From positions 1 through 37,053 of the forward strand of contig CANIUQ010000015.1 of assembly GCA_947470855.1 (NCBI GenBank): a DNA stretch of 37,053 nt, written 5' to 3'. This stretch comes from Opitutia bacterium (GTDB lineage Bacteria; Verrucomicrobiota; Verrucomicrobiia; Opitutales; UBA953). The position numbers were made by a program, and so were the translations under genes. This document shows, in pieces, positions 1-37,053 of this stretch (position 1 is the first letter of the stretch; the number at the start of each line of letters is the position of its first letter). The notes under the pieces are model-generated. The model was not told where the DNA came from. It was given only the letters and a program-made list of their open reading frames with translations, and ran no database searches.

Positions 1-1
1 C

Positions 2-724
2 CAAGATGGAGGAAATAACAGCGACCAAAAAGATGCGAACGATGGCAAGGATATCGCGGCACGAGTCATTTTCCAACCTTGGGTAAACGATGAAGGTTCT
101 TCTCTTGCTGGACTTTCCTTCGGTGTGGGCGGTTCTTATGGATTGCAGGATACGAATGCTAAAGTAGGGTCAACCTATCGAACAGACGGTCAACAGACTT
201 TCTTTGCTTGGAGAGATACTGTTTTATCCACAGGTCGTGTTAGCCGAGTTTCTCCTCAGTTTTCCTACTACAACGGAGGATTTAGTTTGTTAGGAGAATA
301 TATTATTTCTCACACCGATGTAGGCTTAGCGGCTGGTTCACGTACCAAGTTAAAAAATGATGCTTGGCAGTTGGCTGCTGGTTATGTCCTCACGGGAGAG
401 AAAGCTTCTTATAAAGGTGTTGTGCCAGCTAATGATTTTGATCGTGCCTCGGGCTCCACGGGTGCGGTCGAACTGGTAGGACGAATCGCTTCTCTTGATG
501 TCGACAATAGCGCTTTCACCACGTTTGCTGATCGCGATAAAAGTGCAACGAAGGCTAATTCATACTCGGTGGGAGTGAATTGGTATCTCAGTAAAGTCAC
601 TCGACTCTCTTTGAACTACGCTCACACCAAGTTTGATTTAGCAGCAGGAGCCAATCCTGCTAGTACTGCGGTCATTAAAAATTCGGAAGACGCTGTTCTC
701 GCTCGTTTACAACTGAACTTCTAA
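2..724 (+). CDS. Phosphate-selective porin O/P-type outer-membrane protein, C-terminal part
   Basis: The reading frame is open from the left edge, so the gene is 5'-truncated and only about the last 240 residues are present. The protein shows alternating hydrophobic/polar strands typical of a beta-barrel (for example RLSLNYAHTKFDL) and ends in LARLQLNF, a terminal Phe as expected for a BAM-inserted outer-membrane protein. The start of the visible part (ARVIFQPWVND, then GLSFGVGGSYG) resembles the OprP/OprO porin family, which forms anion-selective trimeric channels. The next gene, a periplasmic binding protein, starts 22 nt downstream on the same strand, so the porin may supply the outer-membrane step for that ABC importer. 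The substrate cannot be read from this fragment. Family assignment is from recognition; the operon link is inference. Confidence 0.72.
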   Translation, partial: QDGGNNSDQKDANDGKDIAARVIFQPWVNDEGSSLAGLSFGVGGSYGLQDTNAKVGSTYRTDGQQTFFAWRDTVLSTGRVSRVSPQFSYYNGGFSLLGEYIISHTDVGLAAGSRTKLKNDAWQLAAGYVLTGEKASYKGVVPANDFDRASGSTGAVELVGRIASLDVDNSAFTTFADRDKSATKANSYSVGVNWYLSKVTRLSLNYAHTKFDLAAGANPASTAVIKNSEDAVLARLQLNF

Positions 725-746
725 ACCCTAGCATTCACCGTACATT

Positions 747-1781
747 ATGCGATATCCCTTAACCATCGCTCTGCTTTTGACGGCCAATCTTTTCGGAGCA
801 ACCGAGGAGCCGGTCGTCGTACGAGTTGGATTTTTCCCCAATCTGACTCATTCACCTGCTCTGGCTGCCCGTCAGTTAGAACGTGAAGGCAAGGATTGGC
901 ACCTTGCCCACCTTCCACCTGGTTCAAAGATTGAGTGGAAGTCTTTCAACGCTGGACCTTCGGCCATGGAGGCTCTTTTAGCGGGAGCCATCGATCTCAC
1001 TTACGTAGGACCCTCGCCAGTGATTAATGCACACGTGCGAACGAAAGGAAAAGAAATCCGTGTTTTAGCTCCTGTGGCTCGTGGTGGTAACGCACTCGTC
1101 GTCCGTAAAGAATTAGGGTTAAAGAAGCCACTCGATTTCTTGGGACGTCGCTTGGCCACTCCACAATTGGGTAACACTCAGGATATCGACGCCCGCGTGT
1201 GGTTAAAAAAAGGCGGATTAAAGGTGAATGTAAACGGAGGTGATGCACAGATTATTCCCGCCGCCAATGCTGAGTTAGTTCTGTTGTTTTCGCGAGGTGA
1301 TGTGGATGCTGCCTGGACGGTTGAACCTTGGGTGACTCGTTTAATTTCTGAGTTTGGTGGAGAAATTCTACTCGAAAATAAAGAATCGCTAATCACCATT
1401 CTAGCCTCATCGAAATCAGCTCTTGCCAAAAATCAGCGTGGCATTGAAGCCTTTGTCCGTTCGCATTATTTGTTAAGAGATCAATTATTAGCCAATCGCA
1501 CTTGGCATGAAAATCTCGTACGTAATGGTATCGGTGGCGAGACTCGCTCCGCCGCACCCAAAGCCGAAATTATCGGTCCAGCTCTGGGTCGGGTCATTCT
1601 AGACGCACGCGAAGATGGTCCAACTCGCCAACAGCGTTTGCTTGATTCATTCAAGCACGCCATCAAAGATTCCCAAGATTCAGGACTACTCAACGGCGAT
1701 GCTCCTATCGAACCTCTTCTGGAATCGTTGATACCAGATCCCGCTCCTGCTACTTCAACGAATCCGTCTCTAGCCAATTAA
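747..1781 (+). CDS. ABC transporter periplasmic substrate-binding protein, sulfonate/nitrate/taurine family
   Basis: This 344-residue protein has a short signal peptide (MRYPLTIALLLTANLFGA) and a full type-II binding-protein fold of the SsuA/TauA/NrtA (NMT1-like) group. Recognisable landmarks are VGFFPNLTHSPAL near the mature N-terminus, FNAGPSAMEALLAGAIDL around residues 67-85, GPSPVINA, ATPQLGNTQDI near residues 137-147, and GDVDAAWTVEPW, all typical of the aliphatic-sulfonate binding family. It would deliver its ligand to the ATPase/permease pair encoded just downstream. The ligand is uncertain (sulfonate, taurine, nitrate or a related anion). No Shine-Dalgarno motif precedes the ATG. A hairpin with a T-tract follows the stop codon, so this gene may be transcribed more than the rest of the operon. 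Confidence 0.85.
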   Translation: MRYPLTIALLLTANLFGATEEPVVVRVGFFPNLTHSPALAARQLEREGKDWHLAHLPPGSKIEWKSFNAGPSAMEALLAGAIDLTYVGPSPVINAHVRTKGKEIRVLAPVARGGNALVVRKELGLKKPLDFLGRRLATPQLGNTQDIDARVWLKKGGLKVNVNGGDAQIIPAANAELVLLFSRGDVDAAWTVEPWVTRLISEFGGEILLENKESLITILASSKSALAKNQRGIEAFVRSHYLLRDQLLANRTWHENLVRNGIGGETRSAAPKAEIIGPALGRVILDAREDGPTRQQRLLDSFKHAIKDSQDSGLLNGDAPIEPLLESLIPDPAPATSTNPSLAN

Positions 1782-1797
1782 GGGTTTGGAGAATGAG

Positions 1798-1840
1798 CGG
1801 GTTTACGGGGGTTATTCCTCCCTTGAACCCTTTTTTATTT
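1798..1840 (+). terminator. Putative intrinsic terminator or attenuator inside the ABC operon
   Basis: A G-rich arm starting GGGTTTACGGG (from 1799) can pair with the downstream CCTCCCTTGAACCC (ending at 1830), and the hairpin is followed directly by TTTTTTATTT (1831-1840). The outer GGGTT/AACCC and inner GGG/CCC pairs are clear, with some mismatches between them. It lies between the binding-protein stop and the ATPase start, so partial read-through would give more binding protein than ATPase. Function is inferred from structure only. Confidence 0.5.
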
Positions 1841-1899
1841 ATCTGTGCACTTGCCTAATCATTCAAACAAAGTGCAATTTTACCCTTCGGTTAAAATCC

Positions 1900-2697
1900 A
1901 TGTCATCTTCTAAAGATAGGGCTACGCCCGCCGCACTCACTCTGCGAAATGTTACCAAGCACTTCAATGGTGCAGCTGGTCACGTCACAGCGGTTGAGGA
2001 TATCTCACTTGATGTTCGCGAAGGGGAATTCTTGGTATTGGTAGGTCCCTCAGGCTGTGGGAAATCTACCCTGTTAAATCTACTCGCTGGATTAGAGCAT
2101 ACCGATGAGGGTAAAATTCAGTTGGGCGAAGAGCCTGTGCGTTCTCCTGGGCGCGATCGCTTGGTCATGTTTCAGCAAGATGCCTTGTTCCCTTGGTTAA
2201 ATGCTTTGGAGAATGTCATGTTTGGGTTGCGTTTAAAGCCTGACTTAACGGAAGAGGAGCGACTCGAGGCTGCGCGTTATTACCTGACCTTGGTTGGCTT
2301 GGGAGATAAGGAAAAAGCTCGTCCTCATGAACTTTCTGGAGGAATGCGTCAGCGCGTGGCTTTAGCTCGTTCCCTTGCTCCGAATCCACGCGTGCTTCTC
2401 ATGGATGAGCCTTTTTCAGCTTTAGATGCTCTGACGCGGGATCAACTTTATGGTGACATTCAAAAGATATTCATGAACCGGAAGAAGACGATTATCTTGG
2501 TCACACATAATATTCGCGAAGCAGTGTGTTTGGGTGATCGGGTTGTTTTGCTTTCTCCCCACCCTGGGCGTATCCAACAAATTTTTGATATCAAACTTCC
2601 TCGACCACGGCGGATGAATGACCCCGCTCTCGCCACCTTGGCGGCGGAAGTCACCGCCGCACTTTCCTCCCATCTCGATTCCTCGAAGATTTCTTAA
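1900..2697 (+). CDS. ABC transporter ATP-binding protein, sulfonate/nitrate/taurine type
   Basis: This is the cytoplasmic ATPase of the importer. From the ATG at 1900 the protein has 265 residues: Walker A GPSGCGKST (49-57), Q-loop FQQDALFPW (91-99), signature LSGGMRQRVALARSLA (145-160), Walker B RVLLMDEP (164-171) and switch His203. This is the SsuB/TauB/NrtD layout. The frame stays open upstream to 1786, but the extra 38 residues overlap the hairpin and T-tract and lack family similarity, so 1900 is the better start. There is no Shine-Dalgarno sequence (TTAAAATCC precedes the ATG). The permease starts 1 nt after the stop, so the two are surely co-translated. Confidence 0.92.
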   Translation: MSSSKDRATPAALTLRNVTKHFNGAAGHVTAVEDISLDVREGEFLVLVGPSGCGKSTLLNLLAGLEHTDEGKIQLGEEPVRSPGRDRLVMFQQDALFPWLNALENVMFGLRLKPDLTEEERLEAARYYLTLVGLGDKEKARPHELSGGMRQRVALARSLAPNPRVLLMDEPFSALDALTRDQLYGDIQKIFMNRKKTIILVTHNIREAVCLGDRVVLLSPHPGRIQQIFDIKLPRPRRMNDPALATLAAEVTAALSSHLDSSKIS

Positions 2698-2698
2698 G

Positions 2699-3469
2699 AT
2701 GAAGTTACATCGTTCAGTCATACCCACTTTGCTTGCCCTTCTTTTTGTGGGTGGTTGGGAGTGGTTTGTGCGCTTTGGCCACGTGAATGAAGTACTCGTT
2801 CCCCCTCCCTCGCATATTTTAAGTTGGTTCTGGGAGTCTTTGCGTAATGGCGAAATTCTTTCTGCCACTCTCGTAACCATGCGTCGATTGCTCATCGGTT
2901 TTGCCATTGGTGCCGCGCTCGGTATCCCGCTCGGAGCTCTTTGTGCTCGGGTGCGATGGGTGCGAGATACGTTAGGAGTGCTCGCTTTAGGCCTACAAAC
3001 CCTTCCTTCAGTATGCTGGGTGCCATTAGCCTTACTGTGGTTTGGCCAGCAAGAGTCAGCGGTTCTTTTCGTTGTTGTGATGGGTACCGTGTGGGCGGTC
3101 GTTATTGCTGTTCAGGAATCTGTTCTCAGCGTGCATCCTTTGTATCTTCGGGCAGCGATGACGATGGGGTCAAAGGGCACGCATCTTTGGACGCACGTGA
3201 TTTTTCCCGCTGCATTGCCTGGGATTTTGAGTGGCATGAAACAAGGTTGGGCATTTGCATGGCGCTCATTGATGGCCGCTGAAATCTTCGTTGTTATCCT
3301 CACAGGTTTTGGCCTAGGTTCTCTTCTGCACGCAGGTCGAGAGTTGCTCCGTATGGATCAAGTCATGGGGGTGATGGTTGTTGTTGTTGCCGTGGGCTTG
3401 CTAGCTGATTTGATATTCTTTGCTCCGATTGAACGTTGGTTGCGTCGTTCACGTGGTTTAGAACGTTAA
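2699..3469 (+). CDS. ABC transporter permease, sulfonate/nitrate/taurine type
   Basis: This 256-residue inner-membrane permease has about six hydrophobic segments and the binding-protein-dependent transport domain. The EAA-type loop that contacts the ATPase is visible (AAMTMGSKGTHLWTHVIFP, then ALPGILSGMKQGWAFAWRS), as in SsuC/TauC/NrtB. The ATG at 2699 lies 1 nt after the ATPase stop. The open frame extends further upstream, but that part overlaps the ATPase tail and is proline/arginine-rich, so it is rejected. With the two preceding genes it completes an importer. No second permease or enzyme gene follows; Obg begins 49 nt later. Confidence 0.9.
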   Translation: MKLHRSVIPTLLALLFVGGWEWFVRFGHVNEVLVPPPSHILSWFWESLRNGEILSATLVTMRRLLIGFAIGAALGIPLGALCARVRWVRDTLGVLALGLQTLPSVCWVPLALLWFGQQESAVLFVVVMGTVWAVVIAVQESVLSVHPLYLRAAMTMGSKGTHLWTHVIFPAALPGILSGMKQGWAFAWRSLMAAEIFVVILTGFGLGSLLHAGRELLRMDQVMGVMVVVVAVGLLADLIFFAPIERWLRRSRGLER

Positions 3470-3518
3470 GTTCGTTTCCTCCTCGCTCTTTTGTTTTTCG
3501 CCGACCACACTCGGGACG

Positions 3519-4643
3519 ATGTTTATCGACGAAGCCAAAGTCATTTTAAAGTCAGGGGCGGGTGGCCATGGCTGCGTGAGTTTTCGTCGTGAAAAATTCA
3601 TTCCCAAAGGCGGGCCTGACGGAGGCAACGGAGGTAAGGGGGGCGACGTTGTTATACTCTGTGATCAAAACGAGGGCGATCTTGAGTCCTACCGTTGGCA
3701 ACCTCATCGTTCCGCTCGCAATGGTTCACCAGGTATGGGACGGCAGTGTGCTGGACCAAATGGTGAGGACTTGATTTTACGTGTTCCCCCTGGAACACAG
3801 GTACTCGATCATGAAACGGGTCGTTTGCTTGCAGAACTGACGGAACATAATGAAAGAGTGATTTTACTGGCGGGAGGTAAAGGAGGGTTGGGGAATATGA
3901 ATTTTAAAAGTTCAGTAAACCAGGCACCTCGTCGAACCACCCCAGGCTACCCCGGAGAATCCGGAACCTTTCGTTTTGTTCTTAAAACTATCGCCGATAT
4001 CGGGTTGGTCGGTTTTCCTAACGCAGGTAAATCGACGCTAACCAATGTGTTAACGGCGGCTCGGCCAAAAATGGCCCCGTATCCCTTCACGACCTTACAT
4101 GTAAACGTGGGGGTTATTGAATACCCGCACTATCACGGCAGGATTTTTATGGCCGATATTCCAGGGTTAATCGAGGGAGCGCATGAAAACCGTGGCCTCG
4201 GTCATCAATTCTTACGTCATATCGAACGCTGTACTCTTTTAGTTTTTATTATCGATATGGCAGGCAGTGAGAATCGTAAGCCTTGGGAAGATTATCGAAT
4301 TCTCGACCGTGAGTTAAAGCTCTATTCTTCGGTTTTAGTCGGCAAACCGCGATTAATTGTAGCGAACAAAATGGATTTACCAGCTGCCGAAAAAAACCTC
4401 CAACTCTTTAAGAAGAAAGTGAAGGAGACAATTGTTCCGATTTCTTGTCATGCACGTTCTGGCCTTGATGATTTAAAGGCTGTCCTCTGGAAGGCGGTTA
4501 AGGTTTCACCTCAACAGCGCTCGTCTTTAAGTTCAGCCAAACCGAAATCTTCGGTGGCAAAGAAAGGGGCTAAAATCGTGAAGCCAAAGAAGTCAAAACC
4601 GGCTGCGAAGAAGGTTGTCTCGAAGAAAAAAGCGAAACGCTAA
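3519..4643 (+). CDS. obgE: Obg-family GTPase (ribosome assembly / stress GTPase)
   Basis: Obg is an essential ribosome-associated GTPase acting in 50S assembly and the stringent response. The 374-residue product has the glycine-rich Obg fold (about 1-158), then the G domain: G1 GFPNAGKST (165-173), G3 DIPGLIEGAHENRGLGHQFL (213-232), G4 NKMD (283-286) and G5 around SCHARS (309-314). In place of the C-terminal OCT domain of some homologues there is a basic tail (about 340-374) with 15 lysines in 34 residues. The ATG has no Shine-Dalgarno motif (upstream ACTCGGGACG). The TAA is immediately followed by the stop of the convergent msrB gene with no spacer. Confidence 0.96.
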   Translation: MFIDEAKVILKSGAGGHGCVSFRREKFIPKGGPDGGNGGKGGDVVILCDQNEGDLESYRWQPHRSARNGSPGMGRQCAGPNGEDLILRVPPGTQVLDHETGRLLAELTEHNERVILLAGGKGGLGNMNFKSSVNQAPRRTTPGYPGESGTFRFVLKTIADIGLVGFPNAGKSTLTNVLTAARPKMAPYPFTTLHVNVGVIEYPHYHGRIFMADIPGLIEGAHENRGLGHQFLRHIERCTLLVFIIDMAGSENRKPWEDYRILDRELKLYSSVLVGKPRLIVANKMDLPAAEKNLQLFKKKVKETIVPISCHARSGLDDLKAVLWKAVKVSPQQRSSLSSAKPKSSVAKKGAKIVKPKKSKPAAKKVVSKKKAKR

Positions 4644-5180
4644 TTATTTCTTTTCTGATTTCACTTCACGGAAAGTGAGTGATTCAGAATTCAAACAATA
4701 GCGTAAGCCAGTCGGACGGGGTCCATCCTCAAAAACGTGACCTAAGTGGCTGTCACAACGGGCACAAAGAATTTCCGTTCGCACCATCCCATGGCTACGA
4801 TCTTCGAGTGTCGCCACGTTTTGCTCAGCCACAGGCTGAAAAAAGCTCGGCCATCCTGTGCCTGAATTAAATTTTGCCGAAGAGGAAAAAAGAGGCAAAT
4901 CACAGCCAACACAGAAATAAATTCCCTCTTTTTTATTATCGAGAAGCGTCCCACAAAAAGGTCGTTCCGTGCCTTTGGCTCGGGTAATTACGTATTGCGA
5001 ACGGGTTAGTTGTTTAGCCCATTCTTCATCGGTTTTGATAATTTTATCGACCCATTGCGGAGCTCCGATTTTTCCGGAGGACTCTTCGAGTGCGACAAAA
5101 ACTTTTGGGGATGAGGGCATAGTGGAAGATGAGGCAAAAACCAAAAAGGGTAAGAGACTAAGAATCGAAAGTATTCTCAC
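4644..5180 (-). CDS. msrB: Peptide-methionine (R)-S-oxide reductase MsrB, probably exported
   Basis: MsrB reduces methionine-R-sulfoxide in proteins. The 178-residue product starts with a GTG and a signal-peptide-like stretch ([19 protein letters not shown]), suggesting periplasmic action. The catalytic domain has two zinc CxxC pairs (C90/C93 in FCVGCDLP and C139/C142 in CARCDSH), the GTGWPSF motif (107-113) and the catalytic cysteine C162 in [10 protein letters not shown]76 in ERPFCGTLL could be the resolving cysteine. It ends back-to-back with obgE and lies 18 nt behind the iron-sulfur carrier gene on the same strand. The enzyme assignment is firm; the location is inferred from the N-terminus. 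Confidence 0.94.
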
Positions 5181-5198
5181 TTCTGAGTATTAATAGGA

Positions 5199-5516
5199 TT
5201 AACTAAACGACTTACCGCAACCGCAGGTTTGTGACGCATTCGGATTACGGATTTCAAATCCTTTACCTTGTAATCCGTCATCAAAGTGCACGGTTGAGCC
5301 TTTGAGATAGGCGTAACTAACGGGGTCGACCAAAATTTTAAGTCCCTGACTTTCGCATTCGTGATCGCCTTCTTTACGAACATCAAAGGCCATGCCATAT
5401 TCAAAACCTGAGCATCCACCAGTCTCCACGAGGAGTCTCAGTAAAGATTCAGGGTTGGCTTGTTGAGAATGCAGTTGACGAATTTGTGCTGCCGCGGGTT
5501 CGGTTAATAAAATCAT
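5199..5516 (-). CDS. Iron-sulfur cluster insertion protein, HesB/IscA/ErpA family
   Basis: A-type carriers bind Fe-S clusters and pass them to apoproteins in the cytoplasm. The 105-residue protein carries the three conserved cysteines, one in ETGGCSGFEY and two in the C-terminal CGCGKSFS, and the usual length of the family. Whether it corresponds to ErpA, IscA or SufA cannot be settled because no isc or suf genes are in the window. A TTGACT lies at 5550-5545 on the minus strand, with a poor -10 (AACTAT) 17 nt further on and only 5 nt before the ATG. If this is a real promoter, the transcript would be nearly leaderless. The downstream neighbour is msrB. Confidence 0.92.
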   Translation of the reverse strand: MILLTEPAAAQIRQLHSQQANPESLLRLLVETGGCSGFEYGMAFDVRKEGDHECESQGLKILVDPVSYAYLKGSTVHFDDGLQGKGFEIRNPNASQTCGCGKSFS

Positions 5517-5567
5517 AACATATAGTTTACTCAGCCGTGGGTAGAGTCAAGTGACCCAGAAAATCCA

Positions 5568-6626
5568 TTAAAATTCGCAAGTTTGTTGGGTTTCTCGGGT
5601 GGGTCTTGCCACTAAACCTCGATAAGGTTCGACGGGGTAATGGGTTGAGGCCTGTGCACCAAGTAAAAATTCGTCACAGCACTGTAAAAGATCCCGCATG
5701 GTTTCCGTGCGTCGCATCGCATGCAGGAATTTACCTTCTGCATCCACGGCTAACCCAATAAAATTCAAAAACTTTTTGAGACGTCCGGCCTGTTTTTCCG
5801 TCGCTTTAGCTGCATCGCAGCAAACCTCGGCAAGTTCTTGAATATAAATTCGTACGTCTTGCAGGGTCGGTTGATACACCGGTTGGCCTTGCTGATGTTC
5901 ACGCCATTGTCGGAAGACCCATGGATTGCGAATGGCATGTCGTCCCATCATCATTCCCCAAGCTCCTGTTTCTTTGAGCAAGTGCGTCGCCTTTTGCGCT
6001 GAAGTGACGTCGCCATTGGCAATGACGGGGCAGGGCACTGACCGAACGGCATGAGCAATGGCGGAATAATCAACCTCCGACCAATACATTCCTTTAACCG
6101 TTCGTCCATGGACGGTCAGTAAATCGACTCGATGTTTGGCAATGAGAGATAAAATGCGGTCGAAATGTTGCATGCCATCAAATCCAATTCGCATTTTGAC
6201 GGTAAATGTTCCCGCAATGGCTGCCCGCATTGCTCCTAAAATTTGGTCAATTTTTTCAGGATCTCTTAAAAGCCCCCCGCCTACATTTTTTCGATAAACT
6301 TTCGGAGCAGGACAACCCATATTTAAATCAATGCCAGCAATGGGCAATCGAGTTAAAAGATGAATCGTGCGGACGATATGAGGTACGTCTTCACCAATGA
6401 TTTGGGCAAAGACAGGTCTTCCAGTGGCATGGTTAAGAATGGAATCAACAATGGCTTCTTCGGGGGTGGAGGTTTCGTGAACCCGAAAATACTCGGTCAC
6501 AAACCAATCGGGTGCACCTCGTCGGCCAATCACTTGCATAAAGGCAGTGGTTGTGACATCTTGCATCGGTGCTAAAACCGATGGACGTGTTCCCTGTTGC
6601 AGGAGTGGAGGAGTGAAAGTATTCAC
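5568..6626 (-). CDS. dus: tRNA-dihydrouridine synthase
   Basis: Dus enzymes reduce uridines in the tRNA D-loop with FMN and NADPH. The 352-residue protein is a TIM barrel with the N-terminal flavin motif (LAPMQDVTTTAF), the active-site signature NMGCPAPKV with catalytic Cys105, VKMRIGFDG, TVHGRTVKGMYW, NGDVTSAQKA and the phosphate-binding GMMMGRHAIRNPWVF. The C-terminus is the helical tRNA-binding domain. It starts with GTG, and that codon overlaps the TGA of the upstream BFN-domain gene (GTGA), pointing to translational coupling. The exact subfamily is not assigned. Confidence 0.94.
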   Translation of the reverse strand: MNTFTPPLLQQGTRPSVLAPMQDVTTTAFMQVIGRRGAPDWFVTEYFRVHETSTPEEAIVDSILNHATGRPVFAQIIGEDVPHIVRTIHLLTRLPIAGIDLNMGCPAPKVYRKNVGGGLLRDPEKIDQILGAMRAAIAGTFTVKMRIGFDGMQHFDRILSLIAKHRVDLLTVHGRTVKGMYWSEVDYSAIAHAVRSVPCPVIANGDVTSAQKATHLLKETGAWGMMMGRHAIRNPWVFRQWREHQQGQPVYQPTLQDVRIYIQELAEVCCDAAKATEKQAGRLKKFLNFIGLAVDAEGKFLHAMRRTETMRDLLQCCDEFLLGAQASTHYPVEPYRGLVARPTRETQQTCEF

Positions 6627-7066
6627 GACTTTTTACGCAACCGGGCAAGTGTATCAGACATATCCTCGCAGGCATCCAAAACTTTGCGATTTAAGAAAAT
6701 AGGGCATTTTGTTTTGAGCGCCAAGACGAGGGCATCGCTGGGGCGTGCATCAATCTCCGCGATTTTCTTAGCAACGACACTCTCCTGCTTTACAACGATA
6801 CGGGCAAAGAAAACCCCGTCTTGGGCATCAACAATGACAATGTGACTGACTTTAGCCTCAAGGCCCACCAAGAGATTGACCATACAATCGTGAGTTTGTG
6901 GACGCTCAGGTTGTTTACCATTTTGCGCTGCGAGTAACGCCTCGCCGATGGTGGTATCGACCTGGATTACAATCGTTTTTTCTTTGGTAACTAGAAACAG
7001 AGCAGTCCCACCTTTTGTGGAAACAACTTCCACACTTTGCACGATAATGGGTTCAACTTCCTTCAT
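6623..7066 (-). CDS. BFN-domain (DUF151, bifunctional nuclease) family protein
   Basis: This 147-residue protein is built almost entirely of the BFN domain. Landmarks are the C-terminal signature EIDARPSDALVLALKTKCP and the following IFLNRKVLDACEDM. Family members are small soluble proteins; in plants a BFN protein has been reported as a nuclease, but the bacterial role is poorly defined. It is the first gene of a pair with dus (4-nt overlap) and faces the M3 peptidase gene across a 116-nt divergent spacer. That spacer contains a small AGGC-GCAA-GCCT hairpin. A function beyond the domain is not claimed. Confidence 0.85.
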   Translation of the reverse strand: MKEVEPIIVQSVEVVSTKGGTALFLVTKEKTIVIQVDTTIGEALLAAQNGKQPERPQTHDCMVNLLVGLEAKVSHIVIVDAQDGVFFARIVVKQESVVAKKIAEIDARPSDALVLALKTKCPIFLNRKVLDACEDMSDTLARLRKKS

Positions 7067-7182
7067 CCGTTCATCATCCTCAACTTAGGTTTAGGCGCAA
7101 GCCTGAGTGATGATTTGCGATAGAGTTAAGCGATTTTTGCAAGTGCCCTTGAAATCTTCTGTTAAACCTTCATCATGAAAGG

Positions 7183-9285
7183 GTGCACCCTTTTCTGCAG
7201 AATCACTTTCATTTTGATTGGAGCCAATTGAAGCCTAGCCACATTGAGCCCGATATTCGTCTGGCCCTTAGCCAAGCTCAGAAAAATATCGCTGCTTTTA
7301 AAGCTCTTTCGCCGAAGGAATTAACCTACGAGAATGTCCTCTTAGGTTTTGAAAATAGTACACGTGAACTTTCTCGTGCTTGGGGTTTAGTGGGTCACTT
7401 AGATTCGGTGTTAAACTCTCCCGAACTACGAAAGGTTTATAATGAATTGTTACCGGAGGTGACTGCCTTTTACACCTCGCTTACGCTCGATCCAGAAATT
7501 TGGAAAATTTTTAAAGCTTATGCGCGCACGGCTGAGGCTCAATCTCTCGCGGGTGTCCGCCGCCGTTTTTTAGAAGAAACCTTGGCTGATTTTGAGGAGA
7601 ATGGAGCGGATTTACCCCCTGTGCAAAAACAACGCTTGGCCGAGGTGAATGCACAATTGGCCGAGAAAACCCAAAAGTACTCTGAGAATGTTTTAGATTC
7701 CACGAATGCTTGGGAATTGTTCGTTGAGGATGAAAAACGATTAGCTGGATTGCCCGCCAGTGCTTTAGCCGCCGCTAAACAATTGGCTAAAGCTAAAAAT
7801 CGACCTGAGGCTTGGCGTTTCACTTTACATCAACCCTCGGTTTTTCCGGTTTTGCAGTACGCCGAGGATGCTTCGTTGCGTCAGCAGTGTTGGGAGGCCT
7901 TAACCCAGGTGGGCTTACGTGAGCCCTGGGATAATACAGCTTTGGTTTCTTCCATCCTAGCTTTGCGCGATGAGAAAGCTCGTTTGCTTGGGAAAAATCA
8001 TTTTGCGGATTTTACGACGGCCCGACGGATGGCTCGTCGAGGGGAAAAAGCCTTAGCCTTTATCGAGGATATGGCTAAGCGTATTCGTCCGCAATTTGAG
8101 AAAGAGGTGGTCGAATTGGAAAACTACCGTGCGACTTGTGCAAAGGATTCCGTACGAATTCTTCACCCGTGGGAGTTTGGTTTTTACGCAGAGAAAATGC
8201 GCAAAGAACGACATGGTTTTGATGACGAGGCTCTTCGTCCTTGGTTCCCGATTGATGGTGTTATCTCGGGTATGTTTTCTTTGTTTGGAAATCTCTTTGG
8301 CATTCAAGTCGTCGCTCGCGATACAGTTTTCATTGATGCCGATGGTAAAAGAACCGTCACACGAGCCGCTGAACCGCGAGTCGAAGCTGAACCTGTCATG
8401 GTTTGGCATCCCGAGGTAAGGTTTTACGAAATTCGTGACGGCTCTCATCATTTAGGATCTTTTTATACGGATTGGTTTCCCCGTGAATCGAAGCGCGGTG
8501 GTGCTTGGATGAATTTTTTACGAACCGGTGGACCTCGTCAGGATGGAAGTTTCGCTCCTCACCTTGGTTTAATGTGCGGAAACTTTACTCCACCCGTTAA
8601 TCAGCAACAGGCACTTCTGACGCACGATGAAGTCACCACCATTTTCCATGAGTTTGGACATTTACTTCATCATTTGCTTTCCGAAGTTGAAATTGAGTCT
8701 TTGTCGGGCGTTCGAGTGGCTTGGGACTTTGTGGAGTTGCCCTCTCAGATTTTGGAAAATTGGTGTTGGGAAGAAGAGTCGCTGTCACTTTTTGCTCGTC
8801 ACCACCAAACGGGCGAACCCTTGCCTTCCAATCTTCTGCAACAACTCGATTCGGCTTCGACTTTCCGTGCGGCGACCGCTTGCATGCGACAACTCTGTTT
8901 TTCGAAACTGGACTTAGATTTACACATCCGGGCTCAAGAGTTGAAAGATGCTGATCTGGATGCACATTGGAATGATGCTTTAGCACATTGGCAGGTTCGC
9001 ACGACTCGTCGTCTGCCTTCCATGGCCCGACGATTTACGCACCTTTTCGCCGATGCGACAGGGTATGCTGCTGGCTATTATTCTTACAAATGGGCCGAGG
9101 CCTTGGAGGCGGATGCCTTTACACGTTTTCTCAAAGAGGGGGTCTTGAATCCTCGAGTGGGTCGTGAATTACGAGAAAAGGTCCTCGCGAAGGGCAATTC
9201 CGAGCCAGCCGAGAAACTTTTCCATGATTTTATGGGTCGCGACCTCGATCCTGAGGCGGTTTTAGTGCGCGATGGCTTAGCTTAA
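7183..9285 (+). CDS. M3-family oligopeptidase (oligopeptidase A / Dcp-like)
   Basis: This 700-residue cytoplasmic zinc metallopeptidase degrades short peptides such as cleaved signal peptides. The zinc motif is FHEFGH (His489, Glu490, His493), and the third ligand is Glu518 in DFVELPSQI, the spacing expected of MEROPS M3. The N-terminus (LKPSHIEPDIRLAL) matches the PrlC/Dcp group. The frame is closed by a stop at 7150, and GTG 7183 is the first common start after it (a CTG lies at 7159). AAAGG sits directly before it, too close for a normal Shine-Dalgarno. There are no membrane segments. A weak hairpin with CTTTTT follows the gene. Confidence 0.93.
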   Translation: MHPFLQNHFHFDWSQLKPSHIEPDIRLALSQAQKNIAAFKALSPKELTYENVLLGFENSTRELSRAWGLVGHLDSVLNSPELRKVYNELLPEVTAFYTSLTLDPEIWKIFKAYARTAEAQSLAGVRRRFLEETLADFEENGADLPPVQKQRLAEVNAQLAEKTQKYSENVLDSTNAWELFVEDEKRLAGLPASALAAAKQLAKAKNRPEAWRFTLHQPSVFPVLQYAEDASLRQQCWEALTQVGLREPWDNTALVSSILALRDEKARLLGKNHFADFTTARRMARRGEKALAFIEDMAKRIRPQFEKEVVELENYRATCAKDSVRILHPWEFGFYAEKMRKERHGFDDEALRPWFPIDGVISGMFSLFGNLFGIQVVARDTVFIDADGKRTVTRAAEPRVEAEPVMVWHPEVRFYEIRDGSHHLGSFYTDWFPRESKRGGAWMNFLRTGGPRQDGSFAPHLGLMCGNFTPPVNQQQALLTHDEVTTIFHEFGHLLHHLLSEVEIESLSGVRVAWDFVELPSQILENWCWEEESLSLFARHHQTGEPLPSNLLQQLDSASTFRAATACMRQLCFSKLDLDLHIRAQELKDADLDAHWNDALAHWQVRTTRRLPSMARRFTHLFADATGYAAGYYSYKWAEALEADAFTRFLKEGVLNPRVGRELREKVLAKGNSEPAEKLFHDFMGRDLDPEAVLVRDGLA

Positions 9286-9314
9286 GGACTATTTCCAAGC
9301 TTTAGACGTTAATT

Positions 9315-9338
9315 CCCCTTGCAGGGAAGGGCTTTTTC
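9315..9338 (+). terminator. Weak putative intrinsic terminator after the M3 peptidase gene
   Basis: CCCTT (9316-9320) pairs with AAGGG (9327-9331) around a six-base loop, and CTTTTT follows at 9332-9337. The stem is only five pairs, so the call is tentative. It sits in the 74-nt gap before typA. Confidence 0.4.
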
Positions 9339-9359
9339 CTATGCGTAAGGCCTTTACAG

Positions 9360-11264
9360 ATGAAATTACGCAACATCGCAGTCATTGCCCACGTCGACCA
9401 TGGCAAAACCACTTTAACGGACCGACTTCTCTACCAGTCTGGAATGTTCCGCACTGAAGACCTCGATAAATTAGCGGGGGGTCAACACGGACTCATTATG
9501 GATTCGGGCGATCTCGAGCGTGAACGTGGAATTACCATCACGGCAAAGAATTGTGCGATTCGCTGGACGGATCCCCGCAACAAAGAGGAGTACAAAATTA
9601 ACTTAATTGATACGCCTGGCCACGCCGACTTTGGCGGAGAAGTGGAGCGAGTTTTGAATATGGCCGATGGATGTTTATTGGTCGTAGATTCTTTCGAAGG
9701 TCCGATGCCACAAACTCGCTTCGTTCTTTCGAAAGCCCTCGCTCTGGGTCTCAAGCCTATTGTGGTGATTAACAAAATCGATAAACCATCCGCTCGTCCC
9801 GATGCCGTGGTTAACGAAGTCTTCGATTTATTAGTGGCTCTCGATGCTCCCGAGTCGGCACTCGATTTTCCAGTCGTTTACGCTTCAGGGCGTGAAGGTT
9901 GGGCAACGGTCGATCGAGCCAAAACCGAAGAAGGGAAAAGACCAAAAGACTTACTTGAACTTTTTTACGCCATTGTTGACCACATTCCTGAGCCTTACGC
10001 CGAAGGTTCATCGCGTGGCGCTGCTGCTGGATTTAAGAGTCGTGAAGAAGCCTTGGCTAATCCTTTGCAAATCATGGTCACGGCGATTTTGTATAGTGAT
10101 TATGTGGGTCGAATTGCAGTGGGTCGAGTCACGGCTGGCCGGATTCGTCCTTCCATGCCAGTCATGCTTATTAATCGTACGGGCGAACAATTTAAACAAC
10201 GCACGCTCGAGGTCGAAGTTTTTGAAGCTCTCGGTCGCATCAAAGCCCAAGAGGTTACCGCGGGCGATATTTGTGCCGTGATTGGATTGGAGCATGTTGA
10301 AATCGGTGCCACGATTACCGATATCGAAAATCCTCGTCCGATGCCTCCCGTGAAGGTCGATGAACCAACCGTGACGATGGCTTTCCGTGTAAACGATTCT
10401 CCTTTTGCTGGTCGCGATGGTAAGTTTGTGACCAGTCGTCAAGTCGGTGAACGTTTGACAAAGGAGCTCGAAAAGAATGTTGCTCTTCGCGTTGAGCGCG
10501 AGCCTGGTGCAGAGGCTTTTCAGGTTTCGGGTCGCGGCTTAATGCACTTGGGTGTCTTAATCGAAACCATGCGTCGTGAAGGCTACGAACTTTCCGTTGG
10601 CAAACCTCAGGTCATTCTTAAGACCATCGATGGTGTCGAATGCGAGCCTGTCGAAACTTTGGCGGTGGATTGTCCTGAAGCTTCCCAAAGCGATGTGATG
10701 GCATTGGTTCTGAGCCGTCGCGGTGAATTACGTTCGATGGACGCCAAAGCAGGCACCAGCGGATGGATTCATATGGAATTTAAGATTCCTTCACGTTCTC
10801 TCTTTGGCTTGCGAACTCTAATGTTAACCACCACGCGCGGTGAAGCGGTCATGTATCACAATTTGTTGGGTTACGAGCCAGTGAAGGGCGAAGCGCCTAG
10901 ACGAGCTTCTGGCGTGATGATCTCGGGTGATTTAGGTCAAGTAACGGCCTATTCCCTCGATCGACTCTACGACCGCGGTGATTTCTTTGTTAAGCCTGGC
11001 GATGAAATCTATGAAGGCCAAGTTGTCGGTGAACACTGTAAAGATAATGATTTAATTATTAATTTAGTGATTAATAAAAAACTGACTAATGTTCGGGCGG
11101 CGGGTTCTGACGATTTAGCCAAAATCAAACCAGCCCGTCAGATGTCACTCGAAGCTTGCTTGGAGTATATTGAGTCCGATGAATTGGTTGAAGTGACGCC
11201 TAACTTCATTCGTATGCGCAAGCGTTACTTAACCGAGAACGAGCGAAAGCGTTTCGATAAGTAA
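9360..11264 (+). CDS. typA: Translational GTPase TypA/BipA
   Basis: TypA/BipA is an EF-G-like GTPase that binds 70S ribosomes and is needed for 50S biogenesis and growth under stress. The 634-residue protein starts MKLRNIAVIAHVDHGKTTL, with G1 AHVDHGKT, switch I RERGITI, G3 DTPGHADFGGEV and G4 NKID. Domain II, an EF-G-like domain and the BipA-specific C-terminal domain (LTENERKRF at the end) follow. Length is slightly above the typical 600-610. AAGG lies nine bases before the ATG, one of the few plausible Shine-Dalgarno remnants here. It converges on tsaE with only 3 nt between stops. Confidence 0.96.
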   Translation: MKLRNIAVIAHVDHGKTTLTDRLLYQSGMFRTEDLDKLAGGQHGLIMDSGDLERERGITITAKNCAIRWTDPRNKEEYKINLIDTPGHADFGGEVERVLNMADGCLLVVDSFEGPMPQTRFVLSKALALGLKPIVVINKIDKPSARPDAVVNEVFDLLVALDAPESALDFPVVYASGREGWATVDRAKTEEGKRPKDLLELFYAIVDHIPEPYAEGSSRGAAAGFKSREEALANPLQIMVTAILYSDYVGRIAVGRVTAGRIRPSMPVMLINRTGEQFKQRTLEVEVFEALGRIKAQEVTAGDICAVIGLEHVEIGATITDIENPRPMPPVKVDEPTVTMAFRVNDSPFAGRDGKFVTSRQVGERLTKELEKNVALRVEREPGAEAFQVSGRGLMHLGVLIETMRREGYELSVGKPQVILKTIDGVECEPVETLAVDCPEASQSDVMALVLSRRGELRSMDAKAGTSGWIHMEFKIPSRSLFGLRTLMLTTTRGEAVMYHNLLGYEPVKGEAPRRASGVMISGDLGQVTAYSLDRLYDRGDFFVKPGDEIYEGQVVGEHCKDNDLIINLVINKKLTNVRAAGSDDLAKIKPARQMSLEACLEYIESDELVEVTPNFIRMRKRYLTENERKRFDK

Positions 11265-11267
11265 TCC

Positions 11268-11720
11268 TTAGGGTCGAGTCAGTGTGAAACGATGGCTACC
11301 ATCGGCAAGGATGGTAGCTTTCATTTTCCAGTAATCTGCGGGGAGGCGGTCGGCGACTCTTTCAGGCCATTCGATAACCATGTTCCAGGGTGATTGAGCG
11401 ATATCCCAAACCATTAAATCATCAAAACTTGTGGATTGTTTTAGACGATAGGCATCGATGTGGAGTAGTTGTCGCTTTCCTTGGTACACATGAAGGAGGG
11501 CGAAGGAGGGGCTGGTAATGTCCTCTTCAATGCCTAGGCCACGAGCCAAACCACGAACAAAAGTTGTTTTTCCAACTCCCAAATCGCCTTCGAGGGTTAA
11601 GATCAGGTCTGGTGGTAAGCTCTGGGCAAAAGTCGCTGCGACAGCTTCTGTTTCTTTGGCTGAATGGGTAATAACACCTGCTTCCCATTGGCTGAATAGT
11701 CCATTCTCTTTCATGCCCAT
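11268..11720 (-). CDS. tsaE: tRNA threonylcarbamoyladenosine biosynthesis ATPase TsaE
   Basis: TsaE works with TsaB, TsaD and TsaC to make t6A37 in ANN-decoding tRNAs. The P-loop GDLGVGKTT and the following FVRGLARGLGIEEDITSPSF are the family signature; HIDAYRLKQ and VIEWPERV also fit. The frame extends upstream to 11750, but the ATG at 11720 overlaps the TAA of the preceding gene (TAATG), which suggests coupling, and gives 150 residues, the normal size. A second ATG at 11714 is possible. The partner genes tsaB/tsaD are not in this window. Confidence 0.93.
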   Translation of the reverse strand: MGMKENGLFSQWEAGVITHSAKETEAVAATFAQSLPPDLILTLEGDLGVGKTTFVRGLARGLGIEEDITSPSFALLHVYQGKRQLLHIDAYRLKQSTSFDDLMVWDIAQSPWNMVIEWPERVADRLPADYWKMKATILADGSHRFTLTRP

Positions 11721-12298
11721 TAGTGGAAAGTGATAAATCCTTGAGCCCATTTAATGCCAAAGACAGCGAGATTCCGAACGCAGTGACCTGCTAAACAGGG
11801 TAGAAGTGAGCGTTGTGGATTCAGTGGATTAAAGCGGGCGAAGTAGAGCCAAACCGAAGTTAAAAAAGCGAAAATGAAACTGATTTTTCCTTGGGTTGTT
11901 GAAATATTAAATCCGTGAAAGAGAGCGAAAACGGCAGAACCAATCAGAACGACCATCAGCAATTTAAGACCCGTGAGGTGGGCTGGTGCGACGAAGCCAC
12001 GAAAAACAATTTCTTCAACGACTGCTGCACCGAGTAATGATAATAATGCAATGGCTGCTAAACTCGTCTGCTCGTGAGCCACATGGTAGCGAATTTCGAC
12101 GCAACTTTCCGCGAGGGTTATGAGAAGGATGCCACTGACGGAAAGGAGAACTGAAGCCAGTGAACTAGAGGTTGTTCCAGGCCAAAAGCCTTCTGCGGAT
12201 GCTTTGATTTTTCGTTGTTGAACTTCCTTAGCCCAAGCAATGAGGACAACCGCTCCTAATAAAAAATAGAGAAATGGTTGGAGGGTGGCAAATGACAT
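11720..12298 (-). CDS. CPBP-family intramembrane glutamic endopeptidase
   Basis: This 192-residue integral membrane protein has about six hydrophobic helices and the CAAX-protease/bacteriocin-processing signature. The first catalytic motif is VVEEIVFRGF (EExxxR), the second FALFHGFN, and a later HCVRNLAVF supplies another conserved His/Asn. Family members are membrane proteases or immunity-like proteins, and the substrate is not predictable here. It overlaps the start of tsaE by the TAATG arrangement and follows a LOG-family gene by 23 nt, so the three are probably one transcript. Confidence 0.87.
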   Translation of the reverse strand: MSFATLQPFLYFLLGAVVLIAWAKEVQQRKIKASAEGFWPGTTSSSLASVLLSVSGILLITLAESCVEIRYHVAHEQTSLAAIALLSLLGAAVVEEIVFRGFVAPAHLTGLKLLMVVLIGSAVFALFHGFNISTTQGKISFIFAFLTSVWLYFARFNPLNPQRSLLPCLAGHCVRNLAVFGIKWAQGFITFH

Positions 12299-12321
12299 GA
12301 TGACTGAATGTCCTCAACGGA

Positions 12322-13179
12322 TTAGTCGTCGTGTTTAAGGTATTTCTCGGTGATAATTTGAATGAGGTGGTCACGTGCCTCAGTCACGCTATCGACGTGA
12401 TGGTAGAGGTCTCGGTCTTCGTCGGAAATCATTCCCCATTCGTGGAAAACATTGAAATCGAGAACCTTGCGCCAAAAATCGGATCCGTAGAGCAAAATAG
12501 GGAAATGTCGTTTCGTTTTACCTGTTTGAATGAGTGTTAGCATTTCAAACAATTCATCAAAAGTGCCGAAGCCGCCAGGGAAGGCGACCAGAGCTTTGGC
12601 TAGATAGAGGAACCAATATTTTCGAACGAAAAAGTAATGAAACTCTAAATCTAATTCAGGAGTCACATAGATGTTATGCTCTTGTTCGAAAGGTAGAGCG
12701 ATGCCGAGTCCAACCGATCGACCATGCGCTTCGTGAGCGCCGCGATTGGCTGCTTCCATGATTCCAGGTCCTCCTCCCGAGCAAATCAAAAAGCGATCCC
12801 ATTCTGGGAGACTCATCGACCATTTGGTCATCTCTCGTGAAAGTTCGCGACAAGCTTCGTAGTAGGGGGCGGTGCGTAAACTTAACTCCGCCATTTTTAA
12901 GCGCGCATTGGCTTCAGCAGGAGTGCACTCACCCTTGGCGATGGCATTTTGTACCTCGGTCATCTTGGCCCGGGCTTTTTCTAATGAGACGGTGCGTGCA
13001 GAACCGAACATCACCACGGTATTGCGGACACCGTACTTCTTGAATCTTTGATAAGGCTCACTGAGTTCTGCCATCACCCGCAGGGTTCGGGCTTGAGGGC
13101 TCATCATGAACTCTTGGTTGAGATAGGCCTTGGGGGGAGGTGGACGCATGGTGGCTGAGCTGGGCAGGTCTATCTTCAC
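12322..13179 (-). CDS. LOG-family (TIGR00730-like) nucleotide hydrolase
   Basis: This 285-residue protein has a Rossmann-like core with the two family motifs: SGGGPGIMEAANRGAHEA in the middle and PGGFGTFDELFEMLTLIQTG towards the C-terminus. These form the nucleotide-phosphate and Mg-binding site of LOG-type enzymes; some members are cytokinin-activating 5'-monophosphate phosphoribohydrolases, others are general nucleotide hydrolases. The N-terminal 50 residues are extra to the core. The start is a GTG at 13179 or the ATG at 13149 (MRPPPPKAYL). It is divergent from rpmH, sharing an 80-nt spacer. Confidence 0.87.
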   Translation of the reverse strand: MKIDLPSSATMRPPPPKAYLNQEFMMSPQARTLRVMAELSEPYQRFKKYGVRNTVVMFGSARTVSLEKARAKMTEVQNAIAKGECTPAEANARLKMAELSLRTAPYYEACRELSREMTKWSMSLPEWDRFLICSGGGPGIMEAANRGAHEAHGRSVGLGIALPFEQEHNIYVTPELDLEFHYFFVRKYWFLYLAKALVAFPGGFGTFDELFEMLTLIQTGKTKRHFPILLYGSDFWRKVLDFNVFHEWGMISDEDRDLYHHVDSVTEARDHLIQIITEKYLKHDD

Positions 13180-13216
13180 AGACTTTTGACTTCTGCCAAG
13201 GAGGGAAGTGTGGGGC

Positions 13217-13250
13217 TTGACACCTAAGGCGGGGTGCCCTTGGCTATGCC
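13217..13250 (+). promoter_or_regulatory. Candidate promoter of the rpmH operon
   Basis: A perfect TTGACA lies at 13217-13222, 38 bases before the rpmH ATG. A good -10 is not present at the usual spacing; the best TA-containing element is CTATGC (13244-13249), 21 bases downstream. The -35 match and the position are what support the call. Confidence 0.35.
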
Positions 13251-13259
13251 CTTTAAGCC

Positions 13260-13397
13260 ATGCAACCCACCTATCGTCCTTCTAAGATTGCCCGCGCACG
13301 TAAGTGCGGCTTCCGCGCTCGCTCCAAGTCTTCCAGCGGTCGCAAGGTTTTAGCTAACCGTCGCAAGGTTGGACGTAAGCGCCTCGGCGCTTCCTAA
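13260..13397 (+). CDS. rpmH: 50S ribosomal protein L34
   Basis: This small gene encodes 45 residues beginning [20 protein letters not shown] and ending [11 protein letters not shown]. It is highly basic, and the core GFRAR...[16 protein letters not shown] matches bacterial L34, which is usually 44-46 residues. L34 binds 23S rRNA in the large subunit. The usual TxG before FRAR is KCG here. It is followed 4 nt later by rnpA, the conserved rpmH-rnpA pair. dnaA, its common partner upstream, is absent; a divergent LOG gene occupies that side. Confidence 0.96.
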
Positions 13398-13401
13398 GCT
13401 T

Positions 13402-13755
13402 ATGCGTCTCCCGCGGGAGCGTCGAATTCGTGCTTCAGCCGATTTTTCACGCCTCCGCCTTGAAGGCTCGCGTTTGGATTGCGGGCCTTTTCTTTTGAAT
13501 CTTGGTAAAGCCACCAGCGATTCCCCAGCTCGATTCGCTGTTGTCGTAGCCAAAAAGTCGATTCCCTTGGCGGTGAATCGAAATCGTGCTAAGCGTTTAG
13601 CTCGAGAAATATTTCGAGCCGATCCCCATCTTGTGCCGGTAGGTTGGGAGGTCGTTTTGATTGCCCGACCGAGCATGCTGAAAAAGCCATTGATTCAACT
13701 AAAGCGCCTCTACGCGACCGCTATTGCTGGGGTGTTAGCCAAGCACGAGGGATGA
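13402..13755 (+). CDS. rnpA: Ribonuclease P protein component
   Basis: RnpA binds the RNase P RNA and helps mature tRNA 5' ends. The 117-residue protein starts [18 protein letters not shown] at the ATG 13402. It contains the signature [13 protein letters not shown], part of the conserved RNR motif that contacts the RNA, and is strongly basic. The frame stays open upstream into rpmH, but that extension is not family-like. Its TGA overlaps the ATG of yidD (ATGA), so the two are translationally coupled. Confidence 0.96.
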
Positions 13756-14006
13756 GTCGAGAACGCCCACATTGGCTGACTTGGCTGGCTTTAGGGCCTA
13801 TTTTCTTCTATCAGCGTTTTATTTCGAAACTTTTACATCGATTAATTCCTGGGTCGGGTTGCCGTTTTCATCCTTCCTGCTCACATTACGCGGTAACTGC
13901 TTATACACGGTTTGGACTTTTTAAGGGAACTTGCCTTACATTTAAACGTCTCATTCGATGTCACCCTTGGGGTGGACAAGGTATCGATGAAGTACCTAAT
14001 CAATAA
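13752..14006 (+). CDS. yidD: Membrane protein insertion efficiency factor YidD
   Basis: YidD assists YidC/Sec-dependent membrane protein insertion at the inner face of the membrane. The 84-residue protein begins [20 protein letters not shown], an amphipathic/hydrophobic segment, and carries the conserved cysteine motif [20 protein letters not shown] followed by [17 protein letters not shown]. The ATG at 13752 overlaps the rnpA stop; the longer frame from 13644 lies inside rnpA. In most genomes yidC follows directly, but here an LtaS-type transferase gene starts 27 nt later. Confidence 0.95.
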
Positions 14007-14033
14007 TCCAAACACCAACCTTCTCACTCCACG

Positions 14034-16076
14034 ATGACTTTTGCTGACACCATACCCAGAGCGAGACAGTGGCTTCTAGAGAGAATTCAGTCTCGTCAGG
14101 GTGGCACTTGGTTACTCGCTTTTACCTACCTCATTCTTTGCACGCTATTACGGATTGGTCTCTTGTTGGCCTCAGCAGGTTCAGTCTCATGGGGATTAGC
14201 GACTTTTTCCTCTCTCTTCATCGGATTTTTCTTCGATGCCTTTATGGCATGGTTGCTCACTTTGCCTTATGCATTACTGAGTAGTCTCTGCCGTGGAAAG
14301 TGGGCCCACTATCTTCTTGTTCCTCTTTGGTGCTTTGGTGCTTTCTTGATTACTTTTTGGAAGATTTCTGAAATCATTTTCTGGGAAGAATTTGGCGTAC
14401 GCTTTAATTTTATCGCCGTTGATTATCTGGTTTATACCAGTGAGGTTGTTAAAAATATCCGCGAATCGTACAATCTACCACTCATCTTCAGTGGCGTCTT
14501 TCTCATCGCTGTCGGTTTCTTTTTTCTGTGGCGAAAGGTGGGTCTGACCAAGCTTTGGTTGGAGGGTTCGGCGGAGGATCATCCGCCCCATTGGCGAACC
14601 CCAGTTTTTTCTTTGGCTCCACTTTTAGTCATCCAAACTTACGCTTACTTTGTTGGCACACACGACCTCCGCGTTGTTTCTGATGCCCACTCTGGTTTTG
14701 GCGAAAGACTCGTGGCTGGCTTACGACACATGGGTGATATTCAGCCTGCTTTTGCTAACAATTATGATTCCGAATTAGCGAAAAATGGTGAGTACTCCTT
14801 CTTGGCAGCTTTTTGGACGAATCAATTAGAGTGGAAACGGTTTTATCCCACACATTCCGATGCGATTTCTGCTTTGGCTCAAAGGTTGGCTCGTCCCGAT
14901 GCCCCCTTGGTGGGTTTATCTGGCAGTATCACTCGCAAAGTCGCAACGACTGAACCCGTTCGTCGTTTAAACGTGATTCAAATCACCGTTGAAAGTTTAA
15001 GTGCGGAATTTTTAGGGTGTTATGGCGACCCTGTTTACGCTCCCAAAAATCTAACTCCGAATTTGGATCGCATTGCACGTGAGTCGCTTTGGTTTAAACG
15101 TTGCTATGCGAGTGGCACACGCACGGTTCGAGGTATGGAGGCTCTAGCGCTTTCCATTCCGCCTATTCCTGGTCAATCCGTTTTGCGTCGAAAGGGATGC
15201 GAAAATTTAACCACTTTGGGATCAACTTTAAGTGCACAGGGTTATGACTCGGCTTTCATTTATGGTGGAGATGGTTTCTTTGATAATATGAATTACTTTT
15301 TCTCCACCAATGGCTATCGCGTGGTGGATTGGCCACGACAAGAGGCGGCTGGCATCAAAGATACTTTTCATAATGCTTGGGGTGCGTGCGATGGGGACTC
15401 TTATTCATGGTCCATGAGTGAGGCGGACAAGGCTTATGCGGCGGGTAAGCCATTTCATCATTTCATCATGACCACTTCCAACCACCGACCCTATACCTGG
15501 CCGGCAGGTAAAATTGACCCACGGCTAACGGGTCGTGAGGGTGGAGTGGCTTACACCGACTTTGCTATTGGGGAATTTTTAAAAGCCGCTCAATCCAAGC
15601 CTTGGTTTAAAGACACTATTTTTGTGATTGTGGCCGATCACTGTGCTTCGGTGGCGGGGAAGCGTGAGTTGGAAATCAGAAAATATGAAATCCCCCTCTT
15701 TATCTGGTCGCCTCACCAAATTCCCGCTCGGCAAGTCGATATCATGATGGGTCAAATCGACCTCGTTCCTACTCTGCTCGGTTTGATGAACGTTAATTAT
15801 CTATCCAACTTTGTCGGCGATGATATTTTCAAGCCTGGCTATCGCCCGCGTGCCTTCATTAGTAATTATCAAAAGGTTGCTGTGTTACAAGAGAATGGCC
15901 TGCTTACGGTTCTAAAACCCGTTCGACAAGCTGTGCAGTATCAAGCCGATTTAAAAACGGGATCACTCACTCCTTTGAAGCAAATCAATCAAGAGGCAGT
16001 TGATGAGGCTTTGTTCTACTACCAAGGAACCGACGAACTTTTCCATCATGACGGACTTAAAAACCCACTCCGTTAA
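14034..16076 (+). CDS. LTA synthase-family (sulfatase fold) membrane transferase
   Basis: The 680-residue protein has an N-terminal membrane part (about five helices in residues 26-205) and a periplasmic alkaline-phosphatase-fold domain. Candidate metal and catalytic residues are Glu320 in QITVESLSAEF, a Thr in SGTRTVRGMEA (T362 or T364), His484 in TTSNHRPYTW, and Asp535-His536 in VADHCAS. LtaS relatives transfer phosphoglycerol or similar head groups from phospholipids. A Gram-negative host makes lipoteichoic acid unlikely, so the acceptor may be a periplasmic glucan, LPS or another envelope glycan (inference). It overlaps a PAP2 phosphatase gene by 29 nt. No Shine-Dalgarno precedes the ATG. 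Confidence 0.86.
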   Translation: MTFADTIPRARQWLLERIQSRQGGTWLLAFTYLILCTLLRIGLLLASAGSVSWGLATFSSLFIGFFFDAFMAWLLTLPYALLSSLCRGKWAHYLLVPLWCFGAFLITFWKISEIIFWEEFGVRFNFIAVDYLVYTSEVVKNIRESYNLPLIFSGVFLIAVGFFFLWRKVGLTKLWLEGSAEDHPPHWRTPVFSLAPLLVIQTYAYFVGTHDLRVVSDAHSGFGERLVAGLRHMGDIQPAFANNYDSELAKNGEYSFLAAFWTNQLEWKRFYPTHSDAISALAQRLARPDAPLVGLSGSITRKVATTEPVRRLNVIQITVESLSAEFLGCYGDPVYAPKNLTPNLDRIARESLWFKRCYASGTRTVRGMEALALSIPPIPGQSVLRRKGCENLTTLGSTLSAQGYDSAFIYGGDGFFDNMNYFFSTNGYRVVDWPRQEAAGIKDTFHNAWGACDGDSYSWSMSEADKAYAAGKPFHHFIMTTSNHRPYTWPAGKIDPRLTGREGGVAYTDFAIGEFLKAAQSKPWFKDTIFVIVADHCASVAGKRELEIRKYEIPLFIWSPHQIPARQVDIMMGQIDLVPTLLGLMNVNYLSNFVGDDIFKPGYRPRAFISNYQKVAVLQENGLLTVLKPVRQAVQYQADLKTGSLTPLKQINQEAVDEALFYYQGTDELFHHDGLKNPLR

Positions 16077-16743
16077 ATCACCTTTTATGCTGTGGCCTAT
16101 TCTGGCCGTCTTGGCGGTTCCACTTTATTTTGGCTTTTCTTTTACGGGTGGAGAAAAACTAGACCTTTGGTTTCAAAATTTTTTCTGGCAGGGAAAGGCG
16201 TGGCTCATTCCACACGATAGTCGTTTGGGTAATCTTCTGGCCTACGATGGAGCAAAGGCGTGTTTAATTCTCTTTGCACTTTATCTCATTTTTATTGCTC
16301 TTCGCCCAGCTCAAGCACCGTCGTGGTTAAATCGTCGTAAGGCGCTCTACATTCTGGCGTGCATGGCACTGGTATCGATTATTTCGACTCAGTTGCGTGC
16401 GGTCAGCGGCATGGCCACTCCCTCTGACACTCTTATCTATGGCGGTCAGCACCCTCATTTACTCTTGTTTGATTCGAAACCAGCGGGCTATCCCAGTCGG
16501 GCGTTTCCTGCTGGGCATGCGAGTGGAGGTTTTGCTTTGATTTGTCTCTATTGGGCTTGGGCAGATCAATCTTATCGTCGCTGGGGTTTGGCCATTGGTT
16601 TGGCTTTAGGCAGTTGGATGGGTTTATACCAAATCGCACGTGGGGAACATTTCTTATCCCATACCCTCGCTACGGCTGCACTCGCATGGCTTATCTGTGC
16701 CTTGTTAGCACAGTGGATTAAGCCAACCCTAAAGCTGGTTTAA
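16048..16743 (+). CDS. PAP2-superfamily membrane phosphatase
   Basis: This 231-residue protein has about five or six membrane helices. The second PAP2 motif is SRAFPAGHASGGFAL (150-164, His157). The third is IARGEHFLSHTLATA (Arg198, His201 or His205), where the usual final Asp is replaced. The first motif, around STQLRAVSGMATPSD, lacks the usual Lys and reads TPSD where relatives have CPWD. This subtype, with SRAFPAGHASGGF, resembles PAP2 enzymes found beside lipid A phosphoethanolamine transferases. Its 29-nt overlap with the LtaS-type gene suggests paired action on lipid phosphates outside the cytoplasmic membrane. The stop overlaps that of the convergent pseudopilin gene. Confidence 0.84.
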   Translation: MTDLKTHSVKSPFMLWPILAVLAVPLYFGFSFTGGEKLDLWFQNFFWQGKAWLIPHDSRLGNLLAYDGAKACLILFALYLIFIALRPAQAPSWLNRRKALYILACMALVSIISTQLRAVSGMATPSDTLIYGGQHPHLLLFDSKPAGYPSRAFPAGHASGGFALICLYWAWADQSYRRWGLAIGLALGSWMGLYQIARGEHFLSHTLATAALAWLICALLAQWIKPTLKLV

Positions 16744-17510
16744 TTGGTTGTCCAATTCACGATATTGTCCGCACGGAAGTAAGTGCTACCCGCATCGTCA
16801 TCTTGGAAGTAATCGGATGAAACTTGCCCTGTCTTTGGAGTTTTGGTGGCACTATCCCAATAATCAGAAAAGCCAGGAGAGGTTTCAGCTGTCGCTGGTT
16901 CGACGTAATTAATACCGCAACTAACGATGAGAAATCCAGGAGCTGTCCAATCACCATAAGGTGAATTCATAAATCCTGTTGAGGAAATAGCAGTCGCACT
17001 GACGATACGATAGCGGTAATCATAAGCATTGCCCCAAGGATCACGGAATTCGTAGGCATCCAATTTGCCAGCGTCGGCACTAAGAAGTTTGTCATCATTG
17101 GATGGAACGGAGCCAAGACTAATGATGGGTTTCATGACTCGAGAACTGGCCTGAAGAAGTGAGTTGTCATTGTAATTAATCAAGGTAACCGAAGTTCCGC
17201 CAGCAGCGATAGCGGATATTAAAAGGCGCTTTCGACCGATTAACTGATCGAAGAAATCTTTTCTAAATTGGGTGCTATTGCTCGGTGTGGCACTCGATGA
17301 TCCACAAGGATAATCGCCGTAAGTTTTCTTATACACTTCGCAGGCCATGGCTAGTGCTTGAATTTCGCCTCGTGCCTTGCCCTTGTTGTTGCCGTTTTTA
17401 GCCGCCTTAAAAAGAGCGAACATGAGAGTACTCAAAATCGAGATAATCGCGATAACGACTAAAAGTTCAATAAGAGTGAACCCACGACGAGCCGAGGAAG
17501 TATTTTTCAT
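16740..17510 (-). CDS. Pseudopilin-like protein with type IV prepilin N-terminus
   Basis: The N-terminus MKNTSSARRGFTLIELLVVI is a textbook class III signal: cleavage after Gly10, Phe at +1 and Glu at +5, then a long hydrophobic helix. The 256-residue remainder contains the G-pilin-like region (CEVYKKTYGDYP, EFRDPWGNAYDYRY) common to major pseudopilins of type II secretion and to the many verrucomicrobial/planctomycete pilin-like proteins. No secretion or pilus assembly genes lie nearby, so the partner machine is unknown. Its TAA shares TTAA with the stop of the convergent PAP2 gene. It follows the MazG-type gene by 15 nt. Confidence 0.87.
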   Translation of the reverse strand: MKNTSSARRGFTLIELLVVIAIISILSTLMFALFKAAKNGNNKGKARGEIQALAMACEVYKKTYGDYPCGSSSATPSNSTQFRKDFFDQLIGRKRLLISAIAAGGTSVTLINYNDNSLLQASSRVMKPIISLGSVPSNDDKLLSADAGKLDAYEFRDPWGNAYDYRYRIVSATAISSTGFMNSPYGDWTAPGFLIVSCGINYVEPATAETSPGFSDYWDSATKTPKTGQVSSDYFQDDDAGSTYFRADNIVNWTTN

Positions 17511-17525
17511 AAATCAGAAAGGAAA

Positions 17526-17900
17526 TTAAATATGACGAGAGTCGTTCTCGTCTTTTTTGATGTAGCCAGAGTCCTGTCGCTGATGGTTGACGGCATTTTT
17601 CTTCAAGTAGGCCTGGTAAACATCTTCGGCCGACATTCCTAAAACTTGGGCAATGGAAATCAGGAAGTGGAAGAGATCAATCACTTCGACGCGGGCATTT
17701 TGCTCGTCAAATTTTTGATATTTGGCCCACCACTTCCACGGTACGGAGTCGGTTAACTCGGCCATCTCTTGTTGCATCGCCCGAAGGTAATTGAGGGTCC
17801 ATTTAATCTTTTCCTCATCGGACATCCCTTCGGTGATAACACCAATGCGCTTGTTAAGCGCTGCTTGCATTTGAAAGATTTCTTCGAATTTATCAGCCAT
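17526..17900 (-). CDS. Dimeric dUTPase / MazG-like all-alpha NTP pyrophosphatase
   Basis: The 124-residue helical protein shows the dimeric dUTPase pattern: FEEIFQMQAALNKRIG at the N-terminus, a QQEMAELTDSVPWKWW metal-binding/aromatic motif, NARVEVIDLFHFLIS with the second acidic cluster, and YLKKNAVNHQRQDSGY at the end. Such enzymes hydrolyse dUTP to dUMP and PPi, limiting uracil in DNA and feeding dTMP synthesis. It is shorter than the eukaryotic and Campylobacter enzymes but has the core motifs. The pseudopilin gene lies 15 nt downstream and the U32 gene is divergent. Assignment rests on motifs and was not tested by a search. Confidence 0.82.
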   Translation of the reverse strand: MADKFEEIFQMQAALNKRIGVITEGMSDEEKIKWTLNYLRAMQQEMAELTDSVPWKWWAKYQKFDEQNARVEVIDLFHFLISIAQVLGMSAEDVYQAYLKKNAVNHQRQDSGYIKKDENDSRHI

Positions 17901-18005
17901 ACTTCACTAAAGGCGGTCTTGGCCTAAGGGGCAATCCCGGAAGCAAGTCGGTACCTGCAATAATTGCTCTTTGCACTCCGTAAAAGTTCCTGTCTTTGTG
18001 TCACA

Positions 18006-20531
18006 GTGGCGATTCCTGTTTCCATCCCGCTTACTAAACCTGAGGTTCTGGCACCAGCAGGAGGATGGGATTGTGCCAAAGCCGCCGTTGAAAACGGTGC
18101 TGACGCTATTTTCTTTGGGGTAGGGCGATTCAATGCCCGTGTTCGAGCCAACAACTTTGAAGAGGCCGATTTGCCTGCCCTGATGGCCTACTTGCATGGC
18201 AGAGGCGTCAAAGGGTACGTCACTTTTAATACGCTCATTTTTTCCGATGAATTAGCGGAAGCAGCACGGACCTTGCGCACCATCATCGCTTCAGGGGTCG
18301 ATGCCGCGATTGTTCAGGATGCCGGAATTTGTCGATTAATTCGGCGAATCTCTCCCGACTTTCCCATTCACGCCTCAACGCAAATGACCGTCACGAGTGC
18401 GGCGGGAGTAGATTACGCAAGAACATTGGGTGCTTCTCTTGCTGTGTTAGGACGGGAAGTTTCGGTTCCCGAAATTCAGAAAATCCAAACTCAACAAGTT
18501 GCACAAGGGCAGCCTCTTGATCTGGAAGTTTTCGTTCACGGTGCTCTTTGTGTGGCCTATTCAGGACAATGCTTAACCAGTGAATCGCTCGGTGGTCGCT
18601 CAGCCAATCGTGGTGAATGTGCCCAAGCTTGTCGCCTCCCTTATGAACTCGTCGTCGATGGTGAGGTTCGAGATTTAGGTGATCGCGCTTATCTTTTATC
18701 GCCTCAGGATTTGGCTGGAATCGATGTCATTCCCGATCTCATCAAAGCGGGTGTTAAATCTTTGAAAATTGAAGGCCGTTTAAAAACGCCCGAGTATGTC
18801 GCGGCGATTACGAAAGCCTATCGACGAGCAGTTGATGCCTCCTGGCAGGCTTTGCAGTGGGGGGGCAATCCAGAATCCGCCGCACAGCAGATTCGACGTG
18901 AAGAAGATTATGCGATGCAAATGACATTTTCACGCGGACTGCACACGGGTTGGTTACGTGGAATTGATAATCAGCAATTAGTGCACGCCCGATTTGGCAA
19001 GAAACGTGGTGCTTACCTCGGTCGAGTTGTCGATGTAACCTCGCAAGGAGTGACTTTGAAACTCGAAGGTCCACTTAAAGCAGGGGATGGTGTGGTATTT
19101 GACCAAGGTAAACCCGCCGAGCGTGAACAGGGAGGATTTGTCCATGGACTTGAGCCGGCTCGCCAAGGACTTAGTTTTGTGCGGTTTGGTCGCGATGATA
19201 TTGATTGGGATAAAGTCGAAATCGGAGCACATTTATGGAAAACGAAAGACCAAGAACTCGATAAACGTCTTCGCGAATCATGGGATCGCGAGCGCCCTAA
19301 TTATCGTCGTCCTCTTTCAGTTAAAGTCATCGGACGAATCGCTCAGCCCTTACGAGTCGAATTTAACGATGGCGAAGGTCATGTCGTTGCTGCCGACTCG
19401 TCGATGCCTTGCGTTGCCGCAGAAAAACGTCCTCTCGATTCAGTTATTTTAAAAGATCAATTAGGCCGATTGGGTGATACAGGATTTGAGTTGCTATCGT
19501 TACAGGATGATGTCGAAGGCGCTTTGATGGTGCCCGTTAGCGAACTGAATCGATTGCGTCGTGATTGTATCGAGCGCCTGCAAGAACTTCGGGAGCAACC
19601 ACCTCGATGGGCCCTGCTTCCTTATGATGTTTCCGCCACCGAGGTAAAATCTTCGACAATTTCTCTAGCGGAAAAGCCAGAAATCGTCGTTGTGATTCGT
19701 GAGCCCGAGCAATTAGAAGCGGTTTTAGAATGGGGATCTCGCGTGATTTATGCCGAATTTGAAGATCCCAAGCGTTTTCGTACAGCAGTGTCTCGTGTGC
19801 GCGAGTTTTCTCAAACTTCAGGAAGGAAAATTGAATTTTGGGCAATGGGTCCACGCATCCACAAGCCAGGAGAGGATCGTCTTGCAGAGATTGTCCTATC
19901 TTGTCAGGCCGATGGTTACTTGGTGCGTAACCACGAAAACTTAAAAGCTTTTGCAGGGCAGCGTCGTCGTGGCGACTTTTCGCTTAATGTGGCCAATGGA
20001 TTGACCGCGGAATGGTTGATGCAGGAACACGGCCTCGAGGGCTTAACAGCTTCCTACGATTGCGATACTAACCAATTGGCCGCCTTACTCAAGTCCGCGC
20101 CCCCTTCGTGGTTTGAGGTAACTCTTCACCAACACATGCCCATGTTTCATATGGAGCACTGTGTTTTTTGTACCTTTTTATCGAAAGGTAAAGATTACCG
20201 AGACTGCGGTCGGCCTTGCGAAAAACACCGAGTGAAATTGCGTGATCGAGTCGGGGCCGAGCATATTTTGAAGGCCGATGCGGGTTGTCGGAATACTTTG
20301 TTTAACTCTCGAGCACAAACAGGTGCAGAATATGCTCAAGAATTATTGGCTCTAGGAGTTCGGCGTTTTCGTATCGAATTTGTCGATGAGGATTCATCGA
20401 CTGTGAAGAGAACTCTCGAAAAGTACCAAGCTCTATTGAACGGCGAGATTTCGGGTTCTGAATTATGGAGTGATCTTAAGGTTCTCAATCAGCTCGGCGT
20501 TACTCGCGGTACTTTGCGAGCTCGGCTTTAA
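18006..20531 (+). CDS. Long-form U32 peptidase-family protein (RlhA/YdcP-like)
   Basis: About 841 residues from GTG 18006; a TTG at 17964 would add 14. The start near PEVLAPAGGWDCAKAAVENGADAIFFG is the U32 domain. A cysteine cluster follows in CLTSESLGGRSANRGECAQACRL, and a second U32-associated cluster sits near the C-terminus (HMPMFHMEHCVFCTF, then CGRPCEKH). This resembles the long YdcP/RlhA form, needed for 5-hydroxylation of 23S rRNA C2501 in E. coli, rather than a protease. The cysteines suggest a 4Fe-4S cluster, as in the UbiU/UbiV relatives. It converges on recD2 with overlapping TTAA stops. Confidence 0.88.
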   Translation: MAIPVSIPLTKPEVLAPAGGWDCAKAAVENGADAIFFGVGRFNARVRANNFEEADLPALMAYLHGRGVKGYVTFNTLIFSDELAEAARTLRTIIASGVDAAIVQDAGICRLIRRISPDFPIHASTQMTVTSAAGVDYARTLGASLAVLGREVSVPEIQKIQTQQVAQGQPLDLEVFVHGALCVAYSGQCLTSESLGGRSANRGECAQACRLPYELVVDGEVRDLGDRAYLLSPQDLAGIDVIPDLIKAGVKSLKIEGRLKTPEYVAAITKAYRRAVDASWQALQWGGNPESAAQQIRREEDYAMQMTFSRGLHTGWLRGIDNQQLVHARFGKKRGAYLGRVVDVTSQGVTLKLEGPLKAGDGVVFDQGKPAEREQGGFVHGLEPARQGLSFVRFGRDDIDWDKVEIGAHLWKTKDQELDKRLRESWDRERPNYRRPLSVKVIGRIAQPLRVEFNDGEGHVVAADSSMPCVAAEKRPLDSVILKDQLGRLGDTGFELLSLQDDVEGALMVPVSELNRLRRDCIERLQELREQPPRWALLPYDVSATEVKSSTISLAEKPEIVVVIREPEQLEAVLEWGSRVIYAEFEDPKRFRTAVSRVREFSQTSGRKIEFWAMGPRIHKPGEDRLAEIVLSCQADGYLVRNHENLKAFAGQRRRGDFSLNVANGLTAEWLMQEHGLEGLTASYDCDTNQLAALLKSAPPSWFEVTLHQHMPMFHMEHCVFCTFLSKGKDYRDCGRPCEKHRVKLRDRVGAEHILKADAGCRNTLFNSRAQTGAEYAQELLALGVRRFRIEFVDEDSSTVKRTLEKYQALLNGEISGSELWSDLKVLNQLGVTRGTLRARL

Positions 20532-22717
20532 TCCAATTTTTGTAACCGTGGAAGTAGTGCTGTGACTCGACCTGAGTCCTGAATATTTTTAACCGCCATG
20601 GCATAAGCACTCGGGTCGCCGACGAGAATGACTTGCTTTCGACCTCGGGTAATAGCGGTATAAATGAGATTACGTGCTAGCATGATGCTGTGTTGACGGA
20701 GGAGGGGGATGACCACGGCAGGAAATTCCGAACCCTGTGATTTATGAATACTCACGGCATACGCTAACTGTAAATCGGCCTGTTCGCTGCGTTCAAATTC
20801 CACTTTCGTCCCATCAAAATCGATTAACCAATCGCCCGTTTCTGGATTGCTTTCGAGTACCACGCCAAAATCTCCATTAAAAATTCCTTTGTCGTAGTTG
20901 TTGCGGGTTTGAATGACTTTATCGCCGACCGTGATTCGTGCGGAGCGAGTTTGGGTTCCGCGTAATTTATCCTGCAGAGCTTGATTAAATGCCTGAATGC
21001 CCCCGGTACCTTTGTGCATAGGTGCTAAAACTTGAATGTCGCGTAAGGGGTCGAGTCTTAAGGAACGTGGAAGAATCTCACTGCAAAGTTGGGTGACGCA
21101 TTGCACACAAGCTTCGGGCTCGTCGGCACGAATAAAATGAATGTCACGGTGGTAGTCTAACTGAGCCAGATTATCTTCTGGTGCTGGAGGGTGGGCATTG
21201 CCGTGTAATATTTCATGAGCAATCATGACAATGCCTGAGCGAGCTCCTTGTCGAAAAACAGTATCTAACCGTGTAACGGCTGTCTTTTCTGATCGAATTA
21301 AATCATGGAGTACGTTTCCAGCGCCGACTGAGGGAAGTTGATTAACATCTCCGACTAAAAGCAAATGGGCTGAACTGGGAATGGCGCGGAGCAGGGCTGC
21401 AGCCAACTTTGTGTCTAGCATGCTTGATTCATCGATAATCACAAAATCAGTGGTTAAGGGGTTTTCCGCATTAGCGGTGAATCCTCCTGCTGAGGGGTCG
21501 AACTTTAAAAGACGATGAATCGTGGCTGCAGGTATTCGCGTAGCTTCTTGTAGACGTTTCGCGGCACGTCCTGTCGGAGCCCCCAACACCATTTTAACTT
21601 TCTTGGCATTTAAGATATCACAGAGTGCCTTAAGTATGGTGGTTTTACCTGTGCCAGGCCCACCTGTTAAAACCGAGACCTTATGACTTAGGCCCATTAA
21701 GATGGCCTGACTTTGGGCTTCGGAAAATACAAAGCCCGCTCGTTCTTGAGCCCACGTGACTGCTTTTTCGGCATGAATGGGTGGAAGGCTATGTGGCGTG
21801 GAAAGCAGACGTTTGATGGAAGAGGCGATAGAACGTTCGGCGTTTTCTTGCGGACGCAATTGAATGAGACGCACCTCGTTTGTATCCAAAGTTCCCAAAG
21901 CATTTTCTTTGATTAACTCTTTCAGTCGTCCATGAACAACCGCTCGATCCACTCCGAGTAGGTTGGTTGCTTTTTCTAGCAATCCTTCTTCTGGGAAGGC
22001 GCTATGGCCTTCGCCCTCTAATTCTTCTAAAGTGTGGATGATTCCAGCGTCGACTCTTTGTGAACCAGCGGTGGGCAGTCCTAAATTGCGGGCGATTTTA
22101 TCGGCTGTTTTAAATCCAATTCCTTCGACTTCTCGACAGACTCGATAAGGCTCGGTGGTTAGGATTTTTTTAGCATTTTCACCGTAGGCTTTAACGATGC
22201 GTAGACACAGAGCATTGGTAACACCGTAGGTCTGTAAAAAGACCATGACTTCGCGGAGGGACTTTTGCTCCTCCCATGCCACTTTAATTGATTTTGCCCG
22301 GCCAGGCCCAATTCCTTCAACTTCTCGTAATCGAGCGGATTGGTGAGAAATAATTTCAAAAGTTTTAGTACCAAACTTAGCGACAATTTTTTCAGCATAG
22401 GTCTTGCCAATTCCTTTAATAAGGCCGCTACCCAAGTATTTTCGGATACCGTGAACCGAGGAGGGGAGGCGAGAGGTGAAGCTTTTGACGCGACATTGTG
22501 GCCCGTGCATCGGATGTCGTTCCCAATAGCCCACACAATCGATTGTTTCACCGCATTGGACGCCAGTTAAATTACCGAGAATAATGACTTTTTCTCCGTT
22601 TTCTTGACTCAACTCAGCGATGGTAAAGTGCGTATCCTCATCGAGCCAAACAATGCGTTCGATAACGCCCGAAAGATTAATTTCTGGGCCACGTGATTCT
22701 TCGCGTGGGGGCGCCAT
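20528..22717 (-). CDS. recD2: RecD2-type ATP-dependent DNA helicase
   Basis: This is a 5'-3' superfamily 1B helicase of the stand-alone RecD2 group, working without RecB/RecC. The 729 residues include an N-terminal OB-like region, helix-hairpin-helix repeats (VEGIGPGRAKSIK near 133 and VEGIGFKTADKIARNLG near 197), Walker A TGGPGTGKTT (351-360), motif II IDESSMLDT, motif III GDVNQLPSVGAG, motif V AVSIHKSQGSEFPAVV and motif VI YTAITRGRKQVILVGD. Length matches the family. HAD phosphatase follows 48 nt upstream of its start on the same strand. Confidence 0.95.
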   Translation of the reverse strand: MAPPREESRGPEINLSGVIERIVWLDEDTHFTIAELSQENGEKVIILGNLTGVQCGETIDCVGYWERHPMHGPQCRVKSFTSRLPSSVHGIRKYLGSGLIKGIGKTYAEKIVAKFGTKTFEIISHQSARLREVEGIGPGRAKSIKVAWEEQKSLREVMVFLQTYGVTNALCLRIVKAYGENAKKILTTEPYRVCREVEGIGFKTADKIARNLGLPTAGSQRVDAGIIHTLEELEGEGHSAFPEEGLLEKATNLLGVDRAVVHGRLKELIKENALGTLDTNEVRLIQLRPQENAERSIASSIKRLLSTPHSLPPIHAEKAVTWAQERAGFVFSEAQSQAILMGLSHKVSVLTGGPGTGKTTILKALCDILNAKKVKMVLGAPTGRAAKRLQEATRIPAATIHRLLKFDPSAGGFTANAENPLTTDFVIIDESSMLDTKLAAALLRAIPSSAHLLLVGDVNQLPSVGAGNVLHDLIRSEKTAVTRLDTVFRQGARSGIVMIAHEILHGNAHPPAPEDNLAQLDYHRDIHFIRADEPEACVQCVTQLCSEILPRSLRLDPLRDIQVLAPMHKGTGGIQAFNQALQDKLRGTQTRSARITVGDKVIQTRNNYDKGIFNGDFGVVLESNPETGDWLIDFDGTKVEFERSEQADLQLAYAVSIHKSQGSEFPAVVIPLLRQHSIMLARNLIYTAITRGRKQVILVGDPSAYAMAVKNIQDSGRVTALLPRLQKLD

Positions 22718-22765
22718 ACTTAAGTTAAGTCAATCATCCTCGATCTCGAAGAGCGAAACAAAATC

Positions 22766-23422
22766 TCAAAGATTAAAAATCGTTTTTTGTAGTTCAACTA
22801 AACCTGGATGGACAGAGTCGGGTTGGTAGGGCTTTAACTCCTCTTGAGTGTGACTTCCAGTAGCTACGCAATGAATGGCAGATAATCGGCCAAGCCGAGC
22901 GGTCTCGATGTCAAAGGGAGAATCTCCAATCATGACCGTTCGAGCGGGCTCAGACCGGAGCGTTGATAGAACATAGTGAGTGAATTCGACTTGGGGCTTT
23001 CGCCAAGGATGGATATTGGTGCCGAATACGGCATCGACCCACGAATCGATACCAAGGTGCGAAATGATTTTTTTGGAATTCGTGTCATCCTTGTTGGTGT
23101 AGATAGCGGTGCGAACGCCTTGTTCACGAAGCGCTTTCAGGATTTCAAAGCACCCAGGGTAAGTCCGCACCCCTTTTAGCATAACCGAAGGAAAGTGCTC
23201 TCGAAAAAGGCGGGTAGCCGTGGGGGCATTTTCTTCTCCCGCCAGGGTTTTTACCGTGACATTGAGAGAGCCGCCCACTGCTTGGCGTATTTGCTCATAG
23301 GTAGCCCCCGGTAGTTGCATTAATGACATTACGTCATTAAAGCACTGGTGGATGGCCTCAAAATTATCTACCAATGTCCCATCGAGGTCAAAAAGAACGG
23401 TTTCAGGTAGGTTGGCTGGCAT
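22766..23422 (-). CDS. HAD-family phosphatase, phosphoglycolate-phosphatase-like
   Basis: A 218-residue haloacid-dehalogenase hydrolase. Motif I is FDLDGT (nucleophile Asp12, acid/base Asp14), motif II YTNKDD, motif III the Lys in PWRKPQVEF, and motif IV IGDSPFDIETA. A helical cap lies between motifs I and II, as in Gph and related subfamily I enzymes. Phosphoglycolate is the commonest substrate of this type, but sequence alone does not prove it. It starts divergently from the membrane protein gene at 23512. Confidence 0.88.
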   Translation of the reverse strand: MPANLPETVLFDLDGTLVDNFEAIHQCFNDVMSLMQLPGATYEQIRQAVGGSLNVTVKTLAGEENAPTATRLFREHFPSVMLKGVRTYPGCFEILKALREQGVRTAIYTNKDDTNSKKIISHLGIDSWVDAVFGTNIHPWRKPQVEFTHYVLSTLRSEPARTVMIGDSPFDIETARLGRLSAIHCVATGSHTQEELKPYQPDSVHPGLVELQKTIFNL

Positions 23423-23511
23423 GGCTTTACCTAATCAGACGGTTCTGAGGCAGCTTTCCAAGTTTGGATTTGCAGATAAGGCCAGTCGGCCTAGGGTTCG
23501 AATTGATACCT

Positions 23512-24114
23512 ATGACCTTCTCGCTTGATATCCATAAGCCTCTAAGCCGCGTTGGCTTTGTGGTTAATCTTATTTTTCTCACGGTGGTCTTTTCCGGCTT
23601 CTCTTGGTTGAGTTACGGTTTAATGACCAATACTGTACCCAATTCGAGTACACATAAAAAGACGGCACAAATTGCTCAGAAGGCTCAGGATCAAGCTTTC
23701 GCTAAAGCAAAAGCGGCTGCAAAGGGTAAAGTCTTTGATGAAAAAGCTGCCCTAGAAGCATCCAAAGCAGAGGGTTTGGCTGCGGCGGAAAAAGAGTACA
23801 AGAAGATTCACCATGAAGCTTCCGCTTTATGGGCTCCTTTTGCCATTTTCTTGTTAATTATCTCTGGTATTTTCTTTAGCGGATTTCTTTCTGTGGTCTT
23901 ACAACGTCGCGCCAATGCCGCTGGATTAAAGGGACTCTTGGTTTTTCTTGGTCACGTTGGAGGCTGGGCTTACGCTATCTTTATCGCGTTTGAACCTTAT
24001 TTAACTCACCACCAAATTGCAAAATCGTGGCTGGTGGCTCCGATTGTTGGTTTTGTTTTAATGCTTCCTGTTTTCCTAAAAAGTGAAAGCCACGAAGCTC
24101 ATGATCATCATTAA
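23512..24114 (+). CDS. Uncharacterised four-helix membrane protein with Ala/Lys-rich charged segment
   Basis: I do not recognise this 200-residue protein. It has a first membrane helix (about 15-38), then a hydrophilic Ala/Lys/Glu-rich stretch (about 48-103, including AFAKAKAAAKGKVFDEKAAL) that should form a charged helix or coiled coil, then three more helices (about 106-130, 139-161 and 173-189) and a His-rich tail, HEAHDHH. The frame runs up to a TTG at 23464, but the ATG at 23512 gives a sensible N-terminus. An AGGCC-AGTC-GGCCT dyad lies at 23479-23492 in front of it. It converges on surE, with three bases between the stops. Confidence 0.7.
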   Translation: MTFSLDIHKPLSRVGFVVNLIFLTVVFSGFSWLSYGLMTNTVPNSSTHKKTAQIAQKAQDQAFAKAKAAAKGKVFDEKAALEASKAEGLAAAEKEYKKIHHEASALWAPFAIFLLIISGIFFSGFLSVVLQRRANAAGLKGLLVFLGHVGGWAYAIFIAFEPYLTHHQIAKSWLVAPIVGFVLMLPVFLKSESHEAHDHH

Positions 24115-24117
24115 TTT

Positions 24118-24885
24118 TTAACTTCGGCCAGCTTGGCCAAAGTCAAAAATCGTATGACTTATCAGGCCTCGCTCTAATACAGCGAGGTCTGTTTGTTTTT
24201 CGTGGGTAACAATTTCACCATCGTTCCAGGCAAAGCGATAACCCATTTCGGAAGGCTTAAAAAGGGATCCGTGACGAACAATCGCGGGAAAACTTTTTTC
24301 CACCTTCGTTTCAGCTGTAACAGTCGAAGGGTAGTTTAAACTGTGGATTTGCATACTAGGTAGGGGTTTTCCGACCAAACTTTTGGCAAAACGTGCAGCA
24401 TGTTTGCATCCTGCTTCGAGGTGGGGACGAAGGGTTGGGGGGCAAACGGCGGAGGTGCGATGGACTTTTTCAAAAACCGATTGCTCTAAATCGAGTGAGC
24501 AAGCCACGGCTGGTAGTCCCCAAGCACTTCCCTCAATCGCACCTGCTAAAGTCCCCGAACTTAAGCAAAGGGGGATTGTAGCATTAAATCCGATATTCAT
24601 CCCCGAAAGTACGACATCGGGTTTGGTGGATAGAAGGTGGCCAAGTGCGATGTTAACGCAGTCAGAGGGAGTTCCGTCGATGGACCAAGCCTGATGACCA
24701 AGATGGGGGTGGGCGGAAACAGTAACTTCGCGATGGCGACTAAAAGCTCGACCAATCCAGCTTCTTTCTCCGGAGGGTGCAGCGACAAATACTTGGAAGC
24801 CTTCGCTTTCACAAGCTGCCACCAAAGCGTGAATAAAGGCAGCATCAATGCCATCATCGTTGGTGACTAAAACACTCGGCTTCAT
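24118..24885 (-). CDS. surE: 5'/3'-nucleotidase SurE
   Basis: SurE is a metal-dependent nucleoside monophosphatase acting under stress and in stationary phase. The 255-residue protein starts MKPSVLVTNDDGIDAAF, with metal ligands in NDDG. It has the conserved SGERSWIGRAFSR region, SIDGTPSDCVNIAL and VVLSGMNIGFNATIPLCLSS. Length fits the family. It lies 59 nt downstream of the McsA-like gene on the same strand. In many proteobacteria surE is paired with pcm, which is absent here. Confidence 0.94.
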   Translation of the reverse strand: MKPSVLVTNDDGIDAAFIHALVAACESEGFQVFVAAPSGERSWIGRAFSRHREVTVSAHPHLGHQAWSIDGTPSDCVNIALGHLLSTKPDVVLSGMNIGFNATIPLCLSSGTLAGAIEGSAWGLPAVACSLDLEQSVFEKVHRTSAVCPPTLRPHLEAGCKHAARFAKSLVGKPLPSMQIHSLNYPSTVTAETKVEKSFPAIVRHGSLFKPSEMGYRFAWNDGEIVTHEKQTDLAVLERGLISHTIFDFGQAGRS

Positions 24886-24944
24886 GTATGCGGTAGACTG
24901 GGCGTTCTTGTTTGCGGAGCAATCCGTAAGGTTAAATCACAGAA

Positions 24945-25424
24945 CTACTTCTTTGACTCTAAATCGCTGATTTGATCGCGGAGAGCAGCGGCGGATTCAA
25001 AGTCCTCCTCGCGAATCGCTTCTTCGAGTAATATCTTGGCTCTAGTAAGTCGTTCGAGGCGGTCTTTTTCGTGGAGGGAAGGGTGTCGCCCAATGTGACT
25101 CGGACCTGGTTGTATCAGGGCAATCGTTTCGGCCAAGGGTTTGGAGTGAATTTGATAGCACACGGGACACCCCATGCGGTGTGTGCGCTCAAAATCCTCC
25201 CAACGAAAACCGCAGGCAGGGCACTTTTCTCGGATTAAAGGGGTAGGAACGGCTAAATTGATATGAAGGAGTTCCGAGGGTAAAGAGCCCGTTTTTTCTG
25301 CATTTTCCAATAAGGGGCATTGCTTACAGCAACCAAAAGTCTGTGCCTTTCCATCCGCAACCAAGGTAAAAAATACCGTGCAGTTTTGGATGCATTGATG
25401 GCACTGGGGGGGGCGTGAAAACAT
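24945..25424 (-). CDS. McsA-like zinc-finger protein with UvrB/UvrC (UVR) motif
   Basis: The 159-residue protein has nine cysteines: C8/C11, C32/C33/C36, C68/C71 and C86/C89, spaced like the zinc-binding half of McsA (protein-arginine kinase activator). The C-terminus (about 125-159, ending LRDQISDLESKK) contains a UVR motif, a short helical pair that mediates binding to UvrB/UvrC-type or Clp partners. McsB, CtsR and ClpC, the Bacillus partners of McsA, are not in the window, so its role here is open. The gene is divergent from the TolQ-type gene. Confidence 0.84.
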   Translation of the reverse strand: MFSRPPQCHQCIQNCTVFFTLVADGKAQTFGCCKQCPLLENAEKTGSLPSELLHINLAVPTPLIREKCPACGFRWEDFERTHRMGCPVCYQIHSKPLAETIALIQPGPSHIGRHPSLHEKDRLERLTRAKILLEEAIREEDFESAAALRDQISDLESKK

Positions 25425-25518
25425 TAACCTCTATGATATGCACGATTTTGATAATATTCAAGTACCTCGCTGACCTTTTCAGATTGAAGCCCGGCTCCGA
25501 GTGGATTGCTTTAGGAGC

Positions 25519-26361
25519 ATGATTTTATCTGTCTTACCAGTTATTTTAGCCGATGCTGAAAAAGGTATCGTCTGGTACTTTCGTCAAATGGACTCGGCAG
25601 GTATGGCGGTTGCCTGCGTGCTTGTTATTTGCTCGTTCATCGGTTGGGGGGCGATGATTCAAAAATGGTCCGATATTCAAGAACTTCGCCGTCGGAATTT
25701 TCAATTCGATCGACGTTTGCGAGATCAGAATTCGGTAATCTCGCTTAATTTTCCCAGTGGAAGTAATTTGGGTCCTTATGAATACTTAGTCGCGGAAGCC
25801 GTTTTGGCCGTACAACGTCACAAGGGCCGTCTGACAAAAAAGACGGATGTTCGTCTTTGCATGGGTCATGTGGAAAATGCTATTCAGCGTGCCGTTTCAC
25901 GAACCATGGTGAAATATGAGAATAAGATGGTCTTACTTAGCTCGTTGGTTTCGGGCGGTCCATTCTTAGGTCTTTTGGGAACGGTTTGGGGAGTGATGAT
26001 TACTTTTGGTGCATTAACCGAAAAAGCGAGCATTGCACAACTTGCCCCAGGTGTGTCGGGAGCTTTGGTTACGACCACATTAGGGCTTCTCGTCGCTATT
26101 CCAGCGACTTTTGGTTACAATTATTTGTTAACCCAAGTGAAAATTATGACGACGGAGCTGGAAACCTTTGCGAGTAGTTTGGCTGATCGGGTTGAATTAG
26201 AACTCGAGGGCGAAGCCCGAGTTAATTTTGAACAGCAGCAGCAATTGGAAGCTCTTCGTCGTGCTGCTCAGCCACCAAACTCATCAACAAATCCTCCTGT
26301 TGGTGAATCGACTTTTGATTCTCCTCCCACTTCAATCCCCGGATGGGAGGATGCGCAGTAA
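25519..26361 (+). CDS. MotA/TolQ/ExbB-family proton channel protein
   Basis: The ExbB/TolQ subunit forms the proton-conducting pentamer in the inner membrane that energises TonB or TolA. From ATG 25519 there are 280 residues: an N-terminal helix (GMAVACVLVICSFIGWG), a cytoplasmic loop, then two conserved helices within LSSLVSGGPFLGLLGTVWGV and APGVSGALVTTTLGLLVAIP, the channel core. The C-terminal tail is Gln- and Pro/Ser-rich. A GTG at 25501 is an alternative start. AGGAG ends 1-2 nt from the ATG, too close to act as a Shine-Dalgarno. It is first of three tightly linked genes. TolQ and ExbB cannot be told apart here. Confidence 0.92.
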   Translation: MILSVLPVILADAEKGIVWYFRQMDSAGMAVACVLVICSFIGWGAMIQKWSDIQELRRRNFQFDRRLRDQNSVISLNFPSGSNLGPYEYLVAEAVLAVQRHKGRLTKKTDVRLCMGHVENAIQRAVSRTMVKYENKMVLLSSLVSGGPFLGLLGTVWGVMITFGALTEKASIAQLAPGVSGALVTTTLGLLVAIPATFGYNYLLTQVKIMTTELETFASSLADRVELELEGEARVNFEQQQQLEALRRAAQPPNSSTNPPVGESTFDSPPTSIPGWEDAQ

Positions 26362-26363
26362 CC

Positions 26364-26789
26364 ATGGCACGTTCTTTTGCCAAACCTCATCGGTTGCATG
26401 TGATGAACGAGTTGAACGTCACGCCGATGCTCGACCTTTGTTTTTGTTTATTGATTATCTTTATGATTGCGACGCCGGTTTTGGAACAAACCACCAACGT
26501 TAATTTGCCCAAAGCAGAAAAAGGTTCAGGTAAATCTCCCGACACCAAACAACAGTATCGTTTTGTTGCCATCGCGCGTGATGGGACGTTTGCCATCGGC
26601 GGTAAATCAGTTACCAAAGATCAATTGGAGTCCGAGTTTGGTATGATTGCCAAAATGCCCGAAAACGATCAACCAGTGGTGCGCATTCGCGGTGATGCCT
26701 CGTTGCCTTACCAAAAAATTATTGATGTTATGTCGATGGCTAAAGCTAAAGGTTTAACCAAAGTAGGACTCGATACGGAGATTCGCTAA
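26364..26789 (+). CDS. ExbD/TolR-family biopolymer transport protein
   Basis: This 141-residue single-pass inner-membrane protein partners the channel subunit. The N-terminal part has the conserved NELNVTPMLDLCFCLLIIF helix, including the essential membrane Asp in MLDLCF. The periplasmic domain follows (YRFVAIARDGTFAIGG, then VVRIRGDASLPYQKIIDVM), typical of ExbD/TolR. ATG 26364 is two bases after the ExbB/TolQ stop. Its TAA shares an A with the next start (TAATG). Confidence 0.92.
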   Translation: MARSFAKPHRLHVMNELNVTPMLDLCFCLLIIFMIATPVLEQTTNVNLPKAEKGSGKSPDTKQQYRFVAIARDGTFAIGGKSVTKDQLESEFGMIAKMPENDQPVVRIRGDASLPYQKIIDVMSMAKAKGLTKVGLDTEIR

Positions 26790-27559
26790 TGGGTGGTAAT
26801 AACAAAGGATGGATTGGATCTTTAGCAGTACATCTCGGTATTGTTGCTGCTTTGGTCGGTTTCTCTTGGTACGCCTCGCATCGTTCTGGCCAAGCACTGG
26901 AGCCAGTAGACCCTTTGTTGGTTGATTTAAATGGAATTCCAGGTCGCAAACCAGGGGAAATTGGTAAAGCGGAAGGTGTCGCGCAGGGCCAAGAAAATGG
27001 TGAACGTAAAGTGGTTACCACGGTGAAAATAAAAAAAATCGATTTCTCTGCTCAAAATCAAAATTCGCGAGAGGAGTCTGTCACGCGGGATAAAAATTCC
27101 ATTAAAAAAAATGCTAAATCATCGAATGGCAATCGAACGACGCTCAGTGAGTTTAACCAATCGCGCTCGAGCAAAAGTTCAGGTCAAGGCAAGGTGGCTG
27201 GTATCAGTGGTGCTTCGGTTAAATTAGGTAGAAATTATGGAAAAGGTGATAATGGCGGCCAGGGTGGAAGTGCCACGGAACAACAAATTTACGCAGGTGA
27301 GGTCTTGGCTCGATTCAAATCTGCCTGGACAAACATTGTCGCTGCCGAAGGTGAAGCAAGTTCAGGCAGTTGTGGTGTTGTCGTAAAAGTCGATGCCTCT
27401 GGTAATGTTACTTTTGCGAGTTGGATAACGAAACCTCGAGATCCCAAAATGGCACAACTCGTCAAAGAAGCCTGTGCACAAATCGGTAATTGTGGCATTC
27501 CTCCTGGACGTCGACAGTTCTACATCGACTTCCCTAACGTCAGTCTTTCAGACGGTTAA
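26789..27559 (+). CDS. TolA/TonB-like energy transducer
   Basis: This 256-residue protein has a short N-terminal cytoplasmic stretch, one membrane helix (IGSLAVHLGIVAALVGFSWY) and a long low-complexity periplasmic linker rich in Ser, Lys, Asn and Gln. A small C-terminal domain (about 165-252) begins around QQIYAGEVLARFKSAW and contains GVVVKVDASGNVTFASW, as in TolA/TonB C-terminal folds. Three cysteines there could form a disulfide. It spans the periplasm to couple the TolQ/ExbB-type motor to an outer-membrane partner. tolB and pal do not follow. The start overlaps the ExbD/TolR stop. Confidence 0.85.
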   Translation: MGGNNKGWIGSLAVHLGIVAALVGFSWYASHRSGQALEPVDPLLVDLNGIPGRKPGEIGKAEGVAQGQENGERKVVTTVKIKKIDFSAQNQNSREESVTRDKNSIKKNAKSSNGNRTTLSEFNQSRSSKSSGQGKVAGISGASVKLGRNYGKGDNGGQGGSATEQQIYAGEVLARFKSAWTNIVAAEGEASSGSCGVVVKVDASGNVTFASWITKPRDPKMAQLVKEACAQIGNCGIPPGRRQFYIDFPNVSLSDG

Positions 27560-27562
27560 GGT

Positions 27563-28021
27563 TTACCGTACTTCAAGGACGATTTGGACTTCGACACTAG
27601 CGCCTAAGGGCAAGCCGTTGACAGAAACAGCTGCTCGTGCGTGCTTGCCAGCTTCTCCAAAGATCTGAAGTAGGAACTCAGAAGCACCATTTAAAACTTT
27701 GGGGCTATCGGAAAATCCATCAACCCCATTGACGAAACCATTAACCATCACCACGCGGGTAACTCGATCCAAAGAGCCTAAATGGGCTTTTGCATTTGCG
27801 AGTGCGTTGAGTGTGCAAAGTTGTGCGGCTTCTGCGGCTTGGGTTAAATCGACTTCTTTTCCAACTTTACCGAAGGAAGTGATTTTTCCATCCCGAATGG
27901 GAAGTGTTCCAGCAAGGTATAATAAGTTCCCTGTGCTTACTGCAGGAACATATGCCCCCGCTGCGGCAGGAGGCGCGGGTAAGGTAAAACCAAGTTCTTG
28001 AAGACGTAATTCTGGATGCAT
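27563..28021 (-). CDS. RidA/YjgF/UK114-family protein
   Basis: RidA-type proteins are small trimers; the archetype hydrolyses reactive enamine/imine intermediates formed by PLP enzymes. The 152-residue product fits the longer RidA subfamily: LRLQELGFTLPAPPAAAGAY at the N-terminus, LLYLAGTLPIRDGK, and the signature AGKHARAAVSVNGLPLGASV with the conserved Arg, ending VEVQIVLEV. Its exact substrate is unknown. The HPP gene begins its stop codon 3 nt upstream, so they are probably co-transcribed. It converges on the TolA-like gene with three bases between stops. Confidence 0.9.
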   Translation of the reverse strand: MHPELRLQELGFTLPAPPAAAGAYVPAVSTGNLLYLAGTLPIRDGKITSFGKVGKEVDLTQAAEAAQLCTLNALANAKAHLGSLDRVTRVVMVNGFVNGVDGFSDSPKVLNGASEFLLQIFGEAGKHARAAVSVNGLPLGASVEVQIVLEVR

Positions 28022-28024
28022 AAA

Positions 28025-28555
28025 TTAATACCAATAAAGGGGCCATGGCTTTGCGCGGCGAACATTATGTTTAACCAAGGCAACGAGGATAATCAAACAG
28101 GCACCAACGAGAGTAGGAAAAAGAATAAATTCCCAGGTTGGTTTGTGGAGAGGGTTTAATTGATAGGCGATGAAGATTACTAGGGGATTGGAGGTGGCTG
28201 GTGGATGAACGGTTCGGGTAAATTTCATCGTAGCCATCGTGAGTGCGACGGCGACGGCAGCGGCCCACCAGTGTGAACTAAGATAGGTGAAAGCGATTAA
28301 GCCGATGGTAGATCCAATAAAGTGACCGCCAATCACATTACGTGGTTGAGCAAAGGGGGATTCGGGTAGACCGAAAACAATAAGGGAACTGGCAGCGAAA
28401 GATCCCATGATGAGCAGACGATCGATTTTTTCGGTCAGGAAAAATAAACCAGCAATGACTAAGCCAGCTGTGACTGAACTTGTGATGATGGATTTGATTG
28501 GATAAGGCTCGGGTAGGGGCTGTCCTCGGCCTTGCCATCGACGGAAAAAATTCAT
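28025..28555 (-). CDS. HPP-family integral membrane protein
   Basis: This 176-residue protein has about four membrane helices and the family's name-giving motif in FTRTVHPPATSNPLVIFIAY. The N-terminal segments ASSLIVFGLPESPFAQPRN and VIGGHFIGSTIGLIAF are also typical. Plant and cyanobacterial HPP proteins have been linked to nitrite transport, which would suit the nearby P-II gene, but that role is not shown here. ATG 28555 is preferred over TTG 28567. It starts 12 nt after the OppA-like gene's stop. Confidence 0.87.
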   Translation of the reverse strand: MNFFRRWQGRGQPLPEPYPIKSIITSSVTAGLVIAGLFFLTEKIDRLLIMGSFAASSLIVFGLPESPFAQPRNVIGGHFIGSTIGLIAFTYLSSHWWAAAVAVALTMATMKFTRTVHPPATSNPLVIFIAYQLNPLHKPTWEFILFPTLVGACLIILVALVKHNVRRAKPWPLYWY

Positions 28556-28567
28556 GGAAGGAATCAA

Positions 28568-30214
28568 TTAAGGGGAGGGGACGAGTCGTACCGCTCGCAG
28601 GGGGTGTTCGTCGAGGAGATTGGGATACCATCCTTGTACCTCGGGTCGAATCAGGAATTTATTTTTATTAAAAACGATGGGAATAATGGGGGCCCCTTCA
28701 CGAAGACGAATTTCAGCTTGCTGGAAGATTTCCTGGCGTTCGAGGGGGCGGGTTTCCTTCGCAGCGGCACCAATGAGTCGATCGTACTCTGGATCACTCC
28801 AATTCGTTTGATTGAGTTCATTGCCCGTAATGAACATTTCTAAAAAGGTATTGGGGTCATTGTAATCTCCAGTCCACGCTGAACGGGCGAGTTGGTAGTC
28901 TCCTTTGTGCAGGGCGCTCAAATAAACTTTCCAGTCCAGATTCCGTAACTCCACTTGGATGCCAAGTTGTTGTCGCCACATTTCTTGGTAGGCTTGAGCG
29001 GCTAATTGCGAACTTTCAGAAGTGTTGAAAAGGTATTCCAATTTGGGAAATCCTCGACCATCGGGATAACCGGCTTCGGCTAAAAGACGGCGAGCTTCCT
29101 TGACATCTTGGCTCCATTGCGAATGCGCCGTGAAGCCTCCCGTTCCTGGAGGAGTCAGATGATAGGCTGGTATTTCTCCCGCTCTGAGTACTCTTTCCGC
29201 AATTTTTTGCCGGTCGATGACCATGCCCAACGCTTGACGCACACGAGAATCGGAGAGTGCTTTTCTCACGGCCTCGTTACGTTCAACCGCCGTATTAATT
29301 CGGATAAATGAAACAGATAAAAAAGTATCTAAGCGAAGGTAGGGTGAGTTCTGTTCTTTGAGTTGAACGATTTTATAAGGAGGCACTGAACCCGTGAGAT
29401 GTAGTTCACCGCCGCGGAAAGCACGTTCTTCGGCGAACATATCGGTAATGGTGCGAAACTCTACTCCTTGAAGAGCCACTTGCTTTTCATTCCAATAATA
29501 GGGGTTTTTCTTAATGACAATTTGGCGAGCGACCTCCCATGCATTTAGTTGAAAGGCGCCGTTACCAATGAGTGAGCCAGGCCGTGTCCAGGGAGTGTTC
29601 ATCGTATCCATTTTCCCAAACTTTAAAATGGTCGAGGGGTGTACGGGTAGCCAGCTGCTGTGGCATATTAATTGCAAGAAGTAGGGAATAGGGTTTTCCA
29701 GTTCGATAACAAAGGTGTGCGGGTCGGGTGCTTTAAATCCCACTTGAGAGAAATCCTTAATTTTTCCGGTATTAAAATCTTTAGCTCCGCGAACTCCGTG
29801 GAGCATCGAAGCGTATTCGGCTCCAAAACTCGGGGTGAGCATGCGTTCGTAACTAAAAAGAAAATCGGAAGAAAGAACCGGGTCGCCGTTCGACCAGCGT
29901 GCCGTAGGCCGAAGCTTAAACGTCCATACTTTGCCGTCGGCAGAACTTGACCAGCTTTCGGCGACCCCTGGCATAGCCTGCAAGGTCTGAGGATCGTAAA
30001 TGGCTAAACCTTCAAACAGGGCTGACACGATTCGGGCTTCCAGTAGACCAGTGATTTGCTGCGGATCCAAGCTGGAGGGCTCCGCCGAATTATTAATGAC
30101 CAGAATACCTTCACGTGCTTTACGAGTGGCGGTGTCTTCCTGCGGACCACAGCCAGCCAAGCAGACAATTAGACCCATCAAGCAAAGTGATAAATGTAGC
30201 CGGATTCCTTGCAT
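28568..30214 (-). CDS. Oligopeptide-binding lipoprotein, OppA-type (family 5 solute-binding)
   Basis: This 548-residue lipoprotein has a signal peptide ending in the lipobox LAGC (lipidated Cys22), so it is anchored in a membrane facing the periplasm. The family 5 fold is clear: AEPSSLDPQQITGLLEARIV, GVAESWSSSADGKVWTFKLR, ARWSNGDPVLSSDFLFSYER, and the late NDPNTFLEMFITGNELNQT. It would bind peptides (possibly cell-wall peptides). No Opp permease or ATPase genes are in the window, so it is an orphan or uses a distant transporter. A 30221-30249 promoter candidate and the glnB terminator precede it. Confidence 0.92.
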   Translation of the reverse strand: MQGIRLHLSLCLMGLIVCLAGCGPQEDTATRKAREGILVINNSAEPSSLDPQQITGLLEARIVSALFEGLAIYDPQTLQAMPGVAESWSSSADGKVWTFKLRPTARWSNGDPVLSSDFLFSYERMLTPSFGAEYASMLHGVRGAKDFNTGKIKDFSQVGFKAPDPHTFVIELENPIPYFLQLICHSSWLPVHPSTILKFGKMDTMNTPWTRPGSLIGNGAFQLNAWEVARQIVIKKNPYYWNEKQVALQGVEFRTITDMFAEERAFRGGELHLTGSVPPYKIVQLKEQNSPYLRLDTFLSVSFIRINTAVERNEAVRKALSDSRVRQALGMVIDRQKIAERVLRAGEIPAYHLTPPGTGGFTAHSQWSQDVKEARRLLAEAGYPDGRGFPKLEYLFNTSESSQLAAQAYQEMWRQQLGIQVELRNLDWKVYLSALHKGDYQLARSAWTGDYNDPNTFLEMFITGNELNQTNWSDPEYDRLIGAAAKETRPLERQEIFQQAEIRLREGAPIIPIVFNKNKFLIRPEVQGWYPNLLDEHPLRAVRLVPSP

Positions 30215-30220
30215 GAATAG

Positions 30221-30249
30221 CCTATAGCCCTTGTTAAGCGAGAGGGCAA
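30221..30249 (-). promoter_or_regulatory. Candidate sigma-70 promoter of the OppA-like gene
   Basis: On the minus strand TTGCCC (30249-30244) and TATAGG (30226-30221) are separated by exactly 17 bases, each matching the consensus at four of six positions. The -10 ends six bases before the ATG at 30214, so transcription would start at or near the start codon, giving a leaderless mRNA. Based only on motif and position. Confidence 0.4.
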
Positions 30250-30280
30250 GGCAAGCCGTTGAGGGTGGATGTGCTGGATT

Positions 30281-30312
30281 AAAACAAAAAAGGCGCCCAT
30301 CGGGACGCCCTT
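30281..30312 (-). terminator. Intrinsic terminator after glnB
   Basis: Read on the minus strand, AAGGGCGTCCC GAT GGGCGCCTT forms a GC-rich hairpin with two single-base bulges, followed by a run of T with one interruption (TTTTTTGTTTT). It starts 24 bases after the glnB stop and would end the glnB transcript before the OppA-like gene. This is the strongest terminator in the window. Confidence 0.82.
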
Positions 30313-30335
30313 CGTGTTCAACCTAGGTTGTAAAC

Positions 30336-30686
<351 letters not shown>

Positions 30687-30725
30687 TTAGTTTGGTTTGG
30701 GTTTGCGGTTGAGCAAGTCCTCTAA

Positions 30726-30742
30726 TGCAAAGGGCGTGCCAA
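30726..30742 (-). promoter_or_regulatory. Sigma-54 (RpoN) promoter of glnB
   Basis: Read on the minus strand this is TTGGCACGCCCTTTGCA. It matches YTGGCACG-N4-TTGCW at every fixed position. GG (30740/30739) and GC (30728/30727) are at the right 12-base offset for the -24/-12 elements. The predicted transcription start is near 30715, about 41 bases before the glnB ATG, with trpF's stop at 30766 just upstream. Activator sites (NtrC-type) were not identified. Confidence 0.85.
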
Positions 30743-30765
30743 GTCTTAGACACCCCTGTGACAAT

Positions 30766-31416
30766 TTATGTTTGCTTATTATTAAGCAGTAGGGCCCTAA
30801 CTTCGGCCAGTTTTTCGGCAGATTTGAGCCCTGGAGAGATTTCAACCCCGCTATTTAGGTCAATAAAGTCGGCTGAAGCCTCTAAAGCCCCCTTAAGGTT
30901 CTGTGGGCTTAAGCCCCCTGCCAGAATCCAGGTTTTGTCTGGGTGTGTGTTTTTGAGCGTCTTAAAGCGATTCCAGTCGGCTAATTTACCAGTACCCCCA
31001 AAAGAGTCTTTGGCGTGGGCGTCATGTAAAAACGTATCGGCTAAAGGTAAGATTTCTTCGGGCCACTTTGCACCATCGGGAAGTTTAGGTGCTAACCAAA
31101 GATGAGAGGGGCCAATTTTTTGAGAGATGGCCGCGATGTCGCAGGCTTTGGTGGCTGGATCGAAATGAATTTGGAGAATGGAAAATCCTTCTGCGATAAG
31201 CGAAGTAGCGTCGCTTAGGGTAGGATTAACTGTCACCGCTACGCGTTTGGCTGTAGGAATTTCTCGTAATAAAGATTTTCGATTTTCGGGTTTAACAAAG
31301 CGTGGTGAACCTGGCCAAACATTGACGCCAATAAAATCGGCGCCGCAATCAATCGCCGTGGCTACGTCGGCTACATGAGTTATGCCACAGACTTTGACTT
31401 TGGTAGAACCAATCAT
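30766..31416 (-). CDS. trpF: Phosphoribosylanthranilate isomerase
   Basis: TrpF catalyses the third step of tryptophan synthesis, converting PRA to CdRP. The 216-residue TIM barrel begins MIGSTKVKVCGITHVADVA with the catalytic Cys10 in KVCGIT. It has ADFIGVNVWPGSPRFV, AGGLSPQNLKGAL (phosphate binding) and FIDLNSGVEISPGLKS with the catalytic Asp. No other trp gene is nearby. Its ATG overlaps the hemD stop (ATGA), so it is translated as part of the haem operon. Confidence 0.95.
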   Translation of the reverse strand: MIGSTKVKVCGITHVADVATAIDCGADFIGVNVWPGSPRFVKPENRKSLLREIPTAKRVAVTVNPTLSDATSLIAEGFSILQIHFDPATKACDIAAISQKIGPSHLWLAPKLPDGAKWPEEILPLADTFLHDAHAKDSFGGTGKLADWNRFKTLKNTHPDKTWILAGGLSPQNLKGALEASADFIDLNSGVEISPGLKSAEKLAEVRALLLNNKQT

Positions 31417-32201
31417 GATTGCAGAGCTTCGATGATAGCATCGCGAATCGCCTTGGCCGTGGGGGCGTTGGCTACAGCTGCCAGCGGGATGCCCGAACGT
31501 TTAATCATGTCAGCGGTGGTATGACCAATGGCAACGGCTCGTGGTTGGCGTGCCCCCGCTTCGGGTCGAAGTGAAGCCGCTTGATGTATAAAAGATTCAA
31601 CCGCTGAAGGGCTGGCAAAAACAATCGCATCCGCTCCTCGGCGTCGAAATTCCGCTGCCTCAGGGGATTCGGAAACGGGACGTTCCTCGGTCGCGTAAAC
31701 TTTCAGCGTATCAACAATGGCCATACCTTGGTCGAGTAAGAGCGAGGCGAGTTCAGGGGAGTTAAGGTTACCCGTCGCCAACAATATTTTTTGATTCTCG
31801 ATATCAAAAGTACTGGCGAGTTTGCGTCCGAGTGAGAGTGCATCGGCTTGTTCGGAAGTGACATCGGGTTCCAAATGATAGGAGCGCACCGCTTTTTCAG
31901 TAGCAGGCCCTACACAGGCTATCTTCATGCCACCAATCGAACGAATATCGGCAAAGCGTTCGAAGAATCGGTCAAAGAAACCACGAACGCCGTTGGGACT
32001 AGTAAAAATCAGCCAATCGTATTCACCGATTCCTTCAAAAACTTCGGTGAGAACAATCGCATCGGGTTCAAATGAAATTTCGATGAGGGGAAGTTCCGCC
32101 ACCGAGGCTCCCGCTTCCATTAAAACTGACTTCCATTCGGCACTTCGTCCCTCGGGACGAGTGAGAATGATGTGACGATCGCGAAGGGGGAGTTTAGACA
32201 T
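31413..32201 (-). CDS. hemD: Uroporphyrinogen-III synthase
   Basis: HemD closes and isomerises hydroxymethylbilane to uroporphyrinogen III. It is poorly conserved, but the 262-residue protein has the family landmarks: RDRHIILTRPEGRSAEW at the start, YDWLIFTSPNGVRGFFDRF, KIACVGPATEKAVRSY, VFASPSAVESFIHQA and a C-terminal ARQPRAVAIGHTTADMI. It starts 2 nt after the hemC stop, its usual partner, and its stop overlaps the trpF start. Confidence 0.93.
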   Translation of the reverse strand: MSKLPLRDRHIILTRPEGRSAEWKSVLMEAGASVAELPLIEISFEPDAIVLTEVFEGIGEYDWLIFTSPNGVRGFFDRFFERFADIRSIGGMKIACVGPATEKAVRSYHLEPDVTSEQADALSLGRKLASTFDIENQKILLATGNLNSPELASLLLDQGMAIVDTLKVYATEERPVSESPEAAEFRRRGADAIVFASPSAVESFIHQAASLRPEAGARQPRAVAIGHTTADMIKRSGIPLAAVANAPTAKAIRDAIIEALQS

Positions 32202-32203
32202 GA

Positions 32204-33058
32204 TTAACGTGGCAACACTTGGGCTAAGATTGAATCTGCGAGAGAGTTGGCCGCGGTCAAATCCTTCGCAGGAAAAGCAAACTCACGATAGCCGAAGTCG
32301 GCACGATAGAGAAAAACTTTTTGTTGAGCATAGTGGCAGGCGAAAGCGGTGTGACATCCTTCACCTAATTTCCGAAGAAAAAGTCGTTCAACAGAAACAG
32401 CGAAAAAGGTTTGCGCACAACCCACGGATGAAAAGCGAGCAATCTCGCTATCTCGGCATTGGATTGCGACAGCACCCTGGCCGGCTGCAGGTACCATTTT
32501 GCTTACCTCTACAGGCTCAAAACAAAGACCCTCCCATTCTGATATGCCTAAACGATTCAGCCCAGAGGCCGCAAGATAAGAGGCCTCGGCTTCACCTTGA
32601 GCGATTTTTTTAAGGCGGGTATCAACGTTTCCGCGGAGTTCAGTCCAGCGTGCTTGTGGGAAAAGATTCGCACCTTGAGCGCGTCGACGTGGACTCCCTG
32701 TGGCGATGATTCGCGGAGTAAGGATTGCTTTCTGTCTGACCAAGACATCGCGTGGATCCTGGCGAGCCAAGCAGGAGGCAATGGCTAAGCCAGCGGGCAT
32801 TTCTGTTGGCAAATCTTTCGCACTATGGATGGCGACATCAGCTTCTCCTTTTAACAACGCTTGCTCTAGCTCTGCCGTGAAAAGGCCTTTACCGCCTTGT
32901 TTTTCGAGCGACCAAGAAGCTTGGCGATCTCCCGTCGTTGTAAGAATGCGCGTTTCTGTTTTTAGATGTAAAGTTTGCTCGAGGTTGCGTGCGGCATCTT
33001 GCGCTTGTTGTAAAGCTAAAGGACTACCGCGTGTAACGATGATAAGTGGCTTCGACAT
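32204..33058 (-). CDS. hemC: Hydroxymethylbilane synthase (porphobilinogen deaminase)
   Basis: HemC joins four porphobilinogens on a covalent dipyrromethane cofactor. The 284-residue protein has IIVTRGSPLALQQAQ, GGKGLFTAELEQALLKGEAD, the catalytic region VAIHSAKDLPTEMP with Asp82, TGSPRRRAQ, LRGNVDTRLKKI and VPAAGQGAVAIQCR. The cofactor-attaching Cys is C235 in LGEGCHTAFA. It is about 25 residues shorter than E. coli HemC, mostly in the C-terminal domain. A small membrane protein gene ends one base before its ATG. Confidence 0.96.
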   Translation of the reverse strand: MSKPLIIVTRGSPLALQQAQDAARNLEQTLHLKTETRILTTTGDRQASWSLEKQGGKGLFTAELEQALLKGEADVAIHSAKDLPTEMPAGLAIASCLARQDPRDVLVRQKAILTPRIIATGSPRRRAQGANLFPQARWTELRGNVDTRLKKIAQGEAEASYLAASGLNRLGISEWEGLCFEPVEVSKMVPAAGQGAVAIQCRDSEIARFSSVGCAQTFFAVSVERLFLRKLGEGCHTAFACHYAQQKVFLYRADFGYREFAFPAKDLTAANSLADSILAQVLPR

Positions 33059-33059
33059 T

Positions 33060-33389
33060 TTATTTCATCAAGACAACGATACCCCAAGCACAAGGGATGA
33101 GTAAGTTAGCCACGATAAGACCGTACGCGAGGTTGCGAAGTAATCCTTTGGGTCGATCTTGTCCGGCAAGATAAGCACTCAAGGCGCCAGCGATTGCAGT
33201 GGGGATGCCAACCCAGGTTCCGACCATAATATCCCGACCGTAGGCATCGGTTGCTAAACCTAGATAAACGGAGGCACCGCGATAAGACATGAGTATGCTT
33301 GAGGCCAGTGCGACAGCTGCCAAGGCGATGGCAAAAATCGGAATCGAGGGTCGGCTGGTGTAGTCGTCTTCTCTTTGGGTCTTGTTCAC
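33060..33389 (-). CDS. Small uncharacterised membrane protein upstream of hemC
   Basis: I do not recognise this protein. From GTG 33389 it has 109 residues, with a charged N-terminus (NKTQREDDYTSR) and three likely membrane helices (around IPIFAIALAAVALASSILMS, TWVGIPTAIAGALSAYLAG and LAYGLIVANLLIPCAWGIVV). The frame extends to a TTG at 33431. It ends one base before hemC, so it is probably co-translated with it. A role in haem synthesis is not implied by the sequence. Start choice is uncertain. Confidence 0.66.
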   Translation of the reverse strand: MNKTQREDDYTSRPSIPIFAIALAAVALASSILMSYRGASVYLGLATDAYGRDIMVGTWVGIPTAIAGALSAYLAGQDRPKGLLRNLAYGLIVANLLIPCAWGIVVLMK

Positions 33390-33480
33390 GCAAATAGCAA
33401 AGACCCACCGCTTGAGACTTCCAAGTTTCAAGTTTGGGTTTGGCGCGGATATCTCCGGCCGAGCAGAGGGTTATTAGACC

Positions 33481-35325
33481 TTAGTGGCCTAAACCCTCGT
33501 GTTCTTTAATATACTCCTGCTTGAGTCCGAGGGCTTCAGGGGCGTGCAAAACAAGCATCTTCATACGAACATCGTTCGGAATAGTCTTAGCGGTCGCCTT
33601 CGAAACAATAATCATGAGAATGATAGATAGAGGTACGGCCCAAATCGCTGGTTGCTCGCAAAGGATTCGAGCGAGGGGGTGATCAATCCAGAACTGCTTG
33701 ATGCTATTGGCGAGAGGACGCTCTGCCCAATAGGCTGTCACTTGCGAGGCGTCGGTTAATTTTTTCGCACCCGCTGCTGCGACATCGGAAATCGAAGTAA
33801 ATGAGATGGCAATCAAGGCTGTGATACCGCCACCAAGCATTCCCGATGCTGCACCTTTCATGGTCATACCGCGCCACCAAACACTCATGAAGAGTAGAGG
33901 GAAGTAACTCGCTGCAGCGATGGCGAAAGCTTGGCCAACCATGAAGTTAATTTCCAAGGCCTCGACTTGCATACCCAACAAAATAGAAACCGCTCCAATG
34001 AGAATGGCTGCCCATTTGAAGGCGCGCAGGCGTTGTTCAGGAGTGGAATCAGGTTTTAAGATTCGACCATAAACATCGTGTGCTAATGCACCAGTCATCG
34101 AGACGAGCAAACCCGAGAAGGTAGACATGAACGCAGCGAAAGCACCAGCACAGGTGATTCCCGAAAGAATAGACCCCAAAAGTGCATGGTCTTTGCCCGC
34201 CAGCAGGGTGGGAAGTTCGAGAACGACTTTATCCGTTCCCTTAGCACCCACGGCGGCGTAGAGTTCGGGCGAGAGGGAACGTCCAATCACACCGTAGACC
34301 GGAGGGAAGACATAGAAAACTCCAATCAGAATCATAACCCACATCGTCGTGCGCTTAGCAGCCACACCATCAGGATTGGTGTAGAAGCGAACGAGGATGT
34401 GAGGTAAACCAGCGGTTCCGCAGACCAAGGCAATAATCAGCGAATAGGTATAGAGAAGAGAGTAGGGTTTTTTCTGAGCTTCCAGTTCTGCTTTAGCTTG
34501 AGGCGTGGGAGCTGCAGCAATCGAAGCATCCATCGCCTTGGTCGTGAGTTTTCCAAAAGGAGAAATCCACTGTTCGTCTTTGGGAGCTTTTTCTGGCAAT
34601 GCTTTACGTTCAATTCCAGCAGGTTTAGCAGCGGTTTGCTCAATGGAAGTTTTATTGGCCGCCAAGTGATCTTCGTAATGTCCCACGACTGAAGCCAAAA
34701 CGAAAACGGGAATGGTGATGGCAAAAACTTTTAACCAATACTGAAAAGCTTGAACCAAGGTGATGCCTTTCATGCCACCGAGGGAAACATTAAGGGTAAT
34801 CACGGCACCGACTACGGCCACACCGACCCAGTAAGGGAGACCAGGGAAAATATAAGAGAGGGTCGTTCCCGCACCCTTCATTTGTGGCATGGTATAGAAG
34901 AAGCCGATAAAGAGAACGAAACAGACGGCAATTTTACGAAAGAGAGGCGAATCATAACGTCCTTCTGCGAAATCGGGAATTGTGTAAGCGCCGAAACGAC
35001 GGAGGGGACCAGCGATAAAGAGTAACAAGAAGAGGTAACCGCAGGCATAACAAACAGGATACCAAAGGGCATCATAACCCGTGGCCATGACCATCCCTGC
35101 GACTCCCATAAAAGAGGCCGCCGAGAGGTATTCACCAGAAATAGCCGAAGCATTCCAGCCAACCGACACGGAACGACCAGCGACAAAGAAGTCGCCTGCA
35201 CTCTTAGATTTACCAGCAGACCAAAAGCCCATGCCGACGGTGACGACCACGGTCACCAAAGAAAAGATAGCAATCCACGGATCAATTCCCGCAGTAGCCA
35301 TGATGGAAGCAAGTGGAGTTAACAT
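33481..35325 (-). CDS. Sodium:solute symporter, cation/acetate (ActP-like) type
   Basis: A 614-residue member of the SSS family with about 13 membrane helices. Landmarks are FFVAGRSVSVGWNASAISGE near the N-terminus, SLGGMKGITLVQAFQYWLKV, GTAGLPHILVRFYTNPDG, and LSGITCAGAFAAFMSTFSGL. These are typical of acetate/monocarboxylate symporters. A hydrophilic insertion (about 216-288) lies between two helices and makes it longer than E. coli ActP (549). The substrate is not proven. The DUF485-like gene ends 2 nt before its ATG, the usual pairing for this subfamily. Confidence 0.9.
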   Translation of the reverse strand: MLTPLASIMATAGIDPWIAIFSLVTVVVTVGMGFWSAGKSKSAGDFFVAGRSVSVGWNASAISGEYLSAASFMGVAGMVMATGYDALWYPVCYACGYLFLLLFIAGPLRRFGAYTIPDFAEGRYDSPLFRKIAVCFVLFIGFFYTMPQMKGAGTTLSYIFPGLPYWVGVAVVGAVITLNVSLGGMKGITLVQAFQYWLKVFAITIPVFVLASVVGHYEDHLAANKTSIEQTAAKPAGIERKALPEKAPKDEQWISPFGKLTTKAMDASIAAAPTPQAKAELEAQKKPYSLLYTYSLIIALVCGTAGLPHILVRFYTNPDGVAAKRTTMWVMILIGVFYVFPPVYGVIGRSLSPELYAAVGAKGTDKVVLELPTLLAGKDHALLGSILSGITCAGAFAAFMSTFSGLLVSMTGALAHDVYGRILKPDSTPEQRLRAFKWAAILIGAVSILLGMQVEALEINFMVGQAFAIAAASYFPLLFMSVWWRGMTMKGAASGMLGGGITALIAISFTSISDVAAAGAKKLTDASQVTAYWAERPLANSIKQFWIDHPLARILCEQPAIWAVPLSIILMIIVSKATAKTIPNDVRMKMLVLHAPEALGLKQEYIKEHEGLGH

Positions 35326-35327
35326 AA

Positions 35328-35636
35328 TTATTTTTTAGCGCTCTCCTTGGCAGCGGCAGCTTCGGCATCTTCGAGGGCGATTGATTTCTTGATGAAGATG
35401 TAAGAAATAATCCAAACGTAAGGGAAAAAGAGTACGCCTAAAATCAGCCACGTCAGTGTGAAGCCAGCGACTCGTTGCGCCATGAATTCAGGCTGATAAT
35501 AATTTAAAAGTGGAAGTGCGACGAGTGCGGCGAAGAAAAAGAGCGCACAAGCGATGGAGAGTTTTAATTGGTCGCGCATCAAACGAGCCAAAAACCCATC
35601 CGAATGGATGTAGTCAGGGGAGGATGTGTCCTTCAT
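35328..35636 (-). CDS. Small membrane subunit (DUF485-like) of the symporter
   Basis: This 102-residue protein has two membrane helices (around LSIACALFFFAALVALPLL and FTLTWLILGVLFFPYVWIIS) and a charged Ala/Glu-rich C-terminus. Small DUF485 proteins commonly precede ActP-type symporters, as here, where the stop lies two bases before the symporter ATG. DUF4212 is another small-subunit family with the same placement; I lean to DUF485. ATG 35636 is preferred over TTG 35654. The gene is first in the minus-strand run and divergent from the TonB receptor. Confidence 0.76.
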   Translation of the reverse strand: MKDTSSPDYIHSDGFLARLMRDQLKLSIACALFFFAALVALPLLNYYQPEFMAQRVAGFTLTWLILGVLFFPYVWIISYIFIKKSIALEDAEAAAAKESAKK

Positions 35637-35703
35637 AGGGATGGGTTTAAACAAGAGATTTTAGTTCTTACTGCAACCCTTGGATTTTGGCTTGATATCT
35701 TTT

Positions 35704-35722
35704 AATGCAAATCTATTGCATT
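35704..35722. promoter_or_regulatory. Perfect 7-5-7 dyad, candidate operator before the TonB receptor
   Basis: AATGCAA (35704-35710), ATCTA, then TTGCATT (35716-35722) form a perfect inverted repeat of 19 bp in an AT-rich divergent spacer, ending 16 bases before the receptor ATG. The size and place fit a dimeric repressor such as a Fur/Zur-family protein, but the arms do not match a consensus I can name with certainty. It could also affect the symporter operon. Confidence 0.5.
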
Positions 35723-35738
35723 TTAATAAATCTATCAA

Positions 35739-37053
35739 ATGGCTATAATTCCAAAATATCAGTGGGTCATGGTTTCATTCGCATCGAGTGTATTCCTCTG
35801 GGCTCAAGAGAGCCAAGCCCCTACTCAAAAACTTCCCCCTGTTGTGGTTAGGGGAACAGCGATTGGTGAAGAAAAAAACCCGACGGCTCCGACTTTAGTT
35901 TTAAACGATCAAGCCCTCGCTCTTTTGTCATCGAACTCTGTAGCCACTATTTTGGCAGAAATTCCTGGTGTCGCCTCTAGTTATTTTGGACCTAACTCGA
36001 GTCGACCTATCGTTCGTGGTTTGGATGGTGATAGATTAAAGATTACTCAGAATGGGACGAGCTCTCTTGATGCCTCGAGCGCTAGTCCTGATCATGCCGT
36101 TAGCATCGATCCCTTAACGATTCGTGAATTACAGGTGTTACGTGGACCTGCGGCATTGCTTTATGGTTCAAGTATCCTTGGAGGTATTGTGAATGTCGTG
36201 GATAATCGCATTCCCGTAGAGCGACTGCCACAACAATTAACTTTGAATGGTCGAATGGGCTCTGTTGATGGGTTGCGTGCAACTTCTCTTCTGGCCGAGG
36301 GTTCATTCGCAAACTTTGCTTTTCACCTCGATGGATTTAAAAAGAGTACGGACGATCTTATGACCCCCGTCGGTCGTATTGCAGATACCGCTAGCAAGAA
36401 CAAGGGTGCTGGTTTTGGTATTTCTTCAATTAGTGCTGATAGTTATGTCGGATTTTCTTACTCAGGAATTAACTCTACCTACGGTGTGGCTGAGCCCGAT
36501 GTCAGCATCGGCTTACGCCAGCGTCGCTGGGAGTTAGCCGGCTCAGTTTCTCGTCCGAATGATTCTTTTCGGTCGATTGAATTCAACGCCAGTCGCTCTG
36601 ACTACACTCATACCGAATTTGAAGCAGGGTTAGCGGGAACGACGTTCAAAAATCAGGGTTGGGATAGTCGCATCGATTTGAAACTAGCCAAGACAGAATC
36701 ATTTGACGGCTCGGTGGGACTGCAGTTTGGACAGTTTGATTTTTTGGTCTCAGGTGACGAAGCTTTTCTCCCCGATACCGAGAATGGTACGAGTGCAGCC
36801 TTTGGATCTTTCATCCAAAAACTGACTGATCCTTCATTACGTCTTCGCTACGGTTTTCGTATTGAATCTGCCCAGGTAAAAGCCAGCGAATGGACCCACG
36901 AGGGAGTTTATCTAAGTCACCCAGCTGGTGAAGCGAACTTTGTGCCTCTAAGTTTCTCTCTCGCTCTTGTTAAAGATTTAAATCCTCAGTGGACTTCAAC
37001 GCTGAGTTTGACGACCACGGAGCGTGCTCCAAATTATCAGGAACTCTACGCCG
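35739..37053 (+). CDS. TonB-dependent outer-membrane receptor, ZnuD-like (5' part)
   Basis: The frame is open from ATG 35739 to the right edge (about 438 codons), so the 3' end is missing. It begins with a signal peptide (MAIIPKYQWVMVSFASSVFL) and has a plug domain: LPPVVVRGTAIG, then FGPNSSRPIVRGLDGDRL, SSASPDHAVSIDPLTIRELQ and VLRGPAALLYGSSILGG. The SPDHA and VVDNRIP segments are characteristic of ZnuD-type metal receptors. The barrel follows, ending at TTTERAPNYQELYA. The His/Cys-rich loop of classic ZnuD, expected after the YGV motif at about residue 250, is absent. ATG 35769 is an alternative start, but it would remove most of the signal-peptide n-region. Confidence 0.9.
   Translation, partial: MAIIPKYQWVMVSFASSVFLWAQESQAPTQKLPPVVVRGTAIGEEKNPTAPTLVLNDQALALLSSNSVATILAEIPGVASSYFGPNSSRPIVRGLDGDRLKITQNGTSSLDASSASPDHAVSIDPLTIRELQVLRGPAALLYGSSILGGIVNVVDNRIPVERLPQQLTLNGRMGSVDGLRATSLLAEGSFANFAFHLDGFKKSTDDLMTPVGRIADTASKNKGAGFGISSISADSYVGFSYSGINSTYGVAEPDVSIGLRQRRWELAGSVSRPNDSFRSIEFNASRSDYTHTEFEAGLAGTTFKNQGWDSRIDLKLAKTESFDGSVGLQFGQFDFLVSGDEAFLPDTENGTSAAFGSFIQKLTDPSLRLRYGFRIESAQVKASEWTHEGVYLSHPAGEANFVPLSFSLALVKDLNPQWTSTLSLTTTERAPNYQELYA

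Follow-up and report, generated by a model that had tools for sequence, protein, structure and literature searches.

The stretch of DNA analysed here (the window) comprises 37,053 nucleotides of contig CANIUQ010000015.1 from an Opitutia bacterium. It carries a gene for a P-II signal protein on the minus strand, with trpF as the upstream neighbour. The features of the locus are as follows.

30288..30313, minus strand: intrinsic terminator after the P-II gene (11-bp stem, then TTTTTTGTTTT)
30336..30674, minus strand: P-II signal protein gene (glnB/glnK family), 112 aa, single copy in the genome (PF00543, E = 5.3e-34)
30675..30715, minus strand: predicted 41-nt 5' leader, G-poor and without a Shine-Dalgarno core (from the sequence)
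30726..30742, minus strand: sigma-54 promoter TTGGCACG-CCCT-TTGCA (exact match and family conservation)
30766..31416, minus strand: trpF, with the candidate activator box in its 3' end (PF00697, E = 6.8e-27)
30773..30788, no strand assigned: palindromic candidate activator box TGCTTAATAATAAGCA inside the last trpF codons, one of two places in the genome at no more than one mismatch

PF00543 spans the full length of the P-II protein, and the translation contains the T-loop tyrosine, Tyr51. An earlier note on this DNA had named the gene glnB. The family part of that name stands, but the protein falls narrowly below both equivalog cut-offs (PRK10665, GlnK, 178.6 of 181; PRK10858, GlnB, 171.6 of 202), so that glnB here means P-II family. 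The strong terminator proposed downstream of the gene was recovered at 30313-30288 with a fold z of -4.35. The gap separating trpF from the P-II gene showed no terminator; transcripts of trpF may therefore continue into the P-II gene to some extent, and the monocistronic unit described earlier is a proposal only. As the note had also stated, amtB and glutamine synthetase genes are not adjacent and are located elsewhere in the genome. The predicted P-II leader is also nearly G-free in relatives (for example CCTAACCCAACCTAACACACCACC) and lacks a Shine-Dalgarno core, and most members of the genus share TTGCTCAACCG at the predicted start. The distance from the -12 element to the P-II ATG is 39-53 nt in most relatives.

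Read on the minus strand, positions 30742-30726 give TTGGCACGCCCTTTGCA, which matches YTGGCACG-N4-TTGCW with 0 mismatches. The near-consensus sigma-54 motif claimed previously is thus an exact one, and its GG (30740-30739, -24) and GC (30728-30727, -12) have the canonical spacing, from which the transcript would be expected to start near 30715. The motif lies, as reported, within the 91-bp gap between the trpF stop (30766) and the P-II start (30674). One further match at two or fewer mismatches was found in the window, and that match has 2. Judged from sequence and conservation, the predicted sigma-54 promoter before the P-II gene is real and conserved; per se it is a textbook promoter of a familiar type.

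The earlier note had proposed a genome-wide motif scan as a check. Across the 1.36-Mb genome, the exact 15-mer TGGCACG-N4-TTGC occurred four times: upstream of the P-II gene, upstream of amtB2 and at two intragenic positions. The intragenic matches were rejected as chance occurrences; one (C2:87614) is antisense in a GreA-like gene and is made by a KDRA coding repeat, and the other (C18:6563) lies inside a sialate esterase-like gene. A site with one mismatch, TCGGCACGCAAATTGCA, upstream of dnaA at C25:3985 is probably also due to chance. The amtB2 gene and its tandem neighbour, amtB1, lie on C7 (C7:33000-39500), each with a -24/-12 site, and such a site is present, with 3 mismatches or fewer, at all 63 family amtB starts examined. 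Glutamine synthetase has a single match in the genome, a 742-aa type III-like enzyme (glnN), with GTGGCACATTGAGTGCT positioned 48 nt before its likely ATG.

Alignment of upstream regions revealed a 16-bp palindrome, TGCTTAAnnTTAAGCA; a blind palindrome count gave no clear winner. At the P-II gene its centre is ~65 bp upstream of the predicted start, and its left half doubles as coding sequence for the trpF C-terminus. At no more than one mismatch the palindrome was found at exactly two places in the whole genome, upstream of the P-II gene and upstream of the gene for an activator that we call EBP1; the five remaining places at two mismatches are near the control level. In relatives, the box lies 120-122 nt (121 ± 1) before most amtB1 ATGs and at about -110 before many amtB2 genes. 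The best box in the amtB1 upstream regions of relatives had 0-1 mismatches in 12 of 23 cases, and no shuffled sequence reached this level. Two boxes were found upstream of glnN. The boxes before amtB1 and amtB2 in the window's own genome are weak (3 and 5 mismatches, respectively), and the P-II box is degenerate in many relatives (3-5 mismatches). Neither the box at 30773-30788 nor the wider regulon had been part of the earlier note.

The genome also encodes the proteins that such promoters call for, as had been predicted. RpoN is complete (483 aa): the AID, CBD and DBD domains are all there and the RpoN box is intact. The protein scored 351.6 bits against TIGR02395, above the cut-off, and RpoN was found in 74 of 79 family genomes. 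There are two GAFTGA response-regulator activators, EBP1 (C10) and EBP2 (C6, next to hemA), and each has a receiver, a GAFTGA sigma-54 AAA+ domain and a Fis-type HTH, in this order for EBP1. The search for rpoN and ntrC was therefore successful for rpoN and partly so for ntrC: the best NCBIfam match of EBP1 is ntrC (TIGR01818), but at 486.9 bits it is below the equivalog cut-off of 558.6. The best NCBIfam match of EBP2 is AtoC. No NtrB kinase was found among the ORFs around EBP1. With a conserved promoter, RpoN and activators in the same genome, RpoN control of the P-II unit gains support at the sequence level.

Near matches to the promoter core are common, with 36 in the whole genome at one mismatch or fewer compared to 23 for the reversed pattern, and almost all of the one-mismatch matches looked at are intragenic. 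The motif alone is thus weak evidence, and could be a functionless coincidence; what counts is where it lies and that it is conserved. Of 47 P-II upstream regions from the family, 45 had a site with no more than 2 mismatches and an intact GG/GC, compared to 0.001 sites per region (~0.1%) in shuffled upstream regions, although the 47 genomes are related and the 45 sites do not represent 45 independent events. In the alignment the site is kept across relatives while the spacer and flanking bases vary, and sites are also present at amtB1, amtB2 and glnN. We therefore regard a functionless chance match as barely credible. The P-II upstream regions of other Verrucomicrobiota, outside the family, mostly lack the site. 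It may also be argued that most P-II transcription is read-through from the hem-trpF genes, with the -24/-12 site adding only conditional transcription. The lack of a terminator-like site between the two genes would allow this, as would the trpF-P-II gene order, which is also visible in aligned relatives. The strong terminator after the P-II gene and the conservation of the -24/-12 site amid drifting surroundings make such a division of labour rather unlikely, and basal read-through and sigma-54 induction of the P-II gene can both be true.

If sigma-54 control is accepted, the activator could be EBP2, or both activators could act, and the palindrome would then be the site of another regulator. 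EBP2 has the same set of domains as EBP1 and is present in all family genomes examined by sequence. However, the palindrome was found before 23 of 28 EBP1-type genes of relatives, mostly at a fixed distance, and before none of 6 EBP2-type genes. The sister genus g4 (G011-G018) also bears on this choice. All eight of its genomes (90-98% complete) are without P-II and amtB (any Amt transporter), RpoN is kept in all eight, and an EBP2 orthologue is present in 8/8 at 54-61% identity, whereas no EBP1 orthologue was found among the activators read in these genomes. The co-loss of P-II, amtB and EBP1 concerns one clade and possibly one event; it points to EBP1 as NtrC in a suggestive way only. Taken with the box before its own gene and the best match to ntrC, it makes EBP1 the likely NtrC and the best candidate for this role in the genome, and control through EBP2 or through both activators appears improbable.

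Collectively, these results make it very probable that a working sigma-54 promoter turns the P-II gene on under nitrogen limitation as part of a compact NtrC-type regulon, with EBP1 acting through TGCTTAAnnTTAAGCA as the most likely activator. The promoter and box appear to form part of a small circuit for nitrogen starvation, which also takes in the ammonium transporters, glutamine synthetase and the regulator itself. EBP1, a response regulator that has an AAA+ domain for sigma-54 activation and a Fis-type domain for DNA binding, would be the NtrC-type activator. We infer that nitrogen status provides the signal and that EBP1 binds the box upstream of the P-II gene, amtB1, amtB2, glnN and its own gene. 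The box-bound activator would trigger open-complex formation by sigma-54 RNA polymerase at the -24/-12 sites, and the box at its own gene would result in autoregulation.

The enteric NtrC/sigma-54 nitrogen regulon comprises glnK-amtB and glnALG, with the NtrC box TGCACCAnnnTGGTGCA (PMC8743547; PMC4987338). The system predicted here shares with it RpoN -24/-12 promoters, a receiver-AAA+-Fis activator and an upstream TGC...GCA dyad, and its candidate targets are likewise P-II, an ammonium transporter, glutamine synthetase and the activator gene. In contrast to the enteric regulon, the box is 16 bp rather than 17 bp, the P-II gene is apart from amtB and beside trpF, the only glutamine synthetase match is type III-like, amtB is predicted to be near-leaderless and EBP1 scores below the ntrC equivalog cut-off. 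The EbpA-RpoN system of Leptospira interrogans similarly has amtB behind a -24/-12 site outside the Proteobacteria and two activators in the genome, but the passages of that report consulted here describe no shared palindrome or conserved leaderless geometry at amtB (PMC5243855). Keyword searches of an open-access library returned no described nitrogen regulon for this mostly uncultured freshwater Verrucomicrobiota group, and a search for NtrC or sigma-54 work in Verrucomicrobia returned nothing matching. The new details would be the divergence of the box and the near-leaderless geometry at amtB, which make the regulon a modestly new one. The analysis provides a sequence-level picture of nitrogen control in this group, and with a likely activator and its box named, direct testing becomes possible.

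The amtB promoters have an unusually close and conserved geometry. In most family amtB genes the C of the -12 element is exactly 15 nt before the ATG, with the rest at ~10 to 20, and amtB1 and amtB2 share the 15-nt spacing despite different sequence between the -12 element and the ATG. Among the amtB of other families of the order that were sampled, few sites were found, all at least 31 nt from the ATG. A pyrimidine and an invariant purine lie 4 and 3 nt before the amtB ATG (CA in 23/23 amtB1 genes; G in 24/24 amtB2 genes, with a pyrimidine ahead in 23/24), and this pair looks like a start site. The ATG itself is a credible start: in amtB2 a signal-peptide-like sequence begins with it, and in amtB1 the first membrane helix follows shortly after it. 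Transcripts would accordingly begin ~3 nt before the AUG. Leaderless mRNAs were defined by a 5' UTR of <8 nt and an AUG start; the 5' UTR predicted from the -12 position is 3-4 nt, and AUG is used in nearly all family amtB genes. Shine-Dalgarno cores were found in 13% of 46 genes of this genome compared to 9% in shuffled sequence, hardly above chance, which matches the report that some Verrucomicrobia are SD-scarce (PMC10783764). Together with the conserved -12/ATG geometry, this scarcity makes a 3-4-nt leader plausible. Many amtB1 genes have a box-like palindrome, TGCTTAATAAAAAGCA, lying across the -12 element and the start site (for example 18 nt before the ATG), as if the activator could repress there too. 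The fixed spacing of amtB1 could partly reflect an operator, yet amtB2 has the same spacing without a palindrome over its -12 element.

On balance, we lean towards the view that the ammonium transporters of this freshwater Opitutales family are translated from near-leaderless mRNAs made from sigma-54 promoters, with the -12 element held at 15 nt before the AUG and an NtrC-type activator that uses a divergent box. Leaderless bacterial mRNAs are known from Sinorhizobium meliloti, where 171 have been described, always with AUG (PMC3616915). The predicted amtB mRNAs resemble these in their AUG and in a translation start at or next to the transcript 5' end. They differ in being predicted for sigma-54 transporter genes with a family-wide fixed -12/AUG spacing; a literature search on sigma-54 leaderless amtB returned nothing matching. 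If correct, transporter synthesis would bypass normal ribosome binding while P-II keeps its leader, and the same sigma-54 regulon would feed two translation modes, fixed across the family. In one member of the genus (G074), C126 carries an additional P-II gene next to a distinct amtB, arranged in the glnK-amtB style, and the separate P-II gene is present as well.
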